Origin: Isosphaeraceae bacterium
Lineage (GTDB): Bacteria; Planctomycetota; Planctomycetia; Isosphaerales; Isosphaeraceae
DNA: 64,000 nt
Direction: 5' to 3'
Assembly (NCBI GenBank): GCA_021324445.1
Contig: JAJPJC010000267.1
Span: forward strand, 1-64,000
In this document: positions 1 through 64,000 of the stretch, one piece after another
Numbering within the stretch: the first letter of the stretch is position 1
Layout: every line of letters starts with the position of its first letter
Translations under genes and position numbers: made by a program
The notes under the pieces: generated by a model
What the model saw: the letters and a program-made list of their open reading frames with translations, nothing else
Told to the model about the DNA's origin: nothing
The model's database searches: none

Positions 1-103
1 AACAAATTCGGGAGACATCGGATGGACCTCCGTGATCGGGAAACCAAAACCACCCCAGTCAAAGAGGTTACAGTAATTACGACCGCATGTTCAAAGGGGT
101 AGC

Positions 104-122
104 TGGAAAGCCTGACCTACGT
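104..122. repeat. 19-bp copy of a dispersed palindrome arm
   Basis: These 19 bases are an exact reverse-complement match to the left arm of the hairpin at 13848-13910. Here only one arm is present, 18 bases upstream of the first gene. It looks like half of an intergenic repeat of this genome. The 103 bases before it show no gene or RNA that I can recognise. Confidence 0.6.
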
Positions 123-139
123 GAGCTCGAGGAGGGTTC

Positions 140-2464
140 GTGACCGTTGCATCCCACTCGGCCAGCCCGGACCTCGAACCGGCGCCGGCGCCCCGGAAAC
201 GCCCGCTCCGCGCGGGCTTCGAGCTGTTCCTCATCAGCTTCCTGATCTTGTTCCTGGAGCTGGCGTGCATCCGATGGTTCGGCAGCACGGTGATCTTCCT
301 GACGTTCTTCACCAACATCGTGCTGATGGCCTGCTTCCTCGGGGTCTCGGTCGGCTGCCTGGCCGCGTCGCGGCGCGGGTCGTGGATTCACCTGCTGGTC
401 CCCCTGGCCATCGTGGCCGCGGCGTCGGCGTACGGATTCCTGCGGATCTACAACGCCTTCAGCCAGGTGATGATCGACGTCGGTTCGCAGCAGTCGCCAC
501 AGTTGATCTACTTCGGGACCGATGCGCGGATCAAGGATCCATCCAAGTGGGTTGTGCCGATCGAGGTCCTGGCCGGCTACTTCTTCGTGCTGATCGCGCT
601 GATGTTCGTCGGGCTTGGCCAGGAGATGGGCCGGCGGTTCGCCGCGATCGAGGACCGGCTGCTGGCCTATACGGCGGACATCCTCGGCAGCCTCTCGGGC
701 ATCGTGGCCTTCGGCGTGATGTCCTGGTACCGGGTACCGGCGACGGTCTGGTTCGCGATCGCGCTGGCGATCGGGGTCGGTTTCGTCCCGCGCTGGCGCT
801 GGATTCATGCCCTGGGCGGACTGGCCGCGCTCGGTGCCATCGCGCTGGCGGACTGGCCGTGGAATGCGCCGGGCGTCGAGCAGGTCATCTGGTCCCCCTA
901 CTATCAAATCCGGTTCAAGCCGCGCTACCTCTCGATCGACGTCAACAACCTCGGGCACCAGGGGATGGTGGAGAGCGGCCAGGGAGGACCGGCCGAGCGC
1001 CGCGACCGGCTCGGGCCGGTGATCCGCAGGCCGACCACCGGGCCAGGAGAGGGACCGGCGTATCGGCTGCCGTACCTGCTCAACCGCGACGCGGGGGGGC
1101 AGCCGTTCCGGGACGTGCTGATCATCGGCGCCGGCTCGGGCAATGATGTGGCCGCCGCCCTCGCGCACGGCGTCCAGCACGTCGACGCCGTCGAGATCGA
1201 CGCGGTGATCAATGAGCTGGGGCGGTTGCACCACCCCAACCAGCCCTACAGCGACCCGCGCGTCACGATCCATCTCGACGACGGGCGGAGCTTCGTCCGC
1301 AAGACCACGGCTCAGTACGACCTGATCAGCTATGCCCTCGTCGATTCGCTCGCCTTGCACTCGAGCTATTCGAGCATCCGCCTCGAGAGCTTCCTGTTCA
1401 CCGAGCAGGCGCTGCGCGACGTCAAGGCCAAGCTCAAGCCCGGTGGCGTCTTCGCGATGTACAACTTCTACCGGCAGGGCTGGGTGGTGGGCCGGCTGGT
1501 GGAGCTGGTCGAAAGGGTCTTCGGCTCCCGACCGATCGTGATCTCGATGCCCTATCAAGAGCGGATCGCCCCCAGCAACAACCAGCGCGATTTCATCACG
1601 TTCCTCCTGGTCGGCAACGGGGAGTCCACGGTGGTCGATGCGATCCGCGCCCGCCTCGCGGCCGCGCCGTTCTTCTGGCTCAACCACCAGCCCCGATTCA
1701 ATGAGCCGATCAACGGCTTCGGCCCGGCGCCTCCGGATGTGCCGGGCACCTCGCGTGGTGAGTTCATGAAGATCGGACCGGCCGAGGTCGACCTGGCGGG
1801 CATCGGCCCGCTGCCGACCGACGACTGGCCGTTCCTGTACCTCCGCGAGCCGGCCGTCCCCGCGCTGAACCTCCGCGGGATTGCGATCGTCGCGGCGCTC
1901 TCGCTCCTGATCCTGTTCGCGTTCGCGCCGCTGCGGCGGGTGCGGCCCAATGGCCAGATGTTCTTCCTCGGCGCCGGCTTCATGCTGCTGGAGACCAAGG
2001 GGGTGGTGCACATGGCCTTGCTCTTCGGCGGGACCTGGATGGTCAACTCGATCGTCTTCTTCGCGATCCTGGTCATGATCCTGCTGAGCAACCTGTACGT
2101 CCTGGCGGTCCGGCCGCATCGCCTCGGGGCCTATTACGCCCTCCTGCTGATCACGTTGGGGATCAACGCGGCCGTGCCGATGGACAGCTATCTCGCGCTG
2201 CCGGGGGCGAGCAAGGTCGTGGCGTCGTGTGCGGTCGTCTACCTGCCGGTGTTCTTCGCGGGGATCATCTTCGCGACCGCGTTCCGATCCAGCCGGCAGC
2301 CGGACGTCGATTTCGGCTCGAACATCGGCGGGATCATCCTGGGAGGGCTGAGCGAGTATCTCTCACTGGTCGTCGGGTTCAACCATCTGCTGTGGATCGC
2401 GATCGGATACTACGCGCTCTCGGCACTCCTGCGGCCGAAGGTCGCGGCGGCCGGAGACGCCTGA
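140..2464 (+). CDS. Membrane-anchored spermidine synthase-like protein
   Basis: 774 residues starting at GTG, with a good ribosome site (GAGGAGGG, 128-136) just upstream. The first 110 or so residues contain three to four hydrophobic helices. A class I methyltransferase fold of the spermidine synthase type follows, with the nucleotide motif IIGAGSGND near residue 330 and the acidic VEID near 352. At least five more helices fill residues 570-760. Proteins with this layout are annotated as fused MFS/spermidine synthases; whether they make polyamines is generally unknown, and this one lacks an obvious decarboxylated-SAM/putrescine signature that I could confirm. The downstream endonuclease V gene starts 18 bases after its stop, so the two are probably cotranscribed. 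The family call is fairly safe; the substrate is not. Confidence 0.75.
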   Translation: MTVASHSASPDLEPAPAPRKRPLRAGFELFLISFLILFLELACIRWFGSTVIFLTFFTNIVLMACFLGVSVGCLAASRRGSWIHLLVPLAIVAAASAYGFLRIYNAFSQVMIDVGSQQSPQLIYFGTDARIKDPSKWVVPIEVLAGYFFVLIALMFVGLGQEMGRRFAAIEDRLLAYTADILGSLSGIVAFGVMSWYRVPATVWFAIALAIGVGFVPRWRWIHALGGLAALGAIALADWPWNAPGVEQVIWSPYYQIRFKPRYLSIDVNNLGHQGMVESGQGGPAERRDRLGPVIRRPTTGPGEGPAYRLPYLLNRDAGGQPFRDVLIIGAGSGNDVAAALAHGVQHVDAVEIDAVINELGRLHHPNQPYSDPRVTIHLDDGRSFVRKTTAQYDLISYALVDSLALHSSYSSIRLESFLFTEQALRDVKAKLKPGGVFAMYNFYRQGWVVGRLVELVERVFGSRPIVISMPYQERIAPSNNQRDFITFLLVGNGESTVVDAIRARLAAAPFFWLNHQPRFNEPINGFGPAPPDVPGTSRGEFMKIGPAEVDLAGIGPLPTDDWPFLYLREPAVPALNLRGIAIVAALSLLILFAFAPLRRVRPNGQMFFLGAGFMLLETKGVVHMALLFGGTWMVNSIVFFAILVMILLSNLYVLAVRPHRLGAYYALLLITLGINAAVPMDSYLALPGASKVVASCAVVYLPVFFAGIIFATAFRSSRQPDVDFGSNIGGIILGGLSEYLSLVVGFNHLLWIAIGYYALSALLRPKVAAAGDA

Positions 2465-2482
2465 AAGGGCCAGGGGGAGCCG

Positions 2483-3172
2483 ATGCGTGCGCTGTCGGAT
2501 CCGCCGCTGCATTCGTGGGACCTGGACGCAGCCCAGGCGCGGGCGCTGCAAGCGGAGCTGGCCGCGCGGGTGGACACGTCCCGGCGGCTCCGTCCCTACG
2601 AGACCGTGGCGGGCGCCGACGTCTCCTACAACAAATGGAGTCCCACGCTCCACGCCGCGGTGGTCGTGCTCCGCGCCGGCACCCTCGAGCCGATCGAGCG
2701 CGCGGGGGTGGTGGCCGAGGCCCGATTCCCCTACGTCCCGGGCCTGCTGAGCTTCCGCGAAGCCCCCGCGGTGATCGCAGCCTTCGGCAAGCTCACGGTG
2801 CGGCCGGATGTGTTGATCTGCGACGGCCAGGGGATTGCCCATCCGCGCCGCCTCGGGCTGGCCTGCCATCTCGGCCTCTGGCTGGGAATCCCCACGATCG
2901 GCTGCGCCAAGTCCTGGCTCTTTGGCCAGTACCAGGAGCCGGGATCGGAGCGCGGGGACTGGACCCCTCTGACCGACGGCGATGAGACGATCGGCGCCGT
3001 CTTGAGGAGCCGGTCCCGGGTCCAGCCACTGTTCGTCTCGCCGGGGCATCTCTGCGACCTGGACGGGGCGATCGCCGCTGTCCTGGCCTCGACTTCGAAA
3101 TTCCGGTTGCCGGAAACGACCCGCCTGGCCCACAATTATGTCAATGAGCTGAGGCGTGGGGCCGGCGAGTAG
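2483..3172 (+). CDS. nfi: Endonuclease V (deoxyinosine 3' endonuclease)
   Basis: 229 residues, the usual length. The enzyme nicks DNA at the second phosphodiester bond 3' of a deaminated adenine (hypoxanthine) and starts repair in the cytoplasm. The signature parts are all visible: GADVSYN with the first metal-binding Asp at residue 46, the wedge motif FPYVPGLLSFRE at 82-93 with the Glu, and LICDGQGIAHPRRLG with Asp 114 and His 120. It follows the spermidine synthase-like gene by 18 bases and uses ATG. A weak GGGGGAG lies upstream of the start. The call is secure. Confidence 0.95.
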   Translation: MRALSDPPLHSWDLDAAQARALQAELAARVDTSRRLRPYETVAGADVSYNKWSPTLHAAVVVLRAGTLEPIERAGVVAEARFPYVPGLLSFREAPAVIAAFGKLTVRPDVLICDGQGIAHPRRLGLACHLGLWLGIPTIGCAKSWLFGQYQEPGSERGDWTPLTDGDETIGAVLRSRSRVQPLFVSPGHLCDLDGAIAAVLASTSKFRLPETTRLAHNYVNELRRGAGE

Positions 3173-3303
3173 ACGACCGGCGGCTCCTGGGACTGGGGTC
3201 GATTTCGATCGGATCGGCGCCGACCGTGCTTCTGCGGCAGAGCATGGCCCCGGTCATCGGATGACTGCCGGAGCCAAATCTGAGATAATCGCCCAGGTTG
3301 GCC

Positions 3304-3405
3304 ATTACCCCGGCAGATAACATGCGCCTGTAGGACGGCTCTCCCGAGCCGTCGGGACGGGTCTGGAGACCCGTCCTACCTGAGGATCGTTCCGGCCGGG
3401 GTAAT
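3304..3405. repeat. Nested palindromic element, 102 bp
   Basis: The ends form a perfect 11-bp inverted repeat (3304-3314 against 3395-3405, ATTACCCCGGC). Inside lie two adjacent hairpins: GACGGCTC/GAGCCGTC (3334-3353) and GACGGGTCT/AGACCCGTC (3356-3375). These two also pair imperfectly with each other over 23 bases. The core sequence AGGACGGCTCTCC recurs in the palindrome at 15432-15481. The element sits between convergent-free plus-strand genes and ends about 30 bases before the DUF1501 start. It could be a REP-type or MITE-type element or act as a terminator. Confidence 0.7.
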
Positions 3406-3436
3406 ACGATTGCGGATCCTTCCGAGGGTCGGAGCC

Positions 3437-4804
3437 ATGTTGAGGATTGGCCGGAATACGGATCAGGCTGGCCGTGTTCTCTCCCGGCGGTCGTTCCTGC
3501 GCATCGGGGCCATCGGCCCCCTGGGCCTGACGCTCGCCGATTACCTGGCGATCCGCGCCGCGGGGCGTCCGACCGATGCCCGAGCTCGATCGGTCATCCT
3601 GCTCTGGCTCTGGGGGGCACCGAGCCACCTCGACACCTTCGACATGAAGCCCGATGCACCGATCGAGTATCGGGGGCCGTTCGTGCCGATCGCGACGAGC
3701 GTCCCCGGCCTGAGGATCTGCGAGCTGCTGCCGGGGTTGGCGCGATGTGCCGACAAGTTCTCCCTGGTGCGGACGATGCACCACGATGAGGTGGACCACG
3801 GCATCGCCGGGACGATGGGACTGACGGGGAGCCGGGTCGGGGCGCAGGGGCTTGGCGGTGCGAGCGTGGCGGGCGCCGAGCGGCCCAGCACCGGCGCGAT
3901 CGTCGGCCGGTTGCACCGGAGCCGGCCTGGATCCTGGCCGCCCTACGTCATCCTGGGCGACCCCTTGCATCAGGGGAAGAAACGGGTCATCGGCGAGGGA
4001 GGCGGCACCCTCGGCGCGGCGTACGACCCACTCCGCCTGCACTACGAGCCCGGGGCCGGCGTGCGGCTGCCCGATGCCCAGTTGCCCGAGAGCCTCACCG
4101 CCGCGCGGCTCGAAGCCCGCTGGGACCTCCGCCACCACCTCGACCAGGATCGCGCGTCGCAGGGTCCCTCCGCGGCGAAGCTCGCGAGCCACTACGAGCT
4201 CGCCCACACCTTGATCGCCTCGCGCCAGGGCCTCTCGGCCCTCGACCTCGAGCGGGAGCCGGCCGCGGTGCGCCGGCGCTACGGATCGCACCGCTTCGGC
4301 CAGTGCTGCCTGATCGCCCGCCGCCTGGTCGAGGCGGGCCAGCCGTTCGTCCAGGTCAACTGGAGCAGCCACGTCGAGCCGATCGAGGATAGCGGCGACG
4401 GCGGCTGGGATATGCACGACCGCTACTTCGCGATCATGCAGGATACGCACGGCTGGATGCTCGACCGGGCACTCTCCGCCTTGCTCGAGGACCTGGACCG
4501 GCGGGGCCTGCTCGAGACGACGATGGTCGTCGCCCTGGGCGAGTTCGGCCGTTCGCCCAAGATCAACGACCGCGCGGGCCGCGAGCATCACAGCCAGTGC
4601 TACACGGCACTGGTCGCAGGGGGCGGAGTCCAGGGCGGCCGGGTCATCGGCACCTCGGACCAGCGCGGCGAGCACCCCGTCGACCGCCACTTCAGCCCGG
4701 CCGACCTCGGGGCCACGATCCTCGCCGCCCTGGGCATCGGCACCGCCGACCTGACCGCGATCAATCTCACCCCCGAGGGCCGGGCCATCGAGGATCTTTT
4801 CTAG
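3437..4804 (+). CDS. DUF1501 protein, Tat-exported
   Basis: 455 residues from the ATG at 3437, preceded by GGAG; an upstream in-frame TTG at 3410 is less likely because it lies against the palindromic element. The N-terminus has a twin-arginine signal (SRRSFLRIGAIG) and a short hydrophobic stretch. The body is typical of the DUF1501 family, which belongs to the alkaline-phosphatase/sulfatase-like fold: LLWLWGAPSHLDTFDMKP near the start, then MHHDEVDHG, and VVALGEFGRSPKIN plus HHSQCY near the end. Planctomycetes have dozens of these, often paired with DUF1549/DUF1553 cytochromes, but no such partner is here. No function is proven. A second member lies at 31346-32710. Confidence 0.9.
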   Translation: MLRIGRNTDQAGRVLSRRSFLRIGAIGPLGLTLADYLAIRAAGRPTDARARSVILLWLWGAPSHLDTFDMKPDAPIEYRGPFVPIATSVPGLRICELLPGLARCADKFSLVRTMHHDEVDHGIAGTMGLTGSRVGAQGLGGASVAGAERPSTGAIVGRLHRSRPGSWPPYVILGDPLHQGKKRVIGEGGGTLGAAYDPLRLHYEPGAGVRLPDAQLPESLTAARLEARWDLRHHLDQDRASQGPSAAKLASHYELAHTLIASRQGLSALDLEREPAAVRRRYGSHRFGQCCLIARRLVEAGQPFVQVNWSSHVEPIEDSGDGGWDMHDRYFAIMQDTHGWMLDRALSALLEDLDRRGLLETTMVVALGEFGRSPKINDRAGREHHSQCYTALVAGGGVQGGRVIGTSDQRGEHPVDRHFSPADLGATILAALGIGTADLTAINLTPEGRAIEDLF

Positions 4805-4980
4805 TGTCTCTGGCCAAGAGTTCTGCAAGGAATTGGGATGGGCCGCGGATTTGCGCGGATGCACGCGGATCAGAACGGAACAGAGTTCGATCCGCGTGCA
4901 TCCGCGCAAATCCGCGGCGAGAGGACTCTCAGGGAACCAGTGTCTTGATTTCTCGCATGACTTTTGGCCAGAGACGCTAG
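4801..4980. repeat. MITE-like element with terminal and internal inverted repeats
   Basis: The outer 22 bases (4801-4822 and 4959-4980) are inverted copies with 19 of 22 matches, beginning and ending in CTAG and containing TCTGGCCA. Within them lies a perfect 30-bp inverted repeat (4842-4871 against 4889-4918) with a 17-base loop, made of the repeated word GCGGAT. No open frame of its own. The left end supplies the TAG stop of the DUF1501 gene. This looks like a non-autonomous mobile element, or at least a very strong RNA hairpin. Confidence 0.75.
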
Positions 4981-5017
4981 CGGATGACGTCTGGCGCCTT
5001 CGGCGGGCAGGCAATCG

Positions 5018-5947
5018 ATGAAATCATTATTGTATAATATATTTATATGCATGGCGATTTCGGCGATTTCCTGGGCAGTGACGGTGCTGCCTCGGGATCC
5101 GCCCATCCGCCTGACCGGCGACGGTCTCGACAAGCGGCGCCCGTGCTGGTCCTCCGACGGCCAGCACCTGGCCTTTGCCCGTCATGAGTCGGACGGGGTC
5201 CACATCTGGCAATACGTGTGGGAGCCCGGAGCGGCCGGTCCGCCGCGCCGGCTGGTGGCCGATTACGACGAGCCGCACTTCGACGCGACCTTCGCGCCCG
5301 ATGGGACCCGGCTGCTTCTGACGGCGGTGCGCTTCATCGGCACCCAGGGGAACCTGGACATCCTCGGAGTCAACGCCGACGGCTCCGGCCGGAAGCCGGT
5401 CGTGGCCGAGGAGCAGGGGAAGCTCGTCCACCAGGAGTGGCCAGCCTGGTCGCCGGATGGGAAGCGGTTGGCGTTCACGTCGACGCACCAGGGCAATCAG
5501 GAGATCTACACGGCGGCCGCCGACGGCTCCGACGTGGTCCGCCTGACCCAGCACCCCGGGTACGATGCGCACCCGTGCTGGGCCCCCGACGGCCAGTCCA
5601 TCGCCTTCGCCACCGACCGGTGGGGGACGGGACTGGAGATCGCCCGGGTGCGGCCGGATGGGACCGGCCTGACCCGCTTGACGAACAGCCCCGGCCTGGA
5701 TGACTACCCCGCGTACTCGCCCGACGGCTCCCGGCTCGCGTTCGTCTCCAACCGCGACGGCCAGCTCGAGGTCTACGTCGCCGCGGCGGACGGCTCCCAC
5801 CTCGTGAACCTCTCCCGCCACCCGCTCGCCGATACTTTCCCGACCTGGACTCCAGACGGCCGGAGTGTGACGTTCGTCTCCGAGCGCGATGGCGGGTCCG
5901 ACCTCTACACGCGACGCGTCGAGCCCGAACCCATCCGAGGCGACTGA
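5018..5947 (+). CDS. TolB-like WD40/PD40 beta-propeller protein
   Basis: 309 residues from ATG 5018, or 298 from ATG 5051. A short hydrophobic leader (MAISAISWAVTVL region) suggests export, followed by about six PD40 blades with the typical WSPDG core: CWSSDGQHLAF, AWSPDGKRLAF, CWAPDGQSIAF, AYSPDGSRLAF, TWTPDGRSVTF. Such proteins resemble the TolB C-terminal propeller and usually bind other proteins or sugars; no catalytic motif is visible. The first 30 bases of the longer frame are very A+T-rich (5021-5050) and contain TATAAT at 5033-5038, so the true start may be 5051 with a promoter directly in front. It lies just after the palindromic element and converges on the ABC transporter gene. Confidence 0.8.
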   Translation: MKSLLYNIFICMAISAISWAVTVLPRDPPIRLTGDGLDKRRPCWSSDGQHLAFARHESDGVHIWQYVWEPGAAGPPRRLVADYDEPHFDATFAPDGTRLLLTAVRFIGTQGNLDILGVNADGSGRKPVVAEEQGKLVHQEWPAWSPDGKRLAFTSTHQGNQEIYTAAADGSDVVRLTQHPGYDAHPCWAPDGQSIAFATDRWGTGLEIARVRPDGTGLTRLTNSPGLDDYPAYSPDGSRLAFVSNRDGQLEVYVAAADGSHLVNLSRHPLADTFPTWTPDGRSVTFVSERDGGSDLYTRRVEPEPIRGD

Positions 5948-6030
5948 TTGAGGGTCAGGAACGACCAGTCCGATCGGTGGGAAGGTCGTCGGCCGGAGGG
6001 AGGTCGAATCAGGCATCAAGGCGGGCGGTT

Positions 6031-8277
6031 TCAGCCGGTTCCGCGGTGATAGTGGATCTCGTGCAACCGGCGATACAGGGCGGAGGTTCGCTTCAGCTCG
6101 GAATCGGTGCCGACGGCCTCGATCCGTCCCCCGTTGAGCAGGACGATGCGGTCGGCGAACTGGATCGAAGCCAGGTTGTGCGAGATCAGGAAGGTCGTGC
6201 GGCCGCGGGCGAACTCCTCGATCGCCTTGCGGATGAGGACTTCGTCCTGGATGTCGACGGCGCTGGTGGCTTCGTCGAGGATCAGCAGGGCGGGATCGCG
6301 GAGCATGGCGCGGGCCAGGGCGATCCGCTGGCGCTGGCCGCCGGAGAGGCCATAGCCGCGTTCGCCGATCCGGGTGTCGTAACCCTGGGGCATCGTCATG
6401 ATGAACTGGTGGGCATAGGCGCGCTCGGCTGCCCGGATGATGGCATCTCGAGTTGCGTGGGGGTCGCCGTAGGCGATGTTGTTGGCCAGGGTGTCCTGGA
6501 ACAGGATCGTTTCCTGGAGGACGATGCCGATCTGCCGGCGCAGGCTGCGCAGGGAGACGTCGCGCACATCATGGCCGTCGATCCGGATCGCCCCGGAATC
6601 GACGTCCCAGAAGCGCGGCAGCAGGTTCATCAGCGTCGTCTTGCCGCAGCCGTTGGGACCCACCAGGGCGATGGTCTCACCGTGGCGGACCGTCAGGCTG
6701 ACGCTGTGGAGCACCGCCGCGCCGGGGGTGTAGCCGAATGTGACCCGGTCGAGCTCGATGGACTGACGATGCCGGGGCAAGCGGGCGGCGTGCTTGCGGT
6801 CGACCACCTTCGGGGTCCGATCCATCAGGGCACAGATCCGGTCGGCCGCCGCCGAGGCGCGCTGGATCTTGGAATGCACGTTGGCCAGCTTGCGAATCGG
6901 GTCCGACACCCCCGCCAGCATGGCGTACAGCGCGAAGAGGTCCTGCATCACCATGGGCTGCGCCGCAAGCTGGAGGCGAAACAGGCCCAGCTCCAGGTAG
7001 ATGGTGTTCTTCAGCACCAGGTAGGAGCCCGCCAGCAGGGCGATCGCCACGGTCGTCAGCGTGAGCATCTCCAGCACGGGGTCCGACATGGCGTCGATCA
7101 TCGCCACGCGGACGCTCTTGCGATACAGGTTCTTCGTCTCGTCGAAGAACCGGCGGCGCTCGACGCGCTCGGTCGCGAACGCCTTCACGACCTTGATCCC
7201 CTGGAAGCTCTCCTGGAGAATCTTGTAGATCGTCGAGAGGCTCTCCAGCGATCGGCGGACCGCGCGTTTCATGATCTTGCCGACCCGGTAGGTCGTCGCG
7301 GCGGAGATCGGGACCAGCACCAGGGTCAATAAGGTCAGCCGCCAGTTGAACAACAGCGCTCCGCCCAGGCAGGAGGCGATCCGCAACGGCTCGCGGATCA
7401 GCTTGCTCATGAGCGTGTTGAGCCCCTGCCCGAAGGAGTCCATGTCGCTGGTGAACCGCGCCATCAGCTCGGAGGAGCCTTGATCGGAGAAGCTCGCCAG
7501 GTCCAGGTTGACCGTGCGCCGAAAGAACCGGTTGCGGATGCGAAAGAGGGTCAACTGCATGACGTCGGCGACCAGGACTTCTTGAAGGAACATGAAGAGG
7601 CCCTTGACGGCGACGCCCAGCATGACCAGCGCGATCAAGAGCAGCAGGGCCTTGAAGCTCTCGCCGGGGAGGTAGTTGTTGACGTAGGGCTGGACGATTC
7701 GATACCGATTCAACCACTTGTATTGACTGTCGATATCCTCCTGGATGCCGGCCTGGCGTCGCTCCAGGGAGGCGGCATCGCCCTTGAGCAGCAGGGAACT
7801 GCACGCGGCGCGCTCCTTCCAGCGCGCCTCGGCCACCTTGTGGTCGCGGCGCAGCTCGGCGAGCCGGGTGATCTGCGACCGCACCCGGGGATCGGCGGGC
7901 TCCTTGAGCTCGACGTCGTTGACCTGGCGCTCATAGCCTCGCAGTGCGGTTTCCTTGCCGGTAAACTCGGCATGGATGGCCTGGATGCGCCGCTTGAGTT
8001 CCTCGGCATCGGGCCGGCCGCCCGCGGCCAGGGCCTGGTTGTCCTGGCATTCCGCCTGGCGGGCCTCCAGCACCAGGAGTTCTTCCCGGGCCGCCTCGAT
8101 CTTCTCGGCGATCCAGCGCTGGGGATTCTGGCTGTCGAAGAGGATATGGAGCAGGGGATAGACGGCCCCAAGCTCGGCGAAGAAGAGGAGGGCCACCATC
8201 GCCGCGCAGCCGATCGACAGGCCGAACCGAACCTTGTAGGGCCAGGCGAAGTGCACCAAGCGGGCGAAATTTTTCAT
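6031..8277 (-). CDS. ABC exporter (permease fused to ATPase), MsbA-like, with coiled-coil insert
   Basis: 748 residues, about 150 longer than a normal half-transporter. A first transmembrane helix near residues 17-45 is followed by a long charged alpha-helical stretch (about 55-185, rich in Glu, Arg, Ala and Gln), then the remaining transmembrane helices (200-460) and the ATPase. Walker A GPNGCGKT is near 540, the signature LSGGQRQR near 645, Walker B LLILDEATSAVD near 660, and the H-loop in ISHNLAS near 699. Members of this type form homodimers and flip lipids or lipid-linked sugars across the inner membrane. The opposite-strand neighbours are a glycosyltransferase and lipopolysaccharide-kinase-like genes, which fits a glycolipid substrate. 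The coiled-coil loop would face the periplasm. Confidence 0.9.
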   Translation of the reverse strand: MKNFARLVHFAWPYKVRFGLSIGCAAMVALLFFAELGAVYPLLHILFDSQNPQRWIAEKIEAAREELLVLEARQAECQDNQALAAGGRPDAEELKRRIQAIHAEFTGKETALRGYERQVNDVELKEPADPRVRSQITRLAELRRDHKVAEARWKERAACSSLLLKGDAASLERRQAGIQEDIDSQYKWLNRYRIVQPYVNNYLPGESFKALLLLIALVMLGVAVKGLFMFLQEVLVADVMQLTLFRIRNRFFRRTVNLDLASFSDQGSSELMARFTSDMDSFGQGLNTLMSKLIREPLRIASCLGGALLFNWRLTLLTLVLVPISAATTYRVGKIMKRAVRRSLESLSTIYKILQESFQGIKVVKAFATERVERRRFFDETKNLYRKSVRVAMIDAMSDPVLEMLTLTTVAIALLAGSYLVLKNTIYLELGLFRLQLAAQPMVMQDLFALYAMLAGVSDPIRKLANVHSKIQRASAAADRICALMDRTPKVVDRKHAARLPRHRQSIELDRVTFGYTPGAAVLHSVSLTVRHGETIALVGPNGCGKTTLMNLLPRFWDVDSGAIRIDGHDVRDVSLRSLRRQIGIVLQETILFQDTLANNIAYGDPHATRDAIIRAAERAYAHQFIMTMPQGYDTRIGERGYGLSGGQRQRIALARAMLRDPALLILDEATSAVDIQDEVLIRKAIEEFARGRTTFLISHNLASIQFADRIVLLNGGRIEAVGTDSELKRTSALYRRLHEIHYHRGTG

Positions 8278-8552
8278 ATTTTCGGGGCGCCGCGGACGGG
8301 AAGACCCAGAGAGCGTCCCTGCGCCGCCGACATCCGCAACGGATGCCGACGCTCGGGCGAAGCCGTCTTACCACGATCGAGCGAAACCGACAATCCGATT
8401 TCGATTTCTTTCGGCCAGTCCAGGGTCGCTCGGCCAGTCGGTCTTGGAAATTCGGGCCGCGCTGGGTAGAATCCTGCCCAGGCGAAGGCGATCCGCAGGG
8501 ATGTCGCCACTCGAGGAGAGGAACAGGATCGGCTGCCGTCAGGGAGGACGGG

Positions 8553-9728
8553 ATGGATTCACTCGCCGTGCAGGCCCCTCGCGGTCCCGGGGGCACCCGA
8601 CGCACTCTGCTGGCCCTGGTCGAGTCGCCGGACCACGTCTGCTGTCGCTACCGCATCCGGGCCTTCGCGCCGGCGCTCCAGCAAGCCGGATGGTCCTTGA
8701 GCTGCGAGCGGCTCGAGCCGGGGACGTTGTCCCGAACCTTCCAGCTCCGCCGGGCCGTCCAGTTCGACGCGGTCGTCTTGCAGCGCAAACTCCTGCCGGT
8801 CTGGCAGCTTCGGGCGTTGCGCCGATCCGCCCGCCACCTGGTCTTCGATTTTGACGATGCCGTCTTGTATCGCGACTCGAACGACCCGCGCGGTCCGGAG
8901 AGCCGCCGGCGCCTGCGGCGGTTTCAGGAGACCGTTCGCCTGGTCGATACGGTCGTGGCCGGCAATGATTTCCTGGCCGATTGCGCCCTCCGCGCCGGCG
9001 CGCCCGTCGACCGGGTCCACGTGATCCCCACCTGCGTCGATCCGGGACTCTACCCGATCGCGCGGCACGAGCCGATGCCGGCGCCCGGCCCGGTGGACCT
9101 CGTCTGGATCGGCTCGTCCAGCACCCTGCGGGGCCTGGAGCAAGCCCGCGCGCTCTGGGAACGCCTGGCGCAGGCTGTCCCGGGGCTGCGGCTCCGCGTC
9201 ATCTGCGACCAATTCCCCAGGGACTTTCCCCTGCCGGTCGTCGCGATCCCCTGGGAGGAATCGAGCGAAGCCCGGCAGCTCGCGGCCGGTCAGATCGGCG
9301 TGAGTTGGCTGCCGTCCGATATCTGGAGCCGCGGCAAGTGCGGGCTGAAGGTCCTCCAGTATCATGCGGCCGGCCTGCCGGTCATCGCCAACCCGGTCGG
9401 CTGTCAGGCCGAGATGATTTCTTCGGGCGAGACGGGCATCCTGGCCACGACGCCGAGCGAGTGGACCGAGGCCATCCAGCTCCTGGCCGGCGACCCGGGC
9501 CTGAGGCGGCAAATGGGTCATGCCGGCCGCCGTCGCGTGGAGTCGGACTACTCGATCGCGGCCTGGGCCTCGACGTTCGTCACGTCGATGACCGGCAGTT
9601 CCCGCGCCGTCGCCGGCTCGACCTGGAAGGTCGATTGGCCGGCGCCGGCCTGCGGACGATCGGGCTTCGAGCCCCACGCCGCCAAGATCCCGCTTTGGTC
9701 GACTCTCAAACCAGTTGGCGAGCGATGA
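8553..9728 (+). CDS. Glycosyltransferase, GT4-like
   Basis: 391 residues from ATG 8553, chosen because AGGGAGGA stands 5 bases upstream; the frame is open 210 bases further up but that part has no protein character. The protein has the two Rossmann-like halves of GT-B enzymes: an N-terminal half with DSPDHVCCRYRI-like start, LVFDFDDAVLYRD and VVAGNDFLAD, and a C-terminal donor-binding half with VIPTCVDPG, LVWIGSSS, KVLQYHAAGLPVIA and the glycine-rich GETGIL. It would transfer a sugar from a nucleotide donor to an envelope glycan. Its stop overlaps the next start (ATGA at 9725-9728), so it is translationally coupled to the kinase-like gene. Confidence 0.88.
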   Translation: MDSLAVQAPRGPGGTRRTLLALVESPDHVCCRYRIRAFAPALQQAGWSLSCERLEPGTLSRTFQLRRAVQFDAVVLQRKLLPVWQLRALRRSARHLVFDFDDAVLYRDSNDPRGPESRRRLRRFQETVRLVDTVVAGNDFLADCALRAGAPVDRVHVIPTCVDPGLYPIARHEPMPAPGPVDLVWIGSSSTLRGLEQARALWERLAQAVPGLRLRVICDQFPRDFPLPVVAIPWEESSEARQLAAGQIGVSWLPSDIWSRGKCGLKVLQYHAAGLPVIANPVGCQAEMISSGETGILATTPSEWTEAIQLLAGDPGLRRQMGHAGRRRVESDYSIAAWASTFVTSMTGSSRAVAGSTWKVDWPAPACGRSGFEPHAAKIPLWSTLKPVGER

Positions 9729-11554
9729 CTCTCTGCACTCCGCACGAACGAACCACCGTCCGGCCCAGCGCCACGACCTCGAGGCCCCCACAGGGCGAGC
9801 CCGCGGCGGTGGTCCCACGGATCTTCAAGCCGCCGCTGTGGGAATGGTCCGGGTTCGGCGAGATCGGCTGGTGGGTGCGGGCGGGCTCCGGGTGGCGCGA
9901 CGTCCTGCTGGGTCCCGAGGGCCTCCGCCTGGACGAGTGGCGCGCGGCGGGCGTGGTCAGTACGGTCAAGGCAGGACCGCATCGCATCGTCTACCGCGTG
10001 CAGCTCCCCGAGGGCGTCATCTACATCAAGCACTACCTCGTCCCCAACCGGCGGGCCATCCTTCGCCAGTGGGTCCGCCGCGGCAAGGGCCGCAACGAGG
10101 GGAAGCGTTCCGAGCACCTGGCCACGATCGGGGTGCCGACGATCTGGCCGATCGCCCTGGGCGAGCAACGGAAGCGGAAGTTCCTCTTCGAGAATTACCT
10201 GGTCACCCTGGAGATTCCCCACGCGACTCCACTCGATGAGTTCGTGATGGAGCAACTCCCGCACTGGCCCGAGCCGCGGCACTCGTACGTCCGCCAGAAG
10301 CTCGCCGAGGCCCTGGCCGTGATGACCGCCCGGCTCCACGAGGCCGGCTTCCTGCACGAAGACTTCCACCCCGGCAACATCCTGGTCCGCTTCCCCCGCG
10401 GCGATGATCCCGAGCTGGTGATGATCGATCTGGACGCGCTGCGGCGGCGGAAGCAGGTCACCTGGAAGCAGGCCGAACCGAACCTGGCGCTGCTCAATCA
10501 TTTCTTCTGGCTGCAGAGCAGCCGAACCGATCGGCAGCGCTTCCTGCGGACCTACCTGAAGAATCGGTCCGGGCCGTCCCCCGATGCCGGTTCCCTCGCC
10601 CGGCGGATCGAGGGGGCGACGCGGGCCTGGGCCGAGCGACTCTGGCGGCGCTGGGGACGGCGGTGCCGATCGACCAACAAGTATTTCGAGGTCTTCACTG
10701 GAGACGAATGCTGGTGCGTGGCCGCGCGCGACCTGGACCCGGCGGAAGTCCGGCGGCTGATCGCCGACCCCGATCAGCCGTTCCAGGCTCCGGGCACGCG
10801 GCTGCTCAAGGATTCGCGGACGACCAAGGTTGCCGAGACGACCCTGCGGGTGCAGGGGCAGCCGACGACGGTCATCTACAAGCGGTTCAACCGCAAGAAG
10901 TGGCTGGACCCGGTCCTGAACCTGTTCCGCCCCTCGCGGGCCTGGCGGTCCTGGCAGGCCGGTCAGGACCTGGCCAGCCGTGGCATCCCCACGCCGCGCA
11001 ACCTCGCGTTCCTGGCGCGGCGGCGATCCTTCTGGAACGACCCGCTGTTCTGGCTCCTGCCGCGCGAGACGTACTTGATCACCATCAAGGAGGAGCCCGC
11101 GGTCGACCTGGCCACTTACGTCGGTGCGATCCTCCCGACACTGCCGGCGCGCCTCCGCCAGGCCCGCCTGCGCCGCTTGACTGGGGCGCTGGCCCAGTTG
11201 GTCCGCTCGCTCCACGATCGATCGCTGTCCCATCGGGACCTGAAGGCCGCCAACATCCTGATCCGGACCGACACCCTCGATCAGGACGACCGGCTCTGCC
11301 TGATCGACCTGGTGGGGGTCCGCCTCAGGCACCCGCTGCCCTGGCGGCGACGGGCCCAGAACCTGGCGCGGCTGGGCCTGAGCCTCGGTCAGGGATCGGG
11401 GCGGAGCTGCACCGATGCGCTGCGCTTCCTCCGGCTCTATCTGCCCTGGGGCCTGTCGCCCCTCAACGACTGGAAAGGGTTCTGGCGGTCGATCGAGACG
11501 GAGATGCGGATCAAGCGATCGCGGAACCAGCGGCGCGGTCGGCCACTCTCCTGA
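9725..11554 (+). CDS. Tandem lipopolysaccharide kinase-like (WaaP/KdkA) protein
   Basis: 609 residues containing two protein-kinase-like domains of the Kdo/heptose kinase type. The first has KAGPHRIVYRV and IYIKHY near 80-100, and a catalytic loop LHEDFHPGNIL near 210 with MIDLDAL as the metal-binding Asp motif. The second has TVIYKRFNRKKW near 380 and SHRDLKAANIL near 503 followed by LIDLVGV. Each half therefore keeps a catalytic loop and a metal motif, although the spacing and residues differ between the two. Family members phosphorylate lipopolysaccharide core sugars. It overlaps the glycosyltransferase by four bases and is followed by the DUF1570 gene at 28 bases, suggesting one operon for envelope glycan building. 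The tandem arrangement is less common than single domains. Confidence 0.85.
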   Translation: MTLCTPHERTTVRPSATTSRPPQGEPAAVVPRIFKPPLWEWSGFGEIGWWVRAGSGWRDVLLGPEGLRLDEWRAAGVVSTVKAGPHRIVYRVQLPEGVIYIKHYLVPNRRAILRQWVRRGKGRNEGKRSEHLATIGVPTIWPIALGEQRKRKFLFENYLVTLEIPHATPLDEFVMEQLPHWPEPRHSYVRQKLAEALAVMTARLHEAGFLHEDFHPGNILVRFPRGDDPELVMIDLDALRRRKQVTWKQAEPNLALLNHFFWLQSSRTDRQRFLRTYLKNRSGPSPDAGSLARRIEGATRAWAERLWRRWGRRCRSTNKYFEVFTGDECWCVAARDLDPAEVRRLIADPDQPFQAPGTRLLKDSRTTKVAETTLRVQGQPTTVIYKRFNRKKWLDPVLNLFRPSRAWRSWQAGQDLASRGIPTPRNLAFLARRRSFWNDPLFWLLPRETYLITIKEEPAVDLATYVGAILPTLPARLRQARLRRLTGALAQLVRSLHDRSLSHRDLKAANILIRTDTLDQDDRLCLIDLVGVRLRHPLPWRRRAQNLARLGLSLGQGSGRSCTDALRFLRLYLPWGLSPLNDWKGFWRSIETEMRIKRSRNQRRGRPLS

Positions 11555-11582
11555 CCCCAGTTGAGAGGAAGCGAGGAGAGCC

Positions 11583-12554
11583 TTGGGAGCAGGTCGGAAC
11601 GATCGGCCGATCCGCCGGCATGGCCTGCGAGTGGCCGCCTGGGCCTTGCCGATGCTGGCCGCCTGGATTGGCTGCGCGACCCTCGGGGACCGCGGCAAGG
11701 CGCTGGTCCCCACGCGGAACCGGATCCGGACCGGCTCGTTCCTCCTGTTTTCGAACGCCCCGATGGCCGAGAATGCACCGGCGGTCCGCTGCCTCCGGGC
11801 CCTGGAGCACGACTTGAGGCAGCACCTGGCGTTCCAGCCGCCACTCGGCGACGACCCGGTCGAGATCTACGTCCTGGACGACCGCGAGGCGTTCGCGCAT
11901 TTCCTCCAATTCTATTATCCCGAGCTGCCGCCGCGCCGGGCGTTCTTCCTCGCTCAGGGCCAGGACCGCGTGGTCTACACCTACGCCAGCCCGCGGCTCG
12001 AAGAGGACTTGCGTCACGAAGCCACTCATGCCCTGGTCCGCGGCGCCTACGGCGACCTGCCCCTCTGGCTTGATGAGGGACTCGCCGAATACTTCGAGTC
12101 CGACCTCGCGCAGGCCGATATCGAGCGCAGGCGCATCGCCGAGCTGACCAACGATCTTCACAACACGTGGTCGCCCAACCTGGAGCGGCTGGAGTCGCTG
12201 AACGACATCCGCCAGATGACCCCGCGTGATTATCGGGAAGCCTGGGCCTGGGTCGACCTGCTCCTGAACGGACCAGAGCCCGGCCGCTCCTTGCTGATGG
12301 GCTACCTGGGCGAAGCCGGTCGCGCCCCGAAGAAGACCAGCCTCTCCAGCCGTCTGAGCCCGGCCGGACTGACGAACGACCGGCTGGTCGCCTATCTCCA
12401 GAACCCGCAAGCCGGCGCCGTCGCCGGTGCCGGCTCCGCCCAGCCGGCCCGCGAGCCGGGTTCCTTCCGCTTGCAAGACCGGCCGATCGAACCGGCGCCC
12501 CTGACCCGGCCCCGCGGGCTCTTGCGGCGACTGGGGGCGTGGCTCGGGTTGTAG
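11583..12554 (+). CDS. DUF1570 family gluzincin-type metalloprotease
   Basis: 323 residues beginning with TTG at 11583, supported by GAGGAAGCGAGGAGAG ending 2-3 bases upstream; no better in-frame ATG exists. The N-terminus is basic then hydrophobic (residues 14-30) and ends in IGC at 29-31, a weak lipobox, so it is probably exported and possibly a lipoprotein. The zinc site is clear: HEATH at 145-149 and the downstream DEGLAEY with Glu 165, as in DUF1570 and related peptidases. The last 100 residues are rich in Ala, Pro and Gly. Substrate unknown. Position suggests cotranscription with the glycosyltransferase and kinase-like genes. Confidence 0.8.
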   Translation: MGAGRNDRPIRRHGLRVAAWALPMLAAWIGCATLGDRGKALVPTRNRIRTGSFLLFSNAPMAENAPAVRCLRALEHDLRQHLAFQPPLGDDPVEIYVLDDREAFAHFLQFYYPELPPRRAFFLAQGQDRVVYTYASPRLEEDLRHEATHALVRGAYGDLPLWLDEGLAEYFESDLAQADIERRRIAELTNDLHNTWSPNLERLESLNDIRQMTPRDYREAWAWVDLLLNGPEPGRSLLMGYLGEAGRAPKKTSLSSRLSPAGLTNDRLVAYLQNPQAGAVAGAGSAQPAREPGSFRLQDRPIEPAPLTRPRGLLRRLGAWLGL

Positions 12555-12621
12555 TTCGTGTGGACAGGAGAGGGGATCTGGGTGCGAATCAACCGTTGAC
12601 GGGGAGCCCGGAAGACCGACC

Positions 12622-12918
12622 ATGCGCCCTGCACGAAACCCGATGACGATGGATCCCACTCGGCTTTCGAATCGGACCCTTGAGGAATTGGAGAAGATGC
12701 CGCCCGAGAAGCGTGCCCGCGTCGAGGCGATCATCGCGAAGACCCAGACGCCTGGGACCCGTGGCAAGAGCGCCGCTGACCGCCAGCGGCTCGCCCACCA
12801 GTACGGCGAAACCGGGCGGATCACCACCAGGGGAACCGATCGGCGGTTGTCCGAAGTCGACTCCAGCGAGGCGGCTCGAGGAAGGGGGCTTTCCCCCCAC
12901 GTAGCGCCTCGCTCCTGA
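12622..12918 (+). CDS. Small conserved-looking hypothetical protein
   Basis: 98 residues, or 90 from the second Met. The middle (SNRTLEELEKMPPEKRARV) is strongly helical and charged, and the protein has Lys, Arg and Glu use normal for a soluble protein of this genome. I do not recognise a family. The stop is followed by uppS on the opposite strand, convergent, 91 bases away. It fills the only open gap here and the codon pattern (G or C at third positions) fits coding DNA, but it could be spurious. Confidence 0.45.
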   Translation: MRPARNPMTMDPTRLSNRTLEELEKMPPEKRARVEAIIAKTQTPGTRGKSAADRQRLAHQYGETGRITTRGTDRRLSEVDSSEAARGRGLSPHVAPRS

Positions 12919-13009
12919 GCCTGAAACGCGACCGTGAGGACGCCGGTTCGGAACCTCACCTGGGATCCGGGTGGCGGGATCAGACACCAGGGACCGTCGC
13001 AATCCGGCC

Positions 13010-13792
13010 TCATCGCCCGGCCGGGCCGGCGGCAAGGGCCGGCAGCCCGCCGAACTTGCGTTCGCGGGCAGCGAAGGCGCGACAGGCCTGGAGCAGGTCG
13101 TCGGCGCGGAAGTCCGGCCAGAGCGTGGGGGTGACCCACAGCTCCGAGTAGGAGATCTGCCAGAGCAGGAAGTTGCTGATCCGCATCTCGCCGGCGGTCC
13201 GGATCAGGAGGTCCGGATCGCTCATCCCGGCCGTGCAAAGGTACGACGCGAACAATCCTTCATCGACCTGGTCGGGCTCGACCCGGCCGGCCTGGACATC
13301 CTCGGCCAGCCGGCGGGCGGCGTCGCTGATCTCGGTCCGTCCTCCGTAGTTGACCGCCAGGCAGAGGGTCATGCCGTCGTTGGCCGCGGTCTGCTCGGCC
13401 GTCCGCTCATATTCGTCGAGCACGTCGGCCGGCAGGCCGTCGCGGCGGCCGATCATGGTCAGGCGGACGTTCTGCTCCATCAACTCCGCGCGCTCGACGA
13501 TCAGGAAGTGCCGCAGCAGCCGCATCAGGAAGGTCAGTTCGCGCGGCGGCCGCTTCCAGTTCTCGACCGACAGGCAATACAGCGTGAGCTGGTCCAGCCC
13601 CAGGCGACAGCCTTCCTCGACCACGGAACGGACGCTCTGGATCCCCCGGCGATGGCCCATGATCCGCGGCAACCCCCGCCGCTGCGCCCAGCGGCCGTTG
13701 CCATCCATGATGATCGCGACATGACGGGGAAGTTGCTCGGGCTTCAATTCCGCGGCCGCGATCCGAGCTAATCCTTCTTCAGTGATCGCCAC
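13010..13792 (-). CDS. uppS: Isoprenyl transferase (undecaprenyl diphosphate synthase)
   Basis: 260 residues from GTG at 13792. The frame continues to a GTG at 13867, but that extra part lies in the palindromic repeat and is not conserved-looking. The enzyme adds isopentenyl units to farnesyl diphosphate in cis, making the C55 lipid carrier for peptidoglycan. Signature parts: IIMDGNGRWA with catalytic Asp 30, the GHRRG substrate site, LYCLSVENWKRP, and the C-terminal DLLIRTAGEMRISNFLLWQ and YSELWVT. All essential residues appear present. It follows purA on the same strand, with a hairpin between them. Confidence 0.95.
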   Translation of the reverse strand: MAITEEGLARIAAAELKPEQLPRHVAIIMDGNGRWAQRRGLPRIMGHRRGIQSVRSVVEEGCRLGLDQLTLYCLSVENWKRPPRELTFLMRLLRHFLIVERAELMEQNVRLTMIGRRDGLPADVLDEYERTAEQTAANDGMTLCLAVNYGGRTEISDAARRLAEDVQAGRVEPDQVDEGLFASYLCTAGMSDPDLLIRTAGEMRISNFLLWQISYSELWVTPTLWPDFRADDLLQACRAFAARERKFGGLPALAAGPAGR

Positions 13793-13847
13793 GTGTCGCT
13801 CGCTTTCGCTCGGTCGAGAGTCAGGGCGTGGTATTCCGCCAGCAGAA

Positions 13848-13910
13848 ACGTAGGTCAGGCTTTCCACCCCGACAGCCTGGGAACGTCAGGCTGGACAGCC
13901 TGACCTACGT
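13848..13910. repeat. Nested hairpin repeat between purA and uppS
   Basis: The outer arms ACGTAGGTCAGGCT.TCCA (13848-13866 and 13892-13910) pair with one mismatch in 19. Inside, CAGCCTG (13873-13879) and CAGGCTG (13887-13893) form a second hairpin. The right end abuts the purA stop codon, so the structure could end or attenuate transcription from purA into uppS. The left arm is identical to 104-122, showing that this is a dispersed repeat. Confidence 0.7.
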
Positions 13911-15244
13911 CACGGACTCCTGAGCAGGATCGTCTGCGCGCGGTCGGGACCGACCGAGACGATCCGCACGGGGACTCCGACCCGCCTGCCGAAGAACTCG
14001 ACGTAATTCCTTGCCTGCACGGGGAGATCGGACCATTGACGGACCGCGCTGATGTCCTCGGTCCAGCCGGGGAAACTCTCGTAGACCGGCCGGCACCGCT
14101 GGAAGTCGGCCAGCGCGGCCGGCAACGCGGTGATCCGCCGGCCGTCGAGTTCGTAGGCGATGGCGACCTTCAGCTCGGGGATGCCGCTGAGGACATCCAG
14201 GAGCATGACCGCCAGCTCGGTCGAGCCGCTGATCCGCGCCGCATGCCCGACGGCCACGGCATCGAACCAGCCACAGCGGCGGGGCCGGCCGGTAACCGTC
14301 CCGTACTCCTTGCCCACCCGCCGGATCCGCTCGCCGGTCTCATTGTCCTGCTCGGTCGGGAACGGGCCTCCACCGACACGGGTCGTGTAGGCTTTGACGA
14401 CGCCGATCCAGCGGTCGATCCGGCGGGTCGGCACGCCGGAGCCACTGGCGATTCCCGCCGCGCTGCTGTTGGAGCTGGTCACGTACGGGTAGCTGCCGTG
14501 GTCCACGTCCAGCAGGGATCCCTGGGCCCCCTCGAAGAGGAGCCGCCGGCCTTGATCCAGGGCCTGGTGCAACCACGTGGTGGTGTCGCGGACGAACCCG
14601 CCGAGCCGATCGGCATAGCCCAGGAATTCGTCGCCGACGGCCTGAGCATCGATCGGCACGAAGTCGGGGAGCATGGCGGTCAGCAGGCGGTTCTTGTAAT
14701 CGACGATCCGCGCCAGCCGTTCCCGGAACGGACCCGGATGATACAGGTCGGCCATGCGGACGCCGTGCACCCGTCCCACCTTGTCCCGGTAGCACGGACC
14801 GATCCCGCGGCGCGTCGTGCCCAGGTGGTCGGCCGCGGAGGCCGATTCCTCGGTCAGCCGCTCCTCGGCCAGGTGATACGGCAGGATCACGTGGGCCCGG
14901 TCGCTGATGTGCAGCCGCTGCCCGATCTGGACTCCCTGCGCCGTCAGGGTCTCGATCTCCCGCAGCAACGCCGGGGGATGGACGACCACGCCATTGCCGA
15001 TCACGCAGTCGATCCCCGGCCGGAGGATCCCCGTCGGGACCAGCGAGAGCTTGTAGGTCACTCCGTCATGAACCACCGTATGGCCCGCATTCGCCCCCCC
15101 TTGATACCGCACGACCACGTCGTGCTGGTCGCACAGCAGGTCGACGATCTTCCCCTTGGCCTCGTCCCCCCATTGAAGCCCCACCACGCACGTCGAGCCC
15201 ACGGCGCTTGCTCTCCCCGGATCGAGGCGACCCGTGTTGTTCAC
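13910..15244 (-). CDS. purA: Adenylosuccinate synthetase
   Basis: 444 residues, normal length. It joins IMP and aspartate using GTP, the first committed step to AMP. The P-loop-like GLQWGDEAKGKIVD near residues 23-36 carries the catalytic Asp, and GGANAGHTVV holds the catalytic His. Further family motifs are RRGIGPCYRDK, the FEGAQGSLLDVDHG stretch, TSSNSSAAGI, the IMP-binding KAYTTRVGGGPFPTE, and GRPRRCGWFDAV. ATG 15244 is used; the first 15 residues are a small extension. Upstream lies a 270-base gap with a palindrome. uppS follows on the same strand. Confidence 0.97.
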   Translation of the reverse strand: MNNTGRLDPGRASAVGSTCVVGLQWGDEAKGKIVDLLCDQHDVVVRYQGGANAGHTVVHDGVTYKLSLVPTGILRPGIDCVIGNGVVVHPPALLREIETLTAQGVQIGQRLHISDRAHVILPYHLAEERLTEESASAADHLGTTRRGIGPCYRDKVGRVHGVRMADLYHPGPFRERLARIVDYKNRLLTAMLPDFVPIDAQAVGDEFLGYADRLGGFVRDTTTWLHQALDQGRRLLFEGAQGSLLDVDHGSYPYVTSSNSSAAGIASGSGVPTRRIDRWIGVVKAYTTRVGGGPFPTEQDNETGERIRRVGKEYGTVTGRPRRCGWFDAVAVGHAARISGSTELAVMLLDVLSGIPELKVAIAYELDGRRITALPAALADFQRCRPVYESFPGWTEDISAVRQWSDLPVQARNYVEFFGRRVGVPVRIVSVGPDRAQTILLRSP

Positions 15245-15431
15245 TTGGTGCCGTAAAGTTCCACAGTACCGCCGCCGGGCGACGCCGTCAATCGCGCTGG
15301 TCAGTCAAGGCAGTCAAGCTGGATCGGCCTTGGCGGCGGCGACGCGGCTTTGGCGGTGGGGACCTTCCGATTGACGAAGTAATCCGGATGACGTAGTGTC
15401 CCGTCCACCTTCGATTGACGGGTGGATTCGG

Positions 15432-15481
15432 AGGACGGCTCTCCTGAACCGTCGGCTCTGACGGCTCAGGAGAGCCGTCCT
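15432..15481. repeat. Palindromic repeat related to the 3304-3405 element
   Basis: The arms 15432-15452 and 15461-15481 (AGGACGGCTCTCCTGA core) pair with one mismatch in 21 bases around an 8-base centre. The first 14 bases match the left hairpin at 3332. It ends 36 bases before the PEP-CTERM gene, so it may insulate that gene from upstream transcription. The remainder of the 15245-15517 gap shows nothing else I can support. Confidence 0.7.
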
Positions 15482-15517
15482 ACCGGGAGCGAACCCCATT
15501 CTTCGTTTGGAGCGCAA

Positions 15518-16834
15518 ATGCGACCAGTGTCACGGAAGCGTCGGGCGCTTCTGATCGTCCTCGCCTTCGCGATGGGACCGCTGTCCCGGGCCGTTCACGC
15601 CGACCCGCTCTACCAGGTGACGGACCTGGGAGCCATCCAGGTCTTCGGGCTGAACAATTCGGGACAGGTCCTGGGTCAGGCCGCCGCGGGGACTTCCCCG
15701 TGGTTCGACTCGGGGGGACCCATGACATCCTTCGTCTACAACAGTTACGGATCGAACGCCGGCCAGCAGGTCTCGATACCCTTGGGCTCGGTCTCCGCGA
15801 TCAATAACAACGGGATCGTCGCCGGTTTCACAGCATCCCCGACGATGCCCACCGCCGTGCTCTATGACACGAACAGTCCCACCGGCAACGAGACGGCCGT
15901 CCCGACGAATCTGCCCGGCACGTTGGGAAACGGGGTGGGAAACGGTACCATCACTGGCCTGAACGACTCGAACCAGGTTGTTGGGACCGCGTACACTGCG
16001 GCGCCACCGGGTACCCCCATTTCTAGTGCCAATGACCACCTCGGACCCCAACATGCCTACCTCTCGAACGGGGGAACTGTCACCGACCTGGGCCTGCTTG
16101 GGGGCTCCTCTCCCGCGGCGACGGTCATCCCGGGCGCCTGGGCCAATGAGACCTGGGTCAACCCTACGCTCCAGGGACCCCAGAGCGCGGCGACGGCCAT
16201 CAATGATGCGGGCCAAATCGTCGGCACCTCCAGTCTTCCCAATGGGATCAGCCACGCGTTTCTCTACAGCGCCGGCAAGATGACCGATCTGGGCGGGTTG
16301 CCAGGATATAACTTCACCACCGCCACAGCGATCAACGCGTCCGGCGCGGTGGTCGGCTACTCGACCAATTCTGCTGTCGCCCCGGGGGTCCCCACCTCAG
16401 CCTTCCTCTACAGCGATGGGAAGATGACCAACCTGGGCGATTTGCCCGGTGGTGGGAATTACAGTGTCGCCCTGGGGATCAATTCCCAGGGGACGATCAT
16501 CGGCGATTCGAATGGTCATGCGTTTGTCTACCAGAACGGCGTGATGACCGACTTGAACAACCTGGTACCCACCAGCTCGGGTTTTCGGTTGAGTATGGCC
16601 CAGTACATCAACGATGCGGGCCAGATCGTTGTGCAGGGGATCGATAGTCGCGGAGTGCTGAATGAATACCTGCTCACACCGACCGGCATGCCCGCTCCGG
16701 TCGCTCCCGAGCTGACGGGTTCGGAAATCCCCGAGCCGAGTACGCTGGCCTTTGCGGCGCTGCTGGGCGGCCTGGCCTGCGCGCGGTGGGGATGCCGGCA
16801 GCTTGGCCGCTTGCGCTCGAGGCGCGCGGCCTGA
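15518..16834 (+). CDS. HAF-repeat protein with PEP-CTERM sorting signal
   Basis: 438 residues from ATG 15518; the frame is open further up but only through the palindromic repeat. A signal peptide (KRRALLIVLAFAMGPLSRAVHA, cleaved near residue 28) precedes several repeats of the HAF type, recognisable by LNNSGQVLGQ, INDAGQIVGTS, INASGAVVGY, INSQGTIIGD and alternating HAFLYSAGKMTDLGGL. The C-terminus is a textbook PEP-CTERM: IPEPSTLAF, a hydrophobic helix, then RLRSRRAA. Such proteins are exported, sorted by exosortase and anchored or released into extracellular polymer. No exosortase gene is in the window. Function unknown beyond surface location. Confidence 0.88.
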   Translation: MRPVSRKRRALLIVLAFAMGPLSRAVHADPLYQVTDLGAIQVFGLNNSGQVLGQAAAGTSPWFDSGGPMTSFVYNSYGSNAGQQVSIPLGSVSAINNNGIVAGFTASPTMPTAVLYDTNSPTGNETAVPTNLPGTLGNGVGNGTITGLNDSNQVVGTAYTAAPPGTPISSANDHLGPQHAYLSNGGTVTDLGLLGGSSPAATVIPGAWANETWVNPTLQGPQSAATAINDAGQIVGTSSLPNGISHAFLYSAGKMTDLGGLPGYNFTTATAINASGAVVGYSTNSAVAPGVPTSAFLYSDGKMTNLGDLPGGGNYSVALGINSQGTIIGDSNGHAFVYQNGVMTDLNNLVPTSSGFRLSMAQYINDAGQIVVQGIDSRGVLNEYLLTPTGMPAPVAPELTGSEIPEPSTLAFAALLGGLACARWGCRQLGRLRSRRAA

Positions 16835-17114
16835 TGGGAGCCCTCTCATCGTCGGGCCAGGCCCGGGTCGACCCGACCGTGGGGATTATCGAATCGCACT
16901 CGGCGCGCCATTGCCAGCCATTGCTGGCGTAACGAGCCCGGCCGCGCCAGGACCCCAACGCCCCAGCGCCTCGACTACCCATCTCGTGCGCTCACTCATC
17001 GGCCGCCTCCCGACGTCGCGGGATCACCGCTCGCAGCTTCTCTTGGAGACCAGGCTGGTGCTGTCAAGGGTTCAGCGGGGAGCGACGGATCCTCGCCGAA
17101 GCCAGGGGTCGGTC

Positions 17115-19115
17115 TCAGCCTCCGATCCAATCGGCCAGGAATTGCGGGTCCGTGCTGAACGGCCGGGAAATGGCCTGGACATTCGGCAGGCGCCGGGGCA
17201 ACTCGCCAATCCCGGCCGCGGCGAGGACTTTCCGCGGCGCGACCTGGGCCAGGACGTCGGCCACGTCGCCGAGGTGCTGCAACAGGCCCGGGAGGATGCT
17301 GGCGGCGTTGATCGGGAAACCCCGCTCGGCGAACAGCGGCCGGTAGCTGAGCAGGAGCTCCTCGCAGGCGACCTGGTCGATCGCCGGCTCCACGGCCGCG
17401 GCCAGGCCAGCCACCAGGCCCGCGTCGCGGCGCCCGCAGAGCACGATCCGGCGCGGCTTGCCGTTGCTCGCCAGCATCTTGATCGCGACCAGCACATCGG
17501 TCACCCGCATCCCCAGCAGCGACTTGCCCAGGAGGAATGCGTTATAGGCGAGGTTCTCCTCCACGCCGCTGAGCGGGTCGTTGTAATGAGGGGCCGTGGC
17601 GAAGATCGCGGGACGAGCCTGGGCCGCGCCCCGCGGGTCGACCACCAGGACCGCATGGCCGCGCCGTTCCAGAGCGCGGAGGAGCTCGGTCTCCTCCCGC
17701 CAGTCGCGCGCCTCGTTGCCGTTGACGCAGACGACCGCCGTCTGCCCGGACCGGGCCGCCGCGCTGATCGTCGTGAGACGGGGGTCCGCCTGCTCGGGGT
17801 CCAGGCGGAGCAGCTCCCGCAACGAGACCCGCGCCGCGCGCGGCTTCCGCTCGAATTCCTCCCAGGCCACCGGCAGGAAATGCCGCGAGCGGAAGCTCCG
17901 GTTCACCTGGCCCTCGGAGCAGACCAGCAGCTCCTTGTCGGGACGGGGCCGCGCCGGGACTTCGGTGGCAGGGCCGGCATCACGTCGGCCGGCCAGCCAT
18001 CGATCGAAGAAGGCGTAGACGGCCGTGCGGAGCGGGAGCGTGAGGCCGTGCCGCTCGGCCGCCTCGGCGATGGCCACGCGATCGCCGGCGCCGGCGACTT
18101 CATAAAGCCGCTTCGCCTCGGCGAACGATTCCCTGGCACCCTCGATCGGGAAGAAGTCGAACCGCGCCACGCCCATCAGGGTTGGGCGCGGCACCCGCAG
18201 CGCCAGCAAGCCGGCATGGTCGATCCCCTCGCTGACGAAGCCGAAGATGTCCTGCTCGGGGTCTGAGGACGGGTCTTGCTGGATCCGGTTGCCCATCCGC
18301 CGCCGGAGCGTCGTGATGTAGCAGCAGATGGCAGCCACGGTCACCCGCGGATCCAGCGCCGCGATGTAGGCCGTGAGCGTCCCGCCCCCCGAGTTGCCGA
18401 CGCAGCCGATCCGCTGCGCGTCCACCTCGGGGAGTGAGGTCAAGTAGTCCAGGCCGCGCATTCCATCCCAGATCCGGTACCGGGCCAGGCTCGTGCCCAG
18501 GAGATAGAGCGGGTTGCCCAGCACGGCGTGCTCGCCACAGCTCAGGTTGAACCGCGACCGGCCCCGCGCGGCGTCCCAGAACTGGCTCCGCTCTCCCTGG
18601 CCGACGGGATCGTACGTCAGCACGGTGTAGCCCCGCCTGGCCAGGTTGATGTGCAGGATCTGGTAGGCGCCGGCGGCCTTTCCATTGGTCGAATGGCCGC
18701 AGGGGCTCAGCACGCCGGGAACCGGCGCGGCGATCTTCCTGGGTTTGTAGAGCAGGGCCGGTACGAAATAACCGGGGAAGCTCTCGTAGGCCAGCTTCTC
18801 GATGAGGTAATCGTCGGCCTCGATGATTCCCGTCTTGTGGACCTGGGGCACGTCCTGCGGACCGGGAAGGCCGTCGAGCAGGCGGAGGAACGCCGCGCGC
18901 AGCGACGTTTGCAGCTTGGCCAGCTCGGCCTTCGAGGCCACCGCCGCGAACCGCGCGCGCCGCCGCTCCTCCAGGCGCGCGGCCAGGTCCAGGAGCTGTT
19001 GATGGACATCCCCGGTGGTTCCGCTGGCGGAGGGAGGAGCCGCCGAAGCCATCGCCAGGCCGGCCGGTGCCGCCAGGCCGATGGACAGCAAGTGCCTTCG
19101 AGAAACAGGACGCAC
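17115..19115 (-). CDS. Tat-exported double alpha/beta-hydrolase (acetyl xylan esterase-like)
   Basis: 666 residues. The N-terminus has a twin-arginine signal (SRRHLLSIGLAAPAGLAMA). The first hydrolase domain (about 90-390) is of the acetyl xylan esterase/dienelactone hydrolase kind: LSPCGHSTNGK, TYDPVGQGER and the nucleophile elbow CVGNSGGGT near 235. The second half (420-666) resembles another alpha/beta-hydrolase (AVLVVDPRGA), but where GxSxG is expected it has LCGRRDAG, so it likely is not catalytic. Many planctomycetes encode such exported esterases for plant or algal polysaccharides. It converges on the PEP-CTERM gene and is alone on its strand here. Confidence 0.8.
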   Translation of the reverse strand: MRPVSRRHLLSIGLAAPAGLAMASAAPPSASGTTGDVHQQLLDLAARLEERRRARFAAVASKAELAKLQTSLRAAFLRLLDGLPGPQDVPQVHKTGIIEADDYLIEKLAYESFPGYFVPALLYKPRKIAAPVPGVLSPCGHSTNGKAAGAYQILHINLARRGYTVLTYDPVGQGERSQFWDAARGRSRFNLSCGEHAVLGNPLYLLGTSLARYRIWDGMRGLDYLTSLPEVDAQRIGCVGNSGGGTLTAYIAALDPRVTVAAICCYITTLRRRMGNRIQQDPSSDPEQDIFGFVSEGIDHAGLLALRVPRPTLMGVARFDFFPIEGARESFAEAKRLYEVAGAGDRVAIAEAAERHGLTLPLRTAVYAFFDRWLAGRRDAGPATEVPARPRPDKELLVCSEGQVNRSFRSRHFLPVAWEEFERKPRAARVSLRELLRLDPEQADPRLTTISAAARSGQTAVVCVNGNEARDWREETELLRALERRGHAVLVVDPRGAAQARPAIFATAPHYNDPLSGVEENLAYNAFLLGKSLLGMRVTDVLVAIKMLASNGKPRRIVLCGRRDAGLVAGLAAAVEPAIDQVACEELLLSYRPLFAERGFPINAASILPGLLQHLGDVADVLAQVAPRKVLAAAGIGELPRRLPNVQAISRPFSTDPQFLADWIGG

Positions 19116-19382
19116 GACCGGTTGCTCCTTGACGAATCAACCACCCAGGTCGACGATGATCACGTCCGCGACGATCATCATACGCGATCCTCAAGGCGGC
19201 CGGCCATGACATGGTCGCCCTCGATGGCGAGTACCCGGCTCGGCGGCAGCCGCGCGCTGGCGGGGTCTTGACCGGCGGGCCGCCGAGCCGTTCTCATCAG
19301 CAGGACAGGGCCGAGCATCCGCCGGCCCGCCCGGCGTGACGATGCGACGCAGTTGTGATCGGCGGGGAGGGGAGGCGATCGG

Positions 19383-19643
19383 ATGGCTGACTACACGCCC
19401 TACCAGCAGAAGATCATCAAGCGCTACTACCAGAACTTCGACGCGATCAAGTTCCAGCGGCTCTCCGAGCTGGCGACCGAGCTCTACCTCGCCGAAGGGA
19501 AGAAACGGGATCGCCTCTGGAACCAGGTCGAAGAGAGTTTACGCAAGCTGGAATTCCCCGACTCCCGCATCACTCATCTCATGCAGAAGCGCGACCCGGC
19601 CCTCCTCGTGGGCATCCTCAAGGAACTGGAAGGGCGTCCGTAG
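19383..19643 (+). CDS. Small conserved hypothetical protein
   Basis: 86 residues from ATG 19383 with GGGGAGGCGATCGG just upstream. It is charged and helical, with YTPYQQKIIKRYYQNFD at the start and a clean end LLVGILKELEGR. I have the impression that short proteins with this YQQKIIKRYY start occur in many bacteria, but I know of no assigned function. The coding character is convincing: no unusual composition, real start signal, and a frame with no competing gene. It ends 20 bases before the convergent oxidoreductase. Confidence 0.7.
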   Translation: MADYTPYQQKIIKRYYQNFDAIKFQRLSELATELYLAEGKKRDRLWNQVEESLRKLEFPDSRITHLMQKRDPALLVGILKELEGRP

Positions 19644-19663
19644 GCCAGGTCGGCGGCATCCGA

Positions 19664-20716
19664 TCACCGATCGCCCCACCGTCCTTCGAGGACCGCGTGG
19701 TCGCGGGACGATTGGCCCGCCGCCTCGAGCACGCGGACGACCTCGCGCGCCGCTTCGGCGGTGACCGCCAGCGGTGCGCGGCCGCCCAGGTGCTCGGTGA
19801 TGTTGCGGTAGAACTCATCCCAGTGGGCGCGGATGGTCGGGAACCGCGTCTCGACGACCTCGCCGGAATCGCTCGATCGTCGCAGGATTCCCTGGTGTTG
19901 GGGCGGCTCGGCGGCGCGGTCGATGTCGCCGGCACGGAGGGCGTCTTCCTGGGGGTCGATCCCGTATTTCACGAATCCGCCCTCGGTGCCGACGATCCAC
20001 CAGCGGGGCCGGTCGATCCGGCAAATGCGGCTGGTCTCGACCTGGAAGAGAACCGCGTCGAACTCCAGGACGATCCGGCCGTGGCCGCCGCTGTCGACGC
20101 TCTCCCAGGGCCCGGGGGTCAGCCAGGCCGCGAGACGGCGGCAGGGTCCCAGGCCGAGCTGGAGCGCCTGGTCGATCAGGTGCGCGCCCCAGTCGTGGAG
20201 GATCGTGCCGGCGGCCGCGGCGCTGCCCCGCCAGCCGCGCGGCGCCGCGAAGCGGCAGACGGCACTCTCGACGAGGAGCGGGCGACCGATCCAGCCCCGA
20301 CTGAGGACCTCCTTCACCGTGGCATAGTCCCAGTCCCAGCGGCGATTGTGGAAAACCGAGAGCATGCGGCCCGACCGATCGCGGGCGGCGAGCATCCGGT
20401 CGGCCTCGGCCGTCGTCAGGGCCATGACCTTGTCCACCACGCAGTGGCGACCGGCATCGAGGCTCCGCACAGCCAGCTCGGCATGAGTGTCGTGGGGGGT
20501 GGCGATCACGACCAGCTCGACCGCGGGGTCGGCCAGGGCCTCGTCGAGATCCGCATAGCCGCGGACGCCTTCTCCCCAGAGGGCTATCGCCTCGGCGCGG
20601 ACCCGAGGATCGCGCGCGACGATTCCATGCAACGTCATCCCGGCCTGCCGCCGGATCAGGGGACAGTGGAACGAGCGACCCGCAAGGCCATGGCCCACGA
20701 CGACGGTTCGGATCAT
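19664..20716 (-). CDS. Gfo/Idh/MocA family oxidoreductase
   Basis: 350 residues from ATG 20716, with AGGACCTCC upstream; the frame is open to 20797 but that part is not needed. The N-terminal Rossmann domain starts MIRTVVVGHGLAGRSFH, a GxGxxG NAD(P) site, and shows VIATPHDTHAELA. The usual EKP motif is replaced by DKVMALT with the Lys kept. The C-terminal domain has GTILHDWGAHLIDQAL with the catalytic-type Asp/His. Family members oxidise or reduce sugars or inositols; unlike many planctomycete paralogues this one has no Tat signal and is cytoplasmic. Substrate unknown. Divergent from the aminotransferase gene. Confidence 0.9.
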   Translation of the reverse strand: MIRTVVVGHGLAGRSFHCPLIRRQAGMTLHGIVARDPRVRAEAIALWGEGVRGYADLDEALADPAVELVVIATPHDTHAELAVRSLDAGRHCVVDKVMALTTAEADRMLAARDRSGRMLSVFHNRRWDWDYATVKEVLSRGWIGRPLLVESAVCRFAAPRGWRGSAAAAGTILHDWGAHLIDQALQLGLGPCRRLAAWLTPGPWESVDSGGHGRIVLEFDAVLFQVETSRICRIDRPRWWIVGTEGGFVKYGIDPQEDALRAGDIDRAAEPPQHQGILRRSSDSGEVVETRFPTIRAHWDEFYRNITEHLGGRAPLAVTAEAAREVVRVLEAAGQSSRDHAVLEGRWGDR

Positions 20717-20844
20717 CTTGGAGGTCCTGTGGAAGAAGAACACGCCTTGCTGAGTGAGGATCCACGGCCTCTGACTCTCGGGCGCGATCCGCCGCATCCG
20801 CCGCTCGCCCTCCTTTGCGCCGCCCGCCGGGCGTTGGGAACGGT

Positions 20845-20873
20845 TTGACCAAAACGCGGCGTGTCCTAATAAT
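20845..20873 (+). promoter_or_regulatory. Sigma-70-type promoter for the aminotransferase run
   Basis: TTGACC at 20845-20850 and AATAAT at 20868-20873 are 17 bases apart, each matching five of six consensus bases. The start of transcription would be near 20880, leaving a leader of about 135 bases before the aminotransferase ATG. The leader is A+T-richer than the surroundings. Confidence 0.55.
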
Positions 20874-21016
20874 ACTTTGGGACCTCGCGCCCATCGATTC
20901 GACGGCTCGAATTGATCATATCATCTTTCTTCCTCTCGCGGGAGAGCGTGGTTGCCAGAGCGGTCGGCAGGCAAAGTTTGGGTTGGGTCAACGCAGTCAG
21001 CAGGAAGGGGGTAGGA

Positions 21017-22396
21017 ATGATTCCTCTCAGCCGTGACGAACCGCGGATCAACGGTCCGCTCCCCGGCCCGCGCGGCGCCGCGTGGCTGGAGCGCGACCAC
21101 CGGGTGATGTCGCCGTCCTATACGCGGATCTACCCCCTGGTCGTGCGGCGGGCCCGCGGGGCGATGGTCGAGGACGTGGACGGCAATCGGTTCCTGGACT
21201 TCACGGCGGGGATCGCCGTGACCAACGTCGGGCATTCGCACCCCCGGGTCGTGGCGGCGATCCGCCGGCAATCCGGGAGGCTGATCCACATGTCGGGGAC
21301 CGACTTCTACTATGCGCCGCAGGTGCGCCTGGCGGAGCGGCTGGCGGCGCTGGCGCCGGGGTCCGAGCCGAAGCGCGTCTTCTTCACCAACAGCGGGGCC
21401 GAGGCGATCGAGGCGGCCTTGAAGCTGGCGCGGCGGCACACCGGGCGCAACCGGGCCCTGGCGTTCATGAACGCCTTCCACGGGCGGACCTACGGCGCGC
21501 TGTCGCTGAGCGGCTCGAAGCCGCTCCAGCGCCGGGGTTTTGCCCCGCTGGTCCCCGAGATCCATCATGCGCGGTTCGGCGATCTCGACAGCGTCCACGC
21601 CTTGCTGCGCACCATCTGCCCGCCCGAGGAGCTGGCGGCCATCTTTGTCGAGCCGATCCAGGGGGAGGGTGGATACATCGTCCCGCCCGACGACTTCCTG
21701 CCGGGCCTCCGCCGGCTCTGTGACGAGCACGGAGTCTTGCTCGTCTTCGACGAGGTCCAGAGCGGGATCGGGCGGACCGGCAAGATGTTCGCGTCCGAGC
21801 ACTGGGGGGTCGCCGGCGACATCGTCTGCCTGGCCAAGGGGATCGCCAACGGCCTCCCCCTGGGCGCCATCGTGGCCCGGTCCTCGGTGATGGACTGGCC
21901 CAGCGGCAGCCATGCGTCGACCTTCGGCGGCAACCCGGTCGCCTGCGCCGCGGCGCTGACCACCCTCGGGCTGGTGGAGCGCCGCTACTGCGCCAACGCC
22001 GTCCGGCGCGGCGGCGAGCTGCGCGCGGGTCTGGAGCGGCTGGCGCGTCGCTTCCCCTTCATCCGCGAGGTGCGGGGACTCGGGTTGATGATCGGCGCGG
22101 AGATCCAGGATTTCCCGGGCAACGGCGTCCCGAATCCGCGCCTGCGCGATGGGATCATCGACCGGGCGTTTCATCGCGGATTGCTGCTCCTGCCCTGCGG
22201 AGCCAGTACCATCCGATTCTCCCCGCCGTTGTGCTTGACGGCGCGGCAGGTGGCAATCGGCCTGAAGCTGATCGACGATGCCATGACGGCGGCCGTTGAC
22301 GAGGTGACCCGGATCAAGGACGAATTGAGCGAGATTGAAGCAAGGCGAACGGACGCGGACCGTGAGCTGGAAGAAATCACGCCGGATCGGTCGTAA
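21017..22396 (+). CDS. Class III PLP aminotransferase (4-aminobutyrate/omega-amino acid type)
   Basis: 459 residues from ATG 21017, preceded by AGGAAGGGGGTAGGA. It would move an amino group from an omega-amino acid, such as 4-aminobutyrate, lysine-derived compounds or beta-alanine, to a keto acid using pyridoxal phosphate. Motifs: TAGIAVTNVGHSHPRV, the phosphate-binding NSGAEAIEAALK, FHGRTYG, FVEPIQGEGG, the cofactor Asp in VFDEVQSGIGRTG, and the Schiff-base Lys 274 in CLAKGIANGLPLGA. The last 30 residues are a charged helix (KDELSEIEARR) beyond the usual end. It begins a run with a VOC-fold protein and an acyl-CoA carboxyltransferase, pointing to amino acid catabolism. Confidence 0.93.
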   Translation: MIPLSRDEPRINGPLPGPRGAAWLERDHRVMSPSYTRIYPLVVRRARGAMVEDVDGNRFLDFTAGIAVTNVGHSHPRVVAAIRRQSGRLIHMSGTDFYYAPQVRLAERLAALAPGSEPKRVFFTNSGAEAIEAALKLARRHTGRNRALAFMNAFHGRTYGALSLSGSKPLQRRGFAPLVPEIHHARFGDLDSVHALLRTICPPEELAAIFVEPIQGEGGYIVPPDDFLPGLRRLCDEHGVLLVFDEVQSGIGRTGKMFASEHWGVAGDIVCLAKGIANGLPLGAIVARSSVMDWPSGSHASTFGGNPVACAAALTTLGLVERRYCANAVRRGGELRAGLERLARRFPFIREVRGLGLMIGAEIQDFPGNGVPNPRLRDGIIDRAFHRGLLLLPCGASTIRFSPPLCLTARQVAIGLKLIDDAMTAAVDEVTRIKDELSEIEARRTDADRELEEITPDRS

Positions 22397-22428
22397 CCGA
22401 TCGACGCCTGAGGAGGAGAGACTGAGCC

Positions 22429-23856
22429 ATGGTGATCCTGACGGAAGCGGCCGCGCCGCCGTCGTTTGACTGGAAGCGATGGCCGGAGACCGAGGCGGTT
22501 GTGAACGGGCTGATCGCGACCGCCCTGGAGGGAAACGCCTTCGCGCGCGGGCTGGCGGCGCGGCTGCCGCGCGAGACGGGGACGTCCTTCGCGGTCTGGG
22601 TTGACCACCTGGTCATCGCGGGCGGGCCGGGGTTCGCTTCGCGCCTGGAGGGGCTGGGCTATGAGCACCAGCCGATCCGGTACGCGGTCGGCGTGCCGGT
22701 CTTCGCGCATCGCGGCGGCATCTTCCCCCGGATTGCCCTGGCCGGCGAGGACTCGACTCGGATCAACGGCTCGCCGGCACCCGTGCGCGAGCTCGCCATC
22801 AAGGTCGACTCGGTCGTGGCGTTCTCCCGCGCCCACGATTTGGGTCTGGAGATCGTCGGCTATCCGATGGGACCGTACCGGATCGGCCGGGTCCCCGGCG
22901 AGACCACGACGCTGGCGGTGGTCGAACGCCGCGGCTACCTGGGCTTCGAGCCCTTCCCCGGCGAGCTGGCGCGCGACGGCCGGATGAAGCCGCACGCCGC
23001 CCGCGACGCGATGGCGGCTCGTGACCTCTGGGAGGCGCGCCGACGCCGATTCGACGACGACGCCGAAGGGTTCGCCGCCACCGAGGCGACGCTGGAACGC
23101 GTCATCGAGCTGGCGGGCTCGACCGACCTGGCCTGCCACCTGGTCTTCGAGGTCGAGCGCGCCTACTGGGAGTCGCGGAACACGGCGGCGCGGGTGCAAA
23201 AGGCCCGGCAGGACCGGCTCGGCCTGGGCTGGGCCAACCACGACCATCACACCTTCCGCTGCTCGCGCCGGCACTTCCCCCGCGTCATCAGGATGTTCAC
23301 ACGGCTGGGGTTTGTGCTGCGGGAGCGCTTCCACGCCGGCGCCGACGCCGGCTGGGGCGCCCAGATCCTGGAGCATCCGGTGACGGGCATTGTCATCTTC
23401 GCCGACCTCGACCTGGCGCCGGAGGAAGCCACCGAGGACTTCGCTCACGAGGCGCTCCCCGACCTGCCCCGGCCGGGGACCGTCGGCCTGTGGGTCGCCC
23501 TGCATGGCGAATCGATCCTCGAGGCCGGCATGCATCACCTCGAGGCCCAGTTCGAGTTCGACTCGCTCCGCGACGGCCTCAAGGCCGAGGCCGGCATCGA
23601 GACCATGCCGCCGTTCTCCAACTTCCCCTTCTTGCGGCAGGCGTTCACGGCCGGCGAGCGTTGGCCGGTCTCCCCGCCACGCCTCGACCGGGCGCTGCAA
23701 CTGGGGTGGATCAACCCCGAGCAGCGCGATAAGTTCCTCCGGGAGGGTGCGATCGGCAGCCACCTCGAGAACCTCCAGCGACGCGAGGGCTACAAGGGTT
23801 TCAACCAGCAGGCTGTCAGCGCCATCATCGCCGCGACCGATCCCCGGCTCCACTGA
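22429..23856 (+). CDS. VOC-fold (dioxygenase/DUF1338-like) protein, function uncertain
   Basis: 475 residues from ATG 22429 with GAGGAGAGA upstream. Two modules with the look of the vicinal oxygen chelate fold can be seen. VWVDHLVIAGG near residue 60 and GWANHDHHTFRCS near 270 each put His at the start of a beta strand, and ILEHPVTGIVIFADLD supplies further strands. A later GMHHLEAQFEFDSLRDGL may hold the remaining ligand. The length and the layout recall DUF1338 enzymes, metal-dependent dioxygenase/decarboxylases that act on 2-oxoadipate in lysine breakdown, but I cannot match their diagnostic motif. It lies between an aminotransferase (32 bases before) and a carboxyltransferase (9 bases after), so an oxygenase acting on a keto acid would make sense. 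Confidence 0.4.
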   Translation: MVILTEAAAPPSFDWKRWPETEAVVNGLIATALEGNAFARGLAARLPRETGTSFAVWVDHLVIAGGPGFASRLEGLGYEHQPIRYAVGVPVFAHRGGIFPRIALAGEDSTRINGSPAPVRELAIKVDSVVAFSRAHDLGLEIVGYPMGPYRIGRVPGETTTLAVVERRGYLGFEPFPGELARDGRMKPHAARDAMAARDLWEARRRRFDDDAEGFAATEATLERVIELAGSTDLACHLVFEVERAYWESRNTAARVQKARQDRLGLGWANHDHHTFRCSRRHFPRVIRMFTRLGFVLRERFHAGADAGWGAQILEHPVTGIVIFADLDLAPEEATEDFAHEALPDLPRPGTVGLWVALHGESILEAGMHHLEAQFEFDSLRDGLKAEAGIETMPPFSNFPFLRQAFTAGERWPVSPPRLDRALQLGWINPEQRDKFLREGAIGSHLENLQRREGYKGFNQQAVSAIIAATDPRLH

Positions 23857-23865
23857 GGTCCCGTC

Positions 23866-25488
23866 TTGGCTCCGCGCACGACCGAACGCGATTTGCGAAC
23901 CCGGACCGCCGAGCTGATGGCGGAGGAGGACCGGCTCCGGCTGGGGGGCGGCCCGGAGGCTATCCATCGACAGCATGCCAAGGGGCGGAAGACCGCGCGC
24001 GAGCGGATTTCCGCCCTGCTCGATGCCGGTGCGCCGTCGCTGGAGATCGGTCTGTGGGCCGCCGACCAGATGTACGAGGAATGGGGCGGCGCGCCGGGCG
24101 CGGGGCTCGTCACGGTGATCGGCTCGGTGCACGGCCGTCGCGTGATGGTGGTCGCCAACGACGCCACGGTCAAGGCGGGCGCCTGCTTCCCGATGACGAT
24201 CAAGAAGACGCTGCGCGCCCAGACGATCGCCGGTCAGAACCGGCTGCCGCTGATCTACCTGGTCGACTCCTCGGGGGTGTTCCTGCCGATGCAGGACGAG
24301 GTCTTCCCGGACGAGGACGACTTCGGCCGGATCTTCCGCAACAACGCCGTGCTCTCGGCCCAGGGCATTCCCCAGCTCGCCGCGATCATGGGGAACTGCG
24401 TGGCGGGCGGGGCCTACCTCCCGGTGCTCTGCGACACGGTGCTGATGACGGAGGGCTCGGGGCTCTACCTGGCCGGTCCCGCGCTGGTGAAGGCGGCCAT
24501 CGGCCAGGAGATCTCGCACGAGGAGCTCGGCGGCGCCCGGGTCCACGCGGCCCTCAGCGGGACGGTCGACTATCGCGAGCCGGATGACGACGCCTGCCTG
24601 GCGCGGCTGCGGCGCTTGATCGCGCTGTTGCCCCCCGACCCGCAGCCGCAGGGCGACCGGCACGCGATCGAGCCGCCGGCGCGGCCGGCCGACGACCTTT
24701 ACTCGATCGCGCGCTCCGACCCCTCGGCGCAGTACGATGTGCGCGACCTGCTCGCCGCGATCCTCGACGGCGGCCGGCTCGACGAATACCGCGCCGAGTT
24801 CGGCCGGACGCTCGTCTGCGGCTTCGGCCGGCTGGGAGGCATCGCGCTGGGGGTGGTGGCCTCGCAGCGGCTGCGGTTCCGGCCCGAGGGGGGCGGCCCG
24901 TTCCAGTTCGGCGGCGTGATCTACGGCGACAGCGCCGACAAGGCCGCGCGGTTCGTGCTCGAGTGCAACCAGGCGAGCTTACCGATCCTGTTCATCCAGG
25001 ACGTCAACGGCTTCGACGTCGGCCGCGACGCCGAGCGCAGCGGGATCATCCGCCGCGGGGCCAAGCTGGTCAACGCGGTGAGCAACAGCACGGTGCCCAA
25101 GCTCACCTTGATCGTGGGCCACTCCTTCGGCGCGGGGCATTATGCGCTCTGCGGCCGTGCCTTCGACCCGCGGTTCCTCTTTGCCTGGCCCGCGGCCCGT
25201 TACGCCGTCATGGGCGGCCAGCAGGCGGCCCGCACCCTGCTCGACGTCAACGTCGCGGCCCTGAAGCGCCAGGGGAAGCAGATCGACGACGCCCAGCTCG
25301 CGGCCATGGCCGAGGAGCTGCGCGCGCGTTACGATCGCGAGACCGACATCCGCTACGCCGCCGCTCGGCTCTGGCTCGACGCGATCCTCGACCCGGCCCA
25401 GACCCGCGACGTCCTGATCATGGCCCTCGACGTCGCGGTGCGGAACCGCGCGGCGGTGCCGATCGGGACGGGGGTGTTTCAAGTCTGA
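23866..25488 (+). CDS. Acyl-CoA carboxylase carboxyltransferase subunit (methylcrotonyl-CoA carboxylase beta-like)
   Basis: 540 residues, with a TTG start at 23866 that follows GAGGTCC by 4 bases; its stop-to-start distance from the preceding gene is 9 bases. The protein has the two crotonase-like halves of biotin-dependent carboxyltransferases. The first contains ARERISALLD, NDATVKAG, IYLVDSSGVFLPMQ and SHEELGGARVHAALSG. The second contains QYDVRDLLAAILDGG, FIQDVNGFDVG, and SFGAGHYALCGRAFDPRF. The pattern is closest to methylcrotonyl- or geranyl-CoA carboxylase beta chains (leucine breakdown) rather than propionyl-CoA carboxylase. No biotin carboxylase subunit is nearby, so it must be encoded elsewhere. 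Confidence 0.88.
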   Translation: MAPRTTERDLRTRTAELMAEEDRLRLGGGPEAIHRQHAKGRKTARERISALLDAGAPSLEIGLWAADQMYEEWGGAPGAGLVTVIGSVHGRRVMVVANDATVKAGACFPMTIKKTLRAQTIAGQNRLPLIYLVDSSGVFLPMQDEVFPDEDDFGRIFRNNAVLSAQGIPQLAAIMGNCVAGGAYLPVLCDTVLMTEGSGLYLAGPALVKAAIGQEISHEELGGARVHAALSGTVDYREPDDDACLARLRRLIALLPPDPQPQGDRHAIEPPARPADDLYSIARSDPSAQYDVRDLLAAILDGGRLDEYRAEFGRTLVCGFGRLGGIALGVVASQRLRFRPEGGGPFQFGGVIYGDSADKAARFVLECNQASLPILFIQDVNGFDVGRDAERSGIIRRGAKLVNAVSNSTVPKLTLIVGHSFGAGHYALCGRAFDPRFLFAWPAARYAVMGGQQAARTLLDVNVAALKRQGKQIDDAQLAAMAEELRARYDRETDIRYAAARLWLDAILDPAQTRDVLIMALDVAVRNRAAVPIGTGVFQV

Positions 25489-28877
<3,389 letters not shown>

Positions 28878-28908
28878 TGCGACCCCGACCCCAACCCCGG
28901 AGCCGACC

Positions 28909-29931
28909 ATGAGCGAGCCGTCATTACCCCGTCGCCGCTTCCTCGCGGCCGCGCTGGGCGGTCTGGCCCTGGGCCGGCCCGGGCGGTCGGCCCACGGGGC
29001 CGCGAATCCGAGGAAGTACCGATACATCGACATCCACACACACGTCGGTCGTTACTACTGGGGCAAGGATCTGACGCTGGCCGGGCTCTTGAAGCTGATG
29101 GACCGGCACGGCATCGAGCGGGCCTGCGTCTTGCCGCTGGTCTCGCCCGAGGCGACGGTGTATCCGCAGACCAGCGATGACGCCCTGGCCGCGTTCCGCG
29201 CGCACCCCGACCGGATCATCCCGTTCTGCTGTGTCGATCCCCGGACGAACTCGGGCAACCCCAACCGCGCCGGGCGGCTCGACCTGCGGTCGATGATCGA
29301 GGTGCTGACGCGGTTCCGCGACCTCGGGGCGAAGGGGTTCGGCGAACATCAGGTGGGCCTCCCCTTCGACCACCCCTTGATGATGACCGTGTACGAAGCC
29401 TGCGCGCGGGTCGGGCTGCCGATCCTGTTCCACCTCGACGACATCCGGGGCATCGACACACCGGGCCTTCCCCGGCTCGAGCACGCCTTGAAGAGCTTCC
29501 CCGAGCTGCCGATGATCGGCCACGCGGCGGGATTCTGGGCGTCGATCTCGGGAGACGCCCGCCCGGAGGACTTCCGCCGCTATCTCTCCGCGCCCAGGCG
29601 CGTGACCCCCGGCGGCGCCCTCGAACGGCTCATGGACGCCTATCCGAACCTCTACGGCGACCTCTCCGAGCCGGGGGGCTACTGGGCGATCCACCGCGAC
29701 GAGACGTTCGGCCGTGCGTTCCTGATCCGCCGGGCCGATCGCCTCCTGTTCGGGACCGATTTCCTCATGGCCGACCAGGAGATCCCTCAGTTCGAGCTCC
29801 TCGACTCCCTCAACCTCCCGAACGAGGTCCAGGCCAAGATCTACCGCGGGAACGCACTCCGGCTGCTGAAGCTGGACGGAGATCGGGGAACGGGACCAAC
29901 CGGTCCGCATCCGCCGTCGCCAAGCCGGTGA
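28909..29931 (+). CDS. Tat-exported amidohydrolase (Amidohydrolase_2 type)
   Basis: 340 residues. The start shows a twin-arginine signal (PRRRFLAAALGGLALG). The TIM-barrel metal ligands are visible: DIHTHVG at 41-47 with His 43 and His 45, ILFHLDDIRG with a further His near 180, MIGHAAGF with His near 205, and FGTDFLM with the Asp near 285. Enzymes of this group hydrolyse or decarboxylate lactones and aromatic acids. It sits just after the PVC haem protein gene, so it may work on the same periplasmic substrate. The C-terminal 15 residues are Pro/Gly-rich and look like read-through into the next, damaged gene. Confidence 0.85.
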   Translation: MSEPSLPRRRFLAAALGGLALGRPGRSAHGAANPRKYRYIDIHTHVGRYYWGKDLTLAGLLKLMDRHGIERACVLPLVSPEATVYPQTSDDALAAFRAHPDRIIPFCCVDPRTNSGNPNRAGRLDLRSMIEVLTRFRDLGAKGFGEHQVGLPFDHPLMMTVYEACARVGLPILFHLDDIRGIDTPGLPRLEHALKSFPELPMIGHAAGFWASISGDARPEDFRRYLSAPRRVTPGGALERLMDAYPNLYGDLSEPGGYWAIHRDETFGRAFLIRRADRLLFGTDFLMADQEIPQFELLDSLNLPNEVQAKIYRGNALRLLKLDGDRGTGPTGPHPPSPSR

Positions 29932-30215
29932 CCAAGACCCACGGCGGCACGGTTGCACACTTCCTCGCGGGCCTGGCGCTGGGCGCACCGCCCTTGACCG
30001 GCGCGGCCGTCGGTGCCATGTTGGTCACGAGTGGTGCCGCCACGGAGGAGGTTGGGATCAGCGGCAACTTCGTCCGAGAACTGGAGGGTCTGATCAAGCC
30101 AGGAACTTCTATCTTGTTTCTCCTGGACCAGGGGGGGGATCGGGATGCCATACTACAGGTGATCGACAGCCTGGCTTCGTCATCGGGAACTGTCTGGGTT
30201 GGTTTGACGCCATGA
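29928..30215 (+). pseudogene. Fragment of a DUF1269-type membrane protein
   Basis: The 95-residue frame from GTG 29928 matches only the middle of DUF1269 proteins: the glycine-rich membrane stretch FLAGLALGAPPLTGAAVGAM, then VGISGNFVRELEGLIKPGTSILFLL. About 70 residues are missing at the front, and the end stops early at WVGLTP. It overlaps the amidohydrolase stop by 4 bases. The likely reading is a gene that lost both ends, perhaps in the event that joined it to the amidohydrolase gene; a shortened but working protein cannot be excluded. Confidence 0.5.
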
Positions 30216-30244
30216 TTCGATCTCGAACTGGGGAGGCTTCCATC

Positions 30245-31174
30245 ATGACTATCGGCTACGATCGACCGCTCTACGTCCTGCCCTTCGACCATCGGGGAAC
30301 ATTCCAGAAGAACATGTTCGGCTGGTCGGGGACGCTGACCGACGAGCAGACGGCCAAGATCGCCGCCATGAAGCAGGTGATCTACGATGGCTTCCAGGCG
30401 GCTCTCGCCGGCGGTGTCCCCCAGGCGAAGGCCGGCATCCTCGTGGACGAGCAGTTCGGCACCGCCATCCTCCGCGACGCGGCCCAGCACGGCTACGTCA
30501 CGGCCTGCCCGGCCGAGAAGAGCGGCCAGGACGAGTTCGACTTCGAGTACGGCGACGACTTCGCCCGCCATGTCGAAACGTTCAAGCCGACCTTCTGCAA
30601 GGTCCTGGTGCGCTACAACCCCGAGGGCGACGCGGCGATGAACCGGCGCCAGGCCGACCGGCTGAAGCGACTGTCCGACTACCTGCACTCCGGCGGCCCC
30701 AGCCAGTTCATGTTCGAGCTGCTGGTGCCCGCGACGCCGGCACAGCTCGAGCGGTGTGGCGGCGACAAGAAGGAATACGACCGCGGACTGCGGCCCGAGC
30801 TGATGGTGCGAGCCATCACCGAGCTTCAGGATGCCGGCATCGAGGCCGATGTCTGGAAGATCGAGGGGATCGACCGGCCCGAGGATTGCGCCCGAGTCGT
30901 CGCGGCCGCGCGGCGCGGGGGGCGGGACCACGTCGGCTGCATCGTCCTGGGTCGCGGCGAGGACGACGTCAAGGTCCGCCAGTGGCTGAAAACCGCCGCG
31001 GCGGTGCCGGGATTCATCGGCTTCGCCGTGGGCCGGACGAGTTTCTGGGGCCCGCTGACCGACTGGAAGGACGGCCGGATCGCGCGGGAGGCGGCCGTTG
31101 CTGAGATCGCCCGGCGCTATCGGGAATGGGTGGATATCTTCGAAGCGGCCGGCGCGACCCGCGGGGCGACCTGA
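30245..31174 (+). CDS. DUF2090 aldolase-like protein
   Basis: 309 residues from ATG 30245, with GGGGAGG 8 bases upstream; an ATG at 30212 would add 11 residues but lacks a ribosome site. The start LYVLPFDHRGTFQKNMFGW and the later AGILVDEQFGTAILRDA, FCKVLVRYNPEGD, VWKIEGIDRPEDC and FIGFAVGRTSFWGPL are typical of DUF2090, the domain fused to IolC in some inositol degraders and related to 2-deoxy-5-keto-gluconate 6-phosphate aldolase, a TIM barrel. It would be cytoplasmic and may split a keto-sugar phosphate. No other inositol genes are in the window. Confidence 0.85.
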   Translation: MTIGYDRPLYVLPFDHRGTFQKNMFGWSGTLTDEQTAKIAAMKQVIYDGFQAALAGGVPQAKAGILVDEQFGTAILRDAAQHGYVTACPAEKSGQDEFDFEYGDDFARHVETFKPTFCKVLVRYNPEGDAAMNRRQADRLKRLSDYLHSGGPSQFMFELLVPATPAQLERCGGDKKEYDRGLRPELMVRAITELQDAGIEADVWKIEGIDRPEDCARVVAAARRGGRDHVGCIVLGRGEDDVKVRQWLKTAAAVPGFIGFAVGRTSFWGPLTDWKDGRIAREAAVAEIARRYREWVDIFEAAGATRGAT

Positions 31175-31247
31175 GGACCGTGGTCGTTCCGATGGCTCGC
31201 CCGGCTTCCGTGCCGTTTCGGTTCGAATCCCCGAGCCTATTCAACAC

Positions 31248-31276
31248 TTGCTAAACAAACCCCCGGTTGCTAGGCT
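31248..31276 (+). promoter_or_regulatory. Possible promoter of the second DUF1501 gene
   Basis: TTGCTA (31248-31253) and TAGGCT (31271-31276) are spaced by 17 bases in an A+T-richer patch, 70 bases before the ATG. The match to the consensus is 4 and 3 of 6, so this is only a suggestion. Confidence 0.3.
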
Positions 31277-31345
31277 CAGTAGGGTGGATGAGGCACGCCC
31301 GACCGGGATTCCTGACCGAAGATCCGAGGCGCGGGGAGCATCGCG

Positions 31346-32710
31346 ATGCAGCCCATTTCCATGGATCCCTCGCCCTGCGCGGGAACGTTGCCGAGGCGGG
31401 CGTTCTTGCGTACGGGCCTGACGGGACTGTCCACCCTCGGCCTGGCCGACCTGCTGCGACTCGACGCTCGAGCCGGCGGAGGGCAGCCGGCGGGCGGGCC
31501 CTCGATGATCGTGATCTGGCTCTGGGGCGGCCCGAGCCACCTGGAGACCTTCGATCCCAAGCCCGAGGCACCGGCGGAATATCGCGGGGCCCAGGCCGCC
31601 ATCGCCACCAACGTACCGGGCATCTGGATCACCGACCGCTTGCCGCTCCTGTCCCGGATCGCCGACAAGTACTGTCTCATCCGCTCGGTCGCGCACGACA
31701 GCCCCGGGCATGTCAACGCCACCCATACGACCCTCACCGGATACCCCGGCGAGCTGATCGAAGCCCCGCCGTATACGCCCAAGTATCCCGATTTCTTCAC
31801 GGTCGCCCACAAGGTCCTGCCGACGCGCCGGCCGGGCTTGCCCCAGTACGTCGGCCTGCCGCAGCTCCGCTACACCGGCGGTGCGCATCTGGGCCGCTCG
31901 TACGGCCCGTTCTCGGTCGCCGGCGACCCGAACGCGGCGCGGTTCGCCGTCCCGAACATCAACCTGGATGGGGCCGCGCGCCGCCGCCTGGCGGGACGGG
32001 TGGGCCTGCTGGCCGCCTTCGACCGGATGCGGTCGGACGTCGACCGCTCGGGCCTGAGGCAGGCCCTGGACGACTTCCAGGGCCAGGCCCTGGACCTCTT
32101 GACCGGCACGGTGGTGCGCCAGGCGTTCGACCTCGCGCGTGAAGACCCGCGCCTCCGCGATCGCTACGGCCGGACCACTCTCGGCCAGCGCTGCCTGCTG
32201 GCCCGCCGCCTCGTCGAGGCGGGCGTGCGGCTGGTCACCGTCGATTTCCCTGCGGTCCCCGGCCAGAAAGCTTTCTCCTGGGATGATCATGCCAGCGTCT
32301 GGAACATCTTCGAGCAGATGGCGATCCGCCTGCCGGTGCTCGATCAAGCCATCTCGGCCCTGATTGAAGACGTCGCGGCGCGGGGCCTGGATCAGCGGAC
32401 CCTCATCGTGCTCATGGGCGAGATGGGCCGGACGCCTCGCCTCTCGAACTACAAGGGGCAGCCCGGGCGCGAGCACTGGCCCTCCGCCATGTCAGTCTTG
32501 ATGGCCGGCGGGGGCATGCCGATGGGCCAGGTGATCGGCGCCACCACCCGCAAGGGTGAAGAACCCCGAGAACGCCGGCTCCATCCGGCCGATGTCCTGG
32601 CGACCTGGTACAAGTTCCTGGGCATCGATCACACGATCGCCTTCGCCGACCACGCCGGCCGCCCGATCGGCATCCTTCCCCAAGGTGAGCCGATTCGGGA
32701 GTTGATCTGA
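31346..32710 (+). CDS. DUF1501 protein, Tat-exported (second copy)
   Basis: 454 residues from ATG 31346 after GGGGAG. The N-terminus has [23 protein letters not shown], a twin-arginine signal. Family motifs: [71 protein letters not shown] and [15 protein letters not shown]. It is clearly related to the protein at 3437-4804 but diverged (only short motifs shared), so not a recent duplicate. Its closest cousins stand next to DUF1549/DUF1553 genes; here the neighbour is a truncated oxidoreductase. Role unknown. Confidence 0.92.
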
Positions 32711-32832
32711 AGAGTTCGGCGACGCGCACGCCCGGTTCACGGCACAGCGGAGCGGACATCGCGTTCGAATGTCGGGGCGCGGTTCCGAACGAACCGCGTT
32801 CTGGACCGACCAGGTCTTCGGCGGAGGCTGAC

Positions 32833-33909
32833 ATGAGACAGAACCAGGTCACCAGACGACGTTTCGTCGCGGGAACGGCCGGGGCCGCCTTCGGCGCCAT
32901 GGTCGTTCCGCGACATGTCCTGGGCGGAGCCGGCTACCTGCCGCCGAGCGAAACGGTCAACGTCGCCCTCGTCGGCTGCGGCGGCCAGGGCGCCTCCGAC
33001 GCGGCCGAGATCCTGGCCGGGGGCAGAACCTCGGTCGCGCTGGCCGAGGTGGACTTTGGGTACGTGGACTCGGCCATGGCCCGCCGAGCCCGGGGCCGCA
33101 ATGGCCAGCCCAACCCCTCCGCCGTCAAGCTTCAGGAGGCGTACGCCAAGGCGAAGCGGTATGCCGATTATCGCCAGCTGCTCGACGAGCAGAAGGATCT
33201 CGACGGCGTGGTCGTCGCCACGCCCGACCACACCCACGCCGTGGTGGCCAAGGCGGCCATGGAGCTGGGCAAGCACGTCTACGTGGAGAAGCCGCTGACC
33301 TGGTCGGTCCACGAGGCCCGCGTGTTGCGCGAGACGGCCCGGCGCACCAAGGTCGTCACCCAGATGGGCAACCAGGGCCATTCCAGCGAGGGCGCGGCGC
33401 TGATCAACGAATGGATCCAGGCCGGAGTGATCGGCCCGGTGAGGGAGGTTCATGTCTGGACCAATCGCCCGATCTGGCCCCAGGGCATTCCGCGCCCGGG
33501 AAGGCCTGCCGCCGACCGGGCCGGGACGCGCGGCGGCGGAGGTGGTGGCTCGGGCAACGCGTGGACGTCGCGACGGCTGAACGAGGCGATCGCGACGGCC
33601 ATCAACGGCGGTGAAACCCCACCGCCGAGCCTCCACTGGGATCTCTTTCTCGGTCCGGCCCCCGAGGTGCCCTTCCACGACTGCCATTCCGCGAGCGCCC
33701 AGCGGGCGCCGCGCCAGGCGGCGCCCGCTGATCATCGCCTGAGAAGGTTGCTCGTGCCGCCCCAATGTTGGTACACTGGAATCTCTTGGCGGCAAAGCAG
33801 CGCTCGACGGCATCAATCCCCGGCCGTAACGCGACGTAATCCTCGCCGCCACAGCCAGCCGGAGTGGCGGAATTGGCAGACGCGCCAGCTTGAGGGGCTG
33901 GTGAGCTAA
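32833..33909 (+). pseudogene. Gfo/Idh/MocA oxidoreductase, Tat-exported, truncated at the 3' end
   Basis: The start is good: ATG 32833, a twin-arginine signal ([19 protein letters not shown]), the NAD site [27 protein letters not shown] and the catalytic VYVEKPL. Homology is clear up to [18 protein letters not shown] (about nucleotide 33685). Family members then continue for 150-200 residues with a substrate domain, but here the frame runs on into unrelated sequence, a strong hairpin (33700-33730) and finally into the tRNA gene. So a deletion or insertion removed the C-terminal half; the protein, if made, would bind NAD but lack its substrate domain. Confidence 0.8.
33700..33730. terminator. 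GC-rich perfect hairpin, possible terminator
   Basis: CAGCGGGCGCCG (33700-33711) and CGGCGCCCGCTG (33719-33730) are perfect inverted copies around a 7-base loop. No T-run follows, so intrinsic termination is only possible, not shown. It lies just past the point where the oxidoreductase homology ends, so it may also mark the junction. Confidence 0.4.
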
Positions 33910-33944
33910 CCATGCTCGTGCAGGTTCAAGTCCTGTCTCCGGCA
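33858..33944 (+). tRNA. tRNA-Leu (anticodon GAG)
   Basis: An 87-base gene. The acceptor stem pairs GCCGGAG (33858-33864) with CTCCGGC (33937-33943), followed by discriminator A. The anticodon stem CCAGC/GCTGG encloses the loop TTGAGGG with anticodon GAG at 33892-33894, which reads CUC and CUU leucine codons. A long variable arm (GAGC...GCTC) and the T arm with TTCAAGT confirm the leucine class. The CCA end is not encoded. No other tRNA is near. Confidence 0.95.
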
Positions 33945-34069
33945 CTAGGTACGACGATAAGCAACGGCTGACTCAGGTTCCTCGCCAACAATTTTGGCAA
34001 CACCGTTGCGGTGGCATTGCTTTTCTGCCTCCAATCCCCCAGGGCGACCCGGCCCATCTTCCCCAGGAA

Positions 34070-34482
34070 AAATGAGTCGAGTCGAGGTGTGGCGCGGTCG
34101 TTTAGGTCCAGGTGGGTTTTCCCCGGTTGCCCCGTCCTTTCGTTCGCGGGTGTCCCACCATTTCGACCATGCCCCGTTTTCACACCCCCGCTCCTCGAAC
34201 CGGGCCGGCGGATTTCCCGCACCCGGCTCTCGGACCAGGCGAGTCACACGTGCACTCACGACGGGCTGGGTGCCACGCGCGGGAGCGGGAACAGCCCCAG
34301 GGTTTGGTCCAGATCGCGGTCCGGGAAGCGTCAGTACCCCGGACCCCGGACCTTGTGCTGGGCACACACCCATCGGCGGAGCCGAGAGGTCGCGTGGTGG
34401 TTCACCACGTTGTCGGCTCGGCTGACCCCGCCAATTCGTCCAGCCACGAATCCCGGCCGTACGCTTCGATCGCCCCGAACGT
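34070..34482 (-). mobile_element. Remnant of a group II intron (deleted maturase gene plus domains IV-V)
   Basis: Read on the minus strand, three parts occur in the order of a bacterial group II intron. At 34482-34430 the frame reads IEAYGRDSWLDELA, typical of the N-terminal reverse transcriptase region of intron-encoded proteins. It jumps, with a frame change, at about 34425 to SRLRRWVCAQHKVRG, typical of the maturase C-terminus (34400-34350). Then, at 34229-34197, a 33-base structure has the form of domain V. So nearly the whole reverse transcriptase body has been deleted. The downstream sequence to about 34070 resembles the usual 3' flank. Borders are estimates. The element cannot move alone; splicing would need a maturase in trans. 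It lies 125 bases from the tRNA-Leu. Confidence 0.7.
34197..34229 (-). ncRNA. Group II intron domain V-like hairpin
   Basis: On the minus strand the 33 bases fold into a lower stem AGCCGGG/CCCGGTT, a small bulge and an upper stem GCGG/CCGC capped by a GAAA-type loop. The catalytic AGC triad would be 34228-34226. This is the most conserved RNA part of group II introns and explains the conserved minus-strand reading frame RLVREPGAGNPPARFEERG as a by-product. Confidence 0.65.
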
Positions 34483-34745
34483 CTGGTGATCTCCCCCGCG
34501 CGCCGTCCCTTTCTCCCCCTTCGTCCCCTTTTCCCCTCTGTTCTAACAGCGGCATTGGTGGACCAGACGGGCAATAGAGGGCTTCACGGAGACCTCGAGA
34601 ATCAGGCCGGAGGAGTAGGAAGACCTGAGTTCACAAGTACAAATTAGACAAGGGATTGCGCCTACGCTAGTGCGATTCGGGTCAGACCGCTCCCGGCAGC
34701 AAACGCAGCGCGGCCGTCGTTGAGCAGACGCTCCCGTGCGACCGA
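34483..34745. other. Spacer upstream of the intron remnant, with pyrimidine-rich tract
   Basis: No gene is seen. Positions 34506-34544 are almost only C and T on the plus strand. The rest has no protein-like frame on either strand. It ends at the stop of the YbaK-type gene. Confidence 0.5.
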
Positions 34746-35261
34746 CTATCCCGCGCGGCGGTCCGGTTGAGCCAAGGCCGGCAGGGACCGGCTGGGGCGG
34801 ATCGGCACCGCGAACGAGCCGATCCGGGGCTCTTCGATCGCGAGGTAGTCGGCGGATCGCATCCGCAGGCCCTCGTGCCGGGTGTTGCCCCCAAAGACCA
34901 GTTCGGCCACGTCCAGGAGGCTCGACTCGAAGACCGTGTCCAGGTTGTAGAGGCGTCCGAAGGGCGGGACGACTCCCGGCTGGCAGTCGGTGAAGAGGTT
35001 CACCAGCTCGTCGTCGTGGGCCAGCCGCACCTCGTCGGCTGACCCTCCCAGCAACTCGCTCAACCGCCCCAGGTCGATCCGCGAGGTCGAGGGCAGGACC
35101 ACCAGCACAAACCGCTCCCCGGCCTTGACCAAGACCGTCTTGGCGACGTGACGCCCTGGGACATGCATGCAATGAGCCCGCTGGGTCGACGAGGCCGCTG
35201 GGCTGTGAAGGACCGGCTCGAACCAGACCTGACGGCTCAGCAGAAAATCCACCGTGTACAT
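34746..35261 (-). CDS. YbaK/ProX-type aminoacyl-tRNA deacylase
   Basis: 171 residues from ATG 35261, with GGAGG about 11 bases upstream. The fold marks of the YbaK/EbsC family are present: HVAKTVLVKAGERFVLVVLP with the conserved Lys, then IDLGRLSELLGGSADEVRLA, GVVPPFGRLYNLDTVFES and VFGGNTRHEGLRM. Such enzymes hydrolyse mischarged tRNA (for example Cys- or Ala-tRNA-Pro) in the cytoplasm. The last 20 residues are a Pro/Arg-rich tail. It reads away from the GTPase gene and towards the intron remnant. Confidence 0.85.
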   Translation of the reverse strand: MYTVDFLLSRQVWFEPVLHSPAASSTQRAHCMHVPGRHVAKTVLVKAGERFVLVVLPSTSRIDLGRLSELLGGSADEVRLAHDDELVNLFTDCQPGVVPPFGRLYNLDTVFESSLLDVAELVFGGNTRHEGLRMRSADYLAIEEPRIGSFAVPIRPSRSLPALAQPDRRAG

Positions 35262-35626
35262 CGGCTGTGGCCTCCAAGAGATGCGTGGTCTAGAATGGAT
35301 TATAGGGCGTCTGGGAAAAATGGGACGTTCATGACGCCAATTCCTGGTCCGGAAAACCCGAAAAATCGGATCGATCGAGCCGCGGTCGGCCTCTTGAGGA
35401 GTACGGTTCCCCGACCTGAGCCGTTGTCACCGCAACGGCCCGGAGCCGACGGACCGCGAACGCTGGTGGCTGGTCGTGGTTGTACGGGGCCCAGGCGCGT
35501 GCCGCCGCGCAGGCGTGTGGGGGCCGGAGGGGATGTCGGGCTTGGTCACCAAGCTCTTGCATCGGAGAGTGGAAGTCGCTACGGTGCCGGAAGTTTCTCA
35601 CAGTCTGCGCCGTGGGAGCCGCCACG
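35262..35626. other. Gap of 365 bases without a recognisable gene
   Basis: This stretch separates the divergent YbaK-type and GTPase genes. It must hold both promoters, but I find no convincing -35/-10 pair. Open frames exist (35480 onward joins the GTPase frame) but have no family resemblance. Confidence 0.5.
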
Positions 35627-36622
35627 ATGCCAGCCAACCTTCCCCCGCAGTATCTCAAGGTCGAGGAGGAGTACCGCAAGGCGACGACTCCGGGGGCGCG
35701 GCTGGAGGCGTTACGCGAGTTGTACCGGCTGCTGCCCAAGCACAAGGGGACGGAGAAACTCCAGTCGGATCTGAAGCAAAAAATGAGCCGGCTCCGCCAG
35801 GAACTGGAGCGGGGCAAGGGGGGAGCCAAGAAAGGAGGTCTGAGCCATCACGTGCCGGCCGAAGGGGCGGGACAGGTGGTGCTGGTCGGGGGGCCGAACG
35901 TGGGCAAGAGCACGCTGCTGGCGGCGCTGACCAACGCCCACCCCGAGATCGCTCCCTATCCGTTCACAACCCGGGCGCCGCAACCGGGGATCATGATGTG
36001 GCAGGACGTGCCCATCCAACTGGTCGACCTGCCACCGATCGCGCCGGAATTCTTCGAGCCGTGGGTGCCGAATGTCATTCGCTCGGCCGATGCCGCGCTG
36101 CTGGTGGTCGACCTGTCCAGCGATGACGTGGCCGAAGTCGCCCTGGCCGTGCTCGACCGGCTGGCCGCGGCCCACACCGAGCTGGTCGGCGAGTTGCCCT
36201 ACGACGTGGAGGACGAGCGGATCCGCCACCTCAAGACCATCCTGGTGGCCAATCAGCGGGATGCCGACGGGGCCGCCGATCGCCTCGAGATCCTCGGCGA
36301 GTGGCTGGGGCCGCGGTTCCCGATCCTCGCCGTCTCGGGCCGCACGGGCCAGGGGCTGGAAAGCCTGCGCACGGCGGCGTACCATTTATTGGGAGTCGTG
36401 CGCGTCTACACGAAAGTCCCTGGCAAGCCGGTGGATCGGGACAGGCCCTTCACGCTTCCGGCTGGCAGCACCGTCCTGGATCTGGCCAGGGAGATTCACC
36501 GCGACTTCGAGCATTCGTTGAAGTCGGCCCGTCTCTGGGGCACCGGCGTCTTCGACGGACAGGCCGTCAAGCGCGACCACCCGTTGCACGACGCGGACGT
36601 CGTCGAGTTTCACGTCTCGTGA
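35627..36622 (+). CDS. DRG/OBG-type GTPase with TGS domain
   Basis: 331 residues from ATG 35627 (GGGAG 11 bases upstream). An N-terminal helical part (LKVEEEYRKATTPGARLEAL) precedes the G domain: P-loop GGPNVGKSTL, switch YPFTTRAPQPG, G3 as LVDLPPI, and a C-terminal TGS domain from about residue 265 (VYTKVPGKPVDRDRPFTLPAGSTV) ending in DADVVEFH. This resembles the DRG group of ribosome-linked GTPases rather than classical ObgE, since no glycine-rich Obg domain is present. The base-recognition motif, normally NKxD, reads NQRD at about residue 210, so guanine specificity might be altered. Cytoplasmic. The exact role in bacteria is unknown. Confidence 0.88.
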   Translation: MPANLPPQYLKVEEEYRKATTPGARLEALRELYRLLPKHKGTEKLQSDLKQKMSRLRQELERGKGGAKKGGLSHHVPAEGAGQVVLVGGPNVGKSTLLAALTNAHPEIAPYPFTTRAPQPGIMMWQDVPIQLVDLPPIAPEFFEPWVPNVIRSADAALLVVDLSSDDVAEVALAVLDRLAAAHTELVGELPYDVEDERIRHLKTILVANQRDADGAADRLEILGEWLGPRFPILAVSGRTGQGLESLRTAAYHLLGVVRVYTKVPGKPVDRDRPFTLPAGSTVLDLAREIHRDFEHSLKSARLWGTGVFDGQAVKRDHPLHDADVVEFHVS

Positions 36623-36734
36623 GTCGTCGACTCCAGTTCGTCAGCCGGGCGTCCGGAATCCCCGCCGCCTGGCCGACCCGGTCGGGACGCCTGGGGGGAC
36701 TAGGCCGATCCCGAAGGACCGCAAGGAACTTAGG

Positions 36735-37634
36735 ATGATGGGAACGGCTCTGATCGTGGAGGACCATCCCGAGCAGGCGGACCTGGTCGCCCGGATCCTC
36801 CGCATGCGCAATTACGCCCCGCTGCTGGCCGAGACCGGCGAGTCCGGGTTGCGGCTGGCGCGCGAGCAAATCCCCGACGTGATGCTGCTGGACTTGATGT
36901 TGCCGGATATCAACGGCTTCGACGTCTGCCGGCGGCTGCGGACCGATCCGGCCACCAGGCTGATTCCCGTGGTCATGCTCACGGCCCTCAACGACGTCCA
37001 GCATCGCGTCCACGGCTTCCGCGTCGGCGCCAATGCCTACGTCACCAAGCCCTACGGCGTCGAGGACCTGTTCGAGGCCATCAACGCCGCCCGCGCCTGG
37101 CGCGAGAGCATGGAGCAGCGCGCGCTCCAGGGTGAGATCCATGTGGAACTCAACAGCGAGATCACCCTGCTGAAAGACCTCAACGACTTCCTGATGCTGG
37201 TCTGCCAGTCCACGCCTCTGGTCCATGAACAGGTGATGCAACTGCGCCAGGCGGTCATGGAGATGGCCCATAACGCCATCGAGTGGGGCAACCGCCATCA
37301 ATCTGAGAGCCTGGTCACCATCACCTATCGCATTTTCGAGCACCGTCTGGAGATCGTGATCCGCGACCAGGGTCCGGGGTTCGACCGCCGCCATCTGCCG
37401 CACGCGGCCGTCGCCGACGATCCGTTCACCCACCTGGACGTCCGCGAGAAACTGGGTCTGCGCGCCGGCGGCTTCGGGCTCTTGATCTGTCAGGGCATGG
37501 TCGATGAAATGGCCTATAACGATAAGGGGAACGAAGTCACGCTTATCAAGCGGTTCACCACAGGCGGTGAGGCCGCCCTCGAGCCGGGAGGGCCGGATCT
37601 CCTCGCTCCAGGACCCGGAAAGGAAACGAGCTGA
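36735..37634 (+). CDS. Response regulator with C-terminal HATPase domain
   Basis: 299 residues. The receiver domain (1-120) has the acid pair at 10-11 (IVEDH), phospho-acceptor Asp 53 in LLDLMLPD and Lys 105 in VTKPYG. After a helical linker comes an ATPase domain of the GHKL type (about 140-275) with the N-box MEMAHNAIEWGN, IVIRDQGPGF and GGFGLLICQGMVDE. There is no His-kinase dimerisation domain. This composition resembles anti-sigma factor serine kinases (RsbW/SpoIIAB) fused to a receiver, so phosphorylation of Asp 53 may control an ATPase that phosphorylates or binds a partner. The next gene starts 2 bases after its stop. Confidence 0.88.
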   Translation: MMGTALIVEDHPEQADLVARILRMRNYAPLLAETGESGLRLAREQIPDVMLLDLMLPDINGFDVCRRLRTDPATRLIPVVMLTALNDVQHRVHGFRVGANAYVTKPYGVEDLFEAINAARAWRESMEQRALQGEIHVELNSEITLLKDLNDFLMLVCQSTPLVHEQVMQLRQAVMEMAHNAIEWGNRHQSESLVTITYRIFEHRLEIVIRDQGPGFDRRHLPHAAVADDPFTHLDVREKLGLRAGGFGLLICQGMVDEMAYNDKGNEVTLIKRFTTGGEAALEPGGPDLLAPGPGKETS

Positions 37635-37636
37635 CG

Positions 37637-38989
37637 GTGGATCCGAATCCTCGCAGGGCCGACCAGCTCCCCGCCGACCTGTCCGCGGTCCCCGCTCCGC
37701 CGTCGACACCCGCCGACCCGCTGGACTCTGCGCCCGCCCCGACCAACCCTGTCCAGGGCAGTGAGCCGCCGCCGCGGCCGCGGCCCAGCTTGCTGGTGGT
37801 CGATGACGAGCCGGAGGTGCTGCGTTCGGTCTACGACCTGCTCCGGATCGACTACCAGGTGGTCACCTGCGCCAGCGGTCCCCGGGCCCTGGATGTGCTT
37901 CGCTCGGCCGAGGACATCCACGTGATCATGACCGACCAGCGGATGCCCGAGATGACCGGTGTCGAGCTGCTCCGCCAGGCCAAGGCGATCCGGCCCGAGA
38001 CCACTCGATTGTTATTCACCGCCTACGCCGATATCCGCACGGTCATCGACGCGATCAATCAGGGACACGTCTTCCGTTATCTCGCCAAGCCTTGGGACCC
38101 CGAGGAGCTCGAGGCGGTGGTGCGGCAAGGTGTCGAGCATCACAACCTGATCGTCGAGAAGAATCGCCTGCTGGGTGAGCTCCAGGCGGCCAATGCCAAA
38201 CTGACGGAGGCCAACCGCCTCAAGGGAGCCTTCCTCGAGGTCGCCAGCCACGAGCTGAATACGCCGGTCACGGTCGTCCTGGGGATGATCGAGCTGTGGA
38301 AGATGACCCAGGGCCAGGACGCCCTGAGCGCGGAACGCCAGTGGATCGATCGGATCGGTGCGGCGGCGCAGCGGCTGGCCCGGACCGTCGAGCGGATGCT
38401 CAAGCTGGTCCGGAGCGGGGACTTCGGCCGGCCGCTGGAACGGGAATCCGTGGCGATCGAGCCCTTATTGCGCCGCGCCATCGATGAGCTGGCGCCCTAC
38501 CTCGAGCTCCGCCGCCAGTCGGTGACGGTCGCGGTCGAGCCGGGCCTGGCCCCGATCGAGGGTGATGCCGACAAGCTGGCCGATGTGCTGATCAATCTCC
38601 TGGCCAATGCCATCAAGTTCACCCCCGACGGTGACACGATCCAGGTCGCGGCCGGCTCCGAGCCGGCGGCGCCCGGCTGGATCCGGTTCCGGGTCAGCGA
38701 CCAGGGGGTGGGCGTGCCCCCCGGCGATCAGCAGTACCTCTTCGAGCCCTTCTTCACCGGCTTCGACACCCTCCGCCACTCCTCCGGCGATTACCAGTTC
38801 GGGAAACGGGGCATTGGCCTGGGTCTCTGGCTGGTCAAGACCTTCGTCGAGCTGCACGGGGGGCGGGTCGAGGTCGCCAGCATCCCCGGCCGCGGCTCGA
38901 CCTTTTCCTTCCTCCTGCCCCAATCCCAGGCAGCCGCGCTCGCCTCGGCCGCACCGCCGGCTCCCCTGGCCGGTCCGGTGCGGGGGTGA
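37637..38989 (+). CDS. Receiver-histidine kinase
   Basis: 450 residues from a GTG start directly after the previous stop. A Pro-rich leader (1-50) is followed by a receiver domain (51-170; LLVVDDEPE, Asp 100 in IMTDQRMPE, Lys 151 in LAKPWD), a short coiled coil, the HisKA domain with His 205 in ASHELNTP, and the ATPase domain (N-box [41 protein letters not shown]). No transmembrane segment is visible, so it is a cytoplasmic kinase. Together with the receiver-HATPase gene it forms a two-gene signalling unit; the input is unknown. It converges on hflX with 8 bases between stops. Confidence 0.93.
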
Positions 38990-38997
38990 AACCGGCC

Positions 38998-40398
38998 CTA
39001 CGAGGCGTAAAGCCGTCGCCCGTTCGACCGCACATTAACCCCGTGCTCAAAGAGAAACTCCAGGCAGCGGCGGGGCAGGTGACAGTGGAGGCGAACCCGG
39101 TCGGCGTCGTAGGTGCGGTCGTGGATCTGGGCATGCTGGGCCAGGTAAGCCAGGACGCGGCCGTCGGCGACTCCGGTCTCCACCTCAGCCTCGAGAGCGC
39201 GGTCGCTCAGAGCGACACGGACAGCCGCCTCGAGCCGGTCCAGCCCCTCGCCGCGCGCGGCGCTGATGGCCACCGACTCGGCGTGGTGGGCCTTGAGCAC
39301 GTCGAGATAGGAGCGGTCGGGCACCTGATCGGACTTGTTCAACACCAGGAGCGTCGGGTGGTCTTCCAGCCCCAGCTCGGCCAGTACCGACTTGACCGCG
39401 CGGATCTGGTTCTCGGCTTCCGGGCTGGATGCATCGACGACGTGGAGGAGCAGATCGGCCTGGCGCGCCTCCTCGAGGGTGGCTTTGAACGAGGCGACCA
39501 GAGTGTGGGGAAGATCCCGGATGAAACCGACCGTGTCGGACAGGAGCGCTTCGCCTCCGCCCCGGAACCGCCAGCGACGGGTGCGCGTGTCGAGGGTGGC
39601 GAAGAGCCGGTCTTCCACTAGCACGCCCGCCTCGGTCAGCGCGTTCATGAGCGTACTCTTGCCGGCGTTGGTATAGCCGACCAGGGAGAGGGTCGGCACG
39701 TCGCCCCGGCTGGCCACCTCGCGCTCTTTGCGCGCCTGGATCTTGGCGAGCTTCGCCTTGAGCTCCTGGATGCGATGCGCCACCAGCCGGCGGTCTTCCT
39801 CCAGCTGCTTCTCGCCCGGGCCGCGCACGCCGATGCCCCCCTTGTACCGCGAGAGGTGGGTCCACATGCGCTTCAGCCGGGGCATGGCGTATTCCAACTG
39901 CGCCAGCTCGACCTGAAGATGAGCCTCGTGGCTTCGCGCGTGGGTGGCGAAGATGTCGAGGATCACCTCAGTCCGATCGACGACCTTCACCTCGAGGTGC
40001 TTCTCCAGGTTGCGGGTCTGGGCCGGACCCAGGTCATTGTCGAAGACGACCACGTCTGCCTCCTGGGCCTCGACGATCGCCTTGAGCTCCTCGACCTTCC
40101 CTGAGCCGATATACGTCGCAATGTCGATCTGGGGCCGTCGCTGCAGCAAAGTGCCCACGACCTGAAGACCGGCTGTCTTGGCCAACCCCCGGAGCTCCTC
40201 CAGCGGATCCTCCGGCAGGGCATCGGTGTGGGGCAGGATGACCCCGACCAGAATGGCACGTTCCCGAAGCCCGTGACGTTCAAAGCGGTTGGTATCGATC
40301 AAGGCGGGATTGGACCTCGTTTCCTGGAGTGGATCGAAAACGACCGGGCCAGCGCGCTCTGCCACGCGAATTGTAAAAGCGCTGCAAGCCCCGGTCAA
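38998..40398 (-). CDS. hflX: GTPase HflX
   Basis: 466 residues. HflX binds the large ribosomal subunit and splits stalled ribosomes under stress. The N-terminal HflX domain shows DALPEDPLEELRGLAKTAG, TYIGSGKVEEL and VVDRTEVILDIFATHA. A coiled coil leads to the G domain with LVGYTNAGKSTLMNAL, the switch ATLDTRTR, DTVGFIRDLP, and NKSDQVP as the base-recognition motif. The listed start is TTG at 40398 without a clear ribosome site; a GTG a few codons later is possible and the first 45 residues are not conserved-looking. Confidence 0.95.
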   Translation of the reverse strand: MTGACSAFTIRVAERAGPVVFDPLQETRSNPALIDTNRFERHGLRERAILVGVILPHTDALPEDPLEELRGLAKTAGLQVVGTLLQRRPQIDIATYIGSGKVEELKAIVEAQEADVVVFDNDLGPAQTRNLEKHLEVKVVDRTEVILDIFATHARSHEAHLQVELAQLEYAMPRLKRMWTHLSRYKGGIGVRGPGEKQLEEDRRLVAHRIQELKAKLAKIQARKEREVASRGDVPTLSLVGYTNAGKSTLMNALTEAGVLVEDRLFATLDTRTRRWRFRGGGEALLSDTVGFIRDLPHTLVASFKATLEEARQADLLLHVVDASSPEAENQIRAVKSVLAELGLEDHPTLLVLNKSDQVPDRSYLDVLKAHHAESVAISAARGEGLDRLEAAVRVALSDRALEAEVETGVADGRVLAYLAQHAQIHDRTYDADRVRLHCHLPRRCLEFLFEHGVNVRSNGRRLYAS

Positions 40399-40614
40399 CG
40401 AAAAACGACGAGATCGAGAGCGGTCAGCCGTCCCGGGTGGAAACGTCCTCGGAAAGCGACAACGCAGGGTGGGCCAGCCGCCCCCGACTGCCCGTTCGAC
40501 ACTCTCGACACTACTCGGAAATACGAGGTTCGGGGTGGATCGGTGCGGATCGTGGGGCAGCCGACCGGCTGCCCTGGACCTGCCTGGGCGGTTGGCCCGA
40601 CTGGTCCCACCGAT

Positions 40615-41544
40615 TCAGCCCCCAAACACCTTGCGGGGCTGGATCCACCCCTGGGAGGGATTGGACTCAGCCAGGGCGACCAGCCGGCCGTCGGGGCCGA
40701 GCAGGGCCACCCAACCCTGGGGTATTCCGGCCGGGCCGAAGGCGCCGGACCCCAGCCGCTGGCCGGCGGTGATCGCGGCGACCTGGCCGGGATCGAGCGC
40801 CAACCGCGGCCAGTCGGCCAGTGCATCCAGCGGCGACCGCAAGCTGCGGGGGAGCGACTCGGTCGAGAGCTCCACCAGGTCCACGGCCTGGTCGATCGTG
40901 AACGGTCCAATTCGACTGCGGGTCAGGGTCTCCACCAAGCCGCCGCAGCCCAGCGCCTCGCCCAGGTCGCGCGCGATCGAGCGGATGTAAGTCCCGCTGC
41001 CGCAGTCGATCTCTAACTCCAGGTGGGGCCAATTGTAGCGGAGCACGGCGATGCGATCGATCCGCACCCGCCGGCCGGTCAGCTCGACCGTGCGGCCAGC
41101 CCGTGCCAGATCGTAGGCCCGTCGGCCTTGGACCTTCACGGCGGAGTACGCCGGCGGGACCTGGACGACTTCGCCCACCAGGAGACCGACGGCCTGGTCG
41201 ACCGCGCCGCGCGACGGGACAGGTGGATTGGCCTCGGGCTCAATCCGCCCCTCGGCATCGAGCGTATCGCTCCGCGCCCCCAGGCGGATCCCCGTGCGGT
41301 ACGACTTGGGCAACTGCTGGACCACCTCCACCAGCCGGGTCGAAGGTCCCGCGCAGACGACCAGGACCCCCGAGGCCAGGGGGTCGAGCGTCCCCGCATG
41401 CCCCACCTTGGTCCCCGGCATCATCGCGGCCACGCGGTCGACCACGGCGCGGGAGGTCATGCCCGGCGGCTTGTTGACCACAAGGATTCCGTCCACAACC
41501 TCACGGGGTGATCCTGCCGCTGGCTGGATCCCGAAACGGCCCAT
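40615..41544 (-). CDS. truB: tRNA pseudouridine-55 synthase
   Basis: 309 residues from ATG 41544, which follows GGGGAGCGGGAAGAC; the frame extends upstream by 21 codons without need. The enzyme isomerises U55 in the T loop of tRNAs. The catalytic Asp is 54 in VGHAGTLDPLASGVL, and the typical flanks NKPPGMTS, KSYRTGIRLGARSDT, VPPAYSAVKVQGRRAYDLAR and CGSGTYIRSIARDLG are all there. A C-terminal RNA-binding extension is present. Divergent from the NusG-like gene; the usual neighbours rbfA, infB and rpsO are absent. Confidence 0.96.
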   Translation of the reverse strand: MGRFGIQPAAGSPREVVDGILVVNKPPGMTSRAVVDRVAAMMPGTKVGHAGTLDPLASGVLVVCAGPSTRLVEVVQQLPKSYRTGIRLGARSDTLDAEGRIEPEANPPVPSRGAVDQAVGLLVGEVVQVPPAYSAVKVQGRRAYDLARAGRTVELTGRRVRIDRIAVLRYNWPHLELEIDCGSGTYIRSIARDLGEALGCGGLVETLTRSRIGPFTIDQAVDLVELSTESLPRSLRSPLDALADWPRLALDPGQVAAITAGQRLGSGAFGPAGIPQGWVALLGPDGRLVALAESNPSQGWIQPRKVFGG

Positions 41545-41611
41545 GTCTTCCCGCTCCCCGGCCCGCCGCCGCAACCTCCAAATCGGCTTCCCCGGATCGT
41601 CCTCCAACCGC

Positions 41612-41640
41612 TTGACTCACCCCCAGGTTGGGCCTAACAT
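41612..41640 (+). promoter_or_regulatory. Sigma-70-type promoter of the NusG-like gene
   Basis: TTGACT (41612-41617) and TAACAT (41635-41640) are spaced by exactly 17 bases, matching the consensus at 5 and 4 positions. Transcription would start near 41647, 76 bases before the ATG. The 41635-41700 stretch is notably A+T-rich for this genome. Confidence 0.55.
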
Positions 41641-41722
41641 ATTATCCTACGCTCAAATGAGTTGCGTCGCGATCAATCGCACGGTTGCTCCCATCCATGC
41701 TGCATGGAGTAGGCCCTTTGCG

Positions 41723-42292
41723 ATGCCGATACTTCCCGCTGAACCCGACTGTTATCCTCCGGACCTCTGGGAGGAAGCCGCGTCGATTCCGGTCAAGGAC
41801 GAGGCGGCCTGGTGGTGCCTGCATACCAAGCCTCGTCAGGAGAAGGCGACCGCCCGCGAGCTGCGGAAGCAGGGTGTCGTCTATTATCTGCCGCAGGTCC
41901 TGCGCGAGAGTCGGACCCCCCAGGGGCGGAGGATTCAATCGATCGTGCCCCTCTTCGCAGGGTACCTGTTCTTCCACGGCGATGCGAGCGACCGGCTGCT
42001 GGCCTTGCGCGGGAATCGCCTGGTCAACGTGCTGGAGGTCGCCGACCAGGATGGGCTGGTCCGCGACCTGCGCCAGGTCCATCAGATGCTGAACTCCGGG
42101 CTGCCGGTCTCTCCCGAACCGATGATGCCCATCGGCGCCACGGTCCGCATCGTCACCGGCCCCCTGACGGGGATCACCGGGACCGTGATTCGGCGCGGCA
42201 ACCGGGACCAGTTCGTCGCCGTGGTCCAATTCCTGGGCCGCGGTGCCACCGTCGATCTGGAGGATTGGCAGGTCGAGCAAGTGACTCCTTGA
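41723..42292 (+). CDS. NusG/RfaH-like antitermination factor
   Basis: 189 residues from ATG 41723. The NGN domain (about 25-115) shows WWCLHTKPRQEKATARELRKQGVVYYLP, PLFAGYLFFHG; the KOW domain follows (about 135-185; IGATVRIVTGPLTGITGTVIRR). It is not the housekeeping NusG, which is normally next to secE and ribosomal protein genes and has a different start. Paralogues of this kind (RfaH, UpxY) bind paused RNA polymerase and let it read through long polysaccharide or secretion operons. No long polysaccharide operon follows on the same strand, so its targets must be elsewhere. Confidence 0.88.
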   Translation: MPILPAEPDCYPPDLWEEAASIPVKDEAAWWCLHTKPRQEKATARELRKQGVVYYLPQVLRESRTPQGRRIQSIVPLFAGYLFFHGDASDRLLALRGNRLVNVLEVADQDGLVRDLRQVHQMLNSGLPVSPEPMMPIGATVRIVTGPLTGITGTVIRRGNRDQFVAVVQFLGRGATVDLEDWQVEQVTP

Positions 42293-42294
42293 CC

Positions 42295-44001
42295 TCAGGG
42301 TTGGGTGTTCGATTCCGGGTCTTCGGCAAGAGCCCCTGAATCCGAGGATCCGACCCGTGCCGCCTCGGCGAATCGCCGCGACTTCTCCAGGCGCTCGGCC
42401 GGGTCAAAACGGTAACCCGCCACCCTCTTGAAGTGGACACTTGTGCGTTCATACACGGTCGCCCACTTGGACGCATCCATGCTGAAGTGCCGGGCGCAGG
42501 CAGCCGGACTGAGCGGGAGCTCGATCATTCGGCATGGGTCGAGAGCGTTTCGGAGCTGCATCTCCCGGAGGACGGCACCGGCCAGAGCCACGTAGCCGGT
42601 GAGGGTCGGGTGGTGCGTGTCCTGGATGACACGGTCGCCGATCAAACCGTTCGGGCTGATCGCGGCGAGCTCGCGGCGGCCGTCGATCAGGATGCAATGG
42701 GGATGCCGGCGGGCGACCTGTTGGTAGGCAGCCCGGAAGGGTGCCGGGCAGCGGATGGGCAGGCCGTCGTTGTCCAGGGCGGCCAGGTAGTGGCGGCCCG
42801 CTTCGGCCCACTGGCCGCCGCGTTCGAGCAGCCGTGCCAGCCGGAAGTGGGCCTCGGCGAAGCCCGGATGCCGGGCGAGGATGGCGGCATACCCGGCGGC
42901 GGCCCGGGCGGGATCGCGCGACTCGGCGGCGCGCGCGGTCTGGAACTCCTCGACCACGCGCCGGCGCTCGGCCTGCGGCACCGTGGGCGGGAGCGTGGAC
43001 CGGCTGGGCTCGAAGCCGGCCTCGTTGGCCGGGGGGATGATCAGGATGGGCAAGGCGCCGATCCGCTCGCAATACGCCACGAGGGATTCCAGTCGTTGGG
43101 TGAAATCGGCCAGGATGTCGGCCGACTCCGACGGACTGCACAGGGGCGGATCGATGAGCTGATGCCGTCCGGTCAAGGGGGGCGGGCGGTCCAGCCGGTT
43201 CTTGCTGATGATCTCATAGGCCAGCCGGCAAAAGGGGGAGAGCAAGGTCCCCCGATAGACCGGCTGGAGCAGCCAATTCCCCGGTTCCTCGTCGACCCAG
43301 GGGTCGCGTTCTTCCTCGAACCGGGCTGCGAATTCGTTGTGCCCGGAATAGATGATCACGGCCTGCGGGCGGTGTTTGATCCTGGCCAGCTTGTGATGCT
43401 GCTGCTCCAGCGACTCACCCAACCAGGCCAGGATCTCGCACTCGACCCGGCGGCCCGGGGCCGCTTCCTGGAGCTGCCAGGCGACAATCTGGCCGACCGA
43501 GAGCCAGGGACGATAGGGCTCTCCCAGGGCGCTGGAGCCGCCCAGGACGAGGATCCGGTATTCCCCCGCCGGCGCTTCCTCGAAGGTCGTCGGCAGCGTG
43601 GGGAACCGGTGCATCCAGCCGCGCCAGGCCGCCGAGGCTGGCTCGAGCACGACGATCGCGAGCAGGCACGCCACGCAGATTGAGAGCCCTCCCATCCAGC
43701 GGCGCCGGGCCGTTCCCGAGGGTCGCCCCCATGCCGCCCACCCGATCAGGACCGGGGTCCCGACCACGGCCGCCAGGACCATGGCGGTGTAGCCGAAGAG
43801 CACGGCCCGCAACAGGGTCTCGATCATCCCTCGCCGGACGACCCGCGGCAGGAGGGGAATCCAGCCCGGCAGGACGATCGCGGCCGTCACGACGACGGCG
43901 ATCGGCACCGCCAGTGCGAGGAGCCGGAGCGTCGTGATGAGTCGTTTCCGCCGGGGGGGCGTCGCGACGGATTCCGCGGCAGGGGCCGTCTCTTGGTTCA
44001 T
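42295..44001 (-). CDS. Membrane SGNH-hydrolase-like protein with helical repeat insert
   Basis: 568 residues. Three hydrophobic helices lie in the first 125 residues. The SGNH catalytic blocks are then recognisable: block I ILVLGGSSALGEPY near 155, block III IIYSGHNEFAARF near 215, and block V DTHHPTLTGY near 470 with the catalytic His. A TPR-like stretch (about 360-410; ESRDPARAAAGYAAILARHPGFAEAHFRLARLLERGGQ) is inserted between. Such proteins may act on O-acetyl groups of envelope sugars. Its stop is 2 bases from that of the NusG-like gene, convergent. It is the last gene of a minus-strand run starting with the YyaL-type gene. Confidence 0.78.
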   Translation of the reverse strand: MNQETAPAAESVATPPRRKRLITTLRLLALAVPIAVVVTAAIVLPGWIPLLPRVVRRGMIETLLRAVLFGYTAMVLAAVVGTPVLIGWAAWGRPSGTARRRWMGGLSICVACLLAIVVLEPASAAWRGWMHRFPTLPTTFEEAPAGEYRILVLGGSSALGEPYRPWLSVGQIVAWQLQEAAPGRRVECEILAWLGESLEQQHHKLARIKHRPQAVIIYSGHNEFAARFEEERDPWVDEEPGNWLLQPVYRGTLLSPFCRLAYEIISKNRLDRPPPLTGRHQLIDPPLCSPSESADILADFTQRLESLVAYCERIGALPILIIPPANEAGFEPSRSTLPPTVPQAERRRVVEEFQTARAAESRDPARAAAGYAAILARHPGFAEAHFRLARLLERGGQWAEAGRHYLAALDNDGLPIRCPAPFRAAYQQVARRHPHCILIDGRRELAAISPNGLIGDRVIQDTHHPTLTGYVALAGAVLREMQLRNALDPCRMIELPLSPAACARHFSMDASKWATVYERTSVHFKRVAGYRFDPAERLEKSRRFAEAARVGSSDSGALAEDPESNTQP

Positions 44002-44004
44002 GGT

Positions 44005-44610
44005 TCAACTCAGCCCGGCGGCTTCGAAGACGGCTCCACAGGAGAATTCCAGGCCGGGAAGCAGCCGGGTGCGAGGGATGGCCGGAGGCCTGACCAGGCT
44101 TTCGGTCCATCGATTCCGCGTCCGTCGCATCACGACCAGCGCGCGCTTGCGGGGGTCGATGACCCAGTACTCCCTCGCACCTCGGCGGAGATACTCGTCG
44201 GGTTTCTCTTCGTAGTCCCGCTTGCGCGAGCTGGGTGAGACCACCTCGATCACGATCTCGGGGAACCAGTGCTGCCAAAGGCTCGCATCCTCGATCGGTG
44301 GCGGTTCCGTCAGATAGACCGCCAGGTCGGGGTGCCGCTCGGAGTCGAAGGTGGGGATCAAGAGCTTGCATTCGCTTCCGCTGGCGATGATGTGAATTCG
44401 CCCACGGTTCAGGGACTTGTAGTCCTGGAGCTGGTCTCGGGTAGCCGCGACGAGGAGCATGTGCCGCCTGTGCGGTACATCAGACACGGTAATGATCCCC
44501 CGGCTCAGTTCGTAGAGGTATCCCTCTTGCACCTCGGCGTGCTCGAATTCCTCGAGGCTCATCTTCCGGCCGTGGTCGGCCGGACCGATCTTAACGAGTG
44601 TCTTACCCAT
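44005..44610 (-). CDS. Uma2 family (DUF820) restriction-like protein
   Basis: 201 residues. The family has a PD-(D/E)xK nuclease fold. Here HPDLAVYL supplies the Asp, EIVIEVVSPSSR the Glu, and KPDEYLRRGAREYWVIDP the remaining Lys/Tyr motif. Its N-terminus (MSLEEFEHAEVQEGYLYELSRG) is usual. Members are very numerous in planctomycetes and cyanobacteria; no biological role is firmly known, although spread with mobile DNA is suspected. It starts 20 bases after the YyaL-type stop and ends 3 bases before the SGNH gene start. Confidence 0.9.
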   Translation of the reverse strand: MGKTLVKIGPADHGRKMSLEEFEHAEVQEGYLYELSRGIITVSDVPHRRHMLLVAATRDQLQDYKSLNRGRIHIIASGSECKLLIPTFDSERHPDLAVYLTEPPPIEDASLWQHWFPEIVIEVVSPSSRKRDYEEKPDEYLRRGAREYWVIDPRKRALVVMRRTRNRWTESLVRPPAIPRTRLLPGLEFSCGAVFEAAGLS

Positions 44611-44630
44611 CGGTTTCCTCCCCTCGGTTT

Positions 44631-47090
<2,460 letters not shown>

Positions 47091-47223
47091 CGCAAGACCC
47101 TCGGTGGAATCGAGATCGCGCGGGCTCGCCTCCCGCCGAGCCGCGTCCGCTCGCGCCGGCGGCGTCCGCGCGCCGCGCGCAGCGATCCCTCGATCGTCGA
47201 TTCTACTTTGTATTTTGTCCGTT

Positions 47224-47341
47224 GTCCGTGGTCCGTTGTAGGAGCTTCCGCTCCGTTGCGCCGTCTTGGCCCCTCTTCGAGTCCGTGGTCTCTCCCGGAC
47301 CAGGCGAGTCAGCCCGCGTCAGCGAACCACGGACCACGGAC
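47224..47341. repeat. Inverted repeat of GTCCGTGGTCCGT
   Basis: The 13-base word occurs at 47224-47236 and, inverted, at 47329-47341; a third partial copy is at 47281-47290. It fills the 257-base gap between the DUF11 gene (stop at 47348) and the YyaL-type gene start. This sort of sequence could be a terminator or a small non-autonomous element. No gene is seen in the gap. Confidence 0.55.
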
Positions 47342-47347
47342 TAACGA

Positions 47348-49222
47348 TTAGCGATGCGAGGGCATCACCTTGATGCCGGCCATGTCCTCGAAGGGCTCGG
47401 TCAAGTCGTCGTGCAGGACCTGGACGCGACAGGTTGCCAGCTTCGGTTCCTCACCCACGACCTTCACGGTGACCCCCAGGAGGATCTCCTTGCCTGGTCC
47501 CAGCTTCTCGATCAGGGGGAAGACGACGGCACCATCCGCCTTGGAGAACTGAGCCTCTTGATCGGTCGGCCCGCTGTACTCGGTGACATCGAGGTTCTTG
47601 GAGAGCTTGGCCGTGACCTGGAGGCGGGTCGCCTCCTTGGTCCCGTAGTTGCGCAGCCGGATCTGGAAGGTGGTCTTACCTCCGACGTCGACGACACGCT
47701 GCCGCTCGCTGACGACCAGGTCGACGTCGGCCATGCCGATCACATCGGTGCTCTTGCGGGCCGTCGCGTGAAGCGCTCCTTCGCCGCGCGCCTCGGCGGT
47801 GACCTCGTAGAAGCCGACTCCGCCCATGCGGACCTCGAAGCCGAAGGTCATCGGCTTGCCGCCGGCCTCGAGGGTCTCCAGTGCCCATTGCAGGCGGCGG
47901 GTCGTGCTGTCGTACTCGGCATTGCGGGGTACCACGACCAACCGCCCGCTGACCGGCAAGGTCGCGACGATGCGGACTCGCCGCGCGGGTGCCGTCCCGG
48001 GGTTCTCCACGGTGATCTCATAGGGCGCCACCGTGTCGGTGTAGCGCTTGTCCGGGCCCGTGAGGGTGAGCTTGAGCTCGGGCTGGACGACGGTGACCGT
48101 CTTGGTATTCTCGGCCTCGGCCTTGTCCTCGGCCGAGACCAGGATGACGTCCGGGCTCGTGGCGGTGACCGTGCACGTCTGCTCACCGCCCTGGATCGCG
48201 TCGGCGACGAGGGTCTCCAGCTCCTCATGCTGGTCGGGGGCCAGCTCGGGGATCTCGGCGATCAGGCCGTTGTCCCCATGCTCGCCGGAGCCGTGCCGGA
48301 GTCCGGGGCTCAGTTTGGCCTGGAGCGTGACGTTCCGCGCCGGGCCGTCGCCGATGTTGGTCACGATCACCTTGAACTCGACCGGCTGGTTCTTGAGGAC
48401 CTTGGGCGTGCTGACGACCTGGTCGACCTTGAGGCGCGGGCGGAGGACCCGGGTCCGCGCCTTGCTCCCGGACTGGAAGGTCACGGTCGCGGCGTGGTCG
48501 TAGGCGCCGGTCTTCTCCGGCTTCACCTTGATGGTGATGACTTTCTCGCTGCCGCCCGGCAAGACGCTGAAGCGCCAGCTCAGGAGGGATTCCCCGGCAA
48601 CATAAGCCTTGGGCTGGCTGTCGACGTAGCGGAGCCCCTCGGGGAGCTCGTCGTGGACCTGCACATTCATCGCCTCGCAGGCGCCGGTGTTTCGGATCAC
48701 GAGCCTGAGGGTTGCCGGCTGGTTCAAGTTCAGGCTCGGGGGCGCCTGGACATCGACCGTGACGGCGACGGACTGTTTGCCCAGGGGCAGCCGGTCGGCC
48801 GAGACGCCGCCCATTCCGCGAGCCTCGACCGATCCGCTGGTGGAAGGCGGGCTCGGGGACGGCTCGCGCAGCGGCAACGGCTTGGGCTCGGCCGGCGCCG
48901 CTGCCGAAGATGCGGCGGATTGGCCCTGAGGCGGATCGGCCCCATCGGTGCGTTGCACGGCCGGGTCGGGCGATCGCTTGGCCGGCCGTCCCGATGGAGC
49001 CGTCTTGGACTGGGATTGGGGCTCCGCGCCGATCTCCGGCAGGTTGCCCAGCGGCACCGGGTCCTTCACGTCCTCCGGAGGCGGCAGGGGAAACCCTGGC
49101 GAAATGTTCGGGGCGCCCTCCTGGCCGGTAGGCTTCTGACCCTCGCCTTGAGCGCGAGCCATCGCGGCTGCCGGCGACGCCAACAGCATCATCCCCAGAA
49201 TCAGCCAGAGTCGCCGGCCCAT
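47348..49222 (-). CDS. Exported DUF11-repeat (CARDB-like) protein
   Basis: 624 residues with a signal peptide (LWLILGMMLLASPAAAMA). A low-complexity Pro/Ser/Gln-rich region (25-135) is followed by four beta-sandwich repeats of the DUF11/conserved-repeat type, starting near 150, 260, 385 and 495; each has the pattern NxGxxxAxxVxVxxxLPxGL (for example IRNTGACEAMNVQVHDELPE and VENPGTAPARRVRIVATLPV). These domains are structural and usually occur in cell-surface or exported proteins. No catalytic part. A 361-base gap without genes, apart from the toxin promoter, lies upstream. Confidence 0.85.
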   Translation of the reverse strand: MGRRLWLILGMMLLASPAAAMARAQGEGQKPTGQEGAPNISPGFPLPPPEDVKDPVPLGNLPEIGAEPQSQSKTAPSGRPAKRSPDPAVQRTDGADPPQGQSAASSAAAPAEPKPLPLREPSPSPPSTSGSVEARGMGGVSADRLPLGKQSVAVTVDVQAPPSLNLNQPATLRLVIRNTGACEAMNVQVHDELPEGLRYVDSQPKAYVAGESLLSWRFSVLPGGSEKVITIKVKPEKTGAYDHAATVTFQSGSKARTRVLRPRLKVDQVVSTPKVLKNQPVEFKVIVTNIGDGPARNVTLQAKLSPGLRHGSGEHGDNGLIAEIPELAPDQHEELETLVADAIQGGEQTCTVTATSPDVILVSAEDKAEAENTKTVTVVQPELKLTLTGPDKRYTDTVAPYEITVENPGTAPARRVRIVATLPVSGRLVVVPRNAEYDSTTRRLQWALETLEAGGKPMTFGFEVRMGGVGFYEVTAEARGEGALHATARKSTDVIGMADVDLVVSERQRVVDVGGKTTFQIRLRNYGTKEATRLQVTAKLSKNLDVTEYSGPTDQEAQFSKADGAVVFPLIEKLGPGKEILLGVTVKVVGEEPKLATCRVQVLHDDLTEPFEDMAGIKVMPSHR

Positions 49223-49523
49223 GGAACGATCCCCTCCTTGGGAACAGCCCCGGTGAACACCACGCGCATCGACGAGAGATCGGTTCTCGGCCGGGCGTCA
49301 AGACAGGGCGGCTGGCTCCCGCGGCCCGACCAGGTCCCGGGCGCAGTCGGAGCGCGGACCCGACGGGTGATGAATCCAGCCGCGCGGTTTGATATCAGAT
49401 CGGGGCGAATCGAGGAAGGGCAGATTGCGAAATCGAACGCGTTGCCGGGTCGCGCGACTGTCTCGAGGCGGGGAGTGTCGGCTCTTCGCGGTTCGGATAA
49501 GATGCGTTGGCCGGGGATTTCGC
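49223..49523. other. Gap of 301 bases without a recognisable gene
   Basis: This stretch lies between the DUF11 gene and the toxin-antitoxin promoter. Open frames exist on both strands but lack any family resemblance, ribosome sites or start signals worth reporting. Confidence 0.5.
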
Positions 49524-49580
49524 TACAATTGAGGCCGGAGGAGATCCGCCTTGGATCGGAAGTCTGGATCCAACGCCTGA
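49524..49580 (+). promoter_or_regulatory. Toxin-antitoxin leader: -10 box, ribosome site and 9-codon leader ORF
   Basis: TACAAT at 49524-49529 is a good -10 box; no clear -35 stands upstream. GGAGGAG (49537-49543) is an excellent ribosome site, 7 bases before TTG 49551. That frame has only nine codons and stops with TGA at 49578-49580, three bases before the toxin ATG. The toxin start itself lacks a ribosome site, so its translation may depend on this mini-ORF. Confidence 0.45.
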
Positions 49581-49583
49581 GTC

Positions 49584-49883
49584 ATGTTCACGATCGAATT
49601 CAGTGAAGCGGTCGCCGAGGATTTGGCTGGTCTGCGTGCCTTCGATCGCAAGCAGATTCTGGATCAGATCGACACCCAGCTCACTCATCAACCCACTGAG
49701 GAGACACGGAACAGGAAGAAGCTCGTAGGTCTGATTCCCCCCCGGGAACATGCGGGACCCGTCTGGGAGCTTCGCGTTGGGGAATTCCGGGTCTTCTACG
49801 CTGTGGATGAACAGGAAGCGAAGGTGACGGTCCGTGCGGTTCGATGGAAACCACCCCACAAATCAATCGAGGAGATCCCATGA
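49584..49883 (+). CDS. RelE/ParE-superfamily toxin
   Basis: 99 residues from ATG 49584. It shows the typical plan: FSEAVAEDLAGLRAFDRKQILDQI (two helices), then RNRKKLVGLIPP, WELRVGEFRVFYAVDEQEAKVTVRAVRWKPP. The WELR.GEFRVFY core is that of the family, and the basic residues (Arg in ELRVGEFR, Arg in VRAVRW) could serve mRNA cleavage or gyrase binding. The antitoxin gene overlaps its stop by 4 bases (ATGA at 49880-49883), giving the toxin-first order seen in HigBA-like pairs. Confidence 0.87.
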   Translation: MFTIEFSEAVAEDLAGLRAFDRKQILDQIDTQLTHQPTEETRNRKKLVGLIPPREHAGPVWELRVGEFRVFYAVDEQEAKVTVRAVRWKPPHKSIEEIP

Positions 49884-50122
49884 AATCTGTACCCATGGAG
49901 GATGCCACGCTTGATCTCTGCGTTGCCGAGGCGCAGCAGGAGCGGGTCATCCTCACTCGCAATGGCCATCCCGTCGCACTGGTCGTGGGTGTGGATGGGA
50001 TGGATGAAGAGCAGATTCGACTTTCGAGCAGCCCAGGATTCTGGATGCTTATGGAAGAGCGCCGTGGCCAGAGAACCATCAGCCGTGAGGAGCTCGAGCG
50101 CAGGCTCGATCAAGTGCCTTGA
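49880..50122 (+). CDS. Phd/YefM-like antitoxin
   Basis: 80 residues from ATG 49880 (GGAG 6 bases upstream), coupled to the toxin by an ATGA overlap. The N-terminal part resembles Phd/YefM-type antitoxins: EDATLDLCVAEAQQERVILTRNGHPVALVVG, where a helix is followed by a short two-strand hairpin. The rest (FWMLMEERRGQRTISREELERRLDQ) is a helix that would wrap the toxin. Autoregulation of the operon through the N-terminal domain would be expected from the family. Confidence 0.85.
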   Translation: MKSVPMEDATLDLCVAEAQQERVILTRNGHPVALVVGVDGMDEEQIRLSSSPGFWMLMEERRGQRTISREELERRLDQVP

Positions 50123-50213
50123 TTGAGGGCGCGGTGCCTGAGAGCAGATCACCATCAGGTGCGCCGCCTCGGCGCCGAGGCTCGGGGTAAGTCACACTTG
50201 TCCAGGGGGCACG

Positions 50214-51712
50214 ATGAGCCAACCACAGACCAACTGCCCCGATCCGGCCCGCCTGCGCGGGGTCCTGGATGGGTCGATCCCCGAGGCCGATCGCCCGACG
50301 ATCGAGGCACACCTGGAGATCTGCGCCTCGTGTCGCCGGCAGCTCGACCAGTGGACCGGGGATTCGACGGTCCCGGCGGGTGCACCCAGGACCGACGAGG
50401 CGTCTGGCACCGAGACGCGCCTGGTCCTGGGCGAACTGCTGGCACGACTCCAGGGCCAGCCGGGACCATTCGCGCGACAGGGGGGCGATGACCCGATGGA
50501 GACGCGGCCCCTGGATCGCCCTTCCGAACCATCGTCTGCCACGAGCACGTCGTCACCATCCACGCCGTCGACGAGGCCGCCGGCCACCCTTACCTCGTCA
50601 TGCAGCTTGTGGCCGGTCAGTCGCTTCAGCAGAAGCTCGATCGGCTCGGGCCGCTGGGTCTGGAGGAGACCCTCCGGGTCGGTATGCAGGTCGCCGCGGG
50701 CCTGGCGGCGGCGCATGCCCAGGGGCTGGTGCACCGCGATATCAAGCCGGCGAACATCCTGCTGGAATACTATTCCTACATGACACGGGCCAATTGCGAG
50801 CGCGCGCTGAGCTTGATCGATCCAGCGATCGCCGACTACAGCGAGGTGATCCGGCGCGACCGCAAGCGCGTCGAGTCGCAGGACGTTTGGATGCTCGCGA
50901 CCCGGGGCAGCGTGTAGGTGGCGCGCGGCGACGTCGATCGGGGGCTGGCGGACCTCGATGAGGCGATCCGTCTCAACCCGCGCAGCGACTGGAATCCCTA
51001 TAATGTTCGGGCCTTGGCCCATGCGCGCAAAGGGCGCTTTGACCAGGCGATCGCCGACTACGAGACCGCGCGGAGCCTCCCGGGCCTCGAGAAACTCGTG
51101 GTTGGCCACTGCCTCCTGGGCCGCGCGGATTGTCTGCTCCAGGCCGGTCGGGTGGCGCTGGCCGAGGCCGCCTACGAGGAATGCCTCAAGTTCGACCCGA
51201 CGCGTTCCTACGGGGTGCTGGTGAGCCGCGCCTGGTTCATCGACCGGCCGCGGGGCGATTACGACGCGGCCCTCAGCAGGCTGGATGAGGTCGCCAAGAA
51301 CGGGACGATCTATCAGTTTCTCTATAGCGGCCTGATCTACACGCGAATCGGACAGGCTGAGAAGGCGCTGGCCGATTTCAGCGAGACCCTGGATCGAGCC
51401 AGAGTTCGAGGAGACTGGTTCGCGGTCCCCGACTATCTCTGCCGCTGGCTGGCGCTGTTGATCGGCCGCGGCGAGGCCTACCTGCTCAAGGGGGATCTCG
51501 ACCGGGCCCTGGCCGAGTGCGACGAGGCCGTGCGGTTTGCCCCCTGGTCGGCCGAGGCCCATCGGCTCCGCGCCGAGGTCCACGCCAGGCGGGGGAAGGG
51601 CGACCTCGCCGCGGTCGACCGCCGCGCGGCCGAGCGGCTCACCCCCGACCCGATGCTCGCGCGACCCACGCCACGGTCCTCCACCGTGGGTCACCGACAT
51701 GAGGCGCCTTGA
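50214..51712 (+). pseudogene. Decayed Ser/Thr kinase-TPR gene
   Basis: Three consecutive pieces of one gene are in different states. (1) 50214-50500: a zinc-finger anti-sigma-like start, MSQPQTNCPDP and HLEICASCRRQ. (2) After a frameshift, at about 50530-50775: kinase parts EHVVTIHAVDEAAGHPYLVM and GLVHRDIKPANILLE, but the glycine loop and the region after NILLE are gone. (3) Directly joined, TPR-like sequence (SYMTRANCERALSLIDPAIADY), an in-frame TAG at 50915-50917, and continuing TPRs to 51712 (LADLDEAIRLNPRS, RGEAYLLKGDLDRALAECDEAV). So the kinase is inactive. The tail could still be made as a 264-residue TPR protein from GTG 50918. Confidence 0.8.
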
Positions 51713-52683
51713 TCGGTGGCGCGTTCCGCCGCGGCCAGCTTGGTCCCTTCGGCTTCAATCCTCCGCGCCAGCCGGTCGGCGATCACCTCGGCATTCTCGT
51801 CCGGCCCAACCGGGAACGGGCGGACCTCCTCCAGACCACGGAACCAGGTGGCCTGGCGCTTGGCGAACCGACGCGTGCGGGTCTGGATGCGGTCGATCGT
51901 CTGGTCCAGGGTCGCCTGGCCGGCCAGCATCGCGAGGACTTCGCGATAGCCGATCGCCTGCGCGGCGACCGGGCTCAGTGGTCGCGGGCCAGTCTGGAGG
52001 GCGCGGACCTCCTCGACCAGGCCCGCGTCCAAGAAGCCCCGCACGCGGCGGTTGATCCGGTCCGAGAGACACGCGCGCGGGGGCTCCAGCGCGTAGACCT
52101 GGACCCCGGCCGGTGCCGGTCGACCGTGCTGGGACTGAAGCACGCTCAACGGACGGCCGGTCAGCTCGATCACCTCGAGGGCGCGGACGATCCGCCGCCG
52201 GTCGTGGGGATGCAGCCGGGCCGCGGTCGCGGGGTCGAGGGCCGCCAGCCGCTGATGCAGCGCCGGATCGCCGTGGGTCTGGGCGTCCTGCTCCAGCCGG
52301 CGGCGCAGCTCGGGATCGGTCCCGGGGCCTTCGAACAGCCCGCGCAACAGCGCCTTGAGGTACAGCGCCGTGCCGCCGACAAACAACGCCGGGTGGCCGC
52401 GCCGCTCGATCGCCCCGACGGTGTCGCGCGCCCAACGGCGGTAATCGGCCACGCTGGCCGATTCCCACGGCTCGATGACGTCGATCAGGTGGTGCGGAAT
52501 CCCGCCGCGCTCCGCCATCCCCGGCTTCGCCGTGCCGATGTCCATCCCCTGGTAGATCGTCATGGAGTCCATCGCGACGATCTCGGCACCCAGGCGGCGC
52601 GCCAGAGCCACGCCGGCCGCCGTCTTGCCCGAAGCCGTCGGACCCGTCAGGTAGATGGCTCGCTGAAACCCGTTCCCTTCCAT
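51691..52683 (-). CDS. miaA: tRNA dimethylallyltransferase
   Basis: 330 residues. The enzyme transfers a dimethylallyl group to A37 of tRNAs reading U-starting codons. Motifs: P-loop LTGPTASGKT, DSMTIYQGMDIGTAKP, IPHHLIDV, VGGTALYLKALLRGLFEG, and RRIVRALEVIELTGRP. The C-terminal domain has GLVEEVRAL and TRRFAKRQATWFRGL. It converges on, and overlaps by 22 bases, the decayed kinase-TPR gene. Confidence 0.96.
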   Translation of the reverse strand: MEGNGFQRAIYLTGPTASGKTAAGVALARRLGAEIVAMDSMTIYQGMDIGTAKPGMAERGGIPHHLIDVIEPWESASVADYRRWARDTVGAIERRGHPALFVGGTALYLKALLRGLFEGPGTDPELRRRLEQDAQTHGDPALHQRLAALDPATAARLHPHDRRRIVRALEVIELTGRPLSVLQSQHGRPAPAGVQVYALEPPRACLSDRINRRVRGFLDAGLVEEVRALQTGPRPLSPVAAQAIGYREVLAMLAGQATLDQTIDRIQTRTRRFAKRQATWFRGLEEVRPFPVGPDENAEVIADRLARRIEAEGTKLAAAERATDQGASCR

Positions 52684-52724
52684 TGCCGTTCGCCGAGGGC
52701 AGCCGGGGGCGGCTGCCCCACCCT

Positions 52725-53864
52725 TCAGGCTCCCGCTTCGGCATTGGCGCGATTCAAGAGCGCCTTCATGTACGCGAAGCCGTACGCCGTTTGCGCGTAA
52801 TTGCCACCCACCATCCTCGGGCTGTGATCGAGGATCACGATGCCATCAAAATTGACATCCCGCAGTGCCTTCATGATTTTGTACATGTCGTAGTATCCAT
52901 TATCCATGAAGGTTTCCACGAAGTGGGGAAGCGGCGCACTGACATTGCGGAAGTGGATCTTCCAGATCTTGCGGGCCCCGAAATGGCGGATCATCTCCTC
53001 CGGGTCCTTGCCCGTGAGCTGGCGGCCGCCCTCGAGCCAGGTCCCGCAGCACAGACAGATCCCGACGTTCGGGCTATTGGCGATTTCCAGGGCCCGGGTG
53101 TAGCCGTCGAAGCTGCTGAAGATGCAGCGCGGCACCCCGGCGAGCATCGGCACCGGCGGGTCATCGGGATGAATCCCGATCCGGACACCCGCCTCTTCCG
53201 CGACCGGCGCCACTTGCTTGATAAAATACGTGTAATTCTCCCAGATCTCTTCCTTCGTGAAGACGCGGCCGTGCGAGAGCGGCTCCGTCCAGCTCTTGCC
53301 GCCCCAGACGCCCCTCTTCTTCGGGCTCGACAGGTCGAATTCTCGGGCGGGGGCTCCTCGGATGACCGCGCTGCCACTGCTCCAGATTCCGTTGCCCATA
53401 TGAGCGTACGTCGTGTAATGAATCCCCGCCTTGCCCAGGTTGCGCAGATACTGCTTGTATTCCTCGATCTTCTGGTCCCGTCCGGGAAGATTCAGCGTGA
53501 CCTCCGGCATGTTGTGGACATCGCTGTTGCCAATATTCCAGACGGTGATCCCCGCATCCGCATACCGCCGCTTGATCCGCGCGAAGTCCTCGGCGGTACG
53601 CCGGCCCGGTGTCGAGCCGACGCTCACGTACTCGGCGCCGATCTGTTTGAGAAAGAGCAGTTGGTCGTCGGTGGGATTGGCGGAAGATTGGGCGCAGAGC
53701 TTGATCCCAGGCGGAATCGGGGGAACCGCGGCCGCACCTGGCCGCGGCGCGCCCAGGAAGGCCACGGCGCCGCAGGTACCCGCGAGGGCCATCCGGCCGA
53801 ATTCTCGGCGATCGGGCTGGGGCCGCACCCCGCCGGTCTGGTTCGTCGCCTCAAGGGTGCTCAC
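52725..53864 (-). CDS. Mannonate dehydratase-like sugar isomerase-fold protein, Tat-exported
   Basis: 379 residues. The N-terminus has RREFGRMALAG, a twin-arginine signal, followed by an Ala/Pro stretch. The TIM-barrel body resembles UxuA-type mannonate dehydratases: VRIGIHPDDPPVPMLAG (metal His and Asp), CLCCGTWLEGG, IWKIHFRNVSAPLPHFVETF and GIVILDHSPRM. UxuA is usually cytoplasmic; planctomycete relatives with Tat signals are common and their role is unclear. It is a single gene, 41 bases downstream of the miaA start on the same strand, so it is transcribed ahead of miaA and perhaps with it. Confidence 0.82.
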   Translation of the reverse strand: MSTLEATNQTGGVRPQPDRREFGRMALAGTCGAVAFLGAPRPGAAAVPPIPPGIKLCAQSSANPTDDQLLFLKQIGAEYVSVGSTPGRRTAEDFARIKRRYADAGITVWNIGNSDVHNMPEVTLNLPGRDQKIEEYKQYLRNLGKAGIHYTTYAHMGNGIWSSGSAVIRGAPAREFDLSSPKKRGVWGGKSWTEPLSHGRVFTKEEIWENYTYFIKQVAPVAEEAGVRIGIHPDDPPVPMLAGVPRCIFSSFDGYTRALEIANSPNVGICLCCGTWLEGGRQLTGKDPEEMIRHFGARKIWKIHFRNVSAPLPHFVETFMDNGYYDMYKIMKALRDVNFDGIVILDHSPRMVGGNYAQTAYGFAYMKALLNRANAEAGA

Positions 53865-54448
53865 GGATTCACCCCCTTTTCTTGATCGTCTCGTTCGTTG
53901 CTCAGCCGGATCACTCCGCCAACCGCCGGTCAGGCCGAGGGCTCCATTATACAGCCACCAGCCCCGCCGAGCATCCTCTTCGCCGATAACCCGCTGGTGA
54001 CGCGTCTGGAACGACGATCACCGTGGACAACGAGCCGCACCGATAACCGAATCCTGTCGGCAGGGGTGACGGAAGGCCCGCTCGCGTCAGTATAATGGGG
54101 GTGTCGAGACTGGACCAACGCGCTGGAGGAAGAGTCTGGGCAAGCGGGGGCTCTGAGCCGGCGCCCACTATTCCTGGGTTGGGGAGTATCCGCGAGGCCG
54201 GACGCGGCGCGGTGCCGTTCGGGCCTGATTTTGGCGAGAACCGGGTCCGGGACCGGGATCGTTGACGCCTATTGGGAGTAGAGCGACTCTCGCAAGCCTG
54301 GAGGGGATGGGACCGCTGGTCTTCTTGGTTCGCGGCGCGGGCCTGGGAACGGCCGCCGCGATCCCCGCTCCACTCCGAGCTTGGACCGAAATCGATCGGC
54401 TCCCTTGGCCTCAGCCTGCCGGTACCCTCGCAACGAAAGCCGAAGCTG
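53865..54448. other. Gap of 584 bases upstream of the ECF sigma factor
   Basis: No convincing gene. The sigma factor frame is open from 54272, but the additional 59 residues look non-natural (Trp/Arg-rich), so I do not count them. A possible promoter stands at 54066-54096, which would give a long leader of about 345 bases. Confidence 0.5.
54066..54096 (+). promoter_or_regulatory. Possible promoter of the sigma-kinase operon
   Basis: TATAAT at 54091-54096 is a perfect -10 box in otherwise GC-rich DNA. GTGACG at 54066-54071, 19 bases upstream, is a weak -35. Confidence 0.4.
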
Positions 54449-55111
54449 ATGGCCGCCGGACCGATGGAGCTGTTGTCCCGGGCGCGTGCGGGTGAGTCTG
54501 CGGCGCTGGGGGAATTGTGCGCCCTGTATCGGAACTATCTCCGGATGGTGGTCCGCACGGGCCTGGGTCCCCGGCTGCGCGAGCGGGTGGAGCTCTCGGA
54601 CGTGGTGCAGGAGGCGCTGGTCGAGGTCGTGCGCCAGTTCCCGCAGTTTACCGGGCAGAATGAGGCGGCCCTGGTGGGATGGCTGCGCCGGCTGGTGGGC
54701 CAGAAGCTGGCCGACCTGGGCCGGTACCACAGCCGGGCCAAGCGCGCGGGAGAGGCGACCGCCTTGCCGCTGGACGCCGCCCCCGACGCCGGCGGGGGCC
54801 GGCCCAGCGAGGAGAGCGGCCGGCTGCTCGACATGCTGGCCTTGAGCCAGACCAGCCCCAGCCAGGCCGCCAGCAAGCGCGAGCAGTTCGTCCTGCTGGC
54901 CGACGCGTTCGCCGGGCTCCCCGAGGCGGAGGCCGACGTGTTGTGGCTGTACTTCGCCGAGAACCTGTCCTTTGAGGCGATCGGCCAGCGCCTGGGCCTG
55001 AGCCGGAAAACGGTCCGGGGCATCCACGCCCGCGGCTTGAAGCACCTGAAACGCTCGCTCGAAGGGCCGCCCGGCGGCTTGCTGAGGTATGATGATGGTT
55101 CCACGCACTGA
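54449..55111 (+). CDS. ECF-type RNA polymerase sigma factor
   Basis: 220 residues from ATG 54449; an ATG at 54464 is an alternative. Region 2 is seen as LLSRARAGESAALGELCALYRNYLR and VELSDVVQEALVEVVRQFPQF, and region 4 as FAGLPEAEADVLWLYFAENLSFEAIGQRLGLSRKTVRGIHARGLKHLKR, a helix-turn-helix for the -35 element. The layout fits the planctomycete ECF groups whose genes stand next to Ser/Thr kinases instead of anti-sigma factors. Indeed the kinase gene overlaps its last 23 bases. Activity is probably switched by phosphorylation rather than by release from an anti-sigma factor, by analogy with the ECF43-type systems. Confidence 0.9.
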   Translation: MAAGPMELLSRARAGESAALGELCALYRNYLRMVVRTGLGPRLRERVELSDVVQEALVEVVRQFPQFTGQNEAALVGWLRRLVGQKLADLGRYHSRAKRAGEATALPLDAAPDAGGGRPSEESGRLLDMLALSQTSPSQAASKREQFVLLADAFAGLPEAEADVLWLYFAENLSFEAIGQRLGLSRKTVRGIHARGLKHLKRSLEGPPGGLLRYDDGSTH

Positions 55112-58100
55112 TGACGCGCAGCCGGACGACGCCGCAAACCGAGTGGCGACCAGCGAGGACGACGACCGCCTGGGCGAGGTGATTGAGGAGTACCTGGCCC
55201 TGGTCGAGCAGAACCAGGCGCCGAGCCTCGAGGAGTTTGTCGCACGGTATCCCGACCTGGAGGAAGACCTGCGCGCCGCGATGGAGGGCCTGGAGTTGGT
55301 CCAGGGCCTGGTGGGGGCCGGCTCCGGGCCGGTCTCGGGTTCCTCCCGGGGCGGGGGTGCGGACCGTTGGCTGGAGTCCGGCCACCGGATCGCCGGCTAT
55401 CGGGTCGTGCGGGTGCTGGGCCGGGGCGGGATGGGGACGGTTTACGAAGCGGTGCATGTCGGGCTGGACCGGCCGGTGGCGCTGAAGGTGCTGGGGACGC
55501 ACGCGGCGCCCGATTCCTCGGCGCGGCGGCGGTTCCTCAACGAGGCACGGACGGCCGCCGGGCTGCACCACACCCACATCGTGCCGGTCTTCGACGTTGG
55601 CCAGGTCGGCGGGTTGTGCTATTACGCCATGCAGCGGATCGAGGGAAGCGGGCTGGACCGGGTCATTCGACACCTGCGCCGCACGCGGTCTCCCGGGGGG
55701 ATGGGTGGTCCGGCGGGCACGCCGTCCTCCGGGGATGGCTCGAGCCTTTCGTCGTTCAGCTCGCGGCTGGGCCGACTTTTCTACCGCGTCTCGTCGGGAT
55801 GGCTGGGGGTGCCGGCCCGGGCGATGCCCCCGGGCGCGCGCGGCGGCGACCTCCTCTGGCGGCGCTCGGATGCCGCGGAGGTGCCGGCGCGGACCGGCCT
55901 GGAGAGGATCGGCACCTTCCCGCCTGCGCTGGGCGATTCGACGGCCTCCTGGGGGAGTCATCGGGGAGGGAGCGAGGGGGAGACGCGGCGGCAGCCCAGC
56001 GGCGACCCCGCCGGCTCGGCGGGCGGTTCCGCCCTGGCGACCGGTCTGGCCGAGTCGGAAGCCCGCCGCCGCGACGATGAGCCGCCGCCATACGACCCCC
56101 CGCGCGGCTCGGCCTACTTCCGTTGGGTCGCGACCGTCGGCCTCCAGGCCGCCGACGCCCTGGGGCACGCCCATCATCAGGGCGTGATCCATCGGGACGT
56201 CAAGCCCTCCAACTTGCTGGTCGACGCCAAGGGGGCGATCTGGGTCACCGACTTCGGGCTGGCCCGCCGGCTGGCGGACCCGGGCCTGACCCACCATGAC
56301 AGCCTGCTGGGCACGCCCCGTTACATGAGTCCCGAACAGGCGCGGACCGGCTCGATCGACGGGCGGACCGACGTCTACAGCCTGGGCGCGACCCTCTATG
56401 AGCTGCTGACCTTGCGGCCGCCGTTCGACGGGCAGACGGCCGCCGAGCTGCTCGAGCAGATCGGCCAGGATGAGCCGGTGCCGCCGCGCAAGCTGGAGCC
56501 GAGAGTGCCCAGCGACCTGGAGACGATCGTGCTCAAGGCGCTGGCCAAGCGCCCGGCGGACCGTTATGCCAGTGCGGTTGAGCTGGCCGAGGACCTGGCG
56601 CGGTTCCTCAACGGCGAGCCGGTCAAAGCCCGGCGAATCAGCCCCATTGGACGGCTCTGGCGGGTCGCGCGGCGACATCGCACGATCAGCATCGTGACGG
56701 CCACGGCCGCCGCGATCGTGGTGGCGGTCATCTCGATCGCGTTCCTCCGGGTCCTGGCCGAGCGCAACGAGGCGGACCGCGCGCGCGGCGAGTCCGAAAA
56801 GGCCCGGCTGGCGACCGAGGAGGCCATGCGGGAAAAGAAAAAGGCGATGCGCAAGTTGCTGGGTCAGAACGCCGTGACGATCGGGGGCACGACGGCTGCC
56901 AACCGCCGGCGGGAGGTCCTGAACGTGATCCACGAGGCCGTCGCGCTGGAGCCGGTCGAGCCGGAGCTGCGCGCCCAGCTCCGCGACGTGGCCGTGCGGC
57001 TCCTGGTTCAGCGCGATGTGGAGTCCGGCCCGGAGCTGCACACCGGGCGCGCCCGCGGCCTGGTCTTCAGCCCGAGCAGCAACCGCTTGGCCGTGCTCTC
57101 GGAGGACGGCGAGGACCTGGCCCTGTGGGACATCGCCGCGCGGAAGCGGCAATGGCCGCTCTCGCTGCGGTTCGGATCCGGTCCCGCGGCCGCGATGGTG
57201 TCCCCGGTGGCTCCCGAGTCGAGCCTGGTCGACGCGGCCGGCGCCGGCCACTCGGCGATGAACCCCGGCCGCAGCGGGGCCGGCTCGACCTCGTCCGGGA
57301 CCCGGCTGGGACCCTTCCCGCGGCTGGCCCGGGCCGGTCATGGCCTGGCTGTCGTCTTGCCGGACGGCCGGGGGTTCTGCCTGGTCGATCCGCTCTCGGG
57401 CACCGCGCTGCGCTCGGTGAACCGACCGGCCGACCGCACCGTGCTGGGCCTGGTCGCCGACCCCGCCGGACGGCGGCTGATCACCATCGAGCGGATCCAC
57501 GAGGAGCCGATCGACCGCGCGATGGACGGCCCGCCGGATTGGGACCCGTCGGCTCCCAGCGATTACCAGGTGAATCTCTGGGACCTGGATCATCTCGACC
57601 GACCGATCGCCTTGAGCTGGACCTGGCCCCGCCCCGGGCCCCCGGGCCGCAACCGGTCGCTGGCCCCACCGAGCCCGGGCCGCCCGACCTGGCCGCTGGT
57701 ATCGATCAGCCCCGACGGGAAGGTCGTGGCCGTCGCCGCGCTGGGCAACCAGTTTATCCGGCTGTACTCGGCCGAGGACGGCAAAGACCTGCCGCGGCCG
57801 TCGCCGGCTTCGGTCGGCCCGCCGTCCGAGCCGCGCTCCGGGCGCCGCGCCGATGCCAATGGCCCGCGACCGGCGGGGACGATGACCGGCATCGAATTGA
57901 CCGCGGTGGCACTGGGGCCCAACGGCTTGCTGGCGGCGGCCGGCACCAGCACCGAGACAGCCCGGGGCAACACGGTGAAGCTCTGGGACCTGGACAATCT
58001 CCGGGCACCCCTGGCGAGCTTCCCGCCCGAGCAGCAGCACATGACCTTTCAGATGCGCTACAACCCGCAAGGAACGCTGCTGGCGCTGGTCGGGGTTGGC

Positions 58101-59507
58101 CCGATCGAGCTCTGGGACCCGGCCGCGCGCAGCCTGGTCACCGTCTTGCGGCCGTCGGATCGGCCGTCCGAGCTGGCCTTCTCGCCCGACGGCCGGACCC
58201 TCGCGGTCGGAGGGGCGTCGGCCTCGTCGTCGACCTGGACAGTGCTCGACTCCACGGCGCGGACGCAGCTCAGCGGCCTCGACGCGCCGATCTCGTCCCT
58301 GGTCTTCAGCGAGGATGGGATCTTGGCCGGCGGCGAGTGGAACGGCGATGTCTGGACGTGTCGTTCCGGCCGATGCCCCAATATCCACGCGGCGCAATGG
58401 GAGCCGTCCTCGGCTGCGGGCGAGGTGGCGGCGGGCCGGGCCGGACCCCGAGCGGTCGAGACGGCAGCCAGGGGGGCGGATCGTCCCGGCGTGGAGTCAA
58501 GGCAACCGGAATCCCCGCCCCCCGACGGCCCGCGGCGCGGCCCGGGCTGGGGGATGGGCCCCCTCGGGGGCAGGAGCCGAGAGCGCTGCCCGACCTCCCT
58601 GGCCTTCGACGATCACGGCCGGCTGGTCGCCCACGACCGGTTCGGCCTGCGCGTCTGGTCCCCGAACGGGATCGCCGAGCAGGCGCCGCCGCTGTGCGCG
58701 TACCCGATGCCAATCGTGCCGGTGACCTGGTGGAACACAACGCTGCTGGCACGGACGCGCGACGGCCGCTTGATGGCCCTGGTGCGGACACCGGACGGCC
58801 GCCGGCCCTCCGCCGTCTTCTTGTGGCACTCCCAGACGCCCGACCAGGTTCTGCCGGTCGCTCCCCCGCCGGGTGCACCCGGCCCAGCCGCAGCTCCGGC
58901 GAAGGCTGATCCGCGCGGCACTCCCACGCCCGCGACCGTCGCCGACGCCGAGGGCCTGCGCTTCCGCGAGGTCCAGATCGCGCCGAGGGGAGACCGCCTC
59001 TACCTGCTGGACTACAGCAACAAACTCCACGTGTGGGCCCTGGACACGACCTCCGAGGGCCACCAGGCCCGCGAGCTGCCGGTGACGGCGGGGCTCCCGG
59101 AGGAGATCACCAGCCTCGCCCTGCGGCCCGACGGCACCATCCTGGCCCTGGGGGACCGCACCGGGACCGTGTCGCTCCTGGACACGCGGCATCGCGACGT
59201 CGTGGGTCGGATCCGGTCCAGCGACGCCGAGGTCGATGGGTACGTGACCGCCCTGGCCTTCGCGCCCGACGGCCGCGACCTCGCCGTGGGCACCCAGCAG
59301 GGCCCGATCCTGGTCTGGCCGGCCACCAGGCTCGAGCCCAAGGAGCCTTGGCTCAGCCTCCCCGGCCACCGCGGCATGGTCTCCAGCCTGGCCTTCGACC
59401 CCCAGGGCCGCAGGCTGGCCAGCGCCGGGCGGAGCGACCCACTGGTCGAGGTCTGGGACCTCGAGCTGATCCAGCGCGAGCTGACCAAGCTGGGGCTGGC
59501 CGACTGA
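55089..59507 (+). CDS. Giant Ser/Thr protein kinase with WD40 propeller domains
   Basis: 1472 residues from ATG 55089, overlapping the sigma factor gene. A 95-residue acidic start (DDAANRVATSEDDDRLGEV; EFVARYPDLEEDLRAAMEG) leads into a Hanks-type kinase: glycine loop VLGRGGMGTVYEA near 110, Lys in VALKVLG, catalytic loop VIHRDVKPSNLL near 368, DFGLARR near 390, and GTPRYMSPEQ. About 140 residues of Gly/Ser/Arg-rich, low-complexity sequence are inserted before the catalytic loop. One transmembrane helix is near 536-556 (IVTATAAAIVVAVISIAFL), then a coiled coil, then WD40-like repeats (about 650-1465; VISPDGKVVAVAALG, AFSPDGRTLAVGG, AFAPDGRDLAVGT). The sensor propellers would lie outside. Confidence 0.93.
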   Translation: MMMVPRTDDAQPDDAANRVATSEDDDRLGEVIEEYLALVEQNQAPSLEEFVARYPDLEEDLRAAMEGLELVQGLVGAGSGPVSGSSRGGGADRWLESGHRIAGYRVVRVLGRGGMGTVYEAVHVGLDRPVALKVLGTHAAPDSSARRRFLNEARTAAGLHHTHIVPVFDVGQVGGLCYYAMQRIEGSGLDRVIRHLRRTRSPGGMGGPAGTPSSGDGSSLSSFSSRLGRLFYRVSSGWLGVPARAMPPGARGGDLLWRRSDAAEVPARTGLERIGTFPPALGDSTASWGSHRGGSEGETRRQPSGDPAGSAGGSALATGLAESEARRRDDEPPPYDPPRGSAYFRWVATVGLQAADALGHAHHQGVIHRDVKPSNLLVDAKGAIWVTDFGLARRLADPGLTHHDSLLGTPRYMSPEQARTGSIDGRTDVYSLGATLYELLTLRPPFDGQTAAELLEQIGQDEPVPPRKLEPRVPSDLETIVLKALAKRPADRYASAVELAEDLARFLNGEPVKARRISPIGRLWRVARRHRTISIVTATAAAIVVAVISIAFLRVLAERNEADRARGESEKARLATEEAMREKKKAMRKLLGQNAVTIGGTTAANRRREVLNVIHEAVALEPVEPELRAQLRDVAVRLLVQRDVESGPELHTGRARGLVFSPSSNRLAVLSEDGEDLALWDIAARKRQWPLSLRFGSGPAAAMVSPVAPESSLVDAAGAGHSAMNPGRSGAGSTSSGTRLGPFPRLARAGHGLAVVLPDGRGFCLVDPLSGTALRSVNRPADRTVLGLVADPAGRRLITIERIHEEPIDRAMDGPPDWDPSAPSDYQVNLWDLDHLDRPIALSWTWPRPGPPGRNRSLAPPSPGRPTWPLVSISPDGKVVAVAALGNQFIRLYSAEDGKDLPRPSPASVGPPSEPRSGRRADANGPRPAGTMTGIELTAVALGPNGLLAAAGTSTETARGNTVKLWDLDNLRAPLASFPPEQQHMTFQMRYNPQGTLLALVGVGPIELWDPAARSLVTVLRPSDRPSELAFSPDGRTLAVGGASASSSTWTVLDSTARTQLSGLDAPISSLVFSEDGILAGGEWNGDVWTCRSGRCPNIHAAQWEPSSAAGEVAAGRAGPRAVETAARGADRPGVESRQPESPPPDGPRRGPGWGMGPLGGRSRERCPTSLAFDDHGRLVAHDRFGLRVWSPNGIAEQAPPLCAYPMPIVPVTWWNTTLLARTRDGRLMALVRTPDGRRPSAVFLWHSQTPDQVLPVAPPPGAPGPAAAPAKADPRGTPTPATVADAEGLRFREVQIAPRGDRLYLLDYSNKLHVWALDTTSEGHQARELPVTAGLPEEITSLALRPDGTILALGDRTGTVSLLDTRHRDVVGRIRSSDAEVDGYVTALAFAPDGRDLAVGTQQGPILVWPATRLEPKEPWLSLPGHRGMVSSLAFDPQGRRLASAGRSDPLVEVWDLELIQRELTKLGLAD

Positions 59508-59558
59508 CGGGACGTCGCACCCGCTCAGCGCGGCCCGCGGCAGGGAGGGAGTGACACC

Positions 59559-60131
59559 ATGGGGCACGACCGCTTCTCGATCCGCGGCCTGATGGTCGTG
59601 ATCGTGCTGCTGGGCGTCGCCTGCGCGGCGCTGCGGACCCCGTCGCGGCTCTGGGCCAATGTCTGGTTCTCGGCGACCCTGGCCGCGCTGACGCTGGCCA
59701 TACCCGCGGCGGTCTACACCCGTGGCGGCCGGCGCGGCTTCTGGGTGGGCTTCGCGACCTGCGGATGGGTCTACTTCGTCCTGGCGATGGCACCCTGGTT
59801 CCAGTCGGAGGTCTCCTTCCAGCTCATCACGACGAGCTTTCTCGACATCCTGGCTCCGCACATCGTGCACAAAGAGTATCTCGTGCGGTCCTACCTCGGG
59901 GGCTTCCAGCCACCGAGCGCCCCGACGCCGCCGACGCCCTGGCAGGCGTGGAATCTCCCGGAGTTCCCCCAGGAGTCTCCCTGGCATCTTGGCTATGCGA
60001 CGCTGCACAGCCCGGGCTTGTACCTTCGGATCGGCCATGCGGCGTGCTGCCTCTTGATCGCCTGGCTCGGGGGTGAGATCATCCGCTCGCTGCACGTGCG
60101 AGGATCGGAACCGGGGGCGGCGGCGCGATGA
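59559..60131 (+). CDS. Membrane protein of unknown function
   Basis: 190 residues from ATG 59559 with GGGAGGGA upstream. Four likely membrane helices: MVVIVLLGVACAAL (10-24), VWFSATLAALTLAIPAAV (34-53), FWVGFATCGWVYFVLAMAPW (61-80) and IGHAACCLLIAWLGGEI (157-175). The first line, FSIRGLMVVIVLLGVACAAL, is common in small planctomycete membrane proteins of unknown role. It follows the kinase by 51 bases and likely belongs to the same transcript. A degenerate partial copy of its C-terminus lies downstream. Confidence 0.75.
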   Translation: MGHDRFSIRGLMVVIVLLGVACAALRTPSRLWANVWFSATLAALTLAIPAAVYTRGGRRGFWVGFATCGWVYFVLAMAPWFQSEVSFQLITTSFLDILAPHIVHKEYLVRSYLGGFQPPSAPTPPTPWQAWNLPEFPQESPWHLGYATLHSPGLYLRIGHAACCLLIAWLGGEIIRSLHVRGSEPGAAAR

Positions 60132-60479
60132 CCACACGACCGGCCCGCCGCGCGGGGGCCGAGAGGGTTCCCCGGTTATAGTCGATCGAGGGGGCGTGAG
60201 CGACTGCCCTCACCTCGCCGCGAACTCGGGCCAGGGACGTGGCCGGCGTGGAGCCCCGCGCATCGGATGCGGGCTTCGCTCCCTCTTCCATCCTCCCTCG
60301 ATCATTCCCGCGCGGCGAGCCATTCCACGACAACCCGCCGGAACAGCCGAACCGGGATGCCTCCGGCCGGTCAGGGTCCGCGCGCTGCCCCGCGCGGATT
60401 GCACCGCCGATCGGTGGCCCGCACGCTCGGCGGCCCACCCCGCCTCTGCGGCCGCGCACCACCTGGCCGCGCTGATCGT

Positions 60480-60606
60480 CGCGGGAACCTCCGCCGAGAA
60501 CTTCATCCGCGTCGGTCACTCGCTCCTGGCTCTGATCTTCGCATTGGTGGGCGGGCGGCTCTCTCGCCATCTTTACGTTCAGAGTCAAGTCTGCTGGAGC
60601 TGGAAC
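60480..60606 (+). pseudogene. Fragment of a paralogue of the small membrane protein
   Basis: The frame reads FIRVGHSLLALIFALVGG followed by RLSRHLYVQ, which lines up with YLRIGHAACCLLIAWLGG and the following residues at the C-terminus of the 59559-60131 product. No start or upstream helices can be found; the preceding 350 bases (60132-60479) hold nothing recognisable. This looks like the last exonless remnant of a tandem duplicate that has otherwise decayed. Confidence 0.5.
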
Positions 60607-60764
60607 AGAGGTGCATCGCAGGCAGATCGGTCACCAGGTATCCGGGGTGGCTCGGCTGGAGCTTGTCACCAACGGGCTGGGGGATGTTCGAGCTTGACGA
60701 GAAGTCCTGGCCATCTCCGCCGAAACTCCTCGCAGAGGGGTGTCCCCCAAGGATTGAGCCGTCG

Positions 60765-62150
60765 TCAGCGCCTGTGCGGGTGGTAATCCGGGTTGGGCCT
60801 GGGCATCTGTGCGGCCACCGACTCCCGCCACCGGGCCAATTGGTTGCGGAGCCGGGCCGCCTCCTCCGGGCGTTCGGCAGCCAGGTCGTGCCGCTCGCCG
60901 ACGTCCCGCTTGAGGTCATACAACTCCACCCGCCCGTCCTCGTACGATTCGATCAGCTTTCGATCCCCCCGGCGGATCGCTCCCCCGGGCCGACCTCCCT
61001 GGTTGCTGTAATGCGGGTAGTGCCAGTAGAGGGCCTCCCGCCGCAACGCACCGTCCCCCTTCAATAACGGCATCAGGCTCTCCCCGTCGATCACCTGCCC
61101 GGGGGAGGGGCTGACGCCAGCCAGGGCGAGGTTCGTAGGAAACAGATCCTGCCCGCTGACCGGCACGTCGCAGAGGGAGCCGGGGCGGGTGACACCGGGC
61201 CAGACGATGATCAGCGGCACCCGGATGCCCCCCTCGTAGAGAAAACCCTTGCCGGCCCGCAGCGGGGCGTTGGACGTGGCCGGCGTGTTCGGACCCTCCT
61301 TCACCGACAGCCCGCCGTTGTCGGAGGTGAAGATCACCACCGTCCGGTCGGCGATCTTCAGGTCGTCCAGCGCCCCCAGGAGCTTGCCGACCCCCTCGTC
61401 CACGCTCTGGATCATGGCGGCGTAGATGGGATTGTCCTGCGGTGAATCACCCCTGGGCTTCGACCGGTACTTCGCCTGGACCTCCGGCTTGGCCTGGAGC
61501 GGGATGTGGACCGCATAATGCGGCAGGTAGAGGAAGAACGGCCGGTCCCGATGCCGCTGGATGAACCGCACCGCCTCCTCGGTCAGCCGATCGGTCAGGT
61601 ATTCCCGGTTTGTGCGGGCCTTCAGATTGGGCGTGTGGAAGTCGAAGTAGCCGCCGGGGGGAGAGCCGGTCTGGGTGCCGCCGATGTTGAGGTCGAAGCC
61701 CTGGTGCTGGGGCCAGAACGGCCCCCCGCCCAGATGCCACTTGCCGATGCTCGCCGTGGCGTAGCCGGCCGGCCTGAGCGCCTCGGCCAGAGTGACCTCC
61801 TCCAGGGGAAGCTCCTGGCGGATCTGCGGCCGCAGGAGCTGCTGCGAGGGCCGATCCGACCGACCCGGCAGCCAGTCGGTCAGGCGCAGCCGGGCGGGAT
61901 ACTTCCCCGTCATGATGGCGGCCCGGGAGGGGGAGCAGACCGGACAGGCGGCGTAGGCATTGGTGAACCGCACCCCTCGGCGGGCGAGCCGGTCGATGTT
62001 CGGCGTCTCATAGAAGGTGCTGCCGGAGCAGCCGAGGTCGGCCCAGCCCAGGTCATCGACGAGGATGAGGATGACGTTGGGCTTGGGGGTGTTGGCTGGG
62101 GCAACGCTCAGGGCGAGCAGGGCGCACGGCAACCAGTGGCTCAAGGACAT
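60765..62150 (-). CDS. Sulfatase (arylsulfatase family), exported
   Basis: 461 residues from ATG 62150, chosen because AAGGAGGATGCG stands immediately upstream. A signal peptide (LPCALLALSVAPA) comes first. Catalytic residues: metal-binding Asp pair 32-33 in LILVDDLGWADLG; the formylglycine site CSPSRA with Cys 72; GKYPARL; GKWHLGGG; FFLYLPHYAVH; and FTSDNGG. The Cys-type site requires an activating enzyme elsewhere. Enzymes of this group desulfate glycans such as carrageenan, fucoidan or host mucin and are abundant in planctomycetes. It stands alone on its strand. Confidence 0.95.
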   Translation of the reverse strand: MSLSHWLPCALLALSVAPANTPKPNVILILVDDLGWADLGCSGSTFYETPNIDRLARRGVRFTNAYAACPVCSPSRAAIMTGKYPARLRLTDWLPGRSDRPSQQLLRPQIRQELPLEEVTLAEALRPAGYATASIGKWHLGGGPFWPQHQGFDLNIGGTQTGSPPGGYFDFHTPNLKARTNREYLTDRLTEEAVRFIQRHRDRPFFLYLPHYAVHIPLQAKPEVQAKYRSKPRGDSPQDNPIYAAMIQSVDEGVGKLLGALDDLKIADRTVVIFTSDNGGLSVKEGPNTPATSNAPLRAGKGFLYEGGIRVPLIIVWPGVTRPGSLCDVPVSGQDLFPTNLALAGVSPSPGQVIDGESLMPLLKGDGALRREALYWHYPHYSNQGGRPGGAIRRGDRKLIESYEDGRVELYDLKRDVGERHDLAAERPEEAARLRNQLARWRESVAAQMPRPNPDYHPHRR

Positions 62151-62898
62151 CGCATCCTCCTTCGCCATTCGGGCAGCTCGTCGGTGCAGGCGCTGGACCT
62201 GGTTGGCTGGGCTTGGTGCTTGGCTCAACGACGTCAGGTCATTGTACCAGCCGTCACATCAGGAGCCCTCCACAGTTCTCCCGGGCTCGTGGCTGACGGA
62301 TTGATCCTCCCCGGGGGCGACCCCGCTCGCCAAGATCAGCAGGCAGCCACCGCCGCTGGAATGGATTTGCGTGATTTCATCGGCAGGTGCAATGTTTGAG
62401 ACGAGGACTCGAGCCAGACGATCCGCCGGACAAGGAGACTGCGAGCAGGGCCATCCGCATGACGCTGAACGCAAGCCGGGATGATGAGGGTGACATGGAT
62501 CATCTCCGGTCAAGCGGCCCGAATCGCGGGGACTCCAGCTTCCTGAACTTGGTCCGGGTCGCCTCCGAGCGGGAGGAGCGGATCATTCGATCAAGGCTGC
62601 TTCATGGAACCCTGCTGTTGCAGGTCGGCAATTGGGTAGGATCCTCCATCAAGGGCGTCGAGGGCGAGCCGGACATCGCCCGGCGTCTGGGCTTCCTGCA
62701 ACCGATCGGCGACAAGTTCTGACCGCACCCACCCTCCTCGAGGATGGGGAGCCACGGCGGCGAGCCGCACGGCGACATTCCGCCCAGCGGGAAGATGGCG
62801 CCGCGGTTGAGGATGGCTTCGGCCTGCGCCTCGTCCACCCCTGGATGCCGCCGCCCGAACAGGCCGGGGACGACCGGTCTGGAGCCTCGTGCCTGGAT
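62151..62898. other. Gap of 748 bases without a confident gene
   Basis: The best frame is 62387-62722 on the plus strand (111 residues); its second half (LNLVRVASEREERIIRS, VGSSIKGVEGEPDIARRLGF) looks protein-like but matches no family I know and has no ribosome site. A minus-strand frame at 62838-62602 (DEAQAEAILNRGAIF) is equally uncertain. Neither is annotated. Confidence 0.4.
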
Positions 62899-63261
62899 TC
62901 AGCCCTGAGTCTCCATGTACTCCTTGAGGACGACGGCGCTGTTCTGTTCCCGGTCCTTGGCGGCGAAGACGAACGTGATCGGCCCCTCCTTGAGCCGCCC
63001 CCTCAAGTCATCGAGCACCTCGCCCTTGTCGGCCAGCTCCGCCCGGTATCGCCTGCGGAACTCCTCCCACTTGTCCGGGTCGTGGCCGTACCACTTGCGG
63101 AGTTCAGTGCTGGGGGCGAGTTCCTTCAGCCACAGGTCGATCGCCGCCTTGTCCTTGCTGACCCCTCGGGGCCAGAGCCGCTCGACCAGGATGCGGCTCC
63201 CGTCATCCGGCGCCGGCTCCTCGTAGGCCCGCTTGAGCCGGATCGTCGCCTTTTTGGCCAT
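62899..63261 (-). CDS. DUF488 protein
   Basis: 120 residues from ATG 63261. All landmarks of the short DUF488 (YeaO-like) group are present: IRLKRAYEEPAPDDGSRILV, ERLWPRGVSKDKA, DLWLKELAPSTELRKWYGHD and ITFVFAAKDREQNSAVVLKEY. Function unknown; other members are found in redox, metal or nucleotide stress contexts. Its start lies 58 bases inside the end of the NADAR gene on the same strand, so both proteins should be made from one message with coupled translation. Confidence 0.92.
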   Translation of the reverse strand: MAKKATIRLKRAYEEPAPDDGSRILVERLWPRGVSKDKAAIDLWLKELAPSTELRKWYGHDPDKWEEFRRRYRAELADKGEVLDDLRGRLKEGPITFVFAAKDREQNSAVVLKEYMETQG

Positions 63262-64000
63262 TCCACAACTCCTCCCGGACTTGCATGAGGGTCTGGCCGA
63301 GCCTGTTCTGGCCGCTGCCATCGCCGCCGTCGCCCCAATACTTGTCCTTCTCGGTGTGCTCGACGATCCGGGCATCGCCGGATCCCAGCAGGACCTCCCG
63401 CAGGTCGGCGTGCTGGGTGAACTTGGCCAGCACCGCCTCGTGCATGATGGCGTCCTTGACCGCTTCCCAGTCCTTGCGGAGCGGGCGCCGACGACTGCGC
63501 CCCATCCGAGCAGCAACCATGGGCGACTTCGCCTGACGGACCTCGTCCTCGTCGGGCGTGCCGGCGAACTTCTGCGCCTGGAAGTAGTGCTCGCTCGTCG
63601 GCCAAGTCTTGCCCTTGAGCTTGACGGGATGGGGCGAGAAGTTGGAGAAGCAGCCGTACTCGCCGCTCACGCTGTCGAAGTAGATCACCTCGCCCACGGC
63701 ATCGCCCGCCGGTTCGCCGGTCGTCGCAGCCCTGGGAGGGACTCGGCGCTTCGCGCGGCTCGTGAAGGCATCAGACTCCCCACGGTTGGGGCCAGTTCGG
63801 GTCGTGGCCTCTTCCTCAGGCGTGGCGACTGACCGGTGCGAATCACCAGGCACATATTCTTCGTAGACCACCAGCGTACCATCCCAGTCCCCGAACACGG
63901 CCTCGACGATCACCCGGACCTTCTTCCACGATAACCCGCCGTGGCCCACGCCGATGCGGGGCATGGCAATGCGGATGATGCCCTCGGCACCCGCCTGCGT
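63203..64000 (-). CDS. Macro-domain/NADAR fusion protein (5' end outside window)
   Basis: The frame is open to the window edge; 265 residues are visible. The first 40 (EGIIRIAMPRIGVGHG, LSWKKVRVIVEAVFGDWD) are the end of an Appr-1''-p processing macro domain, in which this strand contacts ADP-ribose. A 60-residue polar linker follows (SHRSVATPEEEATTRTGPNR). A NADAR (YbiA/DUF1768) domain then runs from VIYFDSVSGEYGCFSNF through SEHYFQAQKF, DAIMHEAVLAKFTQHADLREVLL and DKYWGDGGDGSGQNRLG to LMQVREELWN. NADAR enzymes remove ADP-ribose from guanine in DNA or cut related N-glycosidic bonds; macro domains remove it from thymine or proteins. A single chain with both is a likely ADP-ribosylation eraser. 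Confidence 0.88.
   Translation of the reverse strand, partial: TQAGAEGIIRIAMPRIGVGHGGLSWKKVRVIVEAVFGDWDGTLVVYEEYVPGDSHRSVATPEEEATTRTGPNRGESDAFTSRAKRRVPPRAATTGEPAGDAVGEVIYFDSVSGEYGCFSNFSPHPVKLKGKTWPTSEHYFQAQKFAGTPDEDEVRQAKSPMVAARMGRSRRRPLRKDWEAVKDAIMHEAVLAKFTQHADLREVLLGSGDARIVEHTEKDKYWGDGGDGSGQNRLGQTLMQVREELWNGQKGDDPAQAGLRGAGAG

Follow-up and report, generated by a model that had tools for sequence, protein, structure and literature searches.

The macro–NADAR gene and its DUF488 neighbor

The window analyzed here comprises bases 1–64,000 of a 101,284-bp contig from a 10.8-Mb planctomycete genome, the nearest named relatives of which are uncultured Isosphaeraceae. At its right-hand end lie two overlapping genes on the minus strand, one encoding a macro domain fused to a NADAR domain and the other a DUF488 protein. 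Read over the whole contig, the fusion gene starts with an ATG at contig position 64309 and stops at 63203–63205, encoding 368 amino acids; 63203–64000 lies within the window and 309 bases lie beyond its edge. The macro domain (PF01661) comprises residues 1–152 and extends to contig 64309. Its C-terminal third (residues 104–152) is found at 63854–64000, while residues His22, Asn25, Ser29, and Gln82, discussed below, are encoded outside the window. A linker at residues 153–205 (63695–63853, minus strand), predicted to be disordered and variable in both length and sequence, leads into a NADAR domain of the YbiA family at residues 206–350 (63260–63694, minus strand), recognized through PF08719, TIGR02464, and YbiA itself.

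A preliminary description, made from the window, had one protein joining the end of a macro domain to a complete NADAR domain. The fusion is real, as both domains exceed their Pfam cut-offs on the full chain (Macro PF01661 at residues 22–133, 44.9 bits against a cut-off of 22; NADAR at residues 211–349, 142.6 bits against 35.1), and the NADAR domain is complete as described (PF08719, E=8.6e-42). The macro sequence then noted, MPRIGVGHGG followed by LSWKKV, is present at residues 116–131, and the same open frame runs on into the full NADAR domain; what had been taken for the end of a domain, however, belongs to a complete one once the contig is extended. The fusion ends in a tail of ~18 residues that is read in a different frame over the start of DUF488 and has no counterpart in the other fusions.

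The DUF488 gene (ATG at 63261, end at 62899, minus strand) encodes a YeaO-like protein of the DUF488-N3i subclade (PF22752, 6.7e-39; PF04343, 2.3e-33), a subclade named inactive by Pfam; the protein is free of cysteines. Its 59-base overlap with the fusion gene was confirmed and may couple translation of the two genes in the source genome. This overlap favors the earlier proposal that the fusion protein acts with DUF488 as an antitoxin or specific countermeasure against a DarT-like toxin. When recurrence of the macro–NADAR–DUF488 neighborhood was examined, however, the DUF488 pairing was found in the source genome only, DUF488 being absent near the fusions of two other genomes (G014 and G037) and from all of the relatives' loci. 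In G014 a DUF488 gene lies on another contig, the G037 genome has none at all, and across the 45 genomes the fusion and DUF488 do not co-occur significantly (p=0.23). These absences, together with a cysteine-free protein of an inactive subclade, argue against the antitoxin proposal; DUF488 is judged to lie outside the functional unit, and nothing suggests a shared function.

Relationships and active sites of the two halves

In sequence and fold searches, the macro half matches DarG, TARG1, SCO6735, and Poa1p at 23–29% identity, and its predicted fold resembles those of DarG, TARG1, and SCO6735 (TM 0.77–0.81). Where DarG and TARG1 have their catalytic lysine (Lys80/Lys84), the macro half has Gln82, and Asp125 of TARG1 is not conserved. 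The motif H22-G-C-N-C-Q-G-S29 (HGCNCQGS) is Poa1p-like. His22, Asn25, Ser29, and Gln82 are invariant across eight aligned macro orthologs, and a dN/dS of 0.12–0.13 was obtained for the domain. The preliminary description had assigned the macro domain to the DarG type, which is contradicted both by the replacement of the DarG lysine and by the macro tree: nine DarG-type macro domains, including one from the source genome, group in a clade with 100/100 support that excludes the macro family of the fusion, and nine planctomycete DarGs carry NFPTK where the fusion has Gln82.

SCO6735 of Streptomyces coelicolor, an ALC1-like thymidine-ADP-ribose hydrolase with no toxin tie, likewise has glutamine at this position and shares the stabilizing asparagine and the histidine of the same motif; its fold (5e3b) is similar to that of the macro half (TM 0.78). 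The pairing of Gln82 with Gln85 of SCO6735 was made by motif and via the lysine position of TARG1 and DarG. In SCO6735, the glutamine and asparagine are essential for an activity that cleaves thymidine-ADP-ribose (PMC9411070), and uracil-ADP-ribose is cleaved as well (PMC13036486). The two proteins differ, however, in that identity is only ~26%, the fusion has a Poa1p-like Ser29 and a fused NADAR domain, and Gly23 stands at the position of Val25, where valine or isoleucine has been called SCO6735-specific. Yeast Poa1p, an ADP-ribose 1''-phosphate phosphatase, shares the motif H-x-C-N-C-x-G-S-x-G-x-G-I-A with the macro half, and its His23 and Ser30 are present as His22 and Ser29, although identity is ~24% and sequence similarity is found chiefly in the first 70 residues. 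Two deposited sequences of Poa1p, 6lfs and 6lft, depart from wild type at exactly His23 and Ser30, so the depositors presumably held both to be important, which suggests that this histidine and serine define Poa1p catalysis. On sequence grounds, the macro half is probably a working member of the ALC1-like class with a SCO6735/Poa1p-like active site, rather than a DarG-type domain. The site is mixed, with the glutamine of SCO6735, the histidine and serine of Poa1p, and glycine in place of Val25, and so does not point to a single substrate; thymine de-ADP-ribosylation is possible only by analogy with SCO6735.

The NADAR half shares 55% identity with E. coli YbiA over 141 residues, passes the riboflavin N-glycosidase model TIGR02464 (158 bits, cut-off 73.7; 1.8e-46), matches YbiA 2b3w at 2.2e-56 and could be aligned with 8bau as well; its predicted fold resembles YbiA with a TM of 0.81. 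In the 8bau alignment, the putative catalytic residues Glu240, Lys247, and Glu317 match Glu43, Lys50, and Glu125 of the active site of P. nicotianae NADAR (PMC11543638), and the same catalytic Glu, Lys, and Glu are found in the E. coli YbiA/COG3236 N-glycosidase, which differs from the fusion in being a single-domain protein in another gene context. A glutamate in the last strand, here Glu317, marks the YbiA family, while the BC4488-type NADARs linked to DarT1 bear aspartate (PMC11125620). By these residues and matches, the NADAR half is a member of the YbiA family and not of the BC4488 type tied to DarT1. All YbiA-type NADARs tested removed ADP-ribose from guanine in vitro (PMC11125620; PMC11833690), but in cells they could not substitute for the cognate antitoxin of another system (PMC11125620). 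The dN/dS of this domain is 0.06–0.18.

An AlphaFold model of the full chain (pTM 0.46) predicted two separate folds, one YbiA-like and one DarG/TARG1/SCO6735-like, each with confidence but without a confident mutual placement, joined by a disordered linker (pLDDT <50 at residues 157–205). The linker is 26–47% identical among the three fusions and drifts while both heads are under purifying selection. With mapped active-site residues kept in both domains, neither site is empty, notwithstanding the change of the macro lysine to glutamine. The earlier picture of two ADP-ribose-processing domains in one chain is thus retained insofar as each has a conserved putative active site, but not as a DarG-type macro domain or a DarT1-linked NADAR.

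These features can also be read as small-molecule damage control, in which the NADAR domain would act on reactive intermediates of the riboflavin pathway, as YbiA/COG3236 does, and the macro domain, in the manner of Poa1p, on soluble ADP-ribose derivatives, for example ADP-ribose 1''-phosphate or O-acetyl-ADP-ribose. The TIGR02464 match, the identity to E. coli YbiA, and the agreement of HGCNCQGS with Poa1p at the two residues changed in 6lfs and 6lft are all consistent with this, and Aravind's group has argued that stand-alone Macro and NADAR domains treat mostly soluble ADP-ribose derivatives (PMC9503650; PMC7824862). Several points count against it: KptA, from which ADP-ribose 1''-phosphate usually arises, was searched for in the source genome and not found; the glutamine at position 82 is that of SCO6735; Pfam analysis of the genes near the fusion identified none for riboflavin; and action on two unrelated metabolites would leave the tying of the heads unexplained. 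Small-molecule clean-up is a rather doubtful alternative, although it is the main rival.

Distribution, neighbors, and toxin partners

Macro–NADAR fusions were found in 3 of 45 genomes of the family, in three genera (the source genome, G014, and G037), at 71–72% identity; the existence of such similar proteins in two other genera indicates that the fusion is not due to chance. Relatives mostly keep macro-only or NADAR-only orthologs at separate, distant loci. No further fusion was detected among 392 genomes of the phylum, drawn evenly, a sample in which rare fusions may be missed. An exact-peptide pattern scan of contigs returned 80 loci, all with NADAR and without a nearby macro or DUF488 gene, but as the patterns also missed the diverged fusions of G014 and G037, the scan is not evidence of rarity. 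One candidate from the searches, a 1510-bp match (L067), was rejected as a fusion and proved to be a NADAR gene with a duplicated fragment.

The three fusion loci have no flanking gene in common, and none of the three linkers contains a stop codon. In G037, the NADAR start retains its ATG, and AAGGAGG lies five bases before it; this points to a two-gene unit in which the macro gene lost its stop codon. The trees of the two domains are compatible with one origin of the fusion as well as with several.

In-frame joins to other domains were also seen in the family. In G033 (L041:7239-8138, minus strand), a macro ortholog continues without a stop codon into an in-frame VOC/glyoxalase domain, and in G039 (L038:8206-9294, plus strand), a NADAR ortholog is followed in the same frame by a transglutaminase core domain. 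Read-through fusions are therefore not rare in these genomes, and the macro–NADAR fusion itself could be incidental: adjacent clean-up genes would have merged through loss of the macro stop codon, with each head working as it does alone and nothing gained. The retained start and AAGGAGG in G037, the separate genes of most relatives, the VOC and transglutaminase joins, and the unconserved linker all fit such an origin. Retention of the same pairing in three genera, in unrelated surroundings and with no stop codon in the linker, does not, nor does the recurrence of tandem Macro-NADAR proteins in viruses (PMC9503650). An incidental fusion is considered unlikely, and ranks below small-molecule clean-up.

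The preliminary description had anticipated a DarT-like toxin just to the right of the window. With the contig extended, a Pfam check of the genes lying to the right of the fusion, small unannotated neighbors included, detected no DarT or other ADP-ribosyltransferase (ART); this region holds an ECF sigma factor, a protein kinase, a TPR-CHAT-PDZ protein, and small unknowns. The sigma factor, kinase, and TPR-CHAT-PDZ genes follow one another on the plus strand (L002:5582-11740; contig 67582–73740) and are possibly a signaling or caspase-like unit. On the minus strand, contig 66020–67543 (L002:4020-5543) encodes a 507-aa protein of ~38-residue repeat units (...GNPGTAFAGDLLVLQANGVLLANAGSGW...) with no Pfam match. 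Nor was an ART found near the locus in relatives, as far as these were searched. DarT was present in 12 of 98 genomes searched, but not in G014 or G037; seven near-complete DarTs each adjoin their own DarG with its catalytic lysine, and none lies beside a fusion. DarT is present in the source genome only as broken pieces, close to the end of contig 460 (L201, G000:C460:8000-10514); a DarG-type macro domain with the catalytic lysine lies close to the end of contig 225 (L202, G000:C225:13500-16768), and the two are probably remains of a single decayed DarTG locus that was split in assembly.

The fusion shares its domain superfamilies with the antitoxins of the DarT1-NADAR and DarT2-DarG systems. 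In DarTG2, however, the toxin gene is adjacent, the catalytic residue is lysine (Lys80 in T. aquaticus DarG) where the fusion has Gln82, and DarG carries a C-terminal DarT-binding domain where the fusion has NADAR; in DarTG1, the NADAR is of the BC4488 type, with a catalytic aspartate in the last strand in place of Glu317. Some evidence beyond the DUF488 overlap does favor an antitoxin. SCO6735, which has the same glutamine, can inhibit and reverse DarT (PMC9411070), and there are distant profile matches to PADLOC DarG (2e-32), to the candidate defense NADAR family PDC-M42C (3e-14), and to NCBIfam DS32_2 (90 bits, far under its cut-off of 240). Set against the missing ART and DarT genes, the absent DarG lysine and DarT-binding domain, the separate macro clade, the YbiA-type NADAR, and the single-genome pairing with DUF488, these leave the antitoxin or defense-unit reading largely refuted and very unlikely.

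Macro and NADAR domains in one chain are already known from viruses, with tandem NADAR-Macro proteins reported in viruses (PMC9503650) and jumbo phages (PMC7824862), and the fusion is a new bacterial variant; no published bacterial macro–NADAR fusion was found in the open-access literature. The likeness of the viral proteins lies at the superfamily level: they too combine the two superfamilies in one chain, with both presumed to act on different ADP-ribose bonds. The fusion differs in being a bacterial chromosomal gene, in having a YbiA-type NADAR ~55% identical to E. coli YbiA, in its order of macro followed by NADAR, and in having no SLOG or DUF4326 domain. A viral scan yielded no true macro–NADAR fusion, only an overlapping gene pair on an IMG/VR jumbo-phage contig of 310,542 bp (L196:240-4482), in which 47 bases are shared by a NADAR gene and a GCNC/TQ-type macro gene. 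This pair adjoins DUF1937, nucleoside 2-deoxyribosyltransferase-like, and phosphoribosyltransferase-like genes, the last two of which are in keeping with small-molecule clean-up.

A possible two-headed hydrolase

The best reading, with a probability of roughly 0.45, is that the protein is a stand-alone, chromosomal, toxin-independent two-headed hydrolase of ADP-ribose or ribosyl adducts rather than an antitoxin; small-molecule clean-up, incidental fusion, and the antitoxin follow in that order. The domain make-up, the conservation of both active sites, purifying selection on both heads, the restriction of the fusion to a lineage, and the lack of a conserved neighbor support it, as do retention of the fusion in three genera without common flanks and the overlapping phage pair. 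That the heads are hydrolases, what they act on, and that they co-operate, we infer. An N-terminal macro head and a C-terminal YbiA-type NADAR head on a floppy linker would each hydrolyze a bond to a ribosyl or ADP-ribosyl group. Judged by analogy, guanine would be freed of ADP-ribose by the NADAR head, and thymine, uracil, or other groups linked to ADP-ribose by the macro head; a single protein could thereby clear several types of ADP-ribosylated base or nucleotide left behind by external or stray ADP-ribosyltransferases. Weighing against the two-headed hydrolase are the mixed macro active site, from which the substrate cannot be read, its rarity in a family where the domains are apart in most relatives, and the in-frame joining of the same domains to unrelated ones in two genomes. 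A more specific version is unlikely: a single bacterial enzyme with two unrelated sites that erases ADP-ribose from guanine and from thymine or uracil of DNA or RNA, giving general protection against base-modifying ADP-ribosyltransferase toxins while tied to no single toxin.

The link to DUF488 and the reading as a DarT antitoxin should be dropped. An active fusion protein would combine two erasers in one natural chain with no cognate toxin, and would back the idea that bacteria possess general clean-up enzymes against ADP-ribosylation from outside; it would also be a convenient means of testing whether Gln-bearing Poa1/SCO6735-like macro domains target nucleic-acid bases or small molecules.
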